From Nitrospirales bacterium (GTDB lineage Bacteria > Nitrospirota > Nitrospiria > Nitrospirales > UBA8639), in NCBI GenBank assembly GCA_021604005.1, contig BQIV01000019.1:1-64000 (forward strand): a stretch of DNA of 64,000 bases. The letters are read 5' to 3'. Below, one piece after another: positions 1-64,000 of the stretch (position 1 is its first letter; the number at the start of each line of letters is the position of its first letter). A program made the position numbers and the translations under genes. The notes beneath the pieces are model-generated. The model made no database searches, was not told the origin of the DNA, and worked only from the letters and a program-made list of their open reading frames with translations.

Positions 1-167
1 ATCTTAATGCCGTACTCACCGGGGAGGATTTTACGCAGGATATAGGCCTTGTGCCCTTTGATATTGTCTATGTGCCACGTTCACCCATTGCGGATGTGAA
101 CCTCTGGGTCGATCAATATATTCGTAAAAACATTCCCATAAATTTTGGAGCATTTTTCCCGCTGTAA
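1..167 (+). CDS. C-terminal end of a Wza-like polysaccharide export protein (partial)
   Basis: The window opens inside a reading frame that ends with TAA at 165-167. The 54 visible codons read like the last segment of an outer-membrane polysaccharide export (Wza/GumB) protein: a stretch DIVYVPRSPIADVN followed by an amphipathic end with LWVDQYIRKNIPIN and a hydrophobic terminus AFFPL. In this family that segment follows the SLBB domains and leads to the helix that spans the outer membrane. It lies 57 bases before the next export-type gene on the same strand, so it very likely belongs to the same EPS operon. The N-terminus, signal peptide and lipobox lie outside the window. Confidence 0.75.
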   Translation, partial: LNAVLTGEDFTQDIGLVPFDIVYVPRSPIADVNLWVDQYIRKNIPINFGAFFPL

Positions 168-224
168 CGAATCAATAGTCCCTGCTTTTATTAAAGATAG
201 ACGTATCGTAAAGAAATTCTGATT

Positions 225-1385
225 ATGCAGATTTTCAGGAAGAAGAGAATAGTGAAAACTCTATATTCCTTTCGCTCAACCCGTCAGCATTTTCAATTGT
301 GCGTACTCTTCTTTTCACTTTCAATTTTAACACTTGGCGTTGGGACCGCACAGTCTTTTGAGTCCGTATCCACAGAACAGAAGACTCAACGTACCGATCT
401 ATTAACCGGACAACCGCCAACAAACGCCTTACCTAATCCTTCTTTTGTCGAACGTCAATTGCATGCCTATAAACATGAACTCGCTCAAGCTGAAGCAAAG
501 GTTCAAGCATTTAAAAAATACCATGCCTTCACATCTCTTGCAGATCAACAGCAACTCCTTCTTGAACAAAGAAAAGAATTAGACACCCTCTTAAAGGAAA
601 CAGCCAATAATATTAGCGGACTTGATACGAAACTCATATGGCTCAAAAAACAGATCACGAAAATTCCGGCAAAAGTGCCTCTATCAAGCGTGACGAATCA
701 ACAACAAATTATTCAAGAGGCCCAAAAAAATCTTCTCGATCTCGAGATTAAAGAACAAGAATATTTAACGAAATATCAAGCCAATAGCCGCGCTATTCAG
801 AGTGTTCAGAAAGAAATTCAGCTTGTTGAGAATTTTTTAAAGAAACAGCAGTCCGCAGAACTTGAAAATATGATAACAACGGGGAAGAATCCTGTATATC
901 AAGAGCTTGAAATTGAAATTCTTCGCACAGAGGCACAACTTGTTTCGGAACAAGCACGTCGGAACGTTACACATAAGCAAATTCTTGAAATAGACAAAGA
1001 ACTTCAACGGTTGAATCATCTCGAAAAAGAATTTCGGGAACTTCTTCGTACGGTTGAGGCGAGTGAACGTGCCTACGAGGACTATCTTGCGATGGTCGGA
1101 ACCACGCCGTTACATGATTACCGGATCCAAGTTGGCGATCTACTCGACGTGAAGTTTTTCTTCAATCCTGACCTCAATCAAGAAGCCACGGTGCGACCTG
1201 ATGGAAAGATCTCGTTGCAACTCATCGGTGAAGTTATGGCTTCAGGACAAACGGTTGAGGAATTAAAAGCTCTCTTAAAGCAACGTTACGAGAATGAATT
1301 AAAAAATCCGTCGATTACAGTGATTCTACGTTCATTTACGACGAATATCGATACGCGTTCCCGAGCGACTAAGCATTCTCGATAA
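225..1385 (+). CDS. Chimeric EPS protein: Wzc-type coiled coil fused to a Wza-type export domain
   Basis: This is a 386-residue protein with a hydrophobic N-terminal segment (about residues 24-42, signal peptide or anchor). A long coiled coil follows (about 75-290), then a polysaccharide-export (PES) domain (about 297-372) with the typical DYRIQVGDLLDV and VRPDGKISLQLIGEV motifs. The coiled coil matches the periplasmic coiled coil of the neighbouring GumC protein step by step: LLLEQR, KNLLDLEIKEQEYLTKY against SNLLKLQLEEQNLSTRY, and NPVYQELEIEI against NPVHQELLIEI. The protein stops just after the PES domain and has no SLBB repeats. It looks like a domain-shuffled adaptor between the outer-membrane exporter and the inner-membrane co-polymerase; that role is inferred. 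ATG at 225, weak ribosome site. Confidence 0.8.
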   Translation: MQIFRKKRIVKTLYSFRSTRQHFQLCVLFFSLSILTLGVGTAQSFESVSTEQKTQRTDLLTGQPPTNALPNPSFVERQLHAYKHELAQAEAKVQAFKKYHAFTSLADQQQLLLEQRKELDTLLKETANNISGLDTKLIWLKKQITKIPAKVPLSSVTNQQQIIQEAQKNLLDLEIKEQEYLTKYQANSRAIQSVQKEIQLVENFLKKQQSAELENMITTGKNPVYQELEIEILRTEAQLVSEQARRNVTHKQILEIDKELQRLNHLEKEFRELLRTVEASERAYEDYLAMVGTTPLHDYRIQVGDLLDVKFFFNPDLNQEATVRPDGKISLQLIGEVMASGQTVEELKALLKQRYENELKNPSITVILRSFTTNIDTRSRATKHSR

Positions 1386-1495
1386 TTGTCTATGCGAGGA
1401 TTTTTCAACTACGCCATCTTTCATCGTGCTCTTTTGTGTTGATTGCCTCTCAACATTATTAACGTTTTACTCATTATGAAGAAATACACAAACCC

Positions 1496-2986
1496 GTGAT
1501 ACCACAACAAGAACAACAGGGCATTTCGCCACAACATGATGGGCCTCACATTAGCTTGCGAGATGTTTTGACTATTCTATTTAAGCACAGAGGAAAGATT
1601 TTCGGGGTGTTGATTGGGACGGTGGCATTGGTGACGATTGGTTCTTTTTTAATTCCCCCAACATACGAAGCGACATCAAGTTTGATGGTGAAGATGGGGC
1701 GTGAACACATCTATCGTCCCGAAGTCGGGAGCGTCAATCCGTCCGTGTCGTTTGATCAAGAACGCGTCATTGAATCTGAACTTCAAATTATTTCTAGCCG
1801 AGATTTATTGGAGCGGGTCATCAAGACCTTGAGTGTCAAAATGATGTACCCTGAGATTGCTGATTCTCCGCCTTCAGATATCTCGATGCTTGAAGCTAGT
1901 TTTCTGGAAATGCAGGAGAATTTTCGGGCGACGGGCGTCAAAGATTCTAATGTCATCAACTTGAATTTTCAGCACCACAATCCAGAGATTTCCGCGAAGT
2001 CTATTAACCTCTTGATAGACTATCTCTTGGAAAAACATTTGGAGATTTTCAGTAATCCACAATTTGCATTTCTTGAACAGCAAGTCCAGGATTATCATAA
2101 TAAATTGAAAAGCGCCAAGAGCGCCCTGCAAGAATTTAAACGTCAACATGGGCTATCTTCACTCGAAGAGGAGCAGCATCTTCTTCTCGAACAGCGTAGG
2201 AATTTGGATGTGTCCCGTCGAGAAGTGCAGAATGAAAGAGAAGGTCTAAAGAGCAAGCTTGATTCACTCCTCAAGCAAATTGCAGAAGTGCCGGAGTTTG
2301 TATCTCATACAAGCCTCTCCGAACGGCAAAAAGTGATCGATGAAGCCAAATCCAATCTCTTGAAGTTACAACTTGAAGAACAGAATCTGTCCACACGCTA
2401 TAAAGACACCAGTCGTTTCATTGTCAATATTCGAAGTGAAATCCAGATGATTCAGAAATTTATCCAAGAACAAGAATCTGTCCTTAGTGATAAAGTTACG
2501 ACAACCCAAAATCCTGTCCATCAAGAACTTCTCATTGAAATTCATAAGTCAAAATCTGAATTTCGCTCTCTCGACTCTCGTGTGAAAGCTATTACTGGAC
2601 AGTTGCAGGAGTTGGATAGAAATTTATCAACACTTGATACATTGGCCAAAGAGCTTGAAGCCCTGCAGTTGGAGGTCGAGTCGGCACAAAAAAATTACAC
2701 CATTTATTTGAGTAAAGTTGAAGATGCACGAGTTGCTGAAGAAATGGATCATCTCAAGTTAGCGAATATTAGCGTCATTCAACCTGCGGTTGTCCCAGCG
2801 GAGCCGATATCCCCCAAAATAGCTTTCAATATTCTGATTGCGGTAATCCTCGGTAGCATTGCGGGTATTAGCTTAGCTTTTCTTTCTGAGTATTTTCAGG
2901 GAGGATACACACGCTCGGAACATGCCGCGCGTGCACTCGGACTTCCAACGCTTACAAGTGTTCGTTATCACGAAGATCTTACGTAG
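1496..2986 (+). CDS. GumC/Wzz-family polysaccharide co-polymerase (chain-length determinant)
   Basis: This is a 496-residue inner-membrane protein that should set EPS chain length and bridge the periplasm to the outer-membrane exporter. A first membrane segment (about 34-54) is followed by the Wzz motif (PPTYEATSSLMV). A large periplasmic coiled coil (about 195-410), a proline-rich PAEPISPK motif and a second membrane segment (about 445-465) follow. It ends about 30 residues after the second membrane segment with no kinase domain; the ATPase partner is separate at 4569. The start is GTG at 1496, because the nearby ATG at 1476 is in another frame and soon stops. The next gene starts 5 bases after its stop, indicating one operon. 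Confidence 0.88.
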   Translation: MIPQQEQQGISPQHDGPHISLRDVLTILFKHRGKIFGVLIGTVALVTIGSFLIPPTYEATSSLMVKMGREHIYRPEVGSVNPSVSFDQERVIESELQIISSRDLLERVIKTLSVKMMYPEIADSPPSDISMLEASFLEMQENFRATGVKDSNVINLNFQHHNPEISAKSINLLIDYLLEKHLEIFSNPQFAFLEQQVQDYHNKLKSAKSALQEFKRQHGLSSLEEEQHLLLEQRRNLDVSRREVQNEREGLKSKLDSLLKQIAEVPEFVSHTSLSERQKVIDEAKSNLLKLQLEEQNLSTRYKDTSRFIVNIRSEIQMIQKFIQEQESVLSDKVTTTQNPVHQELLIEIHKSKSEFRSLDSRVKAITGQLQELDRNLSTLDTLAKELEALQLEVESAQKNYTIYLSKVEDARVAEEMDHLKLANISVIQPAVVPAEPISPKIAFNILIAVILGSIAGISLAFLSEYFQGGYTRSEHAARALGLPTLTSVRYHEDLT

Positions 2987-2991
2987 GGCTT

Positions 2992-4506
2992 ATGTACCTA
3001 ACCTTTTACGGTCTCACCAAAAAGCCGTTTCATACGACGCCCGATCCGCGCTTTCTGTTTTCAAGCGCGACCCATCGGGAAGCCTTATCTTCCCTAATCT
3101 ACGGGGTTGAAGAACGGCAAGGGTTCATTACGATTATTGGTGAAGTCGGTGTTGGGAAAACCACGATTCTTCGCACGTTGCTTGAACGGCTCGATGCCTC
3201 GCAAGACCGTGCGGTCTATATTTATAATCCAAATCTAACGTTTTCTGATTTATTGAAATGCCTGTTGAGTGAGCTTGGGCATCACGCAATCGATCAGAGC
3301 AGTAGTGCCATGGTTCAGCAACTCCAAGACGTCTTAATTCAAGAATATCAAAAAGGCGGAACCATTGTGTTGCTGATCGATGAAGCTCAGAATATGCCGC
3401 TTGCCACGCTTGAAAATTTGCGTATGCTGTCGAACCTTGAGACGACAACCGATAAACTTCTCCAAATTGTTCTAATTGGTCAACCTGAATTGGAAGATTT
3501 GCTCAATCAAGATGCGTTGCGTCAATTAAAGCAACGCATCACCATTCGCGCGACGATTCGACCTCTAACCAAAACAGAAAGCTTTGACTATATCCAGTAC
3601 CGGCTGGCCAAAGCCGGAGCCAAATCTTCTACTATTTTTTCCAAGCCTGCGCTCACATTGATTATTCATGAGGCAAAAGGCATTCCACGACGGTTGAATA
3701 TACTGTGCGACAATACGCTCCTCACGGGTTATGCCTATCAAGTGAAGCCGATTCCTGGAAAAGTCGCCAAAGAAGTCATTGCGGACCTTAAGGGTACGAC
3801 AAGCCAAAGACGTAAAACATGGATAGCGGCAGCTATAGTCGCCGGGGTTTTTATTTTCTCGATTCCTTGGATTCGCGCCAATACAGATTTGTTTTGGTTT
3901 GAGTCACATAGTGATTCCCTTTCACCCGTACACATCACCCAGAAGGTAATCCCTTCGTCTCAACGAGGCGAATCATCGCTGCCACCTTCCGTGACGCAAC
4001 CATTAGACATAACTGAACCAATGCCGACACCCGTTATGCCGAAGAATGTTTCAGTACAGAACTCCTCTATGAAACCTTCTCGCATACGGCCTATACCAAA
4101 GCAGATCGATCAGAGCACATTGCCGGTTACCCAGATTGAAAATCCGAAAGCTCAAGGACAATCGCTCGACGCACCAACGACGAAACTCCCGCAGGCAGTT
4201 CAGCCTCCCCTTCGTCAACGTGAAAGACAGTCTATTCATGCAAAATCATCGAAACAATTACGTACTCAAGAGCCTGTACATCCGTTACAAGATACGGCAC
4301 GCGTCGGAGAGTCGCCTTTAAAGGTGTATCATGTTAAGCGAGGGGATACACTTGATAAACTCATACGTTCAACGTACGGGAGGTCAAGTCCTCAGCATAT
4401 CCGTCGTGTCTTAGAGCAGAATCCGCATATACGAAGTGCTAAATGGCTGTTCCCTGGACAAACAATCACATTTCCACGGATTCGTCCAGAGTTGTCTGCC
4501 GACTGA
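2992..4506 (+). CDS. ExeA/GspA-like AAA ATPase with transmembrane segment and C-terminal LysM domain
   Basis: This 504-residue protein begins with the ExeA-like signature (FYGLTKKPF, TPDPRFLF). It has a complete Walker A (GEVGVGKTT, about 50-58) and Walker B with LLIDEAQ (about 125-131), so the ATPase domain should be active in the cytoplasm. One membrane segment lies near 276-292. A long Pro/Ser/Gln-rich linker leads to a periplasmic LysM domain (about 443-497, YHVKRGDTLDKLI and FPGQTITFP), which should bind peptidoglycan. ATPases of this type are standard in exosortase-associated EPS loci. The LysM end suggests that it helps pass the exporter through the cell wall; that is inferred by analogy with GspA. 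Confidence 0.85.
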   Translation: MYLTFYGLTKKPFHTTPDPRFLFSSATHREALSSLIYGVEERQGFITIIGEVGVGKTTILRTLLERLDASQDRAVYIYNPNLTFSDLLKCLLSELGHHAIDQSSSAMVQQLQDVLIQEYQKGGTIVLLIDEAQNMPLATLENLRMLSNLETTTDKLLQIVLIGQPELEDLLNQDALRQLKQRITIRATIRPLTKTESFDYIQYRLAKAGAKSSTIFSKPALTLIIHEAKGIPRRLNILCDNTLLTGYAYQVKPIPGKVAKEVIADLKGTTSQRRKTWIAAAIVAGVFIFSIPWIRANTDLFWFESHSDSLSPVHITQKVIPSSQRGESSLPPSVTQPLDITEPMPTPVMPKNVSVQNSSMKPSRIRPIPKQIDQSTLPVTQIENPKAQGQSLDAPTTKLPQAVQPPLRQRERQSIHAKSSKQLRTQEPVHPLQDTARVGESPLKVYHVKRGDTLDKLIRSTYGRSSPQHIRRVLEQNPHIRSAKWLFPGQTITFPRIRPELSAD

Positions 4507-4568
4507 TCTGTACACCTTATACAAAACTTCATGAATCTTTTATTTTCATTCATACAGAGTGAGACCTT

Positions 4569-5342
4569 ATGAGTAAAGTTTACGAAGCCTTACAGCAAGC
4601 TCAAACAGATCGACAGCATGGGAAAGGCCGTCTTCTTCAAGAGCGACCAGAAAAAGAAACGCCACAGATCCTTCCAATACGAGTTCTCGATCAACCGAAG
4701 CAAGCTGAAGAGTTCCCAATACAGCTTGAACGGGAAATGCTTCAACTTCACCAAAATCTTTCAAGTTTACTGGATAATAGTAAGAAAAATATCATTCAGT
4801 TTCTTGGCTCTCAAGACAATGATGGGACATCAACTATCGTTCGTGAATATGCCAAGGTCTTGGCGATGATATACGGTAAATCCGTTCTTCTTATCGATGC
4901 ACATCAGGCGCAAGCACAATTCAAGTACTTTGGCGTACACCCTGTCATTTCACTCGAGCAAGCTATTATGGATGAAGAAGACATTCGTGAGGCTGTGTAT
5001 CAAGTTGGCGAGTCTCAATTATGTATTGCATCACTCTCATCACAGGTACGATCGATAGCCAATCGGGAAGTCTCAGAAAAAAAAGAAAAAGTTTTAACGA
5101 GTGCACAATATCGATTTGACTACATCCTCATTGATTCGCCAACTCTTCATTCTTCAATCGATAGCCTCGAGTTGTGCAAGCGGGTGCATGGTGTGGTCGT
5201 AGTGATTCAAGCCGAAAAATCCCGTTCCGCAGTTATTGAGAATGTGAAAGAACGGATTGAGAAAAATGGAGGAACGGTGTTAGGCATTGTCTTTAATAAG
5301 GAGTTTCATTACATACCGAAATGGCTCTACAAACACCTCTGA
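4569..5342 (+). CDS. CpsD/CapB-family tyrosine-kinase-like ATPase with degenerate P-loop
   Basis: The 257-residue protein starts MSKVYEALQQAQ, the usual beginning of the separate BY-kinase-like partner of GumC in exosortase EPS loci. It keeps the Walker A-prime strand (VLLIDAHQAQ) and Walker B (YILIDSPTL). The P-loop position reads GSQDNDGTST (about 79-88) instead of the expected GxxxxGKST/GKT form, so the phosphate-binding lysine is missing. The C-terminal tail has only two tyrosines and no tyrosine cluster. It may be a non-phosphorylating regulator of the co-polymerase. I recall related GTST variants in this family, but catalytic loss here is an inference. It starts at ATG 4569, 62 bases after the preceding gene. 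Confidence 0.82.
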   Translation: MSKVYEALQQAQTDRQHGKGRLLQERPEKETPQILPIRVLDQPKQAEEFPIQLEREMLQLHQNLSSLLDNSKKNIIQFLGSQDNDGTSTIVREYAKVLAMIYGKSVLLIDAHQAQAQFKYFGVHPVISLEQAIMDEEDIREAVYQVGESQLCIASLSSQVRSIANREVSEKKEKVLTSAQYRFDYILIDSPTLHSSIDSLELCKRVHGVVVVIQAEKSRSAVIENVKERIEKNGGTVLGIVFNKEFHYIPKWLYKHL

Positions 5343-5489
5343 CATGAAGAAACAAAACATTTTCCAGGTAACAGACCAAGGCGTCCACTCGTAATCATCA
5401 TTTCCCATCTACTGCGAATTTTATCAATAACCTATTTCTTCCGTACTCTATCTACTGGTGAATCTCACTCTCCTGAGGAATTGTTAATC

Positions 5490-7037
5490 ATGTTCTTTCT
5501 ACCTCTTTGTCAGATGGTTCGCTCTGTGGTTTTAGCCCTGGTTTTGTGTGGCAGTAGTCTGAGCGCAGAGAGTTATAGTTTTCTTCTAGATAGAGCTGTT
5601 GTTTTTTCAGATGAAACAGCAAATTCCACTACATCGTATGCGATACATACCAACACTGAAGCGCTCGACTCTTCGAATGCCATCGCGATAGAACCGGGGA
5701 CTACCATTCAATTCCTTGTCGAGCGTTATCCACCCGGCACAAAATTTGTTCTAAAAAAAGGCATACATCGTCTTCAACGTATTATTCCCAAAAACGGCAA
5801 TTCGTTTGTTGGTGAATCAGGTGCGATCTTATCCGGTGCGCGGGAATTGACCGAGTTTATTAAAAAAGGAAAATATTGGGTCATAACCGGTCAAACCCAA
5901 CAAGGACAAGTGCATGGCAAGTGTCAAAAATTATCAAACGGACACGAGTCTACTGGTTGTAGATATCCGGAAGATCTGTTTCGTGATGATACGGTATTAG
6001 TCCAAGTTACAAGCTTATCTGACATTGGGAAGGATAGTTGGTATTTTGATTATAAGAATGATTCAATATATGTAGCCGATGACCCTGTTGGGCATAAAAT
6101 TGAAACGAGTATTACACGTCATGCATTTGAAGGTGCGGCCAAAGATGTGACGATTCGTGGTTTAATCATTGAAAAGTATGCCAATCCGGCACAACATGGA
6201 GCGATCCATGTCAAACACGGACAAAATTGGATTGTCCAAGACTCCGAGGTCAGACTTAACCATGGGATAGGTATTCGATCAGGAGAACGCCTTCATGTTC
6301 TACGCTGCCACGTCCATCATAATGGACAACTCGGTATTGGTGGATTTGGTGATAGTATTTTGATTCAACACAATGAAATCTCACATAATAATACACAGCA
6401 ATTCAGACGAGAATGGGAAGCTGGTGGAACAAAGTTTGTCAAAACACAGAATCTTATTGTCCGTGACAATTTTGTACATCACAACCAAGGGCCAGGACTT
6501 TGGACTGACATCGATAATATCAACACTTTATACGAACGAAACCGAGTGGAAGACAATGAGAGAGCAGGGATTTTCCACGAAATCAGTTATGCTGCAATCA
6601 TTAGAGATAACGTTGTCACAAGAAACGGACTAGGTTTCCCTGTATGGCTATGGGGCTCCGGGATCCTTGTTGCCGCTTCTTCCGATACCGAAGTCTATCG
6701 AAATCTTGTTGAGAACAATGCTGACGGAATTGGGGCGGTTCAACAAAAACGCGGGATAGGAAAGTATGGACCCCATCTTGTCAAGAATTTATCGGTACAT
6801 GATAATGTCGTGAGCATGACGAATGGCAATACTGGACTCGTTCAAGATACGGACGACATGTCCTGCTTTACGCAACGCAACAATCGTTTTGAACACAATA
6901 CCTACCATCTTCTTGAAAACAGGAAAAAATATTTTCTTTGGATGAATCGTTTTCAAACCTTTCGAGAATGGCAAAGTTATGGGCATGATACAAAGGGGAA
7001 ATTAGGACACTCCTCTCATGCCTCCAGCACTCAATGA
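5490..7037 (+). CDS. Secreted right-handed parallel beta-helix protein (single-domain copy)
   Basis: This 515-residue protein begins at ATG 5490. An AGGA ribosome site at 5476-5479 fits this start better than a TTG at 5481. A signal peptide (about residues 1-28, hydrophobic SVVLALVLCGSS) is followed by a conserved front domain (GTKFVLKKGIHRLQRIIPK, NSFVGESGAILSGA). A right-handed beta-helix follows, made of short repeats rich in N/H/G turns (HHNGQLGIGG, GPGLWTDIDNINTLYE, GVLWGSGI-type turns). It is homologous along its whole length to both halves of the next gene. The helix fold is used by polysaccharide lyases, epimerases and hydrolases, and the EPS-locus position suggests action on the polymer. 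I cannot identify catalytic residues. Confidence 0.75.
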   Translation: MFFLPLCQMVRSVVLALVLCGSSLSAESYSFLLDRAVVFSDETANSTTSYAIHTNTEALDSSNAIAIEPGTTIQFLVERYPPGTKFVLKKGIHRLQRIIPKNGNSFVGESGAILSGARELTEFIKKGKYWVITGQTQQGQVHGKCQKLSNGHESTGCRYPEDLFRDDTVLVQVTSLSDIGKDSWYFDYKNDSIYVADDPVGHKIETSITRHAFEGAAKDVTIRGLIIEKYANPAQHGAIHVKHGQNWIVQDSEVRLNHGIGIRSGERLHVLRCHVHHNGQLGIGGFGDSILIQHNEISHNNTQQFRREWEAGGTKFVKTQNLIVRDNFVHHNQGPGLWTDIDNINTLYERNRVEDNERAGIFHEISYAAIIRDNVVTRNGLGFPVWLWGSGILVAASSDTEVYRNLVENNADGIGAVQQKRGIGKYGPHLVKNLSVHDNVVSMTNGNTGLVQDTDDMSCFTQRNNRFEHNTYHLLENRKKYFLWMNRFQTFREWQSYGHDTKGKLGHSSHASSTQ

Positions 7038-7645
7038 ATTTCACAGTTCCCATGGCTTTATCCGTCTAATACCATACATGTTCAGTTTGTAATCACACAT
7101 TCCTTGTTTCTCTTTCATATCGACCAATTAATAAAGCGGATTGTTGGTAGTTCCACCGGTGTTCAGACCGCTGAATATTTTCAGGAGCTTACTCCTTCAA
7201 AGAAATGATTTTTCTGTGCTCAAGTCCTTTGCAACTCCATACACCATACTCAAGAATCATTATTATCCAACATCTTATGTTTCAACAATAGAGACATCGA
7301 TCTCGTGACCCGAGGAATTTTCTGCATCTTTCATGGGTAATATTTTCCTCTCATACGCCTATCGCCTTCACTCATTGATCATCTCGATTCAAACAACTTG
7401 CGTTCCGCAACTTCATCATTCAACTCAAGTTTCAACACGTCTTGCTTGCCACATTATCAATTTTCCTTGTTGTTCCTGATACATAAACCGTCAGTCTGAA
7501 TAACGTGACTTCGTTCACATCTTCGCGTTCACTCCGTGCCCAAGAAATACTTCGTGCATGGCATTAGTTGTGCACACAGCGATTGTTTCAACAACTCCAT
7601 CACACCGCCAAAAGAACGCGAGAGCAAAGGAGATTGAGAATCGTT
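7038..7645. other. Gene-less stretch between the two beta-helix genes
   Basis: These 608 bases hold no convincing reading frame on either strand. Two small hairpins sit close together: TTCAG/CTGAA around a 4-base loop (7162-7175) and AGGAG/CTCCT around a 4-base loop (7183-7196). The rest is AT-rich and unstructured by eye. The length suggests that the second beta-helix gene has its own promoter or a long leader, but I see no clear promoter. Confidence 0.4.
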
Positions 7646-10489
7646 ATGAAGAAATGCGCGCAGCACCTCAATGGTTATATGATCATCGTCATACTTTTGG
7701 GGGGTATGGTGACCTCTTTACCCGAATCCCACGCGTCAATCGTGATTCACCCAGGAAACAATATTCAAACTTTCGTGAATGCCCACCCTGAAGGAACGAC
7801 GTTTCTCTTGCAACCCGGTGTCTATAGAGGACAACAGATTGTTCCGAAATCCGGAAACAGCTTTATCGGTGAATCCGGAGTCATCCTTTCAGGAGCGGCT
7901 TTATTGAGAGACTTTTCCCCTAAAGGCAACCGTTGGTCGACGCCGTATCGATGGTCGTTCGGCCAACCTCATGGTCTTTGCAAAATCCAAGCAAATGGTC
8001 AGCGTCAAACGGCATGTCAATTTCCCGAAAATCTATTCATCGACGGGAAAATATTAACCCAAGTGACCCGCCTATCAGAGGTAAGACTAGGAACATGGTT
8101 CCTTGATCGTACTCATAAAAAAATATACATCGCCAACAATCCTCGAAATCAAAAAGTTGAAATCAGTGTGATTCCGCATGCATTTAGTGGAAAGGCAGCG
8201 AATGTTACGATCAAAAACCTGATCATTGAAAAATATGCAAATCCGGCACAGCAAGGTGCGATACACGGTAAAGCCAGCGCAAACGGGCATGTAAGCGATG
8301 GCTGGCATATCCAAGGCGTTGAAGTACGATTTAATCACGGAACTGGAATTCGGGTTGGACATCGCATGAAATTGATTGCTAACCATATTCACCATAATGG
8401 TCAATTAGGTATTGGTGGAAGTGGAGACGATATCGTGGCAGAAAACAATGTGATCGCGCTTAATAATACACAGGGATTTAGTACAGGTTGGGAGGCAGGC
8501 GGTGTAAAATTCGTTAAAACAAAAAATGTCGTGATTCGAGGGAATGTTATTCAACAGAATGTTGGGCCGGGTCTCTGGATAGATGACGACAATATCAACA
8601 CGCTCTACGAGGGCAATCGAATCCTTGACAATACTCATGCTGGAATTATCCATATGACCAGTTATGCAGCCATGATTCGCAACAATTGGGTCAAAGGCAA
8701 CGGATATGGATTTTCAAAATGGCTGTGGGGATCAGGAATTCTTGTCCATTCCTCACCAAATGTAGAAATATACGGCAACACGCTGATTCACAACGCAGAT
8801 GGCATTTCCGCCATTGAACAGAAAGCCGGAACGGGCAAATACGGCCCGTATGAGGTCCGCAACTTGTTCGTACATCACAATCACATTGCGATGAACACTG
8901 GCCAATCAGGAGTCGTTCAGGACACGGGCAATACCTCATTGTTTGGAAGCCGCAATAATCGGTTTCAAAATAACACGTACGTCATTCCTGATGACGCCAA
9001 GTTTTTTCGATGGTCGGACCGCCGGATGACTCCGTCCGAATGGCGTACGTTTGGACACGATGTGAATGGCCGGTTCTTTATTCGTCAATCGCGCACCATA
9101 GACGAAGAGTTGGCTGTCCCCATCAGGCCAGGACAAAACATTCAGGCCAAAGTTGATCAGCATCCCGAGGGCACGATTTTTTTGATTAAGTCGGGGCTAC
9201 ACCGTTTTCAGCAGATTGTCCCGAAAAACGGAAATACGTTTTTGGGAGAAAACGGCGCGATTCTCTCCGGAGCCAAACGGTTAGCCACATTTACACGCGA
9301 AGGACCGTACTGGGTCGCCCATAATCAAACCCAACAAGGTGATGTTGAATCCTTGCAAACAGCCTGCATGGTACTGGAGTCTGGGGCACAAGCACATGGA
9401 TGCCGATATCCAGAGGACTTGTTTCTTGATAACACACCGTTGCTTCAGGTAACTCGCCTCGATCGCGTGAAACCAGGGAAATGGTTTTTTGATTACAAGA
9501 ATGACAAGATTTACCTGATTGACAATCCTGTAGGACATAAAGTCGAGACAAGTGTCACCCCTCATGCGTTTTTCGGCAACGCTAACAATGTCACGATCAA
9601 AAATTTAATCATTGAAAAATATGCCAACCCTGCACGACAAGGAGCCATTCATGCCCGAAAAGCTTTTCATGATCCTCAAGGACAAAACTGGAGGATCGAA
9701 AACTCGGAAATACGGCTCAATCATGGATGGGGAATCAGGGCCGGAGACGCCATGGAAGTTTTCAATTGTTATGTTCATCATAATGCGCAACTCGGGATCG
9801 GTGGAACTGGGAAGAATATCAAACTTCAAGGTAATGAAATTGCCTTTAACAATACACAGGATTTTAGTTGGGACTTTGAAGCAGGCGGGATCAAATTCTT
9901 GAAGACACGTAACTTACAGGTAATTGGCAACCTCGCCCATCATAATGTCGGATGCGGGCTCTGGACCGACATTGATAATAGAAGTACGCTTTATGCGGGT
10001 AATCACGTATTCGATAACGCACGATGCGGCATTTATCATGAAGTAGGATTTTCTGCGTTGATCCAGCACAATTTGACAGAGCGAAACGGCTTCGGCTATC
10101 CACTTTGGCTTTGGGGGTCCGGAATCGTTGTGTATTCTTCACCTAATGTTGAAGTCCGTTATAATCTTGTCAGCAATAACATGGGAGGCATTGCCGGTAT
10201 CCAGCAAAATCGATTGAATTCTCAGGGAAGCGCGTTACTACGGAACCTTCACGTGCACCACAATTTCATTTCTCTCAGCAAAGGAACTGGACTTGTGTAT
10301 GACAGACCTCATAATAATGCCGTGTTCACTTCTCAAAATAATCGATTCGAAAACAATAATTACATACTCGGTGACAGCAAAAAACCGTTTCGTTGGTTAC
10401 GGGCACTTCATGCAGAAGACGAATGGCAAGCATTCGGCAATGATGTGAAGGGAACCTTTTCTCGAATAGAAGCAGGCCATTCACCGTAA
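7646..10489 (+). CDS. Large secreted beta-helix protein made of two tandem copies of the same domain
   Basis: This 947-residue protein starts at ATG 7646, where a signal peptide begins (MKKCAQHL, then MIIVILLGGMVTSLP). An AAGGAG lies about 14 bases upstream, and frames running further upstream lack a plausible signal. Two homologous halves (about residues 33-470 and 475-945) each contain the front motif (PEGTTFLLQPGVYRGQQIVP; PEGTIFLIKSGLHRFQQIVP) and the whole beta-helix (YANPAQQGAIH/YANPARQGAIH, HHNGQLGIGG/HHNAQLGIGG, WLWGSGI). The upstream single-domain protein resembles the second half most closely (QTQQG, CRYPEDLF, DYKND, PVGHK). The product is probably exported and acts on or binds the EPS. 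Its stop is only 7 bases from the stop of the convergent gene. Confidence 0.78.
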   Translation: MKKCAQHLNGYMIIVILLGGMVTSLPESHASIVIHPGNNIQTFVNAHPEGTTFLLQPGVYRGQQIVPKSGNSFIGESGVILSGAALLRDFSPKGNRWSTPYRWSFGQPHGLCKIQANGQRQTACQFPENLFIDGKILTQVTRLSEVRLGTWFLDRTHKKIYIANNPRNQKVEISVIPHAFSGKAANVTIKNLIIEKYANPAQQGAIHGKASANGHVSDGWHIQGVEVRFNHGTGIRVGHRMKLIANHIHHNGQLGIGGSGDDIVAENNVIALNNTQGFSTGWEAGGVKFVKTKNVVIRGNVIQQNVGPGLWIDDDNINTLYEGNRILDNTHAGIIHMTSYAAMIRNNWVKGNGYGFSKWLWGSGILVHSSPNVEIYGNTLIHNADGISAIEQKAGTGKYGPYEVRNLFVHHNHIAMNTGQSGVVQDTGNTSLFGSRNNRFQNNTYVIPDDAKFFRWSDRRMTPSEWRTFGHDVNGRFFIRQSRTIDEELAVPIRPGQNIQAKVDQHPEGTIFLIKSGLHRFQQIVPKNGNTFLGENGAILSGAKRLATFTREGPYWVAHNQTQQGDVESLQTACMVLESGAQAHGCRYPEDLFLDNTPLLQVTRLDRVKPGKWFFDYKNDKIYLIDNPVGHKVETSVTPHAFFGNANNVTIKNLIIEKYANPARQGAIHARKAFHDPQGQNWRIENSEIRLNHGWGIRAGDAMEVFNCYVHHNAQLGIGGTGKNIKLQGNEIAFNNTQDFSWDFEAGGIKFLKTRNLQVIGNLAHHNVGCGLWTDIDNRSTLYAGNHVFDNARCGIYHEVGFSALIQHNLTERNGFGYPLWLWGSGIVVYSSPNVEVRYNLVSNNMGGIAGIQQNRLNSQGSALLRNLHVHHNFISLSKGTGLVYDRPHNNAVFTSQNNRFENNNYILGDSKKPFRWLRALHAEDEWQAFGNDVKGTFSRIEAGHSP

Positions 10490-10496
10490 CACGTGT

Positions 10497-11672
10497 TCAA
10501 GGTACGACTTTGAACTCCAAGGCTTGTTTGTATATCTCCATCAATTGTCGATAATTCTGATCTTCAGAGTAGTTGTGTACGTACTCCGCGCGCGCGCCTG
10601 CCCGCATTTTTCGCTGTAATGCTGTATCCTCTAGGTATATTCGAATCTTCGCGCACAAGTCTTTTGAATCCTTTGGGTGAAAGTAAAACCCTGTTTTAGT
10701 GTCACGAATGAGACTTTCCATCCCTCCAATTCTGGCTCCAATCACAGGCAACCCGACGGCATAGGCTTCAACAATCGTCATGGGAAACCCTTCATACCAT
10801 TCAGACGGGAAAATGAGTACGCGTGCCCTTTTCATTAACTGAATGACTTCATCCCGTGTGCGACGACCCAACCAATCTATTGCTCTGTTATTTTGAGAAG
10901 CGAGTCTCATGAATTCATGTTCAGGCCCATCGCCAACAACCTTTAAGGGAAGTATAGGTCCTAAGTGCTTCCAGGCCCGAATTAGGGTTGCGATCCCTTT
11001 CTCCGGAGTGAGTCTCCCGACAAAGAGGGCATACTGACCATCGCCATCCCCCATTCCGGGATCTGGGGAAATGAAATTCGGCTTCACGGCCAATTTCTCT
11101 GGTGGCAGTCCGCCATCAATAAACTTTTGGCGAGCAAATTCAGTTAAGGCAATGAATCGATTAACTCCACGTAGGCCGCCACGTTGATTACGGTGAATCC
11201 ATAACATCGATGCAACTACAGCACTGGCTGCGTGGCTATTGCGATAGCATCGATGGATGATGCCTGGCCACGGCATAGAACGCTTGAGGCATTGTTCGCA
11301 AACCGACCCATTACGAAAGAAGATGGCATTGGGGCATAAGAGGCGATAGTTATGAAGCGTTTGAATCACGGTGCAACCTTCATCTCGAGCCACTTGGCAA
11401 GCCTGAGGAGACAGCAAGGGAAAAGTGTTGTGAAAATGAACAATAGCGGGTTTAACGGTACGAACCTTTTCCACAAAGTCTTCATAAACCGCCGAACCCC
11501 ACAGAGAGGTCCGGATTAGTTGTAATGTAGTTAAATTCTTCACCTGGTCATTGTGAACGGTAAATCCACTCACATCATGTCCATGTTTCTCGAGCAAGTG
11601 ATATTCGTCATGAAACACCTGATCCTCACCACCTGGCTGTTGATAATAATTATGGACAAGAAGTATTTTCAC
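10497..11672 (-). CDS. GT4-family glycosyltransferase
   Basis: The 391-residue GT-B enzyme has an N-terminal acceptor domain beginning KILLVHNYYQQPGGEDQV. Its C-terminal nucleotide-sugar domain includes FVGRLTPEKGIATLIRAWK, VVGDGPE and the EX7E-type active-site region EGFPMTIVEAYA followed by GLPVIGARIGG. It should transfer a sugar from a nucleotide donor to the growing lipid-linked EPS unit on the cytoplasmic membrane face; donor and linkage cannot be read from sequence. The start is GTG. The gene lies 10 bases downstream of the polymerase gene on the same strand and is the last of this minus-strand block. Confidence 0.88.
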   Translation of the reverse strand: MKILLVHNYYQQPGGEDQVFHDEYHLLEKHGHDVSGFTVHNDQVKNLTTLQLIRTSLWGSAVYEDFVEKVRTVKPAIVHFHNTFPLLSPQACQVARDEGCTVIQTLHNYRLLCPNAIFFRNGSVCEQCLKRSMPWPGIIHRCYRNSHAASAVVASMLWIHRNQRGGLRGVNRFIALTEFARQKFIDGGLPPEKLAVKPNFISPDPGMGDGDGQYALFVGRLTPEKGIATLIRAWKHLGPILPLKVVGDGPEHEFMRLASQNNRAIDWLGRRTRDEVIQLMKRARVLIFPSEWYEGFPMTIVEAYAVGLPVIGARIGGMESLIRDTKTGFYFHPKDSKDLCAKIRIYLEDTALQRKMRAGARAEYVHNYSEDQNYRQLMEIYKQALEFKVVP

Positions 11673-11682
11673 TCGAGAGCTA

Positions 11683-13182
11683 TTATCCCTTTTCTTGCGC
11701 TAGCATTGGGGGGGGGGTGATCATACTTTGTTTTATAAGCAACTGCTCATAACCACGCTTTTGTAGCAAGGTAACTGCAAACCCAAACCCCATGATCGAC
11801 CAAAACCAAATCCCCCCTTGTGGGCCTTCTAGATACACATCAAAACTGGAATTGATCATGCATGCGCTCCAATATGCAAGAACCCATATACTGAGTTTTT
11901 TGCATAAATCCTGATGATATTTTGATGATTGCACATAGACATAGACCATTTGTACGGCAAAACCTATTTGAAGCAGTACCCACAAAATGAATCCAGGAAC
12001 TCCTGCTCGCGCTAAAATGGTGAGATGTCCATTGTGAGGACTTCTTAGTGGAGCCCCCTCTTCAATAACTTGAAAACCGTCGGCATCAGCCAAATTGACC
12101 CCAAACCCTTTTCCAAGCCAGAAATACTTTCCTCCAAAAGTGTACTGAATAATAGCCTCCCACCAATTCAACCGCCATTCCTTTGTCCCTTTCAGTTCGC
12201 TTACATTGACATCCTCACTACTAAGAATACTCACAACATTCTCCAGCGCTTGACGAGTGGAAACCTTGCGGACATCTCCAATATCGACTTCAATATTCAT
12301 CACGAACCCTAAAAACCCCAGAAACAGACATACGAGGACAGGTTTGCCCCATCGCCCCAAAGGATACATCAGAAAGACAAAACTTAAGGAAATCACAACC
12401 ATGAGAAATGAGGATCGAGATTGTGTCACGAGAAGGAAAAACCCGAACAACCACAGGATCCAATAGCCCCACTCGCGGACATTCACATTCAACACATCAT
12501 TGGGTTGTCTGATTGTCTGATGAATGTTAAGAATAAGAAATGTTGCAATGCCTGTTAAATGCACAGCCGCATCACCCGGCTTAAATCCTTGAAACAGCAG
12601 GACATCTTCCCCGAAAACTTTTGAGCCAATCGTGATAACGGGCACCCAGATGAGGAACGGCACGATACATTTGCTATAGAGTGAAGGAACATAAGACGTC
12701 CAAGCAGTTCGATATAACCCTGCAACAATCAAGACACTAAAAATGAAGTACCCCCAGATCACGCCATCTCGCAACGCGGTGATTCCATATGTTTCAAGAT
12801 ATGGGATCGTTCGAATGCACCCCCATAAGGCGTAGATAACAAGAAGCAGAACAAGCGGTAGTCGAAAGATCGGTGCCACAATCTTTCGTCCCGCTATAAA
12901 GGCCAGCATTCCCAGCCCCAGCACCATCTCTCCCACAAACAAAGGTGGGATGCCAATATAAGCAAATGTGCGCCCGAAAAATGCATAGCCCACCAACAGT
13001 ACACCGAGACTTCCGAGAAACCACTCTGTTAAATAGTTTTTGGCCCATAGCGCGACTCCTGTTAGCAAAAGACCAGCGGTCAGAATCACCGCCCCGTACG
13101 CCGCGTCGAACAAAATGACAAGGCTCAGGGCTAACGCGATGAACAGCGTCATACCCCATTCCCATGCACGAACGTTCATCAT
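11683..13182 (-). CDS. O-antigen polymerase/ligase-like (Wzy-type) membrane protein with a C10 tract
   Basis: The 499-residue protein is almost entirely hydrophobic, with roughly ten to twelve membrane segments and a long periplasmic-type loop (about 290-390). This is the arrangement of Wzy polymerases and O-antigen ligases. The loop contains an RSPHNGHL motif, as is common in this superfamily. It should polymerise repeat units in the periplasm. Close to its 3' end lies a run of ten C residues on the coding strand (plus-strand G run 11708-11717), encoding Thr-Pro-Pro-Pro eight residues before the stop. The start has two adjacent ATGs (13182 and 13179). Confidence 0.82.
   Translation of the reverse strand: MMNVRAWEWGMTLFIALALSLVILFDAAYGAVILTAGLLLTGVALWAKNYLTEWFLGSLGVLLVGYAFFGRTFAYIGIPPLFVGEMVLGLGMLAFIAGRKIVAPIFRLPLVLLLVIYALWGCIRTIPYLETYGITALRDGVIWGYFIFSVLIVAGLYRTAWTSYVPSLYSKCIVPFLIWVPVITIGSKVFGEDVLLFQGFKPGDAAVHLTGIATFLILNIHQTIRQPNDVLNVNVREWGYWILWLFGFFLLVTQSRSSFLMVVISLSFVFLMYPLGRWGKPVLVCLFLGFLGFVMNIEVDIGDVRKVSTRQALENVVSILSSEDVNVSELKGTKEWRLNWWEAIIQYTFGGKYFWLGKGFGVNLADADGFQVIEEGAPLRSPHNGHLTILARAGVPGFILWVLLQIGFAVQMVYVYVQSSKYHQDLCKKLSIWVLAYWSACMINSSFDVYLEGPQGGIWFWSIMGFGFAVTLLQKRGYEQLLIKQSMITPPPMLAQEKG
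11708..11717 (-). repeat. Homopolymer tract C10 inside the wzy-like gene
   Basis: On the plus strand this is ten consecutive G residues. On the coding strand it spans the codons ACC CCC CCC CCA. A gain or loss of one base would change only the end of the polymerase. With one base lost, it ends three residues later (Gln-Cys-stop). With one base gained, it extends and stops at a TGA that overlaps the GTG start of the following glycosyltransferase gene. Tracts of this length are known slippage sites. Confidence 0.6.
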
Positions 13183-13331
13183 TAATCAGCAGAAGTCAAT
13201 GGATTAACACTGTACGTGAACAACAAAGAGCGCACGCCGGAGTATTGGACAGGAGAGAGATGGAAGTACCTCAGACGTGCCCTATTGACAACGTGAACAG
13301 AGAGCAGTCTCATCTGAGAATATCAGGTGTG

Positions 13332-14285
13332 TTAAATGTTTTGGCATTGATATGACGTCAAACATGCCTCCCATTGTTCGGGAAGACGTCCTCCCATCAA
13401 TTCTTTAATCTTAATGATTTCGTCGTGATAATATTCCTGAAGCATCTTATCCATTTCCTGTCCTATTAGATCATGGCTTGACGGCCTCAACAAGGATCGC
13501 TCAAATTTGTCTAGAGATTGCTTCATGTTTACCAGTAATGTATTTCCGAATAATTGTCGAATCAAAGCTTTTGTCCTGCGATTGGGGAAAAGCCGAAACT
13601 GAATAATGGCCCGGCTCAATGATGGAACAATAGGCAAGGAGGCTTTATTTTTACTCATTGCAGCAGACGGCGGTATAAAGGAAGTCCCAATATCAAGAAA
13701 TTGAAAAACCTTTTGCAGCCATTCGTTCGGTTGCCTGGCTAAATCTTCGAAGAAGATAATCTGAACCTGCTCCTTTCCAAACATTTGAAGATACCGAGAG
13801 AGATGTTCAGAATAAAGACCGGAAAAGAGATAACGATCGGTGAAGCCAGGATTCGATGACTCTTGGCCTTCTAATTGCTGAATGATGGCCTCCTTGAATG
13901 TACGCCTCTCCAACCCTAGCCGTTTGTGATAGATGTAATCTGACTTTGCACGAGCAATGGGTTCTCGAATCGTAACAATCAATTTCAGTGAAGCGTTATG
14001 CTGTTTTAGACGTTCTGGAACGTGCGGATGGTATAAATAGCAGGTATGACAATTTCCGACCTTTAAGTTTTTTGTAGAATCCCAATCGTTCTGATAGTAA
14101 GAACGCCAATATGATTCACCCAACGCATACGCCTCTTCCTCCGCAAACAAGTCAATCTCTTTGTCATACGGAAGACACAATTCTGGATGACTACGTAAAG
14201 CCGCATACAGAGAAGTGGTGGCACATTTTCTAGCCCCCAACAATATGAAGTCAAATTTCAATTTCGGAGGTGACATGTCTTTCAC
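13332..14285 (-). CDS. Sulfotransferase family protein
   Basis: The 317-residue protein has the two PAPS-binding signatures of sulfotransferases. Near the N-terminus is a 5'-phosphosulfate loop (ILLGARKCATTSLYAAL, about residues 15-31). About 100 residues later is the 3'-phosphate motif (IVTIREPIARAKSDYIYHKR), with the expected arginine and serine. The ending resembles heparan- and carbohydrate-type enzymes, with a VQIIFFEDL strand. It should transfer sulfate from PAPS to a sugar of the EPS unit; the substrate is inferred from its position between the flippase and polymerase genes. No PAPS synthesis genes are in the window. It lies 48 bases from the second sulfotransferase-like gene. Confidence 0.82.
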   Translation of the reverse strand: MKDMSPPKLKFDFILLGARKCATTSLYAALRSHPELCLPYDKEIDLFAEEEAYALGESYWRSYYQNDWDSTKNLKVGNCHTCYLYHPHVPERLKQHNASLKLIVTIREPIARAKSDYIYHKRLGLERRTFKEAIIQQLEGQESSNPGFTDRYLFSGLYSEHLSRYLQMFGKEQVQIIFFEDLARQPNEWLQKVFQFLDIGTSFIPPSAAMSKNKASLPIVPSLSRAIIQFRLFPNRRTKALIRQLFGNTLLVNMKQSLDKFERSLLRPSSHDLIGQEMDKMLQEYYHDEIIKIKELMGGRLPEQWEACLTSYQCQNI

Positions 14286-14333
14286 TTACTCTCACCCTAC
14301 CCCTTCCATCATACATATCCCAACGGGATATCG

Positions 14334-15032
14334 TCATGATCCTGAAAATTGAACGGTTGTGTTAATGACCGGAGAATATTTTCCGATCAATCGTGTGAGT
14401 GTTTTGTAAAAATATACACGCTGGAAATCCGTTTTCGATGGTGGGAAAATTGGTGACGGTGGAACTTCTTGATCAATCACGACACTCATACTGCGCAGAA
14501 TATTCATCACGGCTGTTTGGTTGGTGAGATCATTAAAGTCAAATTGATGAGGATGATAGGGTCCCCAAAATTCATGAAAGCGCTCTTTCTCTTTTAATAA
14601 AGAATCGTAATCATCCGCGTAAGAAAAGTTTTTCAATGAACGGTAGACCGAACGTGCAGGTCGTGTTGGCTGCATGATGTACGAACAACTGGCGAGTTCT
14701 TTAATCGTCTCAACCGCAGATGCATCGTGTTGACATTGCGGAAAATGAGTTTTCAAGACATAGGTTCCACATGAAAATAATTTTTCTTTTGGCAACCTAT
14801 TTGTGAGATACACATCTAAATCAACATACAACGGAGAGTTTCGATATGCAGAAAAATTATTTAAGAGTAGATCGATTAAAATATGGGTCCCACTCCGCAT
14901 TAAAGAAGAAACGATAATCGGTCGGCCTACCTTTGACTGCTTCAAGATTCCTGGTGGAGCAACCGTCTTCGAATTATTATGCGGGAGTATTTTCGATGCC
15001 AGTTGAAAAATTTTAGGCTTTGCTGCAGTCAT
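14334..15032 (-). CDS. Second, smaller sulfotransferase-like protein
   Basis: This 232-residue protein has a P-loop-like sulfotransferase start (IIVSSLMRSGTHILIDLLL, about 38-56), with arginine where many family members have lysine. A later strand and helix (CSYIMQPTRPARSVYRSLKN, about 130-150) corresponds to the 3'-phosphate-binding region. It is not closely similar to the neighbouring sulfotransferase and is short for the family. An alternative is a related P-loop transferase, but the RSGTH motif favours sulfate transfer. It sits in the EPS block between the flippase and the first sulfotransferase, so two sulfation positions or two substrates are likely. Confidence 0.68.
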   Translation of the reverse strand: MTAAKPKIFQLASKILPHNNSKTVAPPGILKQSKVGRPIIVSSLMRSGTHILIDLLLNNFSAYRNSPLYVDLDVYLTNRLPKEKLFSCGTYVLKTHFPQCQHDASAVETIKELASCSYIMQPTRPARSVYRSLKNFSYADDYDSLLKEKERFHEFWGPYHPHQFDFNDLTNQTAVMNILRSMSVVIDQEVPPSPIFPPSKTDFQRVYFYKTLTRLIGKYSPVINTTVQFSGS

Positions 15033-15162
15033 ATGTTGATCACAAGAGGCTCAGGTTATATTCTCCAGATAACAAAGACGAAGTATCACGAAAAACCAAA
15101 AACGCTCAGACCGCAAATTTCGCATAACCCCATTCAAAACAGCTGGGCTTGCGTCGTGATAA

Positions 15163-16467
15163 TCACGGCATGATGTTTTCCCCACATCTTGGAGGTTTGC
15201 TCATATTCAGGACATCCTCATTACCATTTCGAATTGCGCGATATGCATAATTTCCCATACAAAATCCTGTTATAGCTAATGCGGCGAGCATTACGTATGC
15301 CGCCCCCCACACGTCCCAAATCATCACAACCCCAATTCCGACGAAAAGAATAAAGATCATTGAGAGACCATTTGCTTTAAAGACGAGATTAGGTTTTTCT
15401 ATGGCTAACAGCACAAGTCGGAAAATAAAGGTTACTCCATAACACATAGCGGTAAGTCCAATCACTCCCATCAGTCCTGCATATTCGGTATACTTTCCCT
15501 GATACAACCATTCCAATAAATGTTCGCCTCCCTGTTCAAGTATGAACCAATACAACCCTGTACAGATACAAACACCTGCAACCATTCGGAAGACCACAGA
15601 AGCAAATTGCATCGATCCACGGTGCCTGACAAGAAAAGGCAGGATGATGCTGATCAGGCCAACAGCCAGATGAGTCACTGGCAAATAGAAATTCTGTAAA
15701 GCTCGAAAGGCTGCTGCCGCCTCCATTCCACCCCAAATCGGCAATAAAAAGTAGTAAATATTCCCTATGGCCCACGCCATGACACCAGTGCCTATCAACC
15801 AGCGGCCATAATTCCAATGTTCGCGAACAGCCTGTCGATATTCGGTCCATCTCCGGAGTACGAATGCAAGTCGCAGTCGAACAATCATCCATCCGGCACT
15901 AATTAGACTTGAAACTCCCATAATGCCCAACGTGGTCACCGGAGATAGTAAATCATTCTGGACCAGTATTATAGTCATACTTAAGAGAATAACCGTGTAT
16001 CCCAATCCTGCACGACCAGCCAGGCTACCATCTGAACATAAATAGCTTGCACGACGCAGCAGCCATTGCAAGAGGATAAAAGGACTGACACAAGCTAGTG
16101 TCAACAGGCAGACAGCGATACCCTGTTTATTGACTACCACGAACAGAGCGGCCGTAATCGTAAAAAATACGCTAATGCTTAAACACACGAGGAAATGACC
16201 AAGTAACGCGGCTTCTAAATATTCAAGCATACGCTCCTGATATCGGCCTGCTCCGAAAACAACAAGTGGCTGGACCAGCAAAGCAGAATGAATCGTACCG
16301 AATAAAAGGAAAGCGCCATAGCTGACAGTAAACACTCCATATTCACTTTCGCTTAACCAGCGAGCGAGAAGAAGGTTAACCAAAAAATTCGAAACAGCGA
16401 AGGACCCGTGATCAAGAATTGCCCACCCGGCCTTCTCCATCCAATAAAAAAATGACTTCACGTTCAA
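15163..16467 (-). CDS. Polysaccharide flippase (Wzx-like, MOP/MVF family)
   Basis: This 434-residue membrane protein has about twelve to fourteen hydrophobic segments. It opens with the family signature of the O-antigen flippase group (SNFLVNLLLARWLSESEYGVFTVSYGAFLL region, about 27-56), in which a conserved LLARWLSESEYG follows the first helix. It should move the lipid-linked repeat unit across the inner membrane before polymerisation. It lies in the same minus-strand block as the sulfotransferases and Wzy-like gene, about 130 bases upstream of the small sulfotransferase gene. Only one flippase is seen in the window, which fits a single Wzx/Wzy-dependent pathway. Confidence 0.82.
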   Translation of the reverse strand: MNVKSFFYWMEKAGWAILDHGSFAVSNFLVNLLLARWLSESEYGVFTVSYGAFLLFGTIHSALLVQPLVVFGAGRYQERMLEYLEAALLGHFLVCLSISVFFTITAALFVVVNKQGIAVCLLTLACVSPFILLQWLLRRASYLCSDGSLAGRAGLGYTVILLSMTIILVQNDLLSPVTTLGIMGVSSLISAGWMIVRLRLAFVLRRWTEYRQAVREHWNYGRWLIGTGVMAWAIGNIYYFLLPIWGGMEAAAAFRALQNFYLPVTHLAVGLISIILPFLVRHRGSMQFASVVFRMVAGVCICTGLYWFILEQGGEHLLEWLYQGKYTEYAGLMGVIGLTAMCYGVTFIFRLVLLAIEKPNLVFKANGLSMIFILFVGIGVVMIWDVWGAAYVMLAALAITGFCMGNYAYRAIRNGNEDVLNMSKPPRCGENIMP

Positions 16468-16574
16468 TGCACTTCAAATAAATGAAATACCATCCACACA
16501 ATCAAACTGCAAGTAATCGTTAATTACTGCGTCTAGGTCTAGGCAACACATATTCCCCCCAAATCATGTTCCAT

Positions 16575-17816
16575 CTATTCTACCTGGATGACTTGCTGAT
16601 ACAGCCTGTCAAGAAATCTTGCTTTTCGGTCCCAACTGTACTCACTGATGACACATTCGCGCCCAGCCTGTCCCATCTGTAGACGTGCGTTCTGATTCCC
16701 GGCCATAAATTTCATCGCAGTAGCTGCATCGTTGATGACCTGTACTGGGGTCGTAGCTGGCAGTTTCAAACCAGTTTTTTCGGATATCTGCATTGATGGG
16801 CCACCTATATCTAAACAAATAACGGGACATTGTGCAGCCATGGCTTCCAGGCAGACGGTTGGAGAAAAGTCGTGCAGGCTTAAATGAACGAAAACGTGCG
16901 ATGCCAATAATTTTTTAAACGTTTCTTCTCGTCCCAGATTTCCAAGAAACTGGACACGATGGTTAACATTGTGATGTTTTGATAATTTTTGCAGGCGAGC
17001 CCGTTCAGGACCTTCGCCTATAATCCAATATTCGGCACCATCGATATTCGCCGCGGCAAAAGCTTGAATGCCGAGATGGACTCCCTTCCAAGAGAGTAAT
17101 CGGGCAATGCTAATAAACCGAAGATCTTCGTTGCGAACCTCACTCGTGGTTCTTGTTAAACTATCAATTTCATGATTATTCATGCCGGTTTGTCCAGGAA
17201 AAAAAATGATCCGTTTGGCTCCAAGTGCTTTCACGCGAGTACGAGTTTCTAACGTTGGCGATAAAATTACCTTCGCATTTCGAATCGTCGCTCGAACCAA
17301 AGGATCACATTCACCGAAAAACCTCACCGCCATACGAACATATTCATACATGAATCCTCTCAGACCAAAACTCGGAAAAAACGAGGAAGGAGCTGATTCT
17401 CCACCTCCCACTGGACCAAAAATAAATGGAATAGGCAACATAGAGAGTAAGCTCGGTGTCCAATAACGACCGAGCGTAAGGTGATGGGCAACATCAAACA
17501 GGACTTTACGGTGCAGACGAAGGACTACATTATAAGCTCCAAGCTGCCAAAGGTAATAATGTAGTTGTATACCTCGCTGCCCACGGTGCCACCATTGATG
17601 CGCCCAAGAGGGTAGATCATGGTAGATGAAATGAAGCCCTGATACAGGACTCTTGGCTAATTCTTCTTCAATGGGTCGTTGGTAATAGTTTTGAGTAAGG
17701 ACCCAAACATCGTGAAACTGGGCCAAGTGATAAGCCATGTTCCATCCAACTCCTGGTTCCGACCCCTTCCCGGGACAACACGTATAGGATGAAAGCAACA
17801 CTTTTAGTTTTTTCAC
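16575..17816 (-). CDS. GT4-family glycosyltransferase
   Basis: The 413-residue GT-B transferase begins LKVLLSSYTCCPGKGSEPGV, the common opening of a GT4 group where the GSEPGVGWN stretch helps to bind the acceptor. The donor domain shows ISIARLLSWKGVHLGI, IIGEGPERARL and an active-site helix with DFSPTVCLEAMAAQCPVIC, then DIGGP. A sugar should be added from a nucleotide donor to the lipid-linked EPS unit. It is the first gene of the minus-strand block that runs to 10497 and is divergent from the glycosyltransferase at 18060. About 240 bases lie between them, enough for two promoters, though I see no clear -35/-10 pair. Confidence 0.87.
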   Translation of the reverse strand: MKKLKVLLSSYTCCPGKGSEPGVGWNMAYHLAQFHDVWVLTQNYYQRPIEEELAKSPVSGLHFIYHDLPSWAHQWWHRGQRGIQLHYYLWQLGAYNVVLRLHRKVLFDVAHHLTLGRYWTPSLLSMLPIPFIFGPVGGGESAPSSFFPSFGLRGFMYEYVRMAVRFFGECDPLVRATIRNAKVILSPTLETRTRVKALGAKRIIFFPGQTGMNNHEIDSLTRTTSEVRNEDLRFISIARLLSWKGVHLGIQAFAAANIDGAEYWIIGEGPERARLQKLSKHHNVNHRVQFLGNLGREETFKKLLASHVFVHLSLHDFSPTVCLEAMAAQCPVICLDIGGPSMQISEKTGLKLPATTPVQVINDAATAMKFMAGNQNARLQMGQAGRECVISEYSWDRKARFLDRLYQQVIQVE

Positions 17817-18059
17817 GAGTGATTCTATTCGATTATCCTGCCAACACGTAACCTGTTGCCAATAGTCGAGTGGGGAAGCTCAGAGGTTCAAGATTCACCA
17901 ATACATTACGGTCGTCAGTACACCTCTTAAGCTTGTGTATTAAAAGAGTGATTTCGGTACTCACTGCTCCTACAAAAGAACATGTCGTATGGATAGCCGA
18001 TTACTCGTTTGAACGGACTGTTTTCATTCCTTATAATAACACTAAGGATTAAACCTAAG

Positions 18060-19301
18060 GTGAAAACTCCCAGCAATTCGATTGACGATAAAGGAAGTAG
18101 GAACTTTCCATCTTCTCTCCATATACTTTATCTTAATCATTATTTGAACCGGTCTGAAAGCGAACAAGGGACCTGGGGGCAAAAGTTTGTTAACGAACTG
18201 CGTAGTCTCGGAGTACGGGTTACGACAATTCCCGAGGTTTCAAGCAACGAACACCATACAGACCTCCATTCCTCCTCGCAAGCCGGGACACTGCAAGTAT
18301 TGATTCAAACTCATGCTCCACGTTGGCTTCAGCACCTACTGATTGAACCGATTGCTATTTTGCGCGGGATCCAAAACACCTATACCGGATGGAGGCAAGT
18401 CAAATCTATGACCTGGCTTTCTCCTGACGTGATCTATGGGAGAGTACTGTATTGCGATTGGACGCCATTGTTAGTCGGGTTAACCTTAAAATGTCCAATC
18501 ATTCTCGAAGTGCATTCTCCCCATTATTTAGAACGCTCATTTCGAGGATGGAGAAAGTCTCGTCTCCTGCGAATGTTAGAACGTCTGCAATGGCGTCGAG
18601 CTAAATTTATCCGTATCGTTTCAAAGCCAATGTTGAGAATTATGGCAGACGAAGGAGTCAACCCTCAACGAATTCGTTTCATTCCTTATGGAGTCAATCT
18701 TGTACCGAGACGCCAAGTTGCTCGTCGAACCTCAAAACAGCCGTTGACCATTATTTTTGTTGGAAGTTTTTATTCCTATCATGGAGTTTCAAGCCTGCTT
18801 CATGCATTTGCGCGTGTACGGAAGCAAATTCCTTATGCACGGTTAGAATTAATCGGCGATGGATTAACTCGTCGTTCGGATGAACAACTCAGCAAGAATT
18901 TAGATCTCGAAGATGCCGTAACTTTTTACGGCTGGCTTCCGAGAGAAACGATGTTGAGTCATATACACCTCGCGGATATAGCCGTTGCCCCATTTCTGGC
19001 CTTAGAACCATTCTATTTTGACCCGGTAAAACTTCTCGATTATATGTCGACAGGTGTTGCCATAGTGGCATCAAATCTTGAACGAATTGTTGAAATGCTT
19101 CAAGAAGGTCGGGGCGGATTACTTTTCCCGGTTGGAGATACAAATGCCCTTGCCTCTTCCATCATCGAACTTGCGAGCAGCCCAGAACTTTGCAATCGGT
19201 TGGGCGAAGCGGCGCAAGCCATTTTGATCGAAGAAGGGTATAGCTGGGAAAGAACGGCCATACGTATCAAAAAGCTATGCGAAGAAACAACAGCCACGTG
19301 A
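18060..19301 (+). CDS. GT4-family glycosyltransferase (isolated on the plus strand)
   Basis: This is a GT-B transferase of 413 residues from a GTG at 18060. The open frame could start at a TTG at 18009, but AAGGA at about 18043-18047 and the start of homology-like sequence (SLHILYLNHYL) favour the later start. The donor domain has TIIFVGSFYSYHGVSSLLHA, ELIGDGL, GWLPRETMLSHI and the active-site stretch FYFDPVKLLDYMSTG. It is the only plus-strand gene between two minus-strand EPS blocks, so the locus was probably assembled from several pieces. The acceptor and donor are unknown. Confidence 0.82.
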   Translation: MKTPSNSIDDKGSRNFPSSLHILYLNHYLNRSESEQGTWGQKFVNELRSLGVRVTTIPEVSSNEHHTDLHSSSQAGTLQVLIQTHAPRWLQHLLIEPIAILRGIQNTYTGWRQVKSMTWLSPDVIYGRVLYCDWTPLLVGLTLKCPIILEVHSPHYLERSFRGWRKSRLLRMLERLQWRRAKFIRIVSKPMLRIMADEGVNPQRIRFIPYGVNLVPRRQVARRTSKQPLTIIFVGSFYSYHGVSSLLHAFARVRKQIPYARLELIGDGLTRRSDEQLSKNLDLEDAVTFYGWLPRETMLSHIHLADIAVAPFLALEPFYFDPVKLLDYMSTGVAIVASNLERIVEMLQEGRGGLLFPVGDTNALASSIIELASSPELCNRLGEAAQAILIEEGYSWERTAIRIKKLCEETTAT

Positions 19302-19445
19302 TTCGTGAGCTTCCCATCTACTCATGTCGAGGATGTAGCCAATGACCCTCACTGTACGAGAGTCAACCTCTTCACTCTACCCAACTTAGAGCCATTCTAA
19401 AAGTCACAATTTCACCTTGCCAGCGATAGAATATATGCACACGCC

Positions 19446-20570
19446 TCAATGTTTAGAGGCCATGGCCTTCTTTAGCAAATCATGTTTCCATGATCGCATT
19501 CCATAGTGCAAACGATATTCGGTGACGTAATAATTCATCGTTGCTTTGAGCGTGCTAACCATATCCCATTCAGGCTCCCACCCAAGCAAACTTTTGGCTT
19601 TGGTAATATCCGGAATACGTCTATCTGAATCTTCGTACCCTTTTCCGTAAAAATCTTCAGACGATACGTCTATAATTTCAGGAAGTTCCGGCATCCCCTC
19701 TTGCCACATGTCATTCGCATAAATGTCCTTCATTAAGACAGCTAAATCTTTAATGCTTGTTTCATTGTGTGGAGAACCAATGTTGAAAATTTCTTGATCA
19801 CAAACTCTATTAGGATTTTGGACGATTCGGTAAATAGCTTCGATCGCATCGTCAATGTAGGTGTAGCATCGTCGATGATTCCCTCCGTCGACGAGCTTCA
19901 TTTGGCCTCCATGAATCAACGCATCCATGAAATAAGAAAACACTCGCGGAATGCCATCTGTTTCATTCAACAGATAGTCAATTTTGGGACCAATAAAGTT
20001 AAATGGACGGATGATACTATAATTAAAATCTTGCTCTAGACCATAGGCATGTAAGATACGTTCTAGCAATTGTTTGGCAGACGCATAAATCCATCGATGT
20101 TTTTCAATTGGCCCCATGATCAAATTTGTGTGATCTTCGGAAAATGTTGCATGGGCAGGGTCATCGGGATTAACCAAATTACCATTTAGAAAACTTGCCG
20201 GAGTCTTGCCGTAGACCTCACAGGTTGAGAATTGAATAAGACGTTTGTTGAGCATTTGACATGCTTTGGCGATTTTTAAATTTTCCGTAAAGTTGAGCTC
20301 AAAAACTTCGAGAGGCATTTTCACGTAGAGGCCTGGATTAGCATATGCAATCAGATCGATGACCACATCGGCATCTTTGACATGCTCTTCGAGTCCCCAA
20401 TTGTCTTCGCGAATGTCTTGTTTCAATAGGGTTAGTCCAGGCTGTCCAATCAATTCCGAAATTTTATCGTCATAGTAATCCACAACCATCACAGAGTGGT
20501 TTTCATGTAGTAACCGCTCTGTGAGATGTGACCCTATAAACCCTGCACCACCAAGACTTAGGACTTTCAT
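19446..20570 (-). CDS. ArnA-type UDP-glucuronate decarboxylase-like SDR enzyme
   Basis: The 374-residue extended SDR protein is close in order and motifs to the C-terminal decarboxylase domain of ArnA: NAD loop LGGAGFIGSHLTERLL, active-site STCEVYG (ArnA has a serine where this has cysteine), WIYASAKQLLERI with the Tyr-x3-Lys pair, RPFNFIGPKID, and YGKGYEDSDRRIPD. The last contains the arginine that matches the catalytic arginine of ArnA. It should oxidise and decarboxylate UDP-glucuronate to a UDP-4-keto-pentose or, like UXS enzymes, UDP-xylose. The start is ATG 20570, because a strong GAGGAGG precedes it; an upstream start at 20597 lacks one. It is separated by 365 bases from the next gene. 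Confidence 0.78.
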   Translation of the reverse strand: MKVLSLGGAGFIGSHLTERLLHENHSVMVVDYYDDKISELIGQPGLTLLKQDIREDNWGLEEHVKDADVVIDLIAYANPGLYVKMPLEVFELNFTENLKIAKACQMLNKRLIQFSTCEVYGKTPASFLNGNLVNPDDPAHATFSEDHTNLIMGPIEKHRWIYASAKQLLERILHAYGLEQDFNYSIIRPFNFIGPKIDYLLNETDGIPRVFSYFMDALIHGGQMKLVDGGNHRRCYTYIDDAIEAIYRIVQNPNRVCDQEIFNIGSPHNETSIKDLAVLMKDIYANDMWQEGMPELPEIIDVSSEDFYGKGYEDSDRRIPDITKAKSLLGWEPEWDMVSTLKATMNYYVTEYRLHYGMRSWKHDLLKKAMASKH

Positions 20571-20935
20571 TCGAGGCCTCCTCGTTGAATACAACACCCG
20601 CCATGACGATAGTCGCTAGTGTGTCTATCGATCAATAGTACGGGCCGCACCGATATTGTTTCAGGGATTAGACTTCACTAGCACTATCTTTGTACATCAA
20701 TTTTTTAAATAAAATGGCATTCGTAATAAAGTACCGCCGTGACAATCTTTTCGGTTCACTCTACAAACGAAGCAACCATTCGAAGCCACGACTTTGCATC
20801 CATGCCGGTTCCATTTATGGAATAGTAACCTATTGTCTCATCTTAGCAGCTTGCATGACGCGGTCAACTGCCTCATCATAATATGTGGTTGTGGCAGCAA
20901 CCCCAAACAAGCATCTTTTCTACGCTCTCTTGATG
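20571..20935. other. Gene-less spacer inside the EPS sugar-nucleotide block
   Basis: No convincing gene is seen in these 365 bases between the fucose synthase and decarboxylase genes, both on the minus strand. The only frames are short and lack ribosome sites. It must hold at least the GAGGAGG ribosome site just before 20570 and possibly a promoter for the decarboxylase gene, which I could not pin down. Confidence 0.35.
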
Positions 20936-21922
20936 TCAGGCGATAGTGTTCATCATTCCCATCTGACAGACCATTTGACAATAATATTCGTATGTTTTTT
21001 GGATACCGTCTCTGAGAGAAAAACGGGGTCGCCATCCCAATTGGTGTAATCGCGAAATATCAAGCACTTTCTTCATCGTTCCATCGGGTTTAGTCGTATC
21101 CCATTGAACATGGCCTTCAAATCCTACAATCTGTTTAATCATCTTAACTAATTCACGAATAGTCAGTCCCTCTCCCGTTCCAACATTGATGAGGGGACCA
21201 GTGTGATAGCGAATGAGTTTGGTGTAAGGTTCTGTGGGCAAATTCATTAAGAGGACACAGGCTTCAGCGCAATCATCAATATAAAGTAATTCACGCTGAG
21301 GGCGTCCCGTACCCCAAATGGTAACGGACGTTCCTTGCTCACAACCCTCATGAAACTTTCGAATGAGTGCCGGTAATACATGATTTGTTTCAAGATCAAA
21401 GTTGTCACCCTCGCCATATAGATTTGTCGGGACCACGCTGAGGAATTGTGTCCCATACTGTCGATTATAGGCTTCACACATTTTCACGCCCGCAATTTTG
21501 GCGATTGCATAGGGTTCATTCGTCGGCTCAAGGTATCCACTAAGCAAATGCTCCTCTTTCATGGGTTGTGGACATTCTTTTGGATAAATACAGGAACTTC
21601 CCAAGAAGAGCAATCGTTTCACGCTGTGGCGATAGGCGGCATCTATCACATGCGTCTGAATCATCAGATTCCGAAAGATAAATTCTGCCGGATACGTGTG
21701 ATTCGCCAAAATTCCTCCGACTTTGGCTGCTGACAAGAAGACATAGTCCGGTTGCTCCTCTTGAAAAAACTGTTCAACTTGGGCTTGCTGAGTTAAATCT
21801 AACTCTTGACGAGTTTTGAGAATCAAATTGCGATATCCCCTAGCCACCAGGTTTCGCACAAGAGCGGATCCCATCATGCCTGTATGGCCTGTCACAAATA
21901 TTTTACTCTTGAAATCCATCAT
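20936..21922 (-). CDS. fcl: GDP-L-fucose synthase
   Basis: This 328-residue SDR enzyme performs the epimerase-reductase step from GDP-4-keto-6-deoxy-mannose to GDP-L-fucose. It has the NADP loop VTGHTGMMGSALVRNL, AAKVGGILAN, the active-site SSCIYPK with catalytic Ser and Cys, YAIAKIAGVKMCEAY with the Tyr-x3-Lys pair, and NHVLPALIRKFHE with the conserved histidine. The length suits the family (about 310-325). No GDP-mannose 4,6-dehydratase gene is in the window, so its substrate must come from elsewhere. It lies 34 bases from the WecG-like gene in a tight minus-strand group. Two adjacent ATGs (21922, 21919) are possible starts. Confidence 0.92.
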   Translation of the reverse strand: MMDFKSKIFVTGHTGMMGSALVRNLVARGYRNLILKTRQELDLTQQAQVEQFFQEEQPDYVFLSAAKVGGILANHTYPAEFIFRNLMIQTHVIDAAYRHSVKRLLFLGSSCIYPKECPQPMKEEHLLSGYLEPTNEPYAIAKIAGVKMCEAYNRQYGTQFLSVVPTNLYGEGDNFDLETNHVLPALIRKFHEGCEQGTSVTIWGTGRPQRELLYIDDCAEACVLLMNLPTEPYTKLIRYHTGPLINVGTGEGLTIRELVKMIKQIVGFEGHVQWDTTKPDGTMKKVLDISRLHQLGWRPRFSLRDGIQKTYEYYCQMVCQMGMMNTIA

Positions 21923-21955
21923 GATCCTTCATCCGAGAAAATCAATGTCCTCAAA

Positions 21956-22741
21956 TCAAAATAGCCACTCGTCTTCATATTGACGAATTCTCAAGGTTTG
22001 CAAACACATGGCATAGAGAAACTTGGGGTTGTTTGTCAGGTAACGTTTCCATAATCGCCGTGGTTCGGTGAGAAGGCGGAAGAACCATTCAAGGCCGGAG
22101 CGTTGCATCCAATGCGGGGCCTGTTTTTTCAGCCCTGCATGAAAATCAAATGCGGCTCCAACACCAATCAGAGCTGTGGCCGTGAGCTTTCCCTGATGCG
22201 CAGCCATCCACCGTTCTTGTTTCGGGGTACTCATTCCTACCCAAACAAAATGTGGTTGTTTCTCATTAATCATGTGTAGAACCGCTTCATCTTCCTGCGC
22301 CGTCAATTCTCGAAAAGGCGGACAGTGGGTGCCCACCACATTTAGGCCTGGAAAACGATGGATAAGACGATCGGCCAACGTTTGGGCGACGCCGTCGGCT
22401 CCGCCATAAAAAAAATGCCGGTATCCATATGCTACTGAATGTTGGCAGACACGTAAGAGTAAATCCGGCCCGTACACACGATGGACATTCGAAAAACCTT
22501 GCCACCGGCTAATCCACACTAACGGCATTCCGTCAGGCGTGACAAGCCCAGCCCGATTATGGATATCACGAAGACGGCTATCTTGCTGACTTTCCATGAT
22601 TCCATGAACGCCTGTAATACAGACATAGTGGTGTTCTTTATTTCGAATCCACTGGTCAAATATGTCGATGGCCTGAGTCATATTGATAGCACTCACTCCG
22701 ACACCAAGCACATTCACTCGTGAAATCACTTGATCATTCAT
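21956..22741 (-). CDS. WecG/TagA/CpsF-family glycosyltransferase (GT26)
   Basis: The 261-residue protein shows the WecG/TagA pattern: VNVLGVGVSAINMTQA at the start, then TPDGMPLVW with the catalytic-type aspartate. GGADGVAQTLADRL and a WVGMSTPKQERWMA region follow, and the end is rich in aromatic and basic residues (LEWFFRLLTEPRRLWKRY) that would bind the membrane surface. These enzymes typically add the second sugar (an N-acetylmannosaminyl-type residue) to a lipid-linked precursor. In this operon it would act after the initiating transferase at 23899. It lies 49 bases from the GDP-mannose epimerase-like gene. Confidence 0.88.
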   Translation of the reverse strand: MNDQVISRVNVLGVGVSAINMTQAIDIFDQWIRNKEHHYVCITGVHGIMESQQDSRLRDIHNRAGLVTPDGMPLVWISRWQGFSNVHRVYGPDLLLRVCQHSVAYGYRHFFYGGADGVAQTLADRLIHRFPGLNVVGTHCPPFRELTAQEDEAVLHMINEKQPHFVWVGMSTPKQERWMAAHQGKLTATALIGVGAAFDFHAGLKKQAPHWMQRSGLEWFFRLLTEPRRLWKRYLTNNPKFLYAMCLQTLRIRQYEDEWLF

Positions 22742-22789
22742 TTGTTCAAGATCACCATCGTCTGTTTAATTTTTCATTTCCCTTAACGC

Positions 22790-23812
22790 CTAGCTTGCGA
22801 CGCTGGTAGCAGCCGCGACAACCTCAGTCACCGCGTTGGCCCCATGTTGTTGTTCTTGAACTTGCTGTTCGATCCAAGGATAGGTCCTGGCAAACCCTTC
22901 TTCCAGTGAAATGCTTGGCTCCCAGTCCAGAATCTGTCGCAACAACGTATTATCAGAATTTCGACCCCGTACCCCTTGCGGACCGGGAATATGTTTTCGT
23001 TGTATCGATACACCGGCAACATTGGCAATGATGTCAGCCAGCTGATTGATCGAGACCATCCGGTCTTGACCAAGATTGATGGGGTCAGAAAATTCTGATT
23101 TCATGAGCTTAATCAATCCAGTGACGCAATCATCAATGTAGCAAAAGGATCGCGTTTGCTCCCCATCTCCCCAAATTTCGACTGTTGCGTCACCAGTCAT
23201 TTTGGCTTTGGCAATCTTTCGACAGAGGGCGGCTGGAGCCTTCTCTCTTCCTCCATCCCATGTTCCTAAAGGACCGAAAATATTGTGGAAGCGTACAACT
23301 CTCGTTGATAAATCATATTCATCCCGATAATGCATGCAGAGGCGTTCGATGACTAACTTCTCCCAGCCATATGCGTCTTGCGGAAATGCGGGATACGCAT
23401 CGTCTTCTTTGAGAGGAATAACATCGGTATCGGTCTGCCGATGTTCGGGGTACACGCACGCAGATGAGGTGAACAGATATTTACCCACACCTTGCACACG
23501 CGCGGCCTCAAGGCTATGGGTATTAATGAGTATATTGTTGTGCAAAATCTCGGCATGATGATTGGAAATGAACCCCATTCCTCCCATGTCGGCAGCTAAT
23601 GCATACACTTCATCGATCGACTCAGAGGCTTTCAGGCAGTTTTCCCAGCGCCGAAGATCCAACAAGAAAAACTCATCGGCATCCGTTTCCGCGTATTCAG
23701 GATTTTTGAGATCTACCCCACGAACCCAGTATCCCATCTGTTTTAGCGCGGTAACTAAATGGTGGCCGATAAATCCTCCAGCACCAGTCACTAAGACTCG
23801 ATCCTTACTCAT
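22790..23812 (-). CDS. GDP-mannose 3,5-epimerase-like SDR enzyme
   Basis: The 340-residue protein shows the NAD loop VTGAGGFIGHHLVTAL. Its core matches the plant GDP-mannose 3,5-epimerase unusually well: AADMGGMGFI, SSACVYPEH with the catalytic-type cysteine, QDAYGWEKL with the Tyr-x3-Lys pair, RFHNIFGPLGTWDGG and GGREKAPAALCRK with the second catalytic-type lysine. It should convert GDP-mannose to GDP-L-galactose and/or GDP-L-gulose, both uncommon in bacteria. Bacterial relatives may act on other GDP-sugars, so the substrate is the uncertain part. The ATG at 23812 has AGGAGG-like bases upstream (CGATCCTCC on the opposite strand). Confidence 0.8.
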   Translation of the reverse strand: MSKDRVLVTGAGGFIGHHLVTALKQMGYWVRGVDLKNPEYAETDADEFFLLDLRRWENCLKASESIDEVYALAADMGGMGFISNHHAEILHNNILINTHSLEAARVQGVGKYLFTSSACVYPEHRQTDTDVIPLKEDDAYPAFPQDAYGWEKLVIERLCMHYRDEYDLSTRVVRFHNIFGPLGTWDGGREKAPAALCRKIAKAKMTGDATVEIWGDGEQTRSFCYIDDCVTGLIKLMKSEFSDPINLGQDRMVSINQLADIIANVAGVSIQRKHIPGPQGVRGRNSDNTLLRQILDWEPSISLEEGFARTYPWIEQQVQEQQHGANAVTEVVAAATSVAS

Positions 23813-23898
23813 TCGATCCTCCTAATCGTTATTGAATGATGATTCTGTTCAAAAAGATACAAGGTCATTCTGCCCTTTGATAGGAAAATGGCAATTGT

Positions 23899-25335
23899 TT
23901 ATGCCGCTCCCGTTCCTTTCAAGACTACCGGAATTGTTTTCAAAAGAATTTTCAAATCAAGCCACAGCGTCCATTGATCAATATATTGCATGTCGAGTTC
24001 CATCCATTTTTCAAACGAAAGCCGGCTTCTCCCATTCACTTGCCACAAGCAGGTGATCCCAGGGGGAACACTGAAACGTCGACGGTGCCAATCTTCGGTA
24101 AACTCTTCAAAATCTCGAATGGGTAACGGACGAGGGCCGACGAGGCTCATGTCACCCTTTACGACATTCCATAATTGTGGGAGTTCGTCGATGCTTGTCT
24201 TACGCAGAAATCGTCCCAACGATGTGAGCCGTGGATCATCTTCAATTTTGAAGGCTGCTCCTTGTACTTCATTGAGATGCTCAATCTCTTTGAGCATTTT
24301 TTCTGCTCCGGGAACCATTGTTCGAAATTTAAAGAGGCGAAATTGCCGTTTATTGCGGCCAATCCGTTCTTGCGCGAAAAAGACCGGACCGTTATCCGTG
24401 AGTTTAATGGAAATGGCAATGCCGACAAAAAATGGCAGTAACATCACCAGGAGAGGCAACGACACCGCAATGTCGATAATTCGTTTAAAGAAAAAGGCTT
24501 GGTCTCCAAGAGCTCCAGGTTGAAGAGTCAAAAGAGAATGCGTTCCAAAATGCTCAACCCGTTCATGGGCAAATTTGGGGGAAAACATATTACCCAAGAC
24601 ACGAATGAGCACACCCTGCTCTTCACATTGTTCAACAATCTTCGCTGCCTGTGCATAGTAGGATTTTATGGGAAGCGCAATCATCACCTCATCAATGACA
24701 AAACAGCGAAGGAAACTTTGAAAATTCGTAAAGTCTGAGACGATGGAATACCTTGTTTGTTTAAAGCTTTCCATGCCTGACCAAGATTCATCTAAAAATC
24801 CGACAAGCTTATAGCCTAACTCGGGTTTTGCTTGAATGTCTCGAGCAAATTGTACGGCTCGAGGGTTGGTGCCGACAATCAGGATATTCCTGATATTGCG
24901 TCCATTTAATCTGGCTTGTTTCAATGCGAGTCGCAAAATGAGCCGGCTGCCCACGATAAGGGTCAAACTCACACTCCAAAATGCCAAAACAAACCATTGT
25001 GTCACAATATCGACCTTAAAAATTACAGCCGCGGTGACTAACACAAGCGTCGCGAGTGATATGGCCTTCAGGATATCGACACATTCATCCTTCAGGGTCG
25101 AGAGGCGCCGGGATTCATAGATTTGAAAAAATGCAAAAATACTATGCCACACAATAACCATTCCACTGACAAAAAGAATATTCTCGACTTTAACGCGAAT
25201 GGCAAAAAACTCGCTGAAGGAGATATTTCCTGAATTCGAGTAGGCAAGCGCCACGGCAAGTGAAAAGGCCAGACTCAGGAGAATAAGATCGACTCCCTTG
25301 AGGCTTTCAATTAAAATTTTTCGTCGGAGTTGCAT
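23899..25335 (-). CDS. Polyprenyl-phosphate sugar phosphotransferase that starts EPS synthesis (WbaP/WcaJ-like)
   Basis: The 478-residue membrane enzyme has four to five N-terminal membrane segments and a Rossmann-like domain (ILIVGTNPRAVQFARDI, about 173-190). A last membrane helix is followed by the bacterial sugar transferase domain: FFAQERIGRN, FRLFKFRTMVPGAEKML, RKTSIDELPQLWNVVKGDMS, LVGPRP and PPGITCLWQVNGRSRLSFEKW. It should place a hexose-1-phosphate on undecaprenyl phosphate as the first step of the repeat unit. The start is ATG 25335; a TTG 27 bases earlier lies within a candidate -10 box. It is first in the minus-strand block that runs to 20936. Confidence 0.9.
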   Translation of the reverse strand: MQLRRKILIESLKGVDLILLSLAFSLAVALAYSNSGNISFSEFFAIRVKVENILFVSGMVIVWHSIFAFFQIYESRRLSTLKDECVDILKAISLATLVLVTAAVIFKVDIVTQWFVLAFWSVSLTLIVGSRLILRLALKQARLNGRNIRNILIVGTNPRAVQFARDIQAKPELGYKLVGFLDESWSGMESFKQTRYSIVSDFTNFQSFLRCFVIDEVMIALPIKSYYAQAAKIVEQCEEQGVLIRVLGNMFSPKFAHERVEHFGTHSLLTLQPGALGDQAFFFKRIIDIAVSLPLLVMLLPFFVGIAISIKLTDNGPVFFAQERIGRNKRQFRLFKFRTMVPGAEKMLKEIEHLNEVQGAAFKIEDDPRLTSLGRFLRKTSIDELPQLWNVVKGDMSLVGPRPLPIRDFEEFTEDWHRRRFSVPPGITCLWQVNGRSRLSFEKWMELDMQYIDQWTLWLDLKILLKTIPVVLKGTGAA

Positions 25336-25353
25336 GTATAAATTCAGCTTTCT

Positions 25354-25381
25354 TGTATACAACGCATCGGACGGTTGTCAT
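25354..25381 (-). promoter_or_regulatory. Candidate promoter for the EPS initiation operon
   Basis: On the minus strand ATGACA (25381-25376) and TATACA (25359-25354) are separated by 16 bases, close to the sigma-70 pattern TTGACA-N17-TATAAT. It would give a short leader before ATG 25335. I saw no further upstream operator. The match is modest, so this is only a candidate. Confidence 0.3.
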
Positions 25382-25785
25382 GAATAATGCTGTTTTCGAT
25401 GGCAATAATCTTCGCTACGCTTCTAGTGAGGAGGAGACATGAGACTGTAGAAGTGAATGGGTCAAATTTCGATTTGTTAGGTGGACGAAACCGTAAAAAG
25501 TACTATGCAATTTACGGTCTAATATTTTTTCATTATGGGGAAAATAAAATTCTTTTTATATTCAATAGTATATATCGACACAATTCTCTTGCTTTAAGTT
25601 GGTGTGAAGGGAAAATGATACAGCAATTCTACGTTAGTTTAAATATTGATACATCATCGCATTCGAAGTTCAAATCTAACGTTCTATCCGTTGCATATAA
25701 CTTCGGCCGGTTAAAGCATCGTCCCGAGCTGAGTGAAGTGGTAGTTCCCCGCTTGACATGTCTTTGGATTTGCTAGAGTTCGCAT

Positions 25786-25800
25786 GGATTCTCAGAATCC
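25786..25800. repeat. Perfect 7+1+7 inverted repeat upstream of the EPS operon
   Basis: The bases read GGATTCT-C-AGAATCC, a near-perfect palindrome typical in form of a dimeric regulator site or a small hairpin. It lies about 450 bases upstream of the EPS initiation gene and 243 bases from the end of clpX. No second copy was noticed in the window. Confidence 0.35.
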
Positions 25801-26042
25801 CAAGGGCCGGTGTGTAATCAATGTAATATTGATGAAGTTGTTAGCAAATACCTAATTTCACGCTCTTAAAATTGGTGACGTCTCTCTCGAAGGTATGGGC
25901 ATCGGGACTAGGCGGAACGGACTTCGAACGAGCCAGCTGCATTCTTTTCAGGAACAATATTAAAGGTACAACATATATTGGTTAAGACAAGAGGGAAAGT
26001 GAGGAAGTCTCAGAATTTTTTAGCGATATAATATTTGAGAGC

Positions 26043-27326
26043 CTATGCTGATTTTTTCAGTAATTGTGGAGACGCGGTCCCTTCAACCACGTCTTGATTG
26101 ATAACCACTTCCGTGACTTCTTGAAGGGCTGGGACGTCATACATGAGGTCCAACATCAACTCTTCTAAAATACTTCGAAGCGCACGGGCGCCGGTTTTCA
26201 TGGAAATTGATTTCTCCGCAATGCACCGTATAGCTTCCGGTGTAAATGTTAAATGAATATTATCTAACTGAAATAACGCCTGATACTGTTTAATAAGTGC
26301 GTTTTTGGGTTCGGTCATCACTCGAACCATGTCTGTAACGCTGAGCTCACGCAACGTCGACAAGATGGGGAAACGACCGACGAATTCAGGAATGAGGCCA
26401 TATTTGAGAAGATCTTCCGGGCGAACCCGGTCCATTAACGAATCTTCGGTGTTCGTCACAATGGGTTCATTCGACGCCCCAAACCCTAATCGTTTCTGAT
26501 TCGTCCGTTGCGCGATAAACTCATCCAATCCGACAAAGGCTCCTCCGCAGATAAACAGCACATTGGCCGTATCGACTCGCAAAAATTCTTGCTCGGGATG
26601 TTTGCGTCCTCCCTTCGGAGGAATATTACACACCGTGCCTTCCACAAGTTTGAGGAGCGCCTGTTGTACACCTTCTCCGGACACGTCACGTGTGATTGAA
26701 GCGCTTTCTGATTTCCGGCTAATTTTATCGATTTCATCAATGTAGATAATCCCGACCTGTGCTCGTGCGAGATTGAAATCACTGGCTTGTAATAATTTCA
26801 GCACAACGTTTTCGACATCTTCTCCAACATAGCCGGCTTCCGTTACGGTTGTGGCATCGGCAATCGCAAAGGGGACTTGAAGAATTTTAGCTAAGCTCTT
26901 GGCCAACAATGTTTTTCCTGTCCCCGTTGCCCCGATCAGCATCACGTTGCCTTTTTCTAATTCGACATCGTGTAGCGTTTGACCGCTAAAGACACGCTTA
27001 TAATGATTATGGACTGCGACGGAGAGAACTTTTTTCGCACGTTCCTGACCGATGACGTATTGATCAAGTACCGCTTTTATTTCAGGAGGGGTTGGGAGCG
27101 GACCTTCAGGGACGGCAACTGGTTCGTGGACGTGTGGTTGTCCGGCAAGAAATTTTGAACAGTGTTGTACGCAATCTTGGCAAATAAACACATGTCCTTC
27201 TGTATGACACTGCGGACAGGTGTGATTCGTTGGAGATTGAATCAGCGTTTTCCCTGAACTTTGCGGTTTTCCGCAGAATGCGCATGCCATATCCTGGAGA
27301 TTCTGTCCGCGTGTCGAATCACTCAA
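26043..27326 (-). CDS. clpX: ATP-dependent Clp protease ATP-binding subunit ClpX with an extra CxxC insertion
   Basis: The 427-residue AAA+ unfoldase has all the core motifs: Walker [12 protein letters not shown], the pore loop GYVGEDVE, Walker [23 protein letters not shown], and the RKH loop [10 protein letters not shown]. It should unfold tagged substrates and feed them to ClpP. The N-terminal zinc-binding domain is unusual: CAFC (residues 15-18) and CQDC (49-52) are as expected, but a short insertion carrying another CPQC (37-40) separates them, with a further Cys at 56. The TTG start at 27326 is supported by AAGGAA about 9 bases upstream, whereas ATG 27290 has no good site. clpP is not adjacent. 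Confidence 0.93.
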
Positions 27327-27447
27327 AGTTCGTATTTCCTTATCAAGAAAAATTTTTGAAGATCCATGAAGGATATGTACGAAAACACCGCATCATAAAT
27401 GGACAGAAAGAAATTATCAAACACACCGACCGGGACAAGGTGTGGCG

Positions 27448-28473
27448 TTAATGCTGAGCACTGATCAATGGAACCGGCTCCCACGTCTCTCCTCTACTTC
27501 GGCTACGGTACAGCCCGCTTCCATTTGTTCCAACATAGAGTAACGTTGAGTCGAGATGACTGATTGCGAGTGCGCGAATATTGAGGTTTTCCAATCCGTC
27601 ATTGATGGCGTGCCATGTTGCTCCACCAGTCGTCGACAGATGAACCCCTTCCCGGCTGCCAACATAAATGATATCAGGAGTAGTGGGATCAATCAGTAAG
27701 TCACTCAGCATCTGATCGGGAAGGTCTCTTCCGATGTCCTTCCATGATTGGCCTCCATTCACCGTTTTATACAAGCCGGTGAGCGTTGCGGCATAGACTG
27801 TCTCAACATGATGAGGATCAATGTGTATTTTTGTGACGCTCAATGCCCGGGATGACTTCAGAATTTCCGGGTCCACGAGACCATTATTGACCTTGTCCCA
27901 CCAGTGTCCTCCATCTAATGACTTATACACACCACCACTGGTGCCGGCATACAGTGTTTGAGGTTGATGAGGATCAATGCTGAGAGTGACGACCATCAGG
28001 ACTTCCTTCATGCCATCCATTCGCTTGACCCATGTCTCCCCTGCCGTTTCCGATTCAAACACTCCCATTGATGTTGCTGCATACAACCGTTGACTAGACC
28101 CAGGAACAACAACGAGTTGATGGACAACGGACGAAATTGTCACACCTTCAAGTCCGGCTCGTTTCGACTCCCAATTCTGACCACCGTTATAACTTCGAAA
28201 GACTGCATCACCTTTCGTTCCCGCATATATATTGGCTGGAAAGAGCGGATCGATGGCTAAGGAGATCACTCGCGAGTGTGTCATCCCTTGTGAAATATTG
28301 TGCCATGTTGCGCCTTCATCTCTCGATTTATACAGATACGCATTGGTCGCAATGTAGAGAATGTTGGGCTTCGATGGATGAAGCGCAATTTCCACCACGG
28401 GCTCACTGCGCCCACATGCTGAAAAGGTAAACATGGCAAGGACAACTGGCAGACAAAACCATGTTTTATTCAT
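27448..28473 (-). CDS. Secreted Asp-box (BNR-type) beta-propeller lipoprotein
   Basis: From ATG 28473 this is 341 residues with a signal peptide ending in a lipobox (AMFTFSAC), so it should be a lipoprotein. The mature part is built of about seven repeats, each with an Asp-box-like turn: SRDEGATW, SYNGGQNW, SETAGETW, SLDGGHWW, TVNGGQSW, STTGGATW and SRSRGETW. This fits a seven-bladed propeller of the sialidase/VPS10/photosystem-assembly-factor type. It has no recognisable catalytic set of sialidase residues, so a binding or assembly role is more likely than hydrolysis. It lies about 70 bases downstream of the M48 peptidase gene on the same strand. Confidence 0.8.
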   Translation of the reverse strand: MNKTWFCLPVVLAMFTFSACGRSEPVVEIALHPSKPNILYIATNAYLYKSRDEGATWHNISQGMTHSRVISLAIDPLFPANIYAGTKGDAVFRSYNGGQNWESKRAGLEGVTISSVVHQLVVVPGSSQRLYAATSMGVFESETAGETWVKRMDGMKEVLMVVTLSIDPHQPQTLYAGTSGGVYKSLDGGHWWDKVNNGLVDPEILKSSRALSVTKIHIDPHHVETVYAATLTGLYKTVNGGQSWKDIGRDLPDQMLSDLLIDPTTPDIIYVGSREGVHLSTTGGATWHAINDGLENLNIRALAISHLDSTLLYVGTNGSGLYRSRSRGETWEPVPLISAQH

Positions 28474-28542
28474 GATGGAGGTGAACACGATGAAAAGCCG
28501 TACAAAACGTAAACGTTATGTTGAAGCAAGGTGCTGGCAACG

Positions 28543-29490
28543 CTACTGTCGCCACGACGTCTTCCCCTTGGAAGGGCTGGCTTTAGTGTTTGCTGGTGGA
28601 GAAGGATTGATCAGCGGTAAGTCGTTCACTGGAGCCTTCGGTGCTGGTTGATAGAGGGCCAGGGCTTCCGGCATCCATTTTTGTAAATCGGCAATGCGTG
28701 TTTCATGTGCTGGATGTGTTGAAAGAAATTCAGAGGGCGCTCCTTGAGAGGCTTCCGCCATACGTTGCCAGATATGGATGGCTTCACGGGGATCATAGCC
28801 GGCATCGGCTGCTAATAAGACTCCCACGTAATCAGCTTCTGATTCATGGCTCCGACTAAAAGGGAGTAAGACTCCGACTTGCGCTCCCATTCCGAGCGCT
28901 TGCATGGCAAGCTGATTCATTTGTGGGCTGAAGCCTTGCGTCGAAAGGGCAACGGCCGCAGCGGTCATACCAAATTGCGACACGAGGCCTTGGCTCATTC
29001 GTTCCCCGCCATGTTGCGCCAAAGCATGAATGACTTCATGCCCCATGATGGCCGCAAGCCCGGCCTCGGTTTTTGCCATGGGGAAGATTCCCGTATAGAC
29101 CGCAATTTTCCCTCCGGGCATCGCCCACGCATTTTTCGTCTTGTCATCTTTAATAACAGTCACTTCCCACTTGAATGCCTTGGCGGCTTCTGCATACTTC
29201 GATCGTTTCGCCGCTTCAATAATTCGCGCGGCGACCCGCTTGACCGGTTCAACTTCTTTGGGATCGGTCGAGAGCGTGACTTTGGGATCCTGAAGGACTT
29301 GATTGTACTGTGTGGCCGCCATTTGAGACATATACGAATCTGGGAGTAAGAGCAGTTGCGAACGTTTGGTATACGGATTAGTCTCACATCCGCTCAACCC
29401 AAAGCCCATCCCAAGCAGGTAGGCTCCTAGCTGTAGGTGTGTCCACCAACGGGTATGTCTCATAGATACATCCGGTTCACGAGGAGGCAT
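28543..29490 (-). CDS. M48-family metallopeptidase lipoprotein
   Basis: The 315-residue protein has a signal peptide with lipobox GLSGC. The zinc-binding HEVIH motif (GHEVIHALAQHGGERM, near 150-165) is complete. The third zinc ligand is present in SHESEADYVG about 55 residues later. The length and pattern match the LoiP/BepA-like periplasmic M48 group, which clears or matures outer-membrane proteins. It ends with a proline/serine-rich tail. It starts only 12 bases after the stop of the M16 gene at 29503, so it is in the same transcript. Its position with two M16 proteins suggests an envelope protein-quality or processing unit. Confidence 0.9.
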   Translation of the reverse strand: MPPREPDVSMRHTRWWTHLQLGAYLLGMGFGLSGCETNPYTKRSQLLLLPDSYMSQMAATQYNQVLQDPKVTLSTDPKEVEPVKRVAARIIEAAKRSKYAEAAKAFKWEVTVIKDDKTKNAWAMPGGKIAVYTGIFPMAKTEAGLAAIMGHEVIHALAQHGGERMSQGLVSQFGMTAAAVALSTQGFSPQMNQLAMQALGMGAQVGVLLPFSRSHESEADYVGVLLAADAGYDPREAIHIWQRMAEASQGAPSEFLSTHPAHETRIADLQKWMPEALALYQPAPKAPVNDLPLINPSPPANTKASPSKGKTSWRQ

Positions 29491-29502
29491 GCGGTCACCT
29501 GA

Positions 29503-30957
29503 TTAGCTTGCTTCCTGTATGGTAATATCCACCTCTTGCACGTCTTTGTACCGTGCCAATGCGGACGCGGTGCCTTTTCGTGGACCAACGATTAAGATGG
29601 AAAAGTTCTGTGGCCGTAAGTGCTGGCGAACGGCTTGCCGCACTTGTTCGGTCGTCACTTGTTCAATACCTTTGCGAAACTGTACGAACCAGTCTGCGGG
29701 ATATCCATAATACTCGTGTGTGACGTACTTGCCTAAAATTTTTGCCGGAGAATCCACGGAAAAGATATACGAATTTAACATGGCCGCCTTCGCCTTCTCG
29801 ACCTCTGCATCGGTTGGCGGGTCCGTCACCATTTTTTGAGATTCAGCAATCAGTGCGTCAATACCGGCGCCTGTCGTTTCAGTTTTTGTTGACATCATTA
29901 AACTGGCTAACCCGGGATAGTCCCACTGAAACCCCACGCCTCCATGCACATCATACGCAAGGCCCTGCTTGGATCGAACATTTGAAAACAATCGAGCGCC
30001 AAACGATCCGGACAAAATCTGATTGACGATGACTAGGGGGTAATAGTCGGGATTTCGGCGCATGACTCCCAAATGTCCCATCATAATTTTCGCTTGCGTC
30101 ATGTCATTTTTTTCAACATAAAACACTTTGGCTGGGTTCGACTCTTGATACGGAACCGAAAGATCGGGAACGGTCGGCCCCGTCGGCCAATCCCCAAACG
30201 CATCTTTGAGCAGTTTCAGGGCTGAGGCTGGTTGAAAATCTCCCGTAATACCCAAAATAATTCGATTCGGATGAAAGTAGGATTCATGCCAGGCGATGAG
30301 GTCCTTCCTGGTTATCGCACGCACTGTGGCATAGGAAGGTGTGCGCGCATATGGGGATGCTTGACCGTACACCAATTTTTTAAATTCTCTTCCCAGAATG
30401 GCATCGGGATTATCATTTTGCCGAGAGATGCCCGCCATGGCTTGATTCTTGGCAATCGCCAGTTTTTCAGGGTCAAATGACGGATGTCGGAGGACATCGG
30501 CAAAGACCTGTAACACATCAGGAAAGTCATCCTTCAGGCAGCTCATGGAGGCGGTGCCAGCGGTTTCACCAATAGCGGTTTCAATCGTGGCGGCTTTCCC
30601 TTCAAGATAATCATCCAACGCATCTCCCGCTAGAGATTCGGTTCCTCCGCTTCGCATCACCGTTCCCACCAGTTGAGCCAGCCCAGTCTGGGCGTTTGGT
30701 TCCAAACGAGAACCCGTCCGTATCTTTGCGGAGATACTGACGAGCGGAAGTTCATGATCCTCCATCATCAGAATCACCATTCCATTATCCAACTCTACGC
30801 GGGTTGGTTCGGGAATTTTGAATTCTGAGAGAGGAGGAAACTGTAGGTCTTCAACATAATCAACTTGAGCATAACTTGAGCCTTGTAGCGCCAGACTCAG
30901 CAAAAGCATCAGGCTTATACAACCGCACACTTTAAGGACATTCAACTGGATACTCAT
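29503..30957 (-). CDS. M16-family peptidase, inactive subunit
   Basis: The 484-residue secreted protein (N-terminal membrane/signal segment about 10-30) has the M16 fold. It includes the C-terminal RSKQGLAYDVHGGVG region, where an arginine/tyrosine pair normally binds substrate. The zinc motif HxxEH of active M16 peptidases is absent: the corresponding place reads LAQLVGTVMRSGG. It therefore should be the non-catalytic half of a heterodimer. Its start overlaps the stop of the active M16 gene by 4 bases (ATGA-type overlap), which indicates translation coupling and equal amounts. Together they form the mitochondrial-processing-peptidase-like pair common in bacteria. Confidence 0.88.
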   Translation of the reverse strand: MSIQLNVLKVCGCISLMLLLSLALQGSSYAQVDYVEDLQFPPLSEFKIPEPTRVELDNGMVILMMEDHELPLVSISAKIRTGSRLEPNAQTGLAQLVGTVMRSGGTESLAGDALDDYLEGKAATIETAIGETAGTASMSCLKDDFPDVLQVFADVLRHPSFDPEKLAIAKNQAMAGISRQNDNPDAILGREFKKLVYGQASPYARTPSYATVRAITRKDLIAWHESYFHPNRIILGITGDFQPASALKLLKDAFGDWPTGPTVPDLSVPYQESNPAKVFYVEKNDMTQAKIMMGHLGVMRRNPDYYPLVIVNQILSGSFGARLFSNVRSKQGLAYDVHGGVGFQWDYPGLASLMMSTKTETTGAGIDALIAESQKMVTDPPTDAEVEKAKAAMLNSYIFSVDSPAKILGKYVTHEYYGYPADWFVQFRKGIEQVTTEQVRQAVRQHLRPQNFSILIVGPRKGTASALARYKDVQEVDITIQEAS

Positions 30958-32522
30958 TGTTGCTGACCTCCTGAAGCTGCAGTGTCGATCTTGACCGGTT
31001 GTGGCGGTTCAGTTTCAATCATCGCGACGACACGGTTCGCTTCCCGAAACGTCTTGCCCGCAACCCGTCGAATATCAGCCTTGGTCACGTTCTCTAACCG
31101 ATCGATATAGGTAAATAACTCACGCCAATCGCCGAACAACATGTGATAATCCGTCAAATACATGGCTAATCCCAAATTACTGCCGAGTGCTCGCACTAAT
31201 CCAGCCTTGGCGCGCGTGCGAAATTTCTGCAGTTCTTCATCTGTCACATCTTCATTGACTACACGCTGTATTTCCGCACGCAACGCGTCCTGGACCGTTG
31301 TATTGCGTACACCCCGGCTTGGAACCCCATAGGCGATCCAGAGATGCGGATATTTGTCCCCCGGGTACGCACTATAGGAACCAGCTGACACGGCTATTTG
31401 TTTGTCGCGAACAAGGGACCGGTAGAACCGAGAGGTTCGGCCGTTGGTCAAAATATCATCAATGGCATCAAAGACTGGCTGGTCGGGATGCGTCACAGCC
31501 GGCTTGTGATAGCCTTCGAGGTAAAACGGCTGCGAGGGATCTCGGAGGACGACAGTCTTTTCAGCGATTGAGGGTGGCTCAACGGTTCTCAGTGGCTGAG
31601 GTTTCGGGCCTTCGGGTATTCTGCCAAAGTATGTCTCCAAGAGCGGAATAAGTTGCTCCGCTTTCACATCACCGACGATCGCCGTTACCATATTTGCCGG
31701 CACATAGTGTTTGCGATAAAAGGCTTCGGCATCCGTCATGGTATAGGATTGAATATCGCTGGCAAACCCAATGACCGGATGGTGGTACGGATGCGCAATG
31801 AAAGCCGTTGAAATGAATTGCTCAAGGAGGCGGCCGATGGCGCGGCTTTCCGTCCGAAGACGGCGTTCTTCCATGACAACATCTCGTTCTTTATAAAACT
31901 CACGAAAAACCGGATGCAGAAATCGCTCAGACTCTAAATAGGCAAACAGTTCAACTTTATTGGAAGGTAACGCATAGAAATAGCCGGTGACATCGGATCC
32001 TGTAAAGGCATTTAACGAGACGCCGCCTTCTCGCTCAATGATATCCCCGAACTCATTTTTCACGACATATTGACTGGCCGCCTCTTGCATTTTTTTAAAG
32101 TGATCTTTGCGTTCCTGCACAGTGGATAGATCGCTCTCCGGTGCAATGCGAGCCTGTTGATAGGCCAGATACGCGTCTTCCAAATTTTTGAGAGCGACTT
32201 TCTCTTCCTCATAATTCGATGTTCCGAGTCGTGGCGTTCCTTTGAACGCCATATGCTCAAACATATGTGCAAGACCGGTCATGCCACTAGGCTCCTGGGC
32301 GGAACCCACATTGACTCGTGTCATAAATGCAAAAACCGGTGCTTTGGGACGTTCAACAATAATAAACGTCCAACCATTTTTTAAGGTGTGGGGAGTGACG
32401 TGCTTGGAAAATGAAGCGAGGTCTTGCGCCAAAACCTGGGAGATGAATAGCGGGAAGGAAAAAGTCAGCAGGAACCCATAAACGCAAAACGGTTTCCTCA
32501 ATACGTGCTTGAGAGATATCAT
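30954..32522 (-). CDS. M16-family zinc peptidase, active subunit
   Basis: The 522-residue protein has a signal peptide and the inverted zinc motif HMFEH (GLAHMFEHMAFKGT, about 80-93), with a downstream glutamate in the expected region. It also has the conserved TSRFYRSLVRDKQIA-type segment of the M16 C-terminal domain. It should degrade or process peptides in the periplasm or at the outer membrane, together with the inactive partner encoded just downstream. A 60-80 residue insertion rich in charged residues (about 105-150) sits between the zinc helix and the glutamate helix. This insertion is usual for the bacterial secreted subgroup. It is the first gene of the protease block. Confidence 0.9.
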   Translation of the reverse strand: MISLKHVLRKPFCVYGFLLTFSFPLFISQVLAQDLASFSKHVTPHTLKNGWTFIIVERPKAPVFAFMTRVNVGSAQEPSGMTGLAHMFEHMAFKGTPRLGTSNYEEEKVALKNLEDAYLAYQQARIAPESDLSTVQERKDHFKKMQEAASQYVVKNEFGDIIEREGGVSLNAFTGSDVTGYFYALPSNKVELFAYLESERFLHPVFREFYKERDVVMEERRLRTESRAIGRLLEQFISTAFIAHPYHHPVIGFASDIQSYTMTDAEAFYRKHYVPANMVTAIVGDVKAEQLIPLLETYFGRIPEGPKPQPLRTVEPPSIAEKTVVLRDPSQPFYLEGYHKPAVTHPDQPVFDAIDDILTNGRTSRFYRSLVRDKQIAVSAGSYSAYPGDKYPHLWIAYGVPSRGVRNTTVQDALRAEIQRVVNEDVTDEELQKFRTRAKAGLVRALGSNLGLAMYLTDYHMLFGDWRELFTYIDRLENVTKADIRRVAGKTFREANRVVAMIETEPPQPVKIDTAASGGQQQ

Positions 32523-32747
32523 CCTGTCATCACCTCATTCAAGATAAAGATAGTGGAACATTATCTACATCCTACCCAGTAACTCGATCGCATGCAAGGT
32601 GAGTGACGCTCGTTATGTGCAGTGTGGGTATCATAGGAAGACCGGGGCTACTGTCACAAATTTGGGGGGCTACACATCACCTTCTTCTTAATGAAGGTGC
32701 TGTCGTGTTTCCAGCGTTCCCTCTTTGCACAGTCACGATGAATGTGC

Positions 32748-33395
32748 TTAGCCATATCGATCATTCTGCCATGGTCGCGCGGTGTTCGAATACCCGCGGA
32801 TTTCCCAAAATCCTTTCTGGTCTTGTTCGGTAAAGGTAATCTTTTTGATCCACTTCGCGCCTTTCCAGGCGTAGAGCTTGGGAATAATCAGGCGAACCGG
32901 CCCCCCGTGGTCTTTCGACAGCGGAAGGTGGTTCCATTGAACAGCGAGAAAGACATCGTCATCCTGACAGACGGACAGCGGGAGATTCGTTGTGTAGTCA
33001 TCATACGCTTCAAAAAAGAGAAACTGAGCCGACGGCAATGGGCGAACAATGGAACACACATGCTGAAAGCTCACCCCGACCCATTCATTATCCAATCGAC
33101 TCCAACTTGTCACACAATGAAAGTCTGTTGTGTAGGATTTCGATGGCTGTGCCTGAAATTCCTCCCAATTCCATGTAACCGGATTTTCAATTTGGCCATC
33201 GATGGTCAATGTCCAGTCGTCCAGTGAGAGTTCCGGCTTAAATCCAAGGTCCAGGACTGGCCAATTATTGACGAGGTGTTGCCCTGGAGGGACACGTGGG
33301 TCCCCATAATCGATGTCAACTTCCCGGGCAGAGTCGCCACGGCCTCGTTGCATCAGTTTCTGTTTAGCTCTGAGCATTTTTTCATTCATATCCAT
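32748..33395 (-). CDS. Sulfite-oxidase-like molybdopterin oxidoreductase
   Basis: From ATG 33395 this is 215 residues (an open frame reaches a TTG at 33419). The motif TTDFHCVTSWSRLDNEWVGV contains the cysteine that coordinates molybdenum in sulfite-oxidase-type enzymes. DHGGPVRLIIPKLYAWKGAKW is the molybdopterin-binding loop. There is no signal peptide, no heme domain and no dimerisation domain, so it is a minimal cytoplasmic version like the YuiH/sulfite-oxidase-like group. The physiological substrate is unknown; reduction of sulfoxides or oxidation of sulfite are possibilities from family relatives. It stands apart from its neighbours, and no partner cytochrome is near. Confidence 0.85.
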   Translation of the reverse strand: MDMNEKMLRAKQKLMQRGRGDSAREVDIDYGDPRVPPGQHLVNNWPVLDLGFKPELSLDDWTLTIDGQIENPVTWNWEEFQAQPSKSYTTDFHCVTSWSRLDNEWVGVSFQHVCSIVRPLPSAQFLFFEAYDDYTTNLPLSVCQDDDVFLAVQWNHLPLSKDHGGPVRLIIPKLYAWKGAKWIKKITFTEQDQKGFWEIRGYSNTARPWQNDRYG

Positions 33396-33587
33396 ATAGT
33401 CACCATTCCAGATGTTCAATCGAGACGCATAGCAAGGATACTGGAATTTACTGTCGTCCTGTTTCGTGGTCTTGACGGTCTTGTAATGTGGGCCGGTTGA
33501 ATCATTTGAGACGTTGGGTTGATACGTCCCTGTAGTGCGCCATCCCCTGACGAGGCCATGTGTTCTGTGTCAGGATCGCAACGATGT

Positions 33588-34634
33588 TTAGCTGCCGGAA
33601 TCAACGGGCGGTAACGCTCCCAGGAATGGGAACTCTCCAATGTTTCGCAGCTTGGTATCGGACACTAACCGAAAATCATCTTTCTCCGGATGGACAAAGG
33701 TAGGTGACACATTCACATCGGTTTGACTTTGCCGATCACGTGGAGCGGGAACGTTCGAGGCTTCTTTTTGAAGATAGTTGGCATCATTGGCAGAGAGCGC
33801 GTTAAATGAAAAAGCCGTGTGGCTTTCAGGAGAGACAAGAACCCCAACTTGACTGTCGGTGAGGATGTTGCCGTGCGCTTCACCCTGTGACGTATCATGA
33901 AACGCGATCCCGCCACCGTTCTTCACAAGTGTATTTTGAATCACCACCGCCTTGGACGTATCATGGACCATAATGCCTTCGAACAAACTTCGGGTAATCA
34001 CATTATGCTTTAAAAGAACCTCTGAGGTTCCACCCACTGCAACACCGTGATCATTATCATGAATAAAATTTCCGATAAGACTGGCCTTGGAGTTGGCAAA
34101 TGCGACACCAGTCGTTTCACTTCCACCTATCACGCAATCTTCTATGCGCACATCCTCAACTTCTTGCCCAAAGACCATGCCTTGAATATGAATTTTTTTC
34201 AACAGAATCCCGCCACCATTAAAAATGCCTAACCCGAGCCCACCATGTTGATGAACGGTCAGATTATGAATTTCCACATTCCGTGCGCCGTAGGGCCATT
34301 TCCCAATATGGAGCGTTCCGACGCGTTTTAACCCGGTCAGCACCACGAGGTCCATCTGTTCACCAATAATCTTGAGTCCCTCTTTGCTGTGAACCGTCAC
34401 ATCTTCGGCATAGGTTCCAGCTTTGATCCAAATGGTGTCCCCCGACTGCGCCGCATCAATGGCTTCTTGGATGGACACATAGGCTCCTGTTCCATCTAAT
34501 GCCACGGTCCACCCTCTCGCATCTGGCGGATGCGCGTTCATTGGTGAAACGGCCCACACAAATGCATGGTATGGATAACCGACACAGAAGCAGAGCGCTG
34601 CAATCTGTAGCATGAAGGTCGTTGAGAATTTCAT
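33588..34634 (-). CDS. NosD-like right-handed beta-helix protein
   Basis: The 348-residue secreted protein has a signal peptide (about 1-29). An N-terminal SIQEAIDAAQSGDTIWIKAGTY segment follows, the typical first turns of pectin-lyase-like helices. A run of parallel beta-helix coils (NGGGILLKKIHIQGM, GGTSEVLLKHNVITRSLFEGI, DTSKAVVIQNTLVKNGG) makes up the rest. It belongs to a different group from the two beta-helix proteins near 5490-10489, which have other front motifs. The function may be polysaccharide binding or modification; no catalytic residues are recognisable. It is transcribed away from coaE across a 300-base gap. Confidence 0.75.
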   Translation of the reverse strand: MKFSTTFMLQIAALCFCVGYPYHAFVWAVSPMNAHPPDARGWTVALDGTGAYVSIQEAIDAAQSGDTIWIKAGTYAEDVTVHSKEGLKIIGEQMDLVVLTGLKRVGTLHIGKWPYGARNVEIHNLTVHQHGGLGLGIFNGGGILLKKIHIQGMVFGQEVEDVRIEDCVIGGSETTGVAFANSKASLIGNFIHDNDHGVAVGGTSEVLLKHNVITRSLFEGIMVHDTSKAVVIQNTLVKNGGGIAFHDTSQGEAHGNILTDSQVGVLVSPESHTAFSFNALSANDANYLQKEASNVPAPRDRQSQTDVNVSPTFVHPEKDDFRLVSDTKLRNIGEFPFLGALPPVDSGS

Positions 34635-34935
34635 GTGATGCTTAAACCTAAAAACAGCAGTTGGATCACGAAAGTCTGCACCACCTCTTTATGCACCGAG
34701 CAAATAGTTTGCACAACTTTTTCACGCTCAACTGCCGTTTCTAGGTTAAAAAATCCTTTTCAGTATCTTGTGATGGCTGGAGAACGAAAAGGTTGCGCTA
34801 CCACTGATGCATAGGCCGTCTCCAAAGAGCCTTCGTAGGCAATAACCTATGTGATACCCGTGGGTCAAGCTATGGCGCTCTTGGGTATCTTATCTCATGA
34901 TTGTGGCTGGGAAAAATCCTATGCTATGGTGCGAT
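34635..34935. other. Divergent intergenic region between the beta-helix gene and coaE
   Basis: These 301 bases lie between two divergent genes and must hold promoters for both. I could not recognise a convincing -35/-10 pair or operator by eye. An alternative coaE start at 34897 is inside this stretch; the chosen start is supported by family alignment rather than by a ribosome site. Confidence 0.3.
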
Positions 34936-35565
34936 ATGCTCATCGTGGGCCTGACGGGTGGCTTAGCATCGGGAAAATCAACTATTGCTCAGATTTTTCA
35001 ACAGTATGGTGCATGGATCATTGATGCTGATTGCCTCACACGAGAGGTCGTGAAACCTCACCGGGTCGCCTGGAAGGACATTATTCGAACATTTGGTCGA
35101 ACAATATTGACCGAACAGAACACCGTAAATCGAGCGGCTCTGGCGGATACAGTCTTTGGCAATCCTCGTAAGCTCAAGCAATTAACAAATATTCTCTATC
35201 CCCGCGTGGCACGTGAGCAGGCTCGCATAGTACGGCAAGTTGTTCAGAAGAATCTGGAAGCGGTGATTATCTATGACGCCGCCATGCTGATTGAATCAGA
35301 TGCCTACACACGGATGGACCGCGTCATCGTTGTGACCGCCAATCAACGGATACAAATTCAGCGTGCGTGTCAACGGACCGGCATGTCTCGGGCTGAAGCC
35401 GTACGCCGGATACGCCACCAAATGCCGCTGCCTGAAAAAAAACGGTATGCCGACTATGTGATCAACGGGGCACTTCCCTTACCTCAACTGCGTCCGATTG
35501 TTCGAAATCTCTATCGTCTCTTTCAAAAAGAGGCTCGACAAAAAACAGCACCATTGCGTATCTAA
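34936..35565 (+). CDS. coaE: Dephospho-CoA kinase
   Basis: The 209-residue enzyme phosphorylates dephospho-CoA, the last step of coenzyme A synthesis. The P-loop GLTGGLASGKST (residues 5-16), the substrate region IIDADCLTREVVKP and the lid RQRTGMSRAEA-type segment (CQRTGMSRAEAVRRIRHQMP) are all present. The start at ATG 34936 places the P-loop at the usual distance from the N-terminus and gives the normal length (about 200-210); earlier ATGs at 34897 and 34921 would add an unusual head. No strong ribosome site precedes any of them. It is followed by trxB on the same strand after 90 bases. Confidence 0.93.
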   Translation: MLIVGLTGGLASGKSTIAQIFQQYGAWIIDADCLTREVVKPHRVAWKDIIRTFGRTILTEQNTVNRAALADTVFGNPRKLKQLTNILYPRVAREQARIVRQVVQKNLEAVIIYDAAMLIESDAYTRMDRVIVVTANQRIQIQRACQRTGMSRAEAVRRIRHQMPLPEKKRYADYVINGALPLPQLRPIVRNLYRLFQKEARQKTAPLRI

Positions 35566-35655
35566 TTTCTGATAGGACGGTATCATCAGCCTTCTCTCTC
35601 ACCCAAGCCAAGTTGTGCACGGTAAGGGAGTACTTCAACGATAAGGAGTTGTTTC

Positions 35656-36576
35656 ATGCATAATGTGGTCATTCTCGGATCTGGGCCTGCGGGCCTCACT
35701 GCCGCGCTGTACACTGCCCGGGCAAATCTGTCCCCTCTTTTGATTGATGGGTCTCAACCGGGCGGACAATTAACGATTACGACCGATGTAGAAAATTTTC
35801 CAGGTTTTCCCAAAGGCATTATGGGCCCGCAGTTGATTATGGATATGCGAGCCCAAGCTGAACGATTTGGGACGGCATTTCGGCAAGGCCATGTCACCAA
35901 GGTTGATCTCGTTAACCGTCCATTTACTATCACGATCGATGACGAAGATACGATTCAGGCCAAGACGCTGATTATCTCGACCGGCGCCTCCGCCAATCTT
36001 TTGGGACTTCCCTCTGAAAGCCGTTTAATGGGACACGGCGTCTCAACCTGCGCCACCTGTGACGGGTTCTTTTTTCGCGAAAAAGAAATCGTCGTCATTG
36101 GAGGCGGAGATAGCGCCATGGAAGAAGCCACGTTTCTCACAAAATTTGCTAGCAAGGTCACCATCATCCACAGGCGAGATACGTTGCGTGCGTCAAAAAT
36201 CATGCAGAACCGTGCCGAAAAAAATGAAAAAATTTCGTTTCGATGGAATTCCACTATCGAAGAGATGCTTGGTGATGATGTCGTGACCGGCATTCGTGTT
36301 CGTGATGTCAACACAAAACACATAGAAGACCTTCCATGTGCAGGAATCTTTGTGGCCATTGGCCATACTCCCAACACGAGTTTGTTTCGAGAGGTTCTCG
36401 ATATGGATGAGTCTGGATATCTTGTGACGCAATCACATAGTTCTGCAACCAATATTCCAGGTGTCTACGCTGCTGGGGACGTTCAAGATTCTCAGTATCG
36501 ACAGGCGATTACGGCGGCAGGATCAGGATGTATGGCTGCCATCGATGCTGAACGTTTTCTTGAAAGTCAGGAGTGA
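35656..36576 (+). CDS. trxB: Thioredoxin reductase
   Basis: The 306-residue flavoprotein uses NADPH to reduce thioredoxin. It has the FAD loop VVILGSGPAGLTAALYTARA, the redox-active CATCDG motif (residues about 133-138), the NADPH-binding loop VVIGGGDSAMEEATFL and the C-terminal GVYAAGDVQDSQYRQAITAAGSG. The length is normal. An AAGGAG lies 7 bases before ATG 35656. It sits between coaE and thiI on the same strand, but gaps of 90 and 134 bases mean that a shared transcript is only a guess. Confidence 0.96.
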   Translation: MHNVVILGSGPAGLTAALYTARANLSPLLIDGSQPGGQLTITTDVENFPGFPKGIMGPQLIMDMRAQAERFGTAFRQGHVTKVDLVNRPFTITIDDEDTIQAKTLIISTGASANLLGLPSESRLMGHGVSTCATCDGFFFREKEIVVIGGGDSAMEEATFLTKFASKVTIIHRRDTLRASKIMQNRAEKNEKISFRWNSTIEEMLGDDVVTGIRVRDVNTKHIEDLPCAGIFVAIGHTPNTSLFREVLDMDESGYLVTQSHSSATNIPGVYAAGDVQDSQYRQAITAAGSGCMAAIDAERFLESQE

Positions 36577-36710
36577 GGTGACACGTGACAATTTCGTCGG
36601 TTTGCGCAAGCCCGATGCATGTCAGTTAGCACATATCTCATCGAATCTTACCATTAAAGAAAGCAAGGCTCATGCTGAGGATCTTCTTTCAACACTTGAT
36701 GATGTATTGA

Positions 36711-37889
36711 ATGTTTCATGCACTGGTCCATTATCATGAAGTGGCACTCAAAGGACGAAATCGAGGATTCTTTGAGCAACGGATGGTCCGCCATCTACGA
36801 TCTGCCCTGAAAAACCTCAAGGCAATTCAAGTTGAAGCCTTACCCGGTCGAATTCGAGTCAGTTTCCCGGAGGAACGGTCTTGGGAATGCATCCATGATA
36901 CGTTGTCTCGCACTTTTGGTGTAACGAATTTTTCCTTCGCCCGGTCAGCGCCGATTTCATATGTGTCGTCAGATTTAACGAAGCTAAAAGAAGCCATTCG
37001 GCGAAATATCCCCTCCAATGCGTTCACGACATTTCGCGTTCTGACCAAACGAGCAGAAAAACGATTTCCGAAGACCTCGATGGATATCGATCGGGAAATT
37101 GGCGCGGATATTTGTGAGCACACAGGCAAACGTGTGAATCTTTCCAAGCCGGACTTGACGATCTATATCGAAATCTTAAAACACGATGCCTACTATGCGT
37201 TCAACAAAGAACCCGGACCCGGCGGACTCCCGGTCGGGACCGGAGGTACAGTCTTATGCCTTATGTCTGGAGGAATTGATTCCCCCGTTGCGGCGTATCG
37301 AATGATGAAACGCGGATGTCGGGTGGTCTTTGTACATTTTCACGGACGTCCGTATCTTTCGCGTGCCTCTGAAGAGAAGGTGCGGGACCTTGTGACGTTA
37401 CTGACGTCCTATCAACTCTCTTCGACATTATATTTAGTACCATTTGGCGAGATTCAACAACACATTGTTCTCGGTGCCCCTGCCCCCATTCGTGTGGTGC
37501 TCTATAGACGAATGATGATGAGAATAGCCGAAGAATTGGCTCGACAAGAAGAGGCATGGGCCCTGGTCACCGGCGATAGTCTTGGGCAAGTGGCTTCGCA
37601 AACCCCCGGCAATATTCAAGTGGTCAGTGAAGTCACGGGGCTCCCGATTCTTCGTCCACTCATTGGAATGGATAAAATCGAAATTACCGAACAGGCACAA
37701 GCGATTCAGACCTTTGAAACATCGATTGAACCAGATCAAGACTGTTGCACACTCTTTGTTCCTCCGCATCCGAATACGCGTGCACGATTATCCGAGATCC
37801 AACATGTTGAGAAAGGACTCGATATTGCCGGTATGGTTAGGCAAGGTATTGAATACGTAGAACGCGCCAATTATGCCTACCCTGCCTAA
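36711..37889 (+). CDS. thiI: tRNA 4-thiouridine synthase / thiamine sulfur-transfer protein ThiI
   Basis: The 392-residue protein has an N-terminal ferredoxin-like and THUMP region (to about residue 165) and a PP-loop adenylation domain with SGGIDSPVAAYRMM (about 184-197). It should adenylate U8 of tRNA before sulfur insertion. The C-terminal rhodanese-like domain of the E. coli protein is absent, so this is the short, Bacillus-type form. A conserved cysteine pair DCCTLF (about 344-349) lies near the end, in the position typical of the short form. It starts at ATG 36711; the next gene is 92 bases downstream. Confidence 0.93.
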   Translation: MFHALVHYHEVALKGRNRGFFEQRMVRHLRSALKNLKAIQVEALPGRIRVSFPEERSWECIHDTLSRTFGVTNFSFARSAPISYVSSDLTKLKEAIRRNIPSNAFTTFRVLTKRAEKRFPKTSMDIDREIGADICEHTGKRVNLSKPDLTIYIEILKHDAYYAFNKEPGPGGLPVGTGGTVLCLMSGGIDSPVAAYRMMKRGCRVVFVHFHGRPYLSRASEEKVRDLVTLLTSYQLSSTLYLVPFGEIQQHIVLGAPAPIRVVLYRRMMMRIAEELARQEEAWALVTGDSLGQVASQTPGNIQVVSEVTGLPILRPLIGMDKIEITEQAQAIQTFETSIEPDQDCCTLFVPPHPNTRARLSEIQHVEKGLDIAGMVRQGIEYVERANYAYPA

Positions 37890-37981
37890 CTGCACACACG
37901 AAAATGCATTGGGCCTGCATGGTCTTGTGCTGATGCAGACTAAGGATGAGTGATCGGTAAGGAGTCAGTTCCACCTCTATC

Positions 37982-39154
37982 ATGCATGCTCTCATAACGT
38001 ACTCCCACATGCGGTATCTTCATTTGTTGCTACTTTTGATTGCGGTTGTGGGACTCCCATTGTTTGGAATATGGCTTTCGGGATCATCAATCTGGCCGTT
38101 TCTCCATTTTCCTCCAAGACCCATGTACGTTGACCCAGGTGAAGTTTCGTGGATTCTTTTTAACACTACCGCCTTTGGCATTGTTCTTGTCATGACACCA
38201 CTTCTATGGCGACTGATAACATTTCCTCGTCTTTCTCCGTTGAAAAAAGCGCCGACTGGATCATTCCCGATTTGGGGATGGTATGCCATTGCAACATTAG
38301 CCATCGTATGGTTGGCTGCTTGGACACGGTGGCCAGGCCTTGCAGGGGTACAACTTCACACCTTTACGCCTCTCTGGCTCAGCTATATTGTGTTGATCAA
38401 TGCACTCACATTGATGCGGACGCGTCGTTGCTTGCTGGTTGATCAGCCGAAAATCTTTGTGAGCTTATTTCCGGTTAGTGCGCTATTTTGGTGGGTGTTT
38501 GAGTATCTGAATCGATTCGTTCAGAATTGGTATTACCTGCCGAACGAAGAGGTTTCGGCCTTCGCCTATGTGTTTTTCGGAAGCCTGTCGTTCTCCATCG
38601 TCCTTCCTGCGGTTTATGGCACATATGAATTTCTCCTATCCTTGGGGCGCATGACGGAGCCATTTCGTCACTGGTGGAAGATCAGTCTTCGGAATGAATC
38701 ACAGCTTGGATGGCTATTTCTTCTGACAGCTAGTTTGGGGTTTATCAGTATTGGGCTTTGGCCTAGGGTCCTCTATCCACTATTGTGGATTTCCCCACTG
38801 CTTTTCTTATTGGCGCTACAACTGCTTCAAGGACACGCCACGATACTCAGGAATCTTGAACATGGTGACTGGCGTCCGATTATCGTCCCAGCTATGGGCG
38901 GGCTTATCTGCGGGGTGCTTTGGGAATTGTGGAATAGTAGCAGTTTGGCGCATTGGGAATATGCGATTCCATATCTGCATGTCTTTGAAGTGTTCGAAAT
39001 GCCGATATTAGGCTATGCCGGATATCTGCCATTTGGCATGGCATGCATTGTGTGCATCCACATAACCTTCCCCGCATTACAACGTGAGCAGAAGCATGAA
39101 ACCGTTTCTGCTGTTGAATGTTTGGACTTGAAGGTAGGATGGCAAGGGCTATGA
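37982..39154 (+). CDS. Uncharacterised multi-pass membrane protein
   Basis: This 390-residue protein has about nine or ten hydrophobic segments spread over the full length, and no signal peptide or soluble domain. A well-preserved-looking C-terminal signature, GVLWELWNSSSLAHWEYAIP followed by FEVFEMPILGYAGYLPFGM, is rich in aromatic residues and suggests a specific conserved membrane family that I cannot name. I checked it as a possible exosortase but saw no Cys-Arg-His catalytic set. It lies between thiI and proC; the ATG at 38012 is an equally possible start. The function is unknown. Confidence 0.7.
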   Translation: MHALITYSHMRYLHLLLLLIAVVGLPLFGIWLSGSSIWPFLHFPPRPMYVDPGEVSWILFNTTAFGIVLVMTPLLWRLITFPRLSPLKKAPTGSFPIWGWYAIATLAIVWLAAWTRWPGLAGVQLHTFTPLWLSYIVLINALTLMRTRRCLLVDQPKIFVSLFPVSALFWWVFEYLNRFVQNWYYLPNEEVSAFAYVFFGSLSFSIVLPAVYGTYEFLLSLGRMTEPFRHWWKISLRNESQLGWLFLLTASLGFISIGLWPRVLYPLLWISPLLFLLALQLLQGHATILRNLEHGDWRPIIVPAMGGLICGVLWELWNSSSLAHWEYAIPYLHVFEVFEMPILGYAGYLPFGMACIVCIHITFPALQREQKHETVSAVECLDLKVGWQGL

Positions 39155-39259
39155 CGTGCAATCTTTTCTCGGGCACCTCTCATGGATACAGCGAAACACG
39201 TATGATGATCGGATGTCCCCGTGAGGTCGAATTCTACAGACCACGCGACAGCTCACGCT

Positions 39260-40084
39260 CTATGCTTTTTTTGAGGTTCCAAGCTCTTGCGATCGCTTCG
39301 TGGCAGCAGCCACGGCATTCATCAATGCTGCGCGAACCCCGCCGTTCTCTAATTCATGAAGTCCAGCGATGGTTGTTCCTCCAGGAGAGGTGACTCGATC
39401 TTTTAACTGTCCGGGGTGCTCGCCACTTTCGACAACTACATGAGCCGTTCCAAGTACGGTTTGCGTGGCAAGCGTATGTGCAATGTGACGAGGAAGGCCC
39501 ATGCGAACTCCGCCGTCGGCTAATGCTTCAATCATGACGTAGACATACGCAGGACCGCTTCCACTTAACCCGGTAACGGCATCCATCAGCTTTTCTTCAA
39601 CGACGACCACTTTACCGGAAGCCTCAAAAATGGCGACAGCCATGTTCATATGGTCTTGGGTGACAGTTGTGCCCGCGGCGAGAGCCGTGGCGCCTTGCTG
39701 GACAAGGCAGGGAGTATTCGGCATAGCCCGGATCACGGAAGCAGACTCAGAGAGTTCATCGATGATTGCCGACAGAGGAATGCCGGCTGCGATTGAAATA
39801 ACGAGTTGAGTGCTTGTCAGCCCTGCCTTGACTTGCTGGAGAACTTGGGGAAGAACTTGAGGTTTAACAGCCATAATAATAATGGTCGCCCATCTCACGG
39901 CTTCCGTATTATCGGTACCAACCTGAATCTGATATGCGTCTTTGAGAGTATCGAGACGAGCTTGAGACACATCGGTGGCAAAGATATTGGAAGGTTTCAC
40001 AACATCAGATTGCAGAAGTCCAGCTAGCAACGCTTCAGCCATATTCCCTGCACCAATAAAGGCAAATTTCTGTTTTTCTAGCAT
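39260..40084 (-). CDS. proC: Pyrroline-5-carboxylate reductase
   Basis: The 274-residue enzyme performs the last step of proline synthesis from glutamate. It has the NADP loop FAFIGAGNMAEALLAGLL, the conserved VIRAMPNTPCLVQQG stretch and the C-terminal dimerisation helix with GLSGSGPAYVYVMIEALADGGVRMGLPR and VTSPGGTTIAGL. Length and order of motifs are normal. It is convergent with the membrane protein gene (about 105 bases between stops) and no other proline gene is near. Confidence 0.96.
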   Translation of the reverse strand: MLEKQKFAFIGAGNMAEALLAGLLQSDVVKPSNIFATDVSQARLDTLKDAYQIQVGTDNTEAVRWATIIIMAVKPQVLPQVLQQVKAGLTSTQLVISIAAGIPLSAIIDELSESASVIRAMPNTPCLVQQGATALAAGTTVTQDHMNMAVAIFEASGKVVVVEEKLMDAVTGLSGSGPAYVYVMIEALADGGVRMGLPRHIAHTLATQTVLGTAHVVVESGEHPGQLKDRVTSPGGTTIAGLHELENGGVRAALMNAVAAATKRSQELGTSKKA

Positions 40085-40569
40085 GCTGGCGAGTATACCC
40101 CGCTATCGTCATAGGTTCAACTTATAATAAAAGATCCCTGCACAAGCGGACGGGGTATTCAGTGGAAAAAGTTATCTGATTGAGTAATTACAGTTTCACA
40201 ATTTCTTTCCTTTATTCGGCGACTCCATAGCAAGCTACGGGGAATACGATTTCTTAAAAGGATTAACCGAACGTCTCTCACGGTGATGAATAACACGCCG
40301 GTCTGTGGTCTTCTAAATCCTTACATGGTGACTGAAAACACGGAAGGCTTGGCATTAATTCGTCCTTAAGATCCATGAATGTCATAATCATCATCGAACG
40401 CACATCGGGCAGTGATCCATCCCCTAGTCAGCACTACCGTGCAATGCCTGCGTCTGTCTCGTATCTCATCAAAAGTCTGATTGTCGCAAGGTGCTTGACG
40501 TGATAGCATCAATGTATTGACGCTCAGTCAACGTCGAAAGGCCCTCTGTACCTGGGTTAGGAGAAAAAA
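40085..40569. other. Gene-less region upstream of the PEP-CTERM gene
   Basis: The 485 bases between the start of proC (minus strand) and the PEP-CTERM gene (plus strand) hold no reading frame that I would call a gene. A small inverted repeat TTGAC-GCTCA-GTCAA is at 40517-40531, 38 bases before the PEP-CTERM start, in a position where a regulator or hairpin could act. I looked for a sigma-54 (GG-N10-GC) promoter, as many PEP-CTERM genes have one, and did not find a good match. Confidence 0.35.
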
Positions 40570-41271
40570 ATGAGAAGACTGACAGGAAACAGTATGAAGC
40601 GGCGACATCCACTCACAGCTATGATCGGCGCTATGCTCATATGCATTTTCCTGTCCACACACCCCGCCGACGCGGTGACCCTCAATGTGAACCCCACCAC
40701 CCTGCAGTTGGAGGGTGCCTCGAACGTCAACGTTGGCGGCATCCTATATGATGTCGAGTTTCTCGCTGGCGCCTGCATCACCATATTTCCTGACTGCAAT
40801 GCAACAACCGAACTCACCTTTCAAACAGGCAAGGCAGCCTTACAGGCCGCAGTTGCTCTTAACGATCAAGTATTCGTTGACAGTCCAGCCGGCCAATTTG
40901 ACTCAAACCCGGAATTGACTCGCGGGTGTACATTTCACCATAACTGTAGCATCTCTATTCCATACCATATAGATGAACCCAGTCCTGGGGATCCATTGAG
41001 GCCAATCTTTGTGGAGTTTTTTGAGGTCTTTAACTTTTCTGTGCCCGAGGATAGGCCTGATATAGTGGATTTCGTCTTTCGCTCTCGTTTCGCTGCGTCA
41101 ACTGTGAACCTTAGTGGTGAAAGCATCTACGCAAGATTTCGTACGGCGGTGAACGGTCCAGCTCCCGTCCCGGAGCCCGGCACGATACTGTTACTAAGCT
41201 CAGGTCTCCTTGCCCTGACCGGCTATCGGTGGCGCCAAAAACGGCGTTTAGCTTACTCGCCCGTTAAATAA
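40570..41271 (+). CDS. PEP-CTERM sorting-domain exoprotein
   Basis: The 233-residue secreted protein has an N-terminal signal peptide (about residues 1-36). The C-terminal PEP-CTERM signal comprises the VPEPGT motif (about 199-204), a hydrophobic helix (LLLSSGLLALTGY) and a basic tail (RWRQKRR). This signal is recognised by exosortase, which should cleave it and release or attach the protein outside the cell, often with EPS. The middle domain (about 40-195) contains several cysteines and no known motif. An AGGAG sits 7 bases before the ATG. No exosortase gene is in the window. Confidence 0.85.
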   Translation: MRRLTGNSMKRRHPLTAMIGAMLICIFLSTHPADAVTLNVNPTTLQLEGASNVNVGGILYDVEFLAGACITIFPDCNATTELTFQTGKAALQAAVALNDQVFVDSPAGQFDSNPELTRGCTFHHNCSISIPYHIDEPSPGDPLRPIFVEFFEVFNFSVPEDRPDIVDFVFRSRFAASTVNLSGESIYARFRTAVNGPAPVPEPGTILLLSSGLLALTGYRWRQKRRLAYSPVK

Positions 41272-41851
41272 TGCCCTTCGGTTCCTATCGTCACGACTGA
41301 AACATGGCACCCTAAGTCGCCAAGATGTTGATCGTCTTCGCTACTCGAGTTTGTAAATTCGGTTCATCGTGTCATGCCTCCATGCCGTCGTCATAGCCAC
41401 CGTGATCTCTTCTCAACTCAACTGATATCCGAGAATAGCCAACTCCTTATACTGATTGGGGTAGCTTGGCATTGATCACAAGGTGCACATAGCAAGCCTT
41501 AAAGGTGGATATCACAACGTTACTTGTTTAAGAGTTATGGAGAAGAAGGTCTCTTCAACGACATCTTCCTCTTCAACGTTCGATGCAACTCGTACGATTT
41601 ATTCTTCTTTCGTCTGGACACGGCACGTTGACAGTCCTGAGTTGCTGGTCTGAGCTCTGGGAAGGTATAGTTTTAAAAGGGAGGGTAAGCAGGGACATCG
41701 CCATTTCATCTTCCACCCTACTTTACGAATCATGTCCATCTTTTTCTAGAAGAAGACAGAATACCAAATTGGAATGAACTGGCCAGGGAGCATGGAGTGC
41801 TGACATGAAGCAATCATCTTCGTTACTTACCGATTCTGGGAGGAGCATGTG
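41272..41851. other. Gene-less region downstream of the PEP-CTERM gene
   Basis: About 580 bases separate the PEP-CTERM gene from the HEAT-repeat gene on the same strand. A 64-codon frame at 41583-41777 has no ribosome site and no family motif, and is treated as chance. A GGAGGAG just before 41852 is the ribosome site of the next gene. Confidence 0.35.
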
Positions 41852-42955
41852 ATGAGACGGGAAATATCCTTGATAGGCTGTGTGTTTCTATGCTTTGCGA
41901 TGATCTCTGACGTCTCTGCGGCAAGCCGGGATAATTTTTCATCTGAACAAAAGGAAAAACTGGCTAAGGCGAATGTAATATTTGTGAATGTTTTGGCATT
42001 GACTCATCGAGGCCGTGGCGATGCGGCTCCGCTCGTCGACGTCATCTCTCGTCGCTTACAAGAACTTGACTACACCATCGTAACTGATCGTAAACAACCA
42101 CATGACGTTGAATTTCGTGTCAAATGTGAGGAAAAGAAAAAATCCACAAGAACGACGAGAGCCGGTGGTGACGCCGATCAGGTAGATAATCCGGCACGTC
42201 TCTGGAAGGGACCTGCCTGTTTATTTACCTATTTTTTGGAAGGGAAAGCCTCGGGTTGGCAAAAAGAAGTCCGGACAGATTTTGACGATGTTCGTGCTGC
42301 GGCCAAGGCCGCGAATGTGAAAAACACTGGGGATTACGCCTTAGCCCAACTCAAACACAAGCTCGAAGAGTATGATTTCCCGGTCAAGCTTGCCGCACAA
42401 TGGGGGCACGATCAACGACTCCTGGCTTTACTGAAGAATTCAAATACGTCTGAAGATCGAAAGCTTCTGGTACTCTCCGTCATGCCTCATTTTCAATCAC
42501 AAGAAGCCCAACCCTACTTACAAGAATTTCAACAAGAGGAGACGTACTCGGTAGAAAGCATTGCCGCACTGGCAGCAACGGGAAGTCCTGGAATTCCCAT
42601 TCTCACCAAGATATTTACGAATACAAAGAATGACTCTTCAATCCGTGCTGCTGCGGCCAAAGGCTTAGGGTCAATTGGTGCCACAACTGGAAATCACTCC
42701 ATTACGCCTCCGATGTTAAATTATCTTACCGACCACGTGGATGATCTCGAGTCATCAGAGGATATTGATTTTCCTGTGATGACCGAAGTGGTCTGGGGGC
42801 TCGGAAAGTTGCGGGATGGGAAATCGATTGACCCGCTTCGGAAATTAGAAGAAAAAGTTTGGCTGATCTACGATACATCAAAACCCATGAGTGAGCTTCG
42901 GCTGGCCGTGGATTGGACGATTAAACAAGTCGATATGGATGAACAAGCGAATTAA
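41852..42955 (+). CDS. Secreted HEAT-repeat-like protein
   Basis: From ATG 41852 (GGGAGGAG 6 bases upstream) this is 367 residues with a signal peptide ending around SDVSA (about residue 23). An N-terminal alpha/beta domain (about 24-150) is followed by helical repeats (about 170-355), such as EDRKLLVLSVMPHFQSQEAQPYL and IRAAAAKGLGSIGA, that look like HEAT or PBS-lyase repeats. The protein is probably periplasmic and binds a partner through the repeats. It is 63 bases upstream of a gene on the same strand and may be co-transcribed with the two genes that follow. Confidence 0.65.
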   Translation: MRREISLIGCVFLCFAMISDVSAASRDNFSSEQKEKLAKANVIFVNVLALTHRGRGDAAPLVDVISRRLQELDYTIVTDRKQPHDVEFRVKCEEKKKSTRTTRAGGDADQVDNPARLWKGPACLFTYFLEGKASGWQKEVRTDFDDVRAAAKAANVKNTGDYALAQLKHKLEEYDFPVKLAAQWGHDQRLLALLKNSNTSEDRKLLVLSVMPHFQSQEAQPYLQEFQQEETYSVESIAALAATGSPGIPILTKIFTNTKNDSSIRAAAAKGLGSIGATTGNHSITPPMLNYLTDHVDDLESSEDIDFPVMTEVVWGLGKLRDGKSIDPLRKLEEKVWLIYDTSKPMSELRLAVDWTIKQVDMDEQAN

Positions 42956-43018
42956 CGGACAGAGATATATTCGATTATTGCAAGTTTTTTCACAATTCCG
43001 AACACATCGCATCAACGC

Positions 43019-43546
43019 ATGGAACGATTGGATCAAGGTTTTGTATGGAAATTACCCATTGTTCTTCTTGTCTCCGTCGTCTTGGGACTCAGTGCTCACC
43101 CGTTCGCTCAGCTTGTCGGAGAGCAGGCAGAATTAGAACGGTTAGTACGGCAGGCAGATGATGCGATCTCCAGTGGGGATCCACATGGAGCTACCCTTTC
43201 GAGCGGAAAAGCCGCCCTTATGGCTGCGCATTTAGCGAGAAAAGATGCTGACACGGCACTTCAGACGGTGTATTCGGGAGCGGAAGCCTTGTTTCGTACC
43301 CAAGAGAACGGGTATCGAGCGCTTGCCCTCTTTGAGCAAGCCGGGGGACAGCCCCCAGCTCCAATCGGTGCCTGTCAATTACTGGTCTTAGCTAGCCAGC
43401 ATCGTGTCACGGCACAGAACATTTTCTCAACCATTGAAGTTCGCAAGCCATCTGAGGCTACATCCCTTCTTCAACGTTATCTACCACACGTTCAAGAATG
43501 GACGGAAATTCTTCAAGAATTACAGGCTGATTTTTCTTGTTCATAA
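43019..43546 (+). CDS. Small membrane-anchored hypothetical protein
   Basis: The 175-residue protein has one N-terminal hydrophobic segment (VWKLPIVLLVSVVLGLSA, about 9-26) and a helical domain of about 145 residues outside the membrane (ADDAISSGDPHGATLSSGKAALMAA onward). It has two cysteines (in GACQLL and the terminal DFSCS). I recognise no family. Its position between the HEAT-repeat protein and the large secreted protein, with short gaps (63 bases on each side), suggests the three form one unit. Confidence 0.55.
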   Translation: MERLDQGFVWKLPIVLLVSVVLGLSAHPFAQLVGEQAELERLVRQADDAISSGDPHGATLSSGKAALMAAHLARKDADTALQTVYSGAEALFRTQENGYRALALFEQAGGQPPAPIGACQLLVLASQHRVTAQNIFSTIEVRKPSEATSLLQRYLPHVQEWTEILQELQADFSCS

Positions 43547-43609
43547 TCCAGCAATCTCGCCAGTTCACGTCATTCAACTATTCCGTATCGAGTTGAAAGT
43601 ATTCCAGGC

Positions 43610-46087
43610 ATGAGTATGTTGCGAGCTATTTTGACGATACTTCTCGGCTTCGGAGGAACGTGTTTTTTCGTCGATATGTCCAGTCAATATGTTTATGCGA
43701 TGCCAGCGAGCGATACGCTCAGCCTTGCGAGGCAGCAGACTCGCACATTCGACTTGCAAGGCCAGACGGAATCGGGTTCGATACGTCAGAGTTCATCCGC
43801 AGCGCCTAATACCATTCAACTGTTTAACACCTCCAATGTTGTGCAAACCCAGAGAGCTATCTCTGTCGCTCGGCCATTTCCCAAAGGCACTATCATGCAC
43901 TTTGCACAAGCCAAAATCCAGGGCATGAAAGTTCTGACGCAATGTGATGTCAAAAATCGATGGCGTGATGGATCCGTGAAATTTGCCATTGTAAGCTTTG
44001 TTGTGCCGTCCCTGCCGTTGTCCGGGGGTGTTGAGGTTGAATTTGTCAATCAGCCAACCGGTCACAATACGCACTTCCTGCGTCAAGCACATATGTTGGA
44101 GGGTGAGTACAATTTTGATGCCTCCATTCAGATGCATGGTGAACGAAATCGCACTGTGCAAGCACGGAAAATGTTGAAGGACGGTAAATTTCGTTATTGG
44201 TTGCAGGGACCCATTGTGACAGCCATTATCATCGAAGACCGTACGCCTGCTCGTAGCGAGGACCAAGACTTTGGTGACGGAAGCAAGGCGCTTCATCCTA
44301 TCTTTGAAGCATGGTTTTATCCTCAAGGAAAACATGTGCAGGTCGGCTACACCGTTGAAAACATGTGGGCGAGTTCCACTCTTTCCCACAGCATGAGAGA
44401 TCTTTCCTACCGCTTCACTCTCAAAACAGGGCATGCGCACCCCGTCACAACATGGACCCATCCTTCCTTTACCCATATTGGACAATCCCGTTGGCATAAA
44501 ACGTTTTGGATTGGAAGTGGCCCGGAACCTGTGAGAGTCGATTACAATTTCGCGTATCTGGTCACGACCGGCGCACTTCCCCATTACGATACGTCTTTGA
44601 ATGTCTCTCCAGCTCTCGAAACTACACGATATCGAACCTACCGACAGTACAGCAGCACATTGGATGGGAATACAGGAACAAAGTCCGGCTATCTTGGAAA
44701 CTACGGTAAAGCCTTAAATGCACCGGGAAAAAACGATTGGATAGGCTTGCAAGCCACCTGGGAAATACTGTGGCTCTACTCCATGAGTGAACAAGGCTAT
44801 GCCATGATGTTGGGAAATGCGGATCTGGCAGGTCGTCTTCCTATTCATCTCAGAGAAGCTGACTCTACGGCGGGAAGCGGAGAGTATTTTGATCAATCCT
44901 GGAGCCGGCATAGGAATCTCTGGCAACAGGGAATCAACTTGAGAACAGGAACGATAGGGACCTTTGGAAGAATTGTCTCCATCAATGCCAGGCCGACGAG
45001 TCAATTTTCGGGCATCTTGGATTCTGGAAATAATGCCGACCGGATTCAACGGGGGTTCATTTCCAACGATGGTTGGACAGAAACCGACTCGAGTCATCAT
45101 ACCGATGCCTGTTATTCCGCCTATCTGTTCAGTGGACGGTATTATTACCTTGAATGCTTACAGTTTGATGCCAACTTTCGCCTTGGCTGGCAACGGTCTG
45201 GATGGAATAGTCATGTAGCTAGGCCAGGAAATGAAGGACTGTTAAATAACCAAAATGTCCGATCGGATGCCTGGGGGTTAAAAGTTCTTGTCTATGCAGC
45301 GTTTATCTCGCCGGATGGAGAACCGGAGCAAGCCTACTTCATCGATAAACTTCATAATAATATTACGGCGTGGGAAGGAGTCCAACATCTTCCTCCCACC
45401 TACTCAGGAAGAGATGAGATCTGGAGGTGGGGACGACATATCAGGACGACAAATCCTTATTGGGTATTTCCCGGCAAGCAACCGTCACCGCTTGGTCAAT
45501 GGAGTACCGGGACGAAAGATTTTTTACAAAACCCCATTCGCAACGATGGCTCCTTAACGCATGCCACATCCCCATGGGAAGAGAACTTTATGCTTGTGGT
45601 CTTGGGAATGGCAAAACAAATGGAAGTGGCAGATACGTCAAGACTGTTACAGTTTATGGCGAAAAAGCGATTTCACTTGAATCTGGACGAGACCCCGACA
45701 AGCCTGGGTAACCTGGTTGAAGCTTATCGTGATCCCACGATTGAAACATCCACCGGTCAGTGGGTTTCCAATTTCACAGATTTTGCGAACCATTATGACT
45801 CCTCCATCCCGCCTTTTACGCATAGGAGAACAAATCTCGCTCCCGACCATAGTTATGCCTTTATCGCGTTATCTGCCGATAGTTTTTTGACTCCCTATAT
45901 GGTGGACGGTCTGAGCGGTCAAGAAAGCTGGCGTGCTAATAAAGCTGCGACGCCGTTTCAAGAACGCCTTGAAACAGGCAGTCCGAAATGGTCACTGATT
46001 CCCATGGGGAGTGCCGGCCGTAATATGAAGGCGTTAACAGGAGCCATTCCTCCCGCATCTCCTCGAAATCTTAAGACAATTCAGTAG
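43610..46087 (+). CDS. Large secreted protein with RIFT-barrel-like N-terminus (polysaccharide-lyase-like)
   Basis: The 825-residue protein has an N-terminal signal peptide (about 1-30). The region about 85-150 reads FPKGTIMHFAQAKIQGMKV, CDVKNRWRDGSVKFAIVSFV and VEVEFVNQP. This resembles the RIFT-barrel domain that opens the exo-rhamnogalacturonan-lyase-like (PcRGLX/YetA) proteins, whose consensus includes FPKG and WPDGSVKW. Aromatic-rich central and C-terminal parts (WSRHRNLWQQG, YYYLECLQFD, NPYWVFPGKQPSP) would suit an alpha/alpha-barrel carbohydrate enzyme. A role in cleaving an acidic polysaccharide is possible but not proved. It converges on the AsmA-like gene after 43 bases. Confidence 0.6.
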   Translation: MSMLRAILTILLGFGGTCFFVDMSSQYVYAMPASDTLSLARQQTRTFDLQGQTESGSIRQSSSAAPNTIQLFNTSNVVQTQRAISVARPFPKGTIMHFAQAKIQGMKVLTQCDVKNRWRDGSVKFAIVSFVVPSLPLSGGVEVEFVNQPTGHNTHFLRQAHMLEGEYNFDASIQMHGERNRTVQARKMLKDGKFRYWLQGPIVTAIIIEDRTPARSEDQDFGDGSKALHPIFEAWFYPQGKHVQVGYTVENMWASSTLSHSMRDLSYRFTLKTGHAHPVTTWTHPSFTHIGQSRWHKTFWIGSGPEPVRVDYNFAYLVTTGALPHYDTSLNVSPALETTRYRTYRQYSSTLDGNTGTKSGYLGNYGKALNAPGKNDWIGLQATWEILWLYSMSEQGYAMMLGNADLAGRLPIHLREADSTAGSGEYFDQSWSRHRNLWQQGINLRTGTIGTFGRIVSINARPTSQFSGILDSGNNADRIQRGFISNDGWTETDSSHHTDACYSAYLFSGRYYYLECLQFDANFRLGWQRSGWNSHVARPGNEGLLNNQNVRSDAWGLKVLVYAAFISPDGEPEQAYFIDKLHNNITAWEGVQHLPPTYSGRDEIWRWGRHIRTTNPYWVFPGKQPSPLGQWSTGTKDFLQNPIRNDGSLTHATSPWEENFMLVVLGMAKQMEVADTSRLLQFMAKKRFHLNLDETPTSLGNLVEAYRDPTIETSTGQWVSNFTDFANHYDSSIPPFTHRRTNLAPDHSYAFIALSADSFLTPYMVDGLSGQESWRANKAATPFQERLETGSPKWSLIPMGSAGRNMKALTGAIPPASPRNLKTIQ

Positions 46088-46130
46088 ACACTGAAACAGA
46101 AAATGGGTTGTGAGGTGGAGTGAATCGTCA

Positions 46131-47990
46131 TTATTTTCCGAATAGATGTTTGAAAAGGTCTTTTCCTTGGTGCAAGAGTTCTTCCATCTCTTTCGGGCTA
46201 CCTTCAAGAATTTTTTTCATGCTTGACCCCACCTGCTTCTGCAGGCGCCGTTGTATTGCGCCAAAATCCAATCCGACCGCCGGTTCAGTGATATAACCGT
46301 TCACCGTAAATGGAACGGCCAGTGAGCCGTGTTCTAATGCCATCTTGGCAATTGGCATGTGTTGAATAATTTTTTTGGATATGGTCGTGCCTAATCGTAA
46401 ATCCCCAGTGATGTGCATCGAGCGATCGCGCATGATCATCCCTGAACCCTGCATGAGAAAGGTGTCGTCACGGCCTTGCACCTGAGCAGATTTGATAGGG
46501 AATTGCTCATTGCGAAAATCTACGTCGCTGTGAAAGTGTGCAAAACGTGTCACACCTTGTCCGGTGCTCAAGAGGCCTTTGAGTTTCAACACACGTTCAA
46601 TATGTTTCAATAAGTCAAAACCTTGTAATTGTCCATTGGCGATTGCTAGGTGCGCGCGACCAAAAAGGTGAGGAGGTTGTTTTTCGGGAACTGTGCCTTT
46701 CAAGTCCCAATTCATCTCTCCGGTTCCCTGTACCGTAACCGGGGTGGGCTGAAGAATCTGTTGAACCTCTTCAATCTTGATGTGTTCAAAGGTTCCTGTT
46801 GACTGAAAGGCAGGAACCTCGGAACGCATGTTCCATGTCCCATGCGCAGTGACGTGACCGTCGAACAGCGTTCCCGTAAGTGCGTCAATATGGATCAACG
46901 TCTCATCGACTGTTGCGTGAACATCAATTGTGTGCATCGACACAGGACGATGGAGAGGCAGCGATATTGGAATATCTTGACTGTGGAGAACTGGAGTTGT
47001 TGCATGGATTTTCAGATTCCTCCCAAGGGCGCGACCGGAAACCGTGAGAATCGATTCCCCCATTTCCAGCTGAAACTGAAGCGGATCACACTGTAGGTCA
47101 GTTTGTACTAAGGTCAACGTGTCTGTTTCTCGTACTGGTGCTTGGAGATGGGCAAAAAACTGTGTCATGAAAACAGGCCTATCGAGTCGGATACTGAAGG
47201 GAAGATCGTCTGAGGCAATCTTTGACGATGACAAATCGAGAGCAAGCATGCCCTCTCGTATATGCCCTTTGGCGTTAAGACCTGATTGGCCAAGCTGTAC
47301 ACGCATCTCAATTTTCGGGATATCCAAATTTGGTTGAAGCGGGCCAACGATTCCTTCCAACGATACCGGAAGTTGTGAAGGGATAAGCGTTCCATGGACA
47401 GAGAATTGTGCTGTCGCACCAACTCGAACGGACTCTGTTTTCATCTCAATATTTTCCAGCTGATACCAGTGATCGTGTTCTTGAGAATGATCCTCGTACC
47501 GTAACGTTCCGTTCGATATCGTGAGCTGCTCCACGCCAAGCATCGCGAAGACCGATTCAGGTGATTCCTCAGTCGTCGAAGCATCGGAGCTTTTTGGTGT
47601 TCCTTGTCCCAGCGTTGCGGTATTCAGTGTATCTTCTTCTCCGCGAACTAACATGATACGGGGTTGATCCAGAGTCAAACTATGGATTTCAATTCGACGT
47701 TGAAGAAGCGGTTTCCATTTTATGGCGACTTCAATTGACGGAACTTCAACAAAGGGGGCATGAGTAATACTGGGATCATCAAAAATCTTTGCGCCTTCAA
47801 TGTGAAGCCCGATCTGTGGATACCACATTGCACGGATATGCGATATTTCGATCTTTCGGTTCAATGCCTGTTCAACAATCGGAATGTATTGCTCACGATA
47901 TCGATTGAGGTCCAGCCAATATGGAACAGTCAAGATCACAAGAAGAAGAAGGCCTAGAAGACAACCGATGACGATCATGACTTTTTTCAC
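46131..47990 (-). CDS. AsmA-family outer-membrane biogenesis/lipid-transport protein
   Basis: From GTG 47990 this is 619 residues. AAAGGAAAGG lies just before it, whereas the open frame up to 48245 would overlap the previous gene by more than 200 bases. An N-terminal membrane anchor (IGCLLGLLLLVILTVPYWL) is followed by the AsmA start DLNRYREQYIPIVEQALNRKI. A long beta-rich stretch follows, and a C-terminal conserved region LRLGTTISKKIIQHMPIAKM. AsmA-like proteins are thought to carry phospholipids between the membranes. Here it is the last gene of a lipoprotein operon, 31 bases after the previous stop. Confidence 0.82.
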   Translation of the reverse strand: MKKVMIVIGCLLGLLLLVILTVPYWLDLNRYREQYIPIVEQALNRKIEISHIRAMWYPQIGLHIEGAKIFDDPSITHAPFVEVPSIEVAIKWKPLLQRRIEIHSLTLDQPRIMLVRGEEDTLNTATLGQGTPKSSDASTTEESPESVFAMLGVEQLTISNGTLRYEDHSQEHDHWYQLENIEMKTESVRVGATAQFSVHGTLIPSQLPVSLEGIVGPLQPNLDIPKIEMRVQLGQSGLNAKGHIREGMLALDLSSSKIASDDLPFSIRLDRPVFMTQFFAHLQAPVRETDTLTLVQTDLQCDPLQFQLEMGESILTVSGRALGRNLKIHATTPVLHSQDIPISLPLHRPVSMHTIDVHATVDETLIHIDALTGTLFDGHVTAHGTWNMRSEVPAFQSTGTFEHIKIEEVQQILQPTPVTVQGTGEMNWDLKGTVPEKQPPHLFGRAHLAIANGQLQGFDLLKHIERVLKLKGLLSTGQGVTRFAHFHSDVDFRNEQFPIKSAQVQGRDDTFLMQGSGMIMRDRSMHITGDLRLGTTISKKIIQHMPIAKMALEHGSLAVPFTVNGYITEPAVGLDFGAIQRRLQKQVGSSMKKILEGSPKEMEELLHQGKDLFKHLFGK

Positions 47991-48021
47991 AAACCTTTCC
48001 TTTGTCGTCCCTTTGACTTGC

Positions 48022-49185
48022 TCAGGGAAATAATGATCGTTGTGGTGTGAAGGGAAGACAGGAAGAAGATGGTGACGAAGCCAGGGCTTTAGCTTCTTTA
48101 TCATAAATAAATCGAGCCAGTAATTGAGCGATTTCCATTGATACCGCTTTCTGCATAGCCTGCGTTGCCCGTACGCGGGCTTCATGTTGTGTGATATGCC
48201 CCTCACGTCCTGAGCGAGAGACCGCACCGATGACCCGTTGTTCACGTGATTCTATCACTTGGAGGTCGCTACACCAACGAACATACGTGAATAATGGGTC
48301 GTTCAGCCTGAGGTCTTCTAAGCGTGAAGTGGCGATAATACGGAAGTCCGGTCTTTCATGATGAGACGCGTCTATGGGCTGTTCAGAATTATCTGAGATG
48401 GAATCAGGATGTTGTGTATCGCGAGTGACAAACCCTTCATGAATTAATCCATCCCAAATAGCTTGGGACAGTTGTGGTTGCTGCTCTCCCGTCACCTGTA
48501 CATCGATGCGCACATCGTTCAACAAATACGCGTCGAGTTCTCGCTGAATACTTGCCAGTGTGTATGGTGCGGGAATGGTTGCTCCGGTCAAACTGACAAT
48601 CTGCAAATCCGTATTGACGACTTGTCGAAGTCGCATATCTCGTAATGCTCGCTTCAATCCACGAAGTTTCGTGACCACATTGACACCGGTACGACCATCT
48701 TCCATATGGTGTTGAATCGCCTGGTCGTATTTCGCAATATGTGCGCGTAAAACACGTTCAGTTTTAGCGCGATCCAATCCCGCTAAGACAAAGTGCTGGC
48801 CGTCATCAGGACGAGACCAAGCTTCCAGAACTTTGACATCGGCTAAGACCTTTTTGGTTGAGACATGCGTGAGATGGTCCAGCGTCAGCTGTCGGCTCGT
48901 CTTTGTGTGATTGTTTTGATCGACTTGTGAATACGTCTCGTTGTCTTGCAGCTGAGTTTGCACATGTGCGTGAAAAATTCGTGCGACTGACGCATACGCT
49001 CGTTGCTCCGCCACCGCACGTGTGTCACCTTCACCTGTCCCAAGTAAATATGTTTCTGGTGAAAATTCGAGACTGATTCCATCAACCCAATCAGGACGGG
49101 AACGATCGTCCCATAATGCGCACCCGAACCCCATACTCCAGATTCCCATTGAGAGACACAGTATGATTGTTCGAGAAATAGCCAT
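48022..49185 (-). CDS. LPP20/FlgT-like lipoprotein
   Basis: The 387-residue protein has a lipoprotein signal with lipobox SMGFGC and then an LPP20-type domain: PDWVDGIS, YLLGTGEGDTRAVAEQRAYASVARIFHAHV. This domain is found in lipoproteins such as LPP20 and in flagellar FlgP/FlgT proteins. The second half (about 150-360) may correspond to a FlgT-like middle and C-terminal part, but this is a weak guess. It is encoded 13 bases after the COG3014-like gene. The function is likely at the outer membrane. It starts at ATG 49185. Confidence 0.7.
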   Translation of the reverse strand: MAISRTIILCLSMGIWSMGFGCALWDDRSRPDWVDGISLEFSPETYLLGTGEGDTRAVAEQRAYASVARIFHAHVQTQLQDNETYSQVDQNNHTKTSRQLTLDHLTHVSTKKVLADVKVLEAWSRPDDGQHFVLAGLDRAKTERVLRAHIAKYDQAIQHHMEDGRTGVNVVTKLRGLKRALRDMRLRQVVNTDLQIVSLTGATIPAPYTLASIQRELDAYLLNDVRIDVQVTGEQQPQLSQAIWDGLIHEGFVTRDTQHPDSISDNSEQPIDASHHERPDFRIIATSRLEDLRLNDPLFTYVRWCSDLQVIESREQRVIGAVSRSGREGHITQHEARVRATQAMQKAVSMEIAQLLARFIYDKEAKALASSPSSSCLPFTPQRSLFP

Positions 49186-49198
49186 TGAATTTCGTGGG

Positions 49199-50737
49199 TT
49201 ATTTGAGAATACGTTGAGTCAGGAAACGAGTCTCTCCACTCTTCAATGTCATGTCGAGTGTCACAGGTCCTGGGAGTACGTTCCCACGCGTATCATATGA
49301 ATCGATTGTAATGGAATAGGTTCCTGGAGGGACCAAGAGTCGTGTGGCCTGAAACTCTCCGGGAAGCGTTCTCCAGGTTCGAATATCCGCTTCTTCTGTG
49401 AGAATCGCAAATATTTTCGCTACACTTGCAGCCACAAGTCCTACCAAGGCCTGAGACTCCTTATTCACGGCTGCCTGTGCCCCATACCCGATACCGACGG
49501 CAGCGGCCATTTTCATCGCCGCTCGTGCCACGGCACGGACCACGAGTGAGGTATACGCATCATCTAAATTCTTTTTGGCAACGGCATCTACATCATACAT
49601 CCGTTGAGTATCCCTCTGATAGGTTTTCGTGCCATTGTCTGCTCGAATGGTACTATACGCAACTGGCGAAGGTTGTTGCAGAACTTGAGGCAAGGCCACA
49701 CGAACGATATCACCTTGAAGTCCGAACAGCACCGCATCAGGGCCACGCATTCGTCTATGACTTCGTCCAAACCCCTGCTTGGTCAGCACCATCAAGTGCA
49801 ACGCATCAAGACTAATAGGTAAGTCCAGCAGTAGATCTGTTTTGGTCGGGCCACGTCCATTCATGCTGATGATGACAATTTCCGCCATATCTTGCTCATG
49901 AACGAACGGCTCAGCGGCATCAGGGAAGGCCTGTTGATAGTCATGAAACTCTTCGCTCAACCCCAGCGCTTGTGTTGTTCGTAATAAATCTTCTTGCAAT
50001 ATTAATGGTAAGGTGACTTGAGACCACGATTCGGCCAGTCGATACCCTTCTGCGGCTTTTCGATAGGCAATGAACGCATTATTGAGGTCGCCTGATGCTT
50101 CATACAACACGCCCGTCACATATCGGGCAAACGGGTCTTCGCGATAACTGTCGTCATCAACTGTATCGGCAAGGACGTTGAGTCGATGATCAATGCGTCG
50201 CGCTTCCACTAATGCGGCTGAAACATCGTCGAGGCAGGCATAGTTCAGCATCTTGATGACATTCACCATGACCTGTTCATAGGGATCGCCTTGATAGGGC
50301 AGTTGGGTTTCATTGACAAGAATGGCGGCGGCTTCATCTCGAATGCGCGTGGTATAAAAATCCTCAATGAGCGCATCGGCTTCTTCAAGAAAGGTATTAC
50401 TGTCTTGATAGCGACCCGCAAGATGCAAGGTCATACCTCGATCCATGAGATACAATAGATGGCTTCGTTGCCCATAGTCTTTTTGGGTTTCCTGAATGAT
50501 GTGATCGGCTTGTTCAGGGTTTCCGGCTAGTAAACTCTTTTCGACGTTCGAGTAATGACTGCCAAATGAACTGCATCCCGTCAACAAGGACGTCAATGAA
50601 AGAAGCGCAAGACAAAGCAGGCGAACTGAACGCCGGAGTGGGGTTAGGTAGGGAAGGAAACTGATTCGATGTTTGCGACACACGTCACAGGATGCATGAA
50701 GCCGCTTAGAAGGAACATCACGTTGAAACAAACCCAC
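49199..50737 (-). CDS. COG3014-like lipoprotein with TPR-type N-terminal region
   Basis: The 512-residue protein has a lipoprotein signal with lipobox LLTGC (about residue 54) and TPR-like helices (ERSLLAGN..., LLYLMDRGMTLHLAGRYQDSNTFLEEADALIEDFY, about 65-130). A conserved middle block EQVMVNVIKMLNYACLDDVSAALVEARRIDHRL and a C-terminal beta-rich part near VEIVIISMNGRGPTKTDLLLD follow. This is the pattern of the COG3014 group, often encoded with LpoB and LPP20 lipoproteins. The apparent GTG start at 50737 gives a long head before the signal; an internal GTG near 50683 is also possible. It lies 20 bases after the LpoB-like gene. Confidence 0.7.
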   Translation of the reverse strand: MGLFQRDVPSKRLHASCDVCRKHRISFLPYLTPLRRSVRLLCLALLSLTSLLTGCSSFGSHYSNVEKSLLAGNPEQADHIIQETQKDYGQRSHLLYLMDRGMTLHLAGRYQDSNTFLEEADALIEDFYTTRIRDEAAAILVNETQLPYQGDPYEQVMVNVIKMLNYACLDDVSAALVEARRIDHRLNVLADTVDDDSYREDPFARYVTGVLYEASGDLNNAFIAYRKAAEGYRLAESWSQVTLPLILQEDLLRTTQALGLSEEFHDYQQAFPDAAEPFVHEQDMAEIVIISMNGRGPTKTDLLLDLPISLDALHLMVLTKQGFGRSHRRMRGPDAVLFGLQGDIVRVALPQVLQQPSPVAYSTIRADNGTKTYQRDTQRMYDVDAVAKKNLDDAYTSLVVRAVARAAMKMAAAVGIGYGAQAAVNKESQALVGLVAASVAKIFAILTEEADIRTWRTLPGEFQATRLLVPPGTYSITIDSYDTRGNVLPGPVTLDMTLKSGETRFLTQRILK

Positions 50738-50757
50738 GGGTATACATACAGAGAGAA

Positions 50758-51393
50758 CTAAAAAAGGAACCGTTTTTTCTCAATGATTTTTTTGATTTTC
50801 TTCTGTCCGTACCACGATTTGACATTATTTTTTAAATCGATCAAATCAAGATCAATCTGATAATACACAGCTTTTGTGCCATCCGCTTCATCCAGAATAT
50901 TGGAGATATACCCCTTCATCATGAAGTCGGCTCCCATTTCTTGTCCTGGTCCTTTCTGGGTATCTTCTCGAGCATGCACTGCTTGGTCGCGCCGTTCTTC
51001 ACGAATTTCATCCCGTTCGCTCTTTGCGGCGACAAATGTGACCCGTTGTGAATTCGTCATTTCCCGTTCAAGGTCGGTAATAAACGTCTGCACGTTAATA
51101 TGCTCATTGCTCTTATTCAACACCGATCCGACAATCACGACGGGTTGTCGTCCATGTGATTGGCTGAAATTTTCGAGCCACGGACGTGAAACCATTTCTT
51201 TGATCATGGTTTCCGCAACCATCCTCGAGTCCGTATCGTTCCAGCGACCACTGAAATCGGTCACGAGCCCCGTGTCAACACGTGTAATTTTTTTCTCTTT
51301 CCCGCAACCGGCCAGTGGGAGTATCATGAGCAGCGTACATACCAAAATGCTGCAGCGCAAAAGAGGTTGTCTGAATTCACATGCCTTCATCAT
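50758..51393 (-). CDS. LpoB-like penicillin-binding-protein activator lipoprotein
   Basis: The 211-residue lipoprotein (lipobox LPLAGCGKEK) has the LpoB pattern: DFSGRWNDTDSRMVAETMIKEM, IVGSVLNKSNEHINVQTFIT, and the C-terminal QEMGADFMMKGYISNI and YQIDLDLIDLKNNVKSWYGQ. LpoB proteins reach through the peptidoglycan to stimulate the class A penicillin-binding protein; here the linker is short and no such enzyme is encoded nearby. It may serve a specialised machine in the envelope. Its ATG at 51393 (two in a row) is 43 bases after the LPP20 gene stop. Confidence 0.82.
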   Translation of the reverse strand: MMKACEFRQPLLRCSILVCTLLMILPLAGCGKEKKITRVDTGLVTDFSGRWNDTDSRMVAETMIKEMVSRPWLENFSQSHGRQPVVIVGSVLNKSNEHINVQTFITDLEREMTNSQRVTFVAAKSERDEIREERRDQAVHAREDTQKGPGQEMGADFMMKGYISNILDEADGTKAVYYQIDLDLIDLKNNVKSWYGQKKIKKIIEKKRFLF

Positions 51394-51436
51394 GATTCTA
51401 CGGTTTCATTCATTGGATTCACCGACCGCAGAGACG

Positions 51437-51997
51437 TTATCGTTTCGCCTCTTCTTTCTCTAATTTTTGAAAGAGTCGTTCGGCATTTTCCTTCACATAC
51501 GCTTTCATTTCATGGCTTAACTCTCTGGCTTCTTGTAAGGCTTCTTGCATATCTTTAAACGAAAGTTTTGTTAAGACGTGATAGCTGTTGGTGTCATCAT
51601 CTTTATAGCGATCAATTGGGCGTACCCCATTTAATGTCACCGTGGTCACAGTTTTAATGGCGCGTTCAATATTTTGTTCTTCTGCCGTTTTCGTGAAATC
51701 CCCTGCCGTTGTCGACGCAGTGTAATCTTCCATTAAATATCCCGTATACGTTTCAAACGTTTTGGCCAATTCCGCGCGCGATCGATTTTCCGCCGCCTCC
51801 CAAGCCAAGGGCTCATTGTTGACCCCTACAATGGACCCTACTCCGTATATCGACTTCGTCTCTTCATTATGAAATGCGCCGGAACCTTCTTTGACCCAGT
51901 TAGGCGGTCCACCACATGCGGTCAAGACACAGACAAAAAGAAGGCTGTGGCAGAGGAACAGCCATGGTTGTCGCATACGCGGAGTCGAGATATTCAT
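51437..51997 (-). CDS. LPP20-family lipoprotein
   Basis: The 186-residue protein has a lipobox (LTACGGPP) and the short LPP20-like domain with PPNWVKEGSGAFHN, IYGVGSIVGVNNEPLAWEAAENRSRAELAKTF, then IERAIKTVTTVTLNGV. It is shorter than the LPP20/FlgT-like protein farther down the same operon, and the two are distantly similar (G-x-G-x2 then helices rich in Ala, Glu and Arg). It is the first gene after the promoter at 52083-52111. It should be an outer-membrane lipoprotein of unknown precise role. Confidence 0.75.
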   Translation of the reverse strand: MNISTPRMRQPWLFLCHSLLFVCVLTACGGPPNWVKEGSGAFHNEETKSIYGVGSIVGVNNEPLAWEAAENRSRAELAKTFETYTGYLMEDYTASTTAGDFTKTAEEQNIERAIKTVTTVTLNGVRPIDRYKDDDTNSYHVLTKLSFKDMQEALQEARELSHEMKAYVKENAERLFQKLEKEEAKR

Positions 51998-52082
51998 ACG
52001 AATTAGGGCATTGATAAATGAATAACGGCTAATTGATTGATGTGAGAAAACCTGACGTAAATTCGCGTCTCACTTAAGAAAA

Positions 52083-52111
52083 ATGCTATCATCCACTTCG
52101 AAGCCTGTCAA
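52083..52111 (-). promoter_or_regulatory. Sigma-70-type promoter of the lipoprotein operon
   Basis: On the minus strand the sequence reads TTGACA (52111-52106), 17 bases, then TAGCAT (52088-52083). The -35 box is a perfect match and the -10 box matches four of six positions. It lies about 85 bases before the first gene of the operon at 51997. This is the clearest promoter seen in the window. No operator palindrome overlaps it. Confidence 0.6.
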
Positions 52112-52196
52112 GAAAACGGGTACGCACGGCGGGATGAAATAATCCGGGACACTGCTGACTGTTGTTGTTTGGGCACATATACAAAGGAGATAGCTC

Positions 52197-52367
52197 GTGG
52201 CCGATGTACAAATCGAAGATGGCATGATCAAGATTACTGACCTGACAGTTCAAGATCCCAATTCGGCAAAGGTTTTAGCCGAGTATCCACAAAATCGATG
52301 GACGGAAATTACGCGTCGCGCCCTGAAAATCGGGTTAGGATACATGAAGGGGGGCGCTGACGATTAA
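52197..52367 (+). CDS. Small hypothetical protein (56 residues)
   Basis: GTG at 52197 is preceded by an ideal AAGGAGA about 6 bases upstream, and the frame is closed by TAA at 52365-52367. The product of 56 residues starts MADVQIEDGMIKITDLTVQD and ends with a basic, glycine-rich stretch. It has no signal peptide, no membrane segment and no cysteine. The amino acid composition is acidic at the front and basic in a helix such as WTEITRRALKIG. It lies between the lipoprotein operon (divergent) and the DUF4301 gene. I do not recognise the family. Confidence 0.7.
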   Translation: MADVQIEDGMIKITDLTVQDPNSAKVLAEYPQNRWTEITRRALKIGLGYMKGGADD

Positions 52368-52553
52368 ATGTGCAAACACACACGGCTCTTCCTTCCGTTA
52401 TCGTGTCCTGTCGTCGTGATTTTTCTAGACAACACTTTCTCCGTCTCATAAAATCATAGAGACACATGACGATGAACCGATTCTTAAGGATACGACTACC
52501 CTCGTGAGCCTCATACGTTTCTGAGAACCTCAGCCACACAATTCATTCTTCAC

Positions 52554-54152
52554 ATGCCCACACTCACTGAAGCCGATCAGCAGGACCTCAACAACAAGGG
52601 TCTCATGCTTGAACATGTGGAGGCGCAGCTTGAAACCTTTCGAAAGGGTATTCCGTACACTGTTTTGAATCGACCTTGCACGGTCAACAATGGCATTACA
52701 CGATTGAGTGCTCAAGAGCGAGACGCCTATGCTCAGCATTTTGAAGACGTGGCATTATCAGGGCGCGTCACAAAATTTGTCCCGGCTTCAGGTGCGGCAA
52801 GTCGAATGTTTAAGACGCTGCTCACGACTCTTGAAGAATACCAAAACGAAGTTTCCCCGACATCACTCCGCGATCTTCTTTCTCAGACGAAGAATGCCAA
52901 AGCGCTTGGCGAATTCTTTCAGCAATTAGACGCCTTTGCATTTCATGATGATTTACAGGCTCAACTCGCGTCGCAAGGGATTACGGCTACGGATCAGCAA
53001 TGGAAAGCCGTCTTACGTACTCTCCTATTTACTCCCGGCTTAAATTACGCAAACCTTCCCAAAGGTTTGTTGAAGTTTCATCGCTACAGCGATCATGTCC
53101 GCACACCCATCGAAGAGCACATCGTTGAAGGATGTGCCTATGCGAAAGATGCCTCTGGAACGGTGCGAATTCATTTCACCATTTCACCAGATCATGAACA
53201 GCTCATCTTCGAACATGTCGCGGACATACGCCGTCGAGTTGAAAACCAGAATGTGAAGTTCGATATCACCTGTTCCCAGCAACTAGCTTCGACGGATACC
53301 ATCGCGGTGGATCTTGAGAATCGTCCCTTTCGAGACTCAACGGGGGCTCTCGTTTTTCGTCCGGGCGGGCATGGGGCACTCATTCATAACCTTCACAATC
53401 TTCAAGGCGATATCGTCTTCATTAAAAATATTGACAATGTGGTTCCGCAACGGCTTATAGATCAACCAAATCTTTACAAGAAAGCGTTAGGAGGCTATCT
53501 CGTGACGATTCAACGCCAACTGTTTCACTATGTCCAGGCGTTATCGAAAGATGCGATCGAGGAACAATATTTTCATGAAATTGCAGCCTTCGCTGAACAC
53601 ACATTCGGTATGACAATGTCAGAGAAAGTGAAATCGCAGTCTGTACGCTATCAACAGAACGTGTTGTTCAAACAATTGAATAGACCCATTCGCGTCTGTG
53701 GGATGGTCCCGAATACTGGAGAACCGGGAGGGGGGCCGTTTTGGGTGACGCACCAGGATGGCTCACATTCCATGCAAATTGTGGAATCATCGCAAGTCGA
53801 CCCTCAGGTAGACAGTCAGCAAGCCATCCTACACACATCGACACACTTTAATCCGGTTGATTTAGTCTGTGGGGTTCGAGACTACCAAGGGCAGCCGTTC
53901 GACCTACCCACGTTCTCAAATCCTGAAGCAGGATTTATTGCCAGAAAATCCTATCAAGGACGAGATCTGAAAGCGCTCGAATTGCCTGGCCTCTGGAATG
54001 GTGCCATGGCAAAGTGGAATACGCTCTTTGTGGAAGTTCCGATCAGTACGTTTAACCCCGTAAAGACGGTATTGGATCTTCTCAGACCGGAACACCAAGC
54101 CACCGAACCCTTGCGTCGACACAATCAACCTCAGCATAATGCATGTCCATAG
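52554..54152 (+). CDS. DUF4301 family protein
   Basis: The 532-residue soluble protein matches the DUF4301 family in length and pattern, including SGRVTKFVPASGAASRMFKTLL near residue 68-83, VRIHFTISPDHEQL, and the middle HGALIHNLHNLQGDIVFIKNIDN. The PASGAASRM motif looks like the nucleotide-binding loop of sugar-nucleotide transferases (usual form PAGGxGSRM), so a nucleotidyltransferase-like fold is plausible. Another block GMVPNTGEPGGGPFWV also looks like a substrate loop. The substrate is unknown. It lies 71 bases upstream of acs on the same strand. Confidence 0.8.
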   Translation: MPTLTEADQQDLNNKGLMLEHVEAQLETFRKGIPYTVLNRPCTVNNGITRLSAQERDAYAQHFEDVALSGRVTKFVPASGAASRMFKTLLTTLEEYQNEVSPTSLRDLLSQTKNAKALGEFFQQLDAFAFHDDLQAQLASQGITATDQQWKAVLRTLLFTPGLNYANLPKGLLKFHRYSDHVRTPIEEHIVEGCAYAKDASGTVRIHFTISPDHEQLIFEHVADIRRRVENQNVKFDITCSQQLASTDTIAVDLENRPFRDSTGALVFRPGGHGALIHNLHNLQGDIVFIKNIDNVVPQRLIDQPNLYKKALGGYLVTIQRQLFHYVQALSKDAIEEQYFHEIAAFAEHTFGMTMSEKVKSQSVRYQQNVLFKQLNRPIRVCGMVPNTGEPGGGPFWVTHQDGSHSMQIVESSQVDPQVDSQQAILHTSTHFNPVDLVCGVRDYQGQPFDLPTFSNPEAGFIARKSYQGRDLKALELPGLWNGAMAKWNTLFVEVPISTFNPVKTVLDLLRPEHQATEPLRRHNQPQHNACP

Positions 54153-54222
54153 CTCAGAACGTCCCTGTCATGTATTCATGGCATATTGTGTCGCTTAGCT
54201 GAGCATAACAAGGAGTGATCTG

Positions 54223-56109
54223 ATGGAACAGAATATTGAAACGTTGCAGAAATCCGGTCGCGTGATACAGCCACCGGCGGAGCTCAAAGCCCAAGCCTAT
54301 ATTCAAGATTACGAACAGGCCTATAAGCAATCTATTGAAGATCCCGAAAAGTTCTGGGAAGACGTCGCCAAGGAACTGCACTGGTTTTCCCCATGGAATA
54401 CAGTCTTGGAGTGGAACTATCCCTGGGCAAAATGGTTTGTGGACGGCACCTGTAATATTTCGTATAACTGCCTTGATCGTCATGTGAATTCCTGGCGAAA
54501 AAATAAAGTTGCCGTCATCTGGGTAGGGGAAGAAGGTGAAGAGCGTATTTTTACCTATGCCGAACTGCATCGGCAGGTCAATAAATGTGCCAATGCGCTG
54601 AAAGCCTTAGGGCTTTCGAAGAGTGACCGGGTTACGATTTACCTCCCCAAAATTCCAGAGCAAATTGTCGCCATGTTGGCCTGTGCACGGATTGGCCTCA
54701 TCCATTCCGTCGTCTACTCCGGATTCAGCGCAAAAGCTCTGCAAGCGCGAATTCAAGATGCCGAATCCAAGTTGGTGATTACCGCGGATGTCGGATACGA
54801 CCGATCCAAAACCATTCCGCTGAAACCGGTCGTGGATGAAGCGGTCAACAATTGCCCGACCGTCGAAAAGGTTGTCGTTGTCCAACGTAAGAAAAATGGG
54901 CCTGCCTTGAATTCAGAGAAAGAAGTCGATTGGATCGACTGGCTAAAGGAGCAATCCACGAATTGTGAGGCGCTGCCTTTAGATTCCGAGACGCCGTTAT
55001 ATATTCTTTATACCTCAGGCACAACCGGTAAACCCAAGGGTGTCGTGCACGTGCATGGCGGGTATATGGTGGGCACCTATATCACCACAAAGTATGTCTT
55101 CGATCTGAAGGACGACGATGTGTATTTTTGCGTAGCCGATCCTGGATGGGTCACTGGGCATAGCTATATTGTGTACGGTCCCTTGCTCAATGGCGGGACG
55201 ATTTTAACGGCAGAAGGAAAACCGGACTATCCAGATCCTGGACGGTGGTGGGATCTCATCGAGCGCTATGGTGTCTCCATTTTTTATACTACGCCGACGG
55301 CTGTGCGATTACTCATGAAGTTTGGGGAAGAATGGCCCGGCAAATACGATCTTTCATCGTTACGCGTGTTGGGCTCGGTCGGCGAACCCATTAATCCCGA
55401 AGCCTGGGAATGGTTTTACCGCGTGACTGGCAGCAATAAGCCCATTATGGATACATGGTGGCAAACAGAGACTGGCAGTATTCTTGTGACTCCCCTCCCC
55501 TGCGTTCCGTTGAAACCGGGCTCGGCTACTCGACCGTTTTTAGGGATTGAAGCCGATGTCGTGGATCGCGACGGAAAAAGCATCGACCATGGAGGAGGGT
55601 TTGCAGTCATTAAAAAACCATGGCCATCAATGATGCGGACTATTTACAACGATCCCGATCGCTATCTCCTGTATTGGAATACGATTCAGGGTTGCTATAC
55701 CGCAGGCGACGTCTGTCACAAAGACAAGGATGGCTATCTCTGGTTTATGGGTCGTGCGGACGATGTGGTGAAGGTAGCAGGAAATCGAATTGGGACGGCA
55801 GAAGTGGAAAGTGCGTTAGTCAGCCATGACGCAGTTGTGGAAGCCGCTGTGATCGGAAAACCGCATAAGACCGCAGGGGAAATGATCAAAGCCTTTGTCA
55901 TTCTCAAGGAAGGACAAACCGAAACGCCTGACTTGATTCAACAGCTTCAAGACCATGTGCTCAACGAACTTGGAAAAATTGCCGTGCCCAAAGAGGTTGA
56001 AATCGTCACATCGTTACCCAAAACCCGTTCCGGGAAAATCATGCGACGGGTCCTTAAAGCCAAAGAACTTGGACAAGACCCCGGCGATATTTCTACGCTT
56101 GAGGAATGA
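54223..56109 (+). CDS. acs: Acetyl-CoA synthetase (AMP-forming)
   Basis: The 628-residue enzyme turns acetate, ATP and CoA into acetyl-CoA through an acetyl-AMP intermediate. The motifs include YTSGTTGKPKGVVHVHGG, DPGWVTGHSY, TWWQTETGS with the tryptophans that set acetate preference, GRADDVVKVAGNRIGTAEVES, and the C-terminal PKTRSGKIMRR carrying the lysine regulated by acetylation in relatives. The length suits the family (about 630-660). An AAGGAG sits 8 bases before ATG. It is next to the DUF4301 gene and convergent with the nucleotidyltransferase module. Confidence 0.95.
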   Translation: MEQNIETLQKSGRVIQPPAELKAQAYIQDYEQAYKQSIEDPEKFWEDVAKELHWFSPWNTVLEWNYPWAKWFVDGTCNISYNCLDRHVNSWRKNKVAVIWVGEEGEERIFTYAELHRQVNKCANALKALGLSKSDRVTIYLPKIPEQIVAMLACARIGLIHSVVYSGFSAKALQARIQDAESKLVITADVGYDRSKTIPLKPVVDEAVNNCPTVEKVVVVQRKKNGPALNSEKEVDWIDWLKEQSTNCEALPLDSETPLYILYTSGTTGKPKGVVHVHGGYMVGTYITTKYVFDLKDDDVYFCVADPGWVTGHSYIVYGPLLNGGTILTAEGKPDYPDPGRWWDLIERYGVSIFYTTPTAVRLLMKFGEEWPGKYDLSSLRVLGSVGEPINPEAWEWFYRVTGSNKPIMDTWWQTETGSILVTPLPCVPLKPGSATRPFLGIEADVVDRDGKSIDHGGGFAVIKKPWPSMMRTIYNDPDRYLLYWNTIQGCYTAGDVCHKDKDGYLWFMGRADDVVKVAGNRIGTAEVESALVSHDAVVEAAVIGKPHKTAGEMIKAFVILKEGQTETPDLIQQLQDHVLNELGKIAVPKEVEIVTSLPKTRSGKIMRRVLKAKELGQDPGDISTLEE

Positions 56110-56160
56110 GGAATCGCGAAGGCCTGATTAATTCGCCAGCACCAGGAAGTCACAACGCGG

Positions 56161-56622
56161 TTATAAGTCCCGAGATCCTGAACGTTCTTTTAACTGCTGA
56201 GCATCAATTTTGTCTTTTTCACGACCAGTGGCTTCTTTATTTTGAATGAGATGCGGTTTGGAGAGAAACGGAACGATAAGTCCTTCGATATCGATTTCTT
56301 CCCTTGCAACGTAAGCTTCACTAAAGCTTACGCCATCAATTTTAGTGAGTATATCAATTCGTCGAGGGGCAACCCCAATTTGAAACACAATACCTTCTTC
56401 ACTGAACGCCTCTTGCGTAAGTTGAGAGACTGGTGCTCCAAAGGCTACAAGAGAGTCATACACGAACTTTGAGTTTTCTGGAGAAGGTTCTACCCAGACA
56501 TCAACATCACCTGTTGCTCTTGGATAACCGTGAACCCCTAAAGCGTATGCCCCAACAACAAGAAATTTAACCTTGTGACCGATTAAGAGCGACAACATCT
56601 CTTTGTAGTCTTTGTTCAGCAT
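56161..56622 (-). CDS. Nucleotidyltransferase-fold protein (DUF6036-like), second gene of a two-gene module
   Basis: The 153-residue protein has the minimal nucleotidyltransferase pattern: FLVVGAYALGVHGYPRATGDVDVWVEP, in which the GAYA helix is followed by the DVDVW metal-binding aspartates. The later RRIDILTKIDGVSF block is typical of DUF6036/AbiEii-like proteins. It is encoded with the small upstream partner, and the two frames overlap by 56 bases. Similar pairs occur widely in bacteria and look like toxin-antitoxin or mobile cargo modules, but activity has not been shown from this sequence. The catalytic aspartates appear intact. Confidence 0.78.
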   Translation of the reverse strand: MLNKDYKEMLSLLIGHKVKFLVVGAYALGVHGYPRATGDVDVWVEPSPENSKFVYDSLVAFGAPVSQLTQEAFSEEGIVFQIGVAPRRIDILTKIDGVSFSEAYVAREEIDIEGLIVPFLSKPHLIQNKEATGREKDKIDAQQLKERSGSRDL

Positions 56623-56761
56623 TTCCTTTACCAGTTAACGACCAGAGTTCAGCGGTGAGTTCCCATATATACGAAACCCTCTCCGATGGAGTGGCCTTGA
56701 CATAATTGTCGTCAGGGTCAGTTAATTTTTTTAATGCTACAACTCGACGATTCATTTGCAT
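56567..56761 (-). CDS. Small partner protein of the nucleotidyltransferase module
   Basis: This 64-residue protein (MQMNRRVVALKKLTDPDDNY, then ATPSERVSYIWELTAELWSL, then EQRLQRDVVALNRSQG) matches the common small protein that precedes DUF6036-type nucleotidyltransferases: basic start, LTDPDD motif, WELT helix and RLQR end. The frame overlaps the following gene by 56 bases, which supports co-translation. No other known function. It starts at ATG 56761. The module is isolated between acs and trmL, which suggests acquisition by transfer. Confidence 0.7.
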   Translation of the reverse strand: MQMNRRVVALKKLTDPDDNYVKATPSERVSYIWELTAELWSLTGKGNAEQRLQRDVVALNRSQG

Positions 56762-56910
56762 ACGATCAATTATACCTTAATTATTAGGATAAATCGTGCC
56801 TGTAGCCATGAAGCTTTTTCTGTGCTTACCTTTTCAGCCACTCTGAGGTTGAGGTCATCTCAATAATCTTGTCTTTTCAGAGTATATACTTCTCTATCAT
56901 CACTAGAACC

Positions 56911-57375
56911 ATGCTCGATATCGTCCTCTATCAACCAGAAATCCCACCAAATACCGGGAATATTATTCGCCTGTGTGCAAACACAGGATTTCCTCTGCAT
57001 CTCATTCGTCCGTTAGGATTTCGCTGGGGGGACAAAGGCGCAAAGCGGGCAGGCTTAGACTATCATGAACTAAGCAATGTCGAACTTCATGTCACTCTTG
57101 AAGCCTATTTTCAAGCACGAAGGCCCCCTCGTGTCTTTGGCATCACCACTAAAGGTACCCGCCCCTATCACGACGTAGCTTTTCAATCAGGAGATGCCCT
57201 TCTCTTTGGCCCCGAAACCCGGGGACTCCCGCAAGCCATTTTAACTTCGCTTCCGGAAAACCATTGCTTACGCATTCCTATGAAACCTGCCTCTCGTAGC
57301 TTGAACCTCAGCAATGCCGTGGCCGTCGTCGTCTACGAAGCCTGGCGCCAACATCAGTTCCCTGAATCACAATAA
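56911..57375 (+). CDS. trmL: tRNA (cytidine(34)-2'-O)-methyltransferase
   Basis: From ATG 56911 this is 154 residues of a SPOUT-type methyltransferase. It has [25 protein letters not shown] near the start, LIRPLGF, and the SAM-binding knot: [40 protein letters not shown]. It should methylate the wobble ribose of tRNA-Leu. An earlier start at 56869 would add a head not seen in the family; the TrmL length is about 155. Upstream is the divergent small nucleotidyltransferase module. Confidence 0.94.
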
Positions 57376-57523
57376 TTCTGGTTATTACTTCAAAGAATGA
57401 AAAAAGAAATTTGCAGGCGTTGTGAAGATAGCGGCAGTGGTAAGACTCTTTGAGTCGATGGTGGCATTGTGCATTCCAAATTATGGGGTCAGACATGATA
57501 TGATGCATTAATATTTCCGTTTA

Positions 57524-57538
57524 TATAAGATTCTTATA
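57524..57538. repeat. Short palindrome TATAAGA-T-TCTTATA
   Basis: A perfect 7+1+7 inverted repeat, AT-rich, forms the first of three structures in the gene-less region. It resembles a protein-binding palindrome more than a terminator. Confidence 0.4.
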
Positions 57539-57606
57539 AGTAAAAAGAAATGATGCAAGGAAGGGAGAGAACTTAGCGGAATGCATTATGCCCATAACTT
57601 CACGGC

Positions 57607-57629
57607 CAGATGATTTTTGATTTCATCTG
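57607..57629. repeat. Hairpin CAGATGA/TCATCTG
   Basis: A perfect 7-base stem surrounds a 9-base T-rich loop. It lies 27 bases before the larger inverted repeat at 57657. It has no T-run after it. Confidence 0.45.
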
Positions 57630-57656
57630 AACGCAAGAGATGAGGAGACGCATGAC

Positions 57657-57737
57657 CATCTTGAGTCTCACGAAGGCTTTCTCGAGCCGCCGAGCGTTTC
57701 CTCTATGACTCTGAACATTCGTCAGAGACTCAAGATG
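57657..57737. repeat. Long inverted repeat with nested hairpins
   Basis: The outer arms CATCTTGAGTCTC (57657-57669) and GAGACTCAAGATG (57725-57737) are perfect complements of 13 bases. With a 2-base bulge, the stem continues for 5 more bases (ACGAA/TTCGT). Inside is a second pairing, GGCT/AGCC around 6 bases. A competing hairpin CTCTGA/TCAGAG (loop 7) shares part of the right arm. The form suggests a structured RNA or a palindromic repetitive element. Confidence 0.55.
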
Positions 57738-57832
57738 ACATACATGAACAATATTTGTGTATTGTCGTCAGGCAGGTATTGTAAAGAATAATCTCAAGCC
57801 GTGATGTTTCAGATTATCCAACCCAACTCGTT

Positions 57833-58219
57833 TTATTGTGTACGGTTCAATACCGTCATAAATTCTTCTTTCAGCTGCTCATCATTAAGAATGGCCTTAA
57901 ATATCGTATTGTAATCTTCGATTGTGAGTCCGTGATCATGAACGGCTTGGTTCATCTTTTCATTTGCTTCTTCTTGTAATGCTTGCGTTTTAGCCGGATC
58001 TCCGGCCTCGACAATCCGTTCTTTATATGCCGCATTAATTTCTGAAACTTTCTTGTACGCACCGGCGAATGGTTCCAGTTTCTCTCCCGTTATTTGTTCG
58101 GCTGCGGGTTGAGACTCAACCGGCTGAGCACTAAGAGTACCTAGAGGGAACAGGACCAGCAAGCTACTGACGAGCAGGAATCCACACAATGATTTACTCT
58201 TTCGTGTCATCGAATTCAT
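57833..58219 (-). CDS. DUF4168-family exported protein
   Basis: The 128-residue protein has a signal peptide (about residues 1-31, SLLVLFPLGTLSA). A helical DUF4168-like domain follows (YKKVSEINAAYKERIVEAGD, then EEANEKMNQAVHDHGLTIEDYNTIFKAILNDE). Such small exported proteins are often found near stress or envelope genes, but no function is established. GGGAGAA lies about 9 bases before the ATG. It is 12 bases after the end of a small frame on the same strand. Confidence 0.78.
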   Translation of the reverse strand: MNSMTRKSKSLCGFLLVSSLLVLFPLGTLSAQPVESQPAAEQITGEKLEPFAGAYKKVSEINAAYKERIVEAGDPAKTQALQEEANEKMNQAVHDHGLTIEDYNTIFKAILNDEQLKEEFMTVLNRTQ

Positions 58220-58231
58220 AATAGTTCTCCC

Positions 58232-58462
58232 TTATTCGAGGATGTCCATAATGTCAGTATGTGCTACTGTTGTGAGTGACTGCTGGGAGCCTTCCGGTGG
58301 ATCCCAAGCATCGTACAGCAATATCACATAGTGATGTTTTTCTTTACTATAAATGGAACGCAAAAGGCGGGCCAGATCCTTTTCGCATATTTCCACAGTA
58401 ATGTGTGATGCATCGTAACTGCTGATAGGATCGAATAAATTTTCTCTTGAGACGTTTCCCAA
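58232..58462 (-). CDS. Possible small upstream protein (76 residues)
   Basis: The frame of 76 codons reads from a TTG at 58462 and stops at 58232, 12 bases before the DUF4168 gene. It has no signal peptide and no known motif (for example YVILLYDAWDPPEGSQQSL). A stop lies just upstream of the TTG in the same frame, so no longer version exists. The tight spacing to the next gene supports translation, but there is no good ribosome site. It may be a real small gene or chance. Confidence 0.3.
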   Translation of the reverse strand: MGNVSRENLFDPISSYDASHITVEICEKDLARLLRSIYSKEKHHYVILLYDAWDPPEGSQQSLTTVAHTDIMDILE

Positions 58463-58715
58463 GAGTCCAGTTCTCTATTTTATTGACGTAGGGAATACCA
58501 TACGACTAATCGTGCCAAACCTACAGGTCGCATGAGGAACAAATGGCCAACCGAGTGAAGAGTTATTTGGCGAATCAATATGTTATCCAAGGATTTCTGG
58601 AGAAAACTTCATTAGGCATGCATCATGCTGTCTTATTGCTTAGGATCATTTAAGAGGACTGCCTGTGCGAAACCTCTTTCACGTTTTATACTTTTCACAA
58701 AAAAGTTAGGACTGT

Positions 58716-59213
58716 ATGAATTCATCCAACAACAATCTCATTCATGCTCAGTCCCGTGAGAATATCAACGATTTCTCCCCTCTTTTGTTGCTGGTTGAAA
58801 GCAATCGAGCCGTGGCAACCATGCTTCAAGAAACATTCGTCGCATGGGGCTATCATGTATGGGTTGTCGATAACGGACATGAGGGGCTTGATGTAGTCTC
58901 AAGGCACACGGTCGATGTCATTCTATTAGATATGCATACACCAATGATGGATGGGCGAACAATGCTTGATGAATTGCGGTGGGCTGGCTATCACATGCCA
59001 GTGTGGGTCATGTCTGGTGGGTCTGATATTCACATGCTTCGGCAACTGCTCCAGGAAGGGGCACAAGGCTTCCTCGTGAAACCCTTCCATCCTCATACGC
59101 TTCAGGAGGCGTGTGCTGAAATTTTTTATCGAGTGGGTCGTCATAAGAAGTACAACGCTCAGCACCCTTCCACAGCGATACATGCGACTAGAGCACGGCA
59201 ACATTCCTCATAA
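58716..59213 (+). CDS. Stand-alone receiver (response-regulator) domain protein
   Basis: The 165-residue protein is one receiver domain. It has the phospho-aspartate in VILLDMHTPMMDGRTML (near residue 69), the switch serine region VWVMSGGSD, and the conserved lysine in FLVKPF. The first acidic site reads VESNRAV instead of the usual VDD, so metal binding may be weaker. No output domain and no histidine kinase are adjacent, so it must talk to a partner elsewhere. The basic tail (RHKKYNAQHPSTAIHATRARQHSS) is short. Confidence 0.85.
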   Translation: MNSSNNNLIHAQSRENINDFSPLLLLVESNRAVATMLQETFVAWGYHVWVVDNGHEGLDVVSRHTVDVILLDMHTPMMDGRTMLDELRWAGYHMPVWVMSGGSDIHMLRQLLQEGAQGFLVKPFHPHTLQEACAEIFYRVGRHKKYNAQHPSTAIHATRARQHSS

Positions 59214-59938
59214 GAACATATTGATAAATCTCTTATAGTTTTTTAACTTTTCATTAAGACGTATAGCCGTGCCATGCCCTTCCGTCTGTATGAAGTGTGT
59301 ACTCGCGTTGTGTGAGTGGGGGTGATTCGGCTGGAAGCTCTGTGGTTCCGCGATAGCCTTTGGGGAGGCGATTGCGTCAGAGGCCATGTTGCTCGAGCCC
59401 ACGGTTCACTCCACCGTTCATTGCCTATTGTCTTTGTCGTCTCAATTTTGACTCCCTGCCGGGGTTCGTCCCGGCGGCCGAGGCCCTTTTGTTTCGGCAA
59501 AAGGACCCAAAACCATTGACGTCCAAGCCAGGCTCATCGGATGAGCTGAACCCCGATTGGTGGGGCGGGCTAACTCGCTACGCTCAAACAAGCCCGCCCA
59601 GCATGAGAGGCGTTCACTCAGCGGACTGGCCTGCAGGCGTCAGATAATAGGTACTGAGAAAAAGTTAAAAAAACTATATCTGTTTAGATTATGCTGTTTC
59701 CCCGTAGAGAAAATTCTGAGATCCCCTAAAGATTTTACTGCGATCTGCCGATAGAACTAAAGCAGGGTGCGACCTAATTTCTGGCCGTCGTGGACGGATC
59801 TAGGCACGACGCCGAAGGCTGGGGCCCCTTCGTTAACTTCTGGTTTACCCACTAACATTTTCCTGCGATCTTCCACTAACGTGTTTGAGTGGCTTGGTTC
59901 GCGCAGAACGGTGTCTATTCACTGATGAAGGAGTGCGT
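59214..59938. other. Gene-less GC-rich region with repeat-like element
   Basis: The 725 bases between the receiver gene and the next membrane protein gene carry no convincing gene. Frames covering 59316-59647 run through the hairpin-rich element and have no ribosome site. The first part (about 59214-59300) and last part (about 59650-59930) are ordinary AT-rich DNA, while the middle is clearly more GC-rich than the window. Confidence 0.45.
59455..59640. repeat. GC-rich hairpin-rich repeat-like element
   Basis: The roughly 190-base stretch has three perfect inverted repeats: CCTTTTG/CAAAAGG (59485-59504, loop 6), GCTCATC-G-GATGAGC (59532-59546), and GGGCGGGCT/AGCCCGCCC (59563-59599, loop 19). 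The text GGACCCAAAACCATTGACG and the CTCGCTACGCTCAAACA stretch recall dispersed intergenic repeats found in many proteobacterial genomes. That resemblance is memory-based and unconfirmed. No second copy was noticed in the window. Confidence 0.5.
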
Positions 59939-60913
59939 GTGACGAATTCTCGATGGTTTGTTGAAATGAGGCGGCGACTGAATGATGCAGGGGATGTGTG
60001 GTATCACATTGGCCTGGTGAGTGTGAGTGCAATGATCGCTATGTTATTGCCGTATGGCGCTCAAGGAGTTCTCAAGTATTGGGAGGTGATTGAGAGTGAA
60101 AAAGTCTACCTTGTGTCGGTTGAGATTACCGTGGCCATGACGTTGATCATTGTATTGAATTATTTAGGACAAAACTTTCGAGATTCGCAATTAGCCAAAT
60201 CGGCTCGAGGCGCGGGGTTGGTCCATGTGTTTCCCGGTGGGCGGCGTGTCTCTCCCGCCCGGATTACGTCGTTGATTAAGGACCATGGATTTCCTCACAA
60301 TGTCATGATCATCGGCTCAACAGGAAATACCTTTGTGGATCCGAAAGGCGATTTACATCCCGTCCTGAAACATTGCCTGGAGGCTAAAATCCTGTTATTG
60401 AATCCAAGCAGTGAGAATGCACGCGCACGTGCGCGGTCGATCTTACATCCTGAAATTACGTTGGAAAGTTTAATGGCACAGACGAAAGCCAGTATCGACT
60501 TCCTGAAACTCCTTCGTGCGACTCAAAAAAATGTGAGAGTCAAGTTCTACTCGGACGATCCCAATGTCAAACTTGCAATCCTTGGCGACAATATATGGCT
60601 GCAACATTATCATACGAATTTAGATATTCAATACATGCCCATGTACGCGTTTCAATACAATCCAAAAGAACATGGACTCTATACGATTTTCTATCAACAT
60701 TTTGTGGAGAAATGGGAGCACCAAGACACTCCTGAGTATGACTTGGGAACCGATGAGTTAGTGTATCGGTGGAACGATGGAACCGAAAAGCACCGTGTTC
60801 CATTCTCATGGGACGGGATACCACCCCAGATAGTTGGTTCATCCATTGCGCCGGAATTCAGACCTTCACAACATGATGTTGAAATCATGAATGAGCCGAT
60901 TTCAATACTGTAA
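59939..60913 (+). CDS. Membrane protein with C-terminal phospholipase-D-like-fold domain, function unknown
   Basis: From GTG 59939 (AAGGAG 5 bases before) this is 324 residues. Two membrane segments near the N-terminus (VSVSAMIAMLLPYGA and VEITVAMTLIIVLNYLG) are followed by a soluble part. Its strands IIGSTGNTFVDPKGDLH, KILLLNPSSENARARARS, VKFYSDDPNVKLAILGDNIWL and LYTIFYQHFVEKWE resemble the PLD-like domains that lack the HKD catalytic motif. This assignment is tentative. The protein may be a sensor. It lies 24 bases past the GC-rich repeat-like region's last frame, with its own ribosome site. Confidence 0.6.
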   Translation: MTNSRWFVEMRRRLNDAGDVWYHIGLVSVSAMIAMLLPYGAQGVLKYWEVIESEKVYLVSVEITVAMTLIIVLNYLGQNFRDSQLAKSARGAGLVHVFPGGRRVSPARITSLIKDHGFPHNVMIIGSTGNTFVDPKGDLHPVLKHCLEAKILLLNPSSENARARARSILHPEITLESLMAQTKASIDFLKLLRATQKNVRVKFYSDDPNVKLAILGDNIWLQHYHTNLDIQYMPMYAFQYNPKEHGLYTIFYQHFVEKWEHQDTPEYDLGTDELVYRWNDGTEKHRVPFSWDGIPPQIVGSSIAPEFRPSQHDVEIMNEPISIL

Positions 60914-61134
60914 GACGCTACTGCTCCCTGAGATTGATTCTGACGACATCAGGAACGACGAACCAACCGAAGCGTTCGTGAGCGCTTTTCTGCTGTGAGA
61001 ATGAGCATCACAAGCTCGCTGTGTGAGTTGATAGCAGTGTATGGATTTGCATTCGCGAGAGAATCGTGGCGTTAAACGGAATTCCAAATGAGAAACGTAC
61101 ATCAGGAGAGAGATCCTCTGACGGGTTCTGCTGA

Positions 61135-62556
61135 TCATGAAGAGATTCGATAACACGGCGTATAATGCTGTTGGTCAATTTTCATACGATGTTGTTTGAT
61201 GAAAGATTGCAGGAGATCGTCCATGAGTTTCATCATGGATGATTCCCCGTGAATGGCAAATGGGCCATAGTGTTCAATGGCATTGAGCGCATGCGGTTTT
61301 ACATTGCCGGCGACAATCCCGGAAAAAGCCCGACGCAAATTTGCGGCCAGCATATGTGCCGGTTGATCTATGTAGAGAGCTAACTGCGACATCGACTCAT
61401 GCGTTGGATGGAATGGTTTTTGAAACTCATGGTCGATCGAGAGATGCCAATTAAAATAGAAGGCATCACGAGTGTGCCGGCGAAATTCACGGACCCGTTG
61501 TATCCCTTTTTTTATTTCATACACGCCGCGCTGCGGGTCATCAATCACAATTTGGTACCGTTGTGCGGCGTGAGGGCCTAAGGTGTCCTTGATGAAGGCA
61601 TCAATTGCGTGAAAGTACTCTTCACTATTTTTCGGTCCGGTAAATATCAGTGGGAAGGGAATGTCGGCATTGTTGGGGTGAAGCAGTACGCCCAATAAGT
61701 ACAGGATTTCTTCAAATGTTCCCACGCCTCCGGGAAACACGATAAAGCCATGTCCAACCCGTACAAATGCTTCAAGACGTTTTTCAATGTCCGGAAGGAT
61801 GACCAGTTCATTGACGATGGGATTGGGGGCTTCGGCAGCAATGATCCCTGGCTCTGTTAATCCTACATACCGGCCAGTCTTAATGCGTTGCTTGGCGTGC
61901 GCGATGGCCGCGCCTTTCATCGGCCCTTTCATTGCCCCCGGCCCGCATCCTGTACAAATATCCATGCCGCGCAACCCAAGCTCATGCCCAACTTCTTTCG
62001 TATACTGATACTCAACATGGTTGATGGAATGGCCGCCCCAACATACAACCAAATGCGGATCTTCAACAGAATGAATGATTTCTGCGTTTCGTAAAATATG
62101 AAAAATGGCGTTGGTGATGCCATTGGATGTCAGCAAATCAAATTTCGTATTATGTTGAATTTCGTTATGGACATAAATGATGTCACGTAATACGGAAAAT
62201 AAATGTTCCTTGATCCCTTGAATAATTTCTCCATCCACAAACGCACTGGACGGCGCATGACTCAGTTCCAGCTTTACCCCGCGGTCACGTTGTTCCAAGC
62301 GGATGTCAAAGTCTTGGTAGCGGGAAAAAAAGGCTTTGGTATCATCCGTTTCATTCCCACAGGTCAACACGGCCAACGCACTATTTCTGAAAATTTCATG
62401 GAGTCCACCTTGGCTGGCATCACAGAGTTTCTCCACCTCATGCTGGGAAAGCATATGCATAGCCGTATCTGGGGTAATGCTGGCAGAAATTCCTCGGCTT
62501 ATTTTGTGAAATACCATAGGCGAATATTGTCTCGCACGAGCCATATGTTTATACAT
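61135..62556 (-). CDS. ppnN: Nucleotide 5'-monophosphate nucleosidase (LOG-type)
   Basis: The 473-residue protein matches E. coli PpnN along its length: MLSQHEVEKL, FRNSALAVLTCGNETDD, RGVKLELSHAPSSAFVDG, VVCWGGHSINHVEYQYTKEVGHELGLRG, DICTGCGPGAMKGPMKGAA, then FPGGVGTFEEILYLLGVL and NLRRAFSGIVAGNVKPHA. The GGGxGTxxE motif is the nucleotide-cleaving site. It splits purine and pyrimidine monophosphates into base and ribose-5-phosphate, and in relatives is controlled by (p)ppGpp. It has a slightly longer N-terminus than E. coli PpnN (454 residues). It is convergent with the previous gene. Confidence 0.93.
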   Translation of the reverse strand: MYKHMARARQYSPMVFHKISRGISASITPDTAMHMLSQHEVEKLCDASQGGLHEIFRNSALAVLTCGNETDDTKAFFSRYQDFDIRLEQRDRGVKLELSHAPSSAFVDGEIIQGIKEHLFSVLRDIIYVHNEIQHNTKFDLLTSNGITNAIFHILRNAEIIHSVEDPHLVVCWGGHSINHVEYQYTKEVGHELGLRGMDICTGCGPGAMKGPMKGAAIAHAKQRIKTGRYVGLTEPGIIAAEAPNPIVNELVILPDIEKRLEAFVRVGHGFIVFPGGVGTFEEILYLLGVLLHPNNADIPFPLIFTGPKNSEEYFHAIDAFIKDTLGPHAAQRYQIVIDDPQRGVYEIKKGIQRVREFRRHTRDAFYFNWHLSIDHEFQKPFHPTHESMSQLALYIDQPAHMLAANLRRAFSGIVAGNVKPHALNAIEHYGPFAIHGESSMMKLMDDLLQSFIKQHRMKIDQQHYTPCYRISS

Positions 62557-63138
62557 GGCGTGTAAGGGGACATGTCCAGAGAGTCATATCGACTCTCCAT
62601 GATTTAGTATATTAGGCGTTTGATTGCTCCCAATTGTGCCCTCCACGTGTCATCTCGGTTAGTTGCGTCACGTATTCTCGTATTACAATACTGCACTTTC
62701 TCTTCTAATAGAAGGGAGAAATTTCGACAACGCAGAAGAACATGATGCGACTTCTTCGAATACGCTGCGCTCATGTCTGCCAGTTTATGAGGCATGCTCC
62801 AGCGGCACTCATGATCGGACCTACCCAAATGGGGTATAGCACTCCCCATCTTCAGCATATTATTCTGACCATTATAGCGAATCCACATACATTCCAAACA
62901 GGAAAACAGAAGAACCCTAGCGCGGATGGTCTGTTACCCCGTGGACGTTCTAGCCGTTTTCACTAGAACGATGTGTGTGTTTGCGTATTGAACGTGCTGG
63001 CGATTCGGCTGATGTTTTGTGGGTTTGTGATCATTAAAACGGCGAAAACGGTCTTGCCTCAGCCAGTCCTTGACACAAGTAATTACTTCGATACATGACG
63101 AGCCGTTCTCATCATTTCCCATCACATACGAGGCCTAC
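62557..63138. other. Gene-less region between ppnN and the TPR lipoprotein gene
   Basis: No convincing gene is in these roughly 580 bases between two divergent genes. A 97-codon minus frame at 62604-62897 has no ribosome site or motif. The region must carry both promoters, but I could not recognise either. Confidence 0.35.
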
Positions 63139-63783
63139 ATGTATACTCTTGTAAAAAATGTTTGCATTGTGAGTGTGACGTTAATGCTGTGCGCATGCAC
63201 GAATGCTCATGAGGTCTTCATGCAAGATGCCACGCAACGAACATTGGAAGACTCAACCTTTCAACAATTGAAGACCGAAGGACGATTATTAGGATTAGAA
63301 CAAAAGTTTTTTCAAGCGATTGAGAAACTACGCTTAGCGTCAACCTTACGCCCAGATGATGCGCAAACGCATCTCATGCTTGGCGAAGCCTACTATCATG
63401 TCGGAAACCGGCAGGAAAGTTTAACGCACTTAGAACGATCTCGCGCATTAGCTCCCAATAACTATCAAATTGAGAGTTGGCTGGGGACGGTACATATTGG
63501 CATGGGTCATTTAGGTGAGGCGGAGTTGGCGTATGGAAATGTCTTAGCCGTCAAGCCTAACGATTACAATGCCCTGGTGTATATGGGGTATATTGCATTT
63601 CAGAAAAAAGACTATCGTTCCTGCCATCAATATTTTCAACGCTATACGAAACTGGTCGAGCGTATTGACCCGGCAAGACTCACCGAACAGGAGAAGCGTC
63701 GCTACCAACAAGCGACAGAATATAATCGGGCGTGTGATGTGAACTGGCGCTACGAAGTACGAAAATTGGAAAACTTTCTGTAG
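63139..63783 (+). CDS. TPR-repeat lipoprotein
   Basis: From ATG 63139 this is 214 residues with a lipobox (VTLMLCAC) and about four TPR repeats, for example QFFQAIEKLRLASTLRPDDAQTHL, LGEAYYHVGNRQESLTHLERSRALAPN, IGMGHLGEAELAYGNVLAVKPN and MGYIAFQKKDYRSCHQYFQRYTKL. The upstream TTG at 63070 would put 23 residues before the signal and is not needed. It should be an outer-membrane lipoprotein that binds other proteins, like PilW or BamD-type TPR proteins, but no partner is encoded in the window. The minus-strand small gene lies 20 bases after its stop. Confidence 0.82.
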   Translation: MYTLVKNVCIVSVTLMLCACTNAHEVFMQDATQRTLEDSTFQQLKTEGRLLGLEQKFFQAIEKLRLASTLRPDDAQTHLMLGEAYYHVGNRQESLTHLERSRALAPNNYQIESWLGTVHIGMGHLGEAELAYGNVLAVKPNDYNALVYMGYIAFQKKDYRSCHQYFQRYTKLVERIDPARLTEQEKRRYQQATEYNRACDVNWRYEVRKLENFL

Positions 63784-63804
63784 CTGCGAATCGTTTCTTC
63801 CCTC

Positions 63805-64000
63805 TTATCGTCGTTCTGGTCTGGGCAAGCCTTCACAGCATTCACATGACGTGCAAATCACTTCGTAACACTGCACGACTCCCCACAAGACAATCGGGAC
63901 AATCACGATAAACAGAGTAATGAACAAAAACAGACGAAGCAGTGGGCGGTCGCGAAGCATGATGCTCGGGTATAACTCAGATGAGCCCGCGTTTTTGCAG
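63805..64000 (-). CDS. Cysteine-rich small membrane protein (open to the window edge)
   Basis: On the minus strand the frame closes at 63805 and is open to the end of the window. An internal ATG at 63960 would give a 51-residue product. It has a single membrane helix (LLRLFLFITLFIVIVPIVLW), followed by a short tail with CYEVICTSCECC. That tail has five cysteines within twelve residues, which may bind metal or form disulfides. The N-terminal extension before the ATG (for example SSELYPSI) may belong to a larger protein beyond the window. I do not recognise the family. Confidence 0.45.
   Translation of the reverse strand, partial: CKNAGSSELYPSIMLRDRPLLRLFLFITLFIVIVPIVLWGVVQCYEVICTSCECCEGLPRPERR

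Follow-up and report, generated by a model that had tools for sequence, protein, structure and literature searches.

The window analysed here is a stretch of 64,000 nucleotides from a Nitrospirales bacterium, the first base of which is also the end of its contig. Near this end we found an ORF of unusual composition, termed the fusion below, between the genes for a polysaccharide exporter and a GumC-type co-polymerase. The features to which we refer are as follows:

3..167, + strand: 3' end of an outer-membrane exporter (OPX) gene, its C-terminus matching L058:2563-3258
225..1385, + strand: fusion protein of 386 aa (leader, PCP GumC/Wzc helical arm and Poly_export/Wza D1 domain), for which 18 homologues were aligned
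225..358, + strand: predicted signal sequence of the fusion, with a hydrophobic helix at about residues 22-42 and without a conserved lipobox cysteine
432..1100, + strand: helical arm of the fusion (residues 70-292), a homologue of the GumC arm by sequence match and predicted helix pattern
765..794, + strand: predicted arm tip of the fusion (residues 181-190, K183-Y184...), at the break between helices 156-183 and 189-215
1113..1328, + strand: Poly_export domain (Wza D1) of the fusion (residues 297-368), by PF02563 and fold match
1146..1178, + strand: loop DVKFFFNPDLN (residues 308-318) of the fusion D1, counterpart of the Wza D99-E102 loop and aligned with WDHPEL of Wza
1496..2986, + strand: GumC-type polysaccharide co-polymerase (Wzz, arm and GNVR; PF02706, PF13807, TIGR03007) without a kinase domain
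2992..4506, + strand: XrtA-type ATPase with a C-terminal LysM-like region (ExeA-like peptidoglycan-binding ATPase; TIGR03015, AAA_22, weak LysM)
4569..5342, + strand: BY-kinase homologue with a degenerate Walker A motif (TIGR01007/TIGR03018)

The exporter gene is partial because the window starts at the contig edge. Over 54 aa, its remaining fragment (3-164) shares 93 % identity with the C-terminal end of a full-length relative (L058:2563-3258) that consists of Poly_export and SLBB domains, in keeping with the description of this gene as a normal exporter in an earlier note on this DNA. The GumC protein gave a PDB profile match to PslE (9v75, E-value 1e-36), and the ATPase that follows it matched TIGR03015 with an E-value of 2.8e-82. 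For the BY-kinase homologues at GumC loci, a search for the Walker A motif G-x4-GK[ST] was negative in all 20 proteins (window 4569-5342, which reads GSQDNDGTST, L038:8970-9725, L040:5929-6702 and 17 others); as the motif is missing throughout, these proteins look like tyrosine pseudokinases, of a kind comparable with the pseudokinase EcpK of Myxococcus xanthus (PMC12004946). After the operon the window encodes two right-handed beta-helix proteins (5481-7037, 518 aa, and 7568-10489, 973 aa), the longer of which looks like a tandem double copy of the shorter; both are possibly polysaccharide-modifying enzymes.

Residues 70-292 of the fusion aligned with residues 188-408 of the adjacent GumC protein (1496-2986) at 38 % identity and 65 % positives (E-value 6e-39), and the co-polymerase model TIGR03007 matched the fusion in part (E-value 4e-16), as expected for a co-polymerase helical arm. 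This alignment has a local score of 404, whereas none of 300 shuffles that preserved the heptads scored above 99; the likeness therefore exceeds generic coiled-coil similarity, and chance resemblance between the two arms is ruled out. The homology to the GumC coiled coil proposed in the earlier note is thus significant, although at 38 % identity its wording, 'closely similar', was generous. The same note had placed a Wza-type export domain without SLBB repeats at the C-terminus, and here we indeed found PF02563 at residues 297-368 (E-value 1.1e-21), as in OPX proteins, with 52-61 % identity to the Poly_export domains of exporters in most comparisons, whilst domain searches returned no SLBB match in either the window fusion or a second copy on contig C63 of the same genome. 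A frameshift masking SLBB repeats, which had been raised as possible counter-evidence, was looked for and is ruled out: all frames of the 110 bases between the fusion stop and GumC were read and contain no SLBB, and the C-terminal end lies at the same place, shortly after D1, in 18 of 18 aligned homologues. Also absent from the fusion are the Wzz (PF02706) and GNVR (PF13807) domains present in the neighbouring GumC, together with the two membrane helices that flank the arm. Lacking SLBB on the one hand and the Wzz, GNVR and membrane segments on the other, the fusion belongs to neither the OPX proteins nor the co-polymerases. Its leader is variable and hydrophobic, and is followed in the homologues by A-x-A-like sites (e.g. 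SYA↓D and FSFA↓E), whilst no conserved cysteine or lipobox was found in this region across the 18-homologue alignment; from these properties we infer that 225..358 acts as a leader for secretion and that the fusion is a soluble exported protein.

An AlphaFold model of the fusion (mean pLDDT 72.8, pTM 0.39), which does not give the orientation of the domains, contains helices at residues 74-100, 105-146, 156-183, 189-215 and 223-291, followed by the D1 fold, with short strands at 150-152 and 219-221; the same pattern of arm helices was seen in the model of GumC. As read from this secondary structure, the arm would leave its base and return to it, ending in a hairpin that turns at residues 184-188. 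In a fold search, D1 matched the class-3 OPX protein WzaB (9n9a; Z 13.1, 1.2 A over 73 residues) and Wza (2j58; Z 12.0). Helical matches from this search (SMC, chemoreceptors and similar) were set aside as generic. No Wzc chain was among the matches listed in the fold search, and PslE was met by sequence profile alone, as a weak PDB match to the arm (E-value 0.001).

These two halves correspond to the two sides of a contact that has been solved by cryo-EM for Wza-Wzc of Escherichia coli K-12, in which the Wzc forearm or arm tip docks on Wza D1, with Wza D99, E102 and Y155 touching Wzc K332, Y334, T335 and H338; deletion of Wza D1 abolishes co-localization, and the combined Wzc K332/Y334/T335/H338 mutant makes no polymer (PMC12881504). 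The contact residues map to KLYTKVHP in Wzc (K332-P339) and to WDHPEL in Wza. At the site of the Wza loop the fusions read KFFFNP(D/E)LN, and no other stretch of the family is as well conserved as this docking loop (pairwise identity 0.91 versus 0.72 for the whole domain). At the arm turn there is a motif, K-(Y/F)-x4-(P/R), close to the K/R-Y/F tip of GumC relatives; fusions of the C63/g9 type have a Wzc-like Y-to-P spacing, and those of the window type carry R in place of P. With E. coli Wzc the fusion tip aligns over a short stretch that contains gaps, and an extra hairpin is found at this position in GumC-type arms. From these motifs, residues 181-190 are predicted to be the counterpart of the Wza-binding tip of Wzc, K-L-Y-T-x-x-H-P. 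As the loop and tip motifs are both kept, a single chain carries the underside of an exporter together with the top of a co-polymerase.

The fusion is not confined to the window. On contig C63 the same genome has another full set, made up of an exporter, a fusion 43 % identical to that of the window, and GumC. Just upstream of this second locus lies a gene (L038:659-3595) for a 978-aa protein that joins a sugar transferase and a CapD-like polysaccharide synthase to a response-regulator receiver domain. In total, fusions were found in 16 of 97 related genomes, all belonging to genera g1, g8 and g9 of the window's own Nitrospirales family, and their frames are intact in all 16 (385-414 aa). The order exporter-fusion-GumC is seen at loci with complete flanks, and in sufficiently long flanks these genes are followed by the XrtA-type ATPase with its LysM-like end and by the BY-kinase homologue. 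In two close relatives the fusion is preceded by two tandem exporter genes of ∼87 % identity (L040:11093-11788 and 12361-13059; L039:1305-2003 and 2563-3258). The same genomes also hold another type of GumC locus, made up of GumC, a longer LysM ATPase (∼690-760 aa) and a pseudokinase homologue; no adjoining exporter or fusion was present at those inspected (L090, L091, L092, L093, L094, L095 and L055).

Beyond this family, the fusion was found neither among 395 evenly drawn genomes of the phylum nor, when 84,980 species were scanned by motif with one genome for each, outside Nitrospirales/Nitrospirota MAGs; the sampled genomes of the other Nitrospirales family are likewise without it, and plasmid records gave Poly_export matches with no full-length fusion among them. 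The family that carries the fusion is nitrite-oxidising. Since nxrB-like genes, a proxy for nitrite oxidation, were present in most family genomes with or without the fusion, they offer no usable correlation with it.

The arms of 18 fusions and 20 GumC proteins were placed in one tree, in which all fusions fall on one side of a branch with support of 100/96. Mean arm identity was 59 % among fusions, 49 % among GumC proteins and 35 % between the two groups, and the identity of a fusion to the GumC of its own locus (31-40 %) hardly differs from that overall mean. In the Poly_export tree, built on 78 columns, a single clade of fusions had a p-AU of 0.52, i.e. a single origin is not rejected. On this sequence evidence the arm half was gained once, before the two types of locus now found together in this genome diverged. 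The earlier note had seen in the fusion a chimera lying next to its own parents. That a GumC-type arm and a Wza-type domain are fused, between genes of just these kinds, is confirmed; by the phylogeny the neighbouring genes are not its direct parents, given the single arm clade, the unremarkable own-locus identity and an origin before the locus types split, and they are parents solely in that genes of such kinds are its ancestors. Because the fusion arms form a single clade and the genome has another copy on a different contig, a recent duplication within the window locus is ruled out.

Closely related pairs of fusions gave dN/dS values of 0.14-0.19, which indicate purifying selection (dS is saturated in pairs with the window gene). 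Together with the second copy, the recurrence in 16 genomes and the single arm clade, these values identify the fusion as an old, selected third component of the locus. It is removable, as G002, a 99 % complete genome of the window's genus, has an exporter and GumC without a fusion at its syntenic locus (L056; flanking deformylase-, ABC transporter- and lpxD-like genes recognized by eye). The GumC of G002 nests in the arm tree with that of G001, a fusion carrier, and most simply the fusion was cleanly lost.

The fusion is thus real, conserved and unusual. With GumC, PslE and Wzc (PCP-2a) it shares the homologous helical arm at residues 70-292, whilst lacking their flanking transmembrane helices, Wzz/jellyroll domain, GNVR segment and kinase. 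With OPX proteins (Wza, class-3 WzaB) it shares the Poly_export/D1 fold; it differs from them in the arm added in front and in the absence of the Wza_C helix, the lipobox and SLBB, the last of which is present in all three published OPX classes (PMC9603273). The closest protein described is ExoF of Sinorhizobium meliloti, in which Poly_export and a long helical hairpin also share one chain, so that an OPX domain with a helical hairpin is a known design. The protein meant here lies next to exoY on pSymB, and we take it to be ExoF from this neighbour. Its order is Poly_export-SLBB-hairpin, with SLBB kept and a hairpin that matches HlyD-type adaptors (TIGR01843), whereas in the fusion the arm comes first, is of the PCP type and is joined to a D1 without SLBB. 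The earlier statement that no protein of this form has been described therefore stands for the exact architecture, as no PCP-type arm ahead of a lone D1 was found in the literature searched, and does not extend to ExoF, an OPX protein with a different hairpin at the other end. In the E. coli Wza-Wzc complexes (9r64 and others) the two proteins are in direct contact with no storey between them, whereas the fusion combines both halves of that contact.

The fusion is composed of precisely those domains that meet in the solved contact. This suggests a place between exporter and co-polymerase, and the protein is plausibly a third scaffold linking them, as the earlier note had also supposed; that it bridges them physically is what we infer. 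The reading that we prefer, to which we give a little less than an even chance, is that the fusion serves a polysaccharide export machine of the Wzy type as a dedicated periplasmic adaptor, or spacer. In a slightly more tentative extension, it would form a stackable storey that offers a plug like that of the co-polymerase at its top and a socket like that of the exporter below, lengthening the trans-envelope channel to suit the Nitrospirales periplasm. After secretion, the fusion would form a ring through its D1 domains, and this ring would rest on oligomeric GumC at the tips of its arms, as Wza D1 does on Wzc tips. The arms of the fusion would reach towards the outer membrane and clasp the short lipoprotein exporter by its D1 ring. 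The tube would thereby gain one storey, consisting of a D1 ring and an arm of roughly 100 A (as estimated from helix lengths), and the polymer channel would stay continuous across the extended periplasm typical of these bacteria. Because its bottom resembles that of the exporter and its top that of GumC, such a storey could be inserted or lost without redesign of its neighbours; removal of a spacer is predicted to leave a compatible GumC-exporter pair, which fits the retention of both genes in G002.

An extended periplasmic space is common to Nitrospirales (PMC13049253, PMC3600790). For class-3 exporters of M. xanthus, ∼100 A remain unaccounted for, and stacked OPX rings have been proposed as one solution (PMC9603273); an extra ring with its arm would fit such a gap. 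Against the adaptor reading is the other Nitrospirales family, which is also reported to have an extended periplasm and lacks the fusion in its sampled genomes; as such, a wide periplasm does not require the fusion. Furthermore, the periplasmic parts of Wzc alone do not bind Wza, because assembly is driven by the cytoplasmic kinase (PMC12881504), and a soluble arm protein would consequently need another route to oligomerization. On balance, a bridging or spacing function appears likely enough to test.

Other arrangements of the same parts are conceivable. Fusion and GumC arms are homologous along their whole length, have the same predicted helices and could co-assemble, so that the two might run side by side in a joint coiled-coil cage; D1 would be close to the inner membrane, and the fusion would line or gate the cage instead of making it longer. 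This we regard as unlikely: the docking loop, although the most conserved stretch, would then sit far from any known arm tip, and no binder of D1 is known close to the inner membrane. A slightly smaller probability attaches to a role as regulator or competitor, in which a soluble mimic would cap GumC tips with its D1, or exporter rings with its arms, and so limit the number or length of exported polymers. Possession of one half of each partner's interface, the lack of any membrane anchor besides the leader and the tolerance of its loss in G002 would all agree with this, yet a competitor has no need of both halves in one chain, and the fusion is always one gene, in the operon, between both partners. 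We consider it improbable to the same degree that the fusion is an alternative exporter subunit, a second OPX-like member of the exporter ring whose arm would serve as a stabilizing stalk. OPX proteins with a hairpin do exist (ExoF) and the Poly_export domain is more than half identical to those of exporters in most comparisons, but SLBB, lipobox and outer-membrane segment are all missing and a full exporter is encoded next door. Finally, a non-functional relic of duplication in the locus, to which its loss in G002 and absence from other GumC loci might point, is scarcely credible, as it is contradicted by the selection data, with frames intact in 16 genomes, low dN/dS and a near-invariant docking loop.

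How polysaccharide passes through a periplasm wider than a co-polymerase and a short exporter can span is an open problem, stated as such for M. xanthus (PMC9603273). By uniting both contact surfaces in one chain, the fusion gives this question a concrete and testable answer for one lineage and, if the adaptor reading is true, would be a natural example of the modular lengthening of an envelope-spanning machine.
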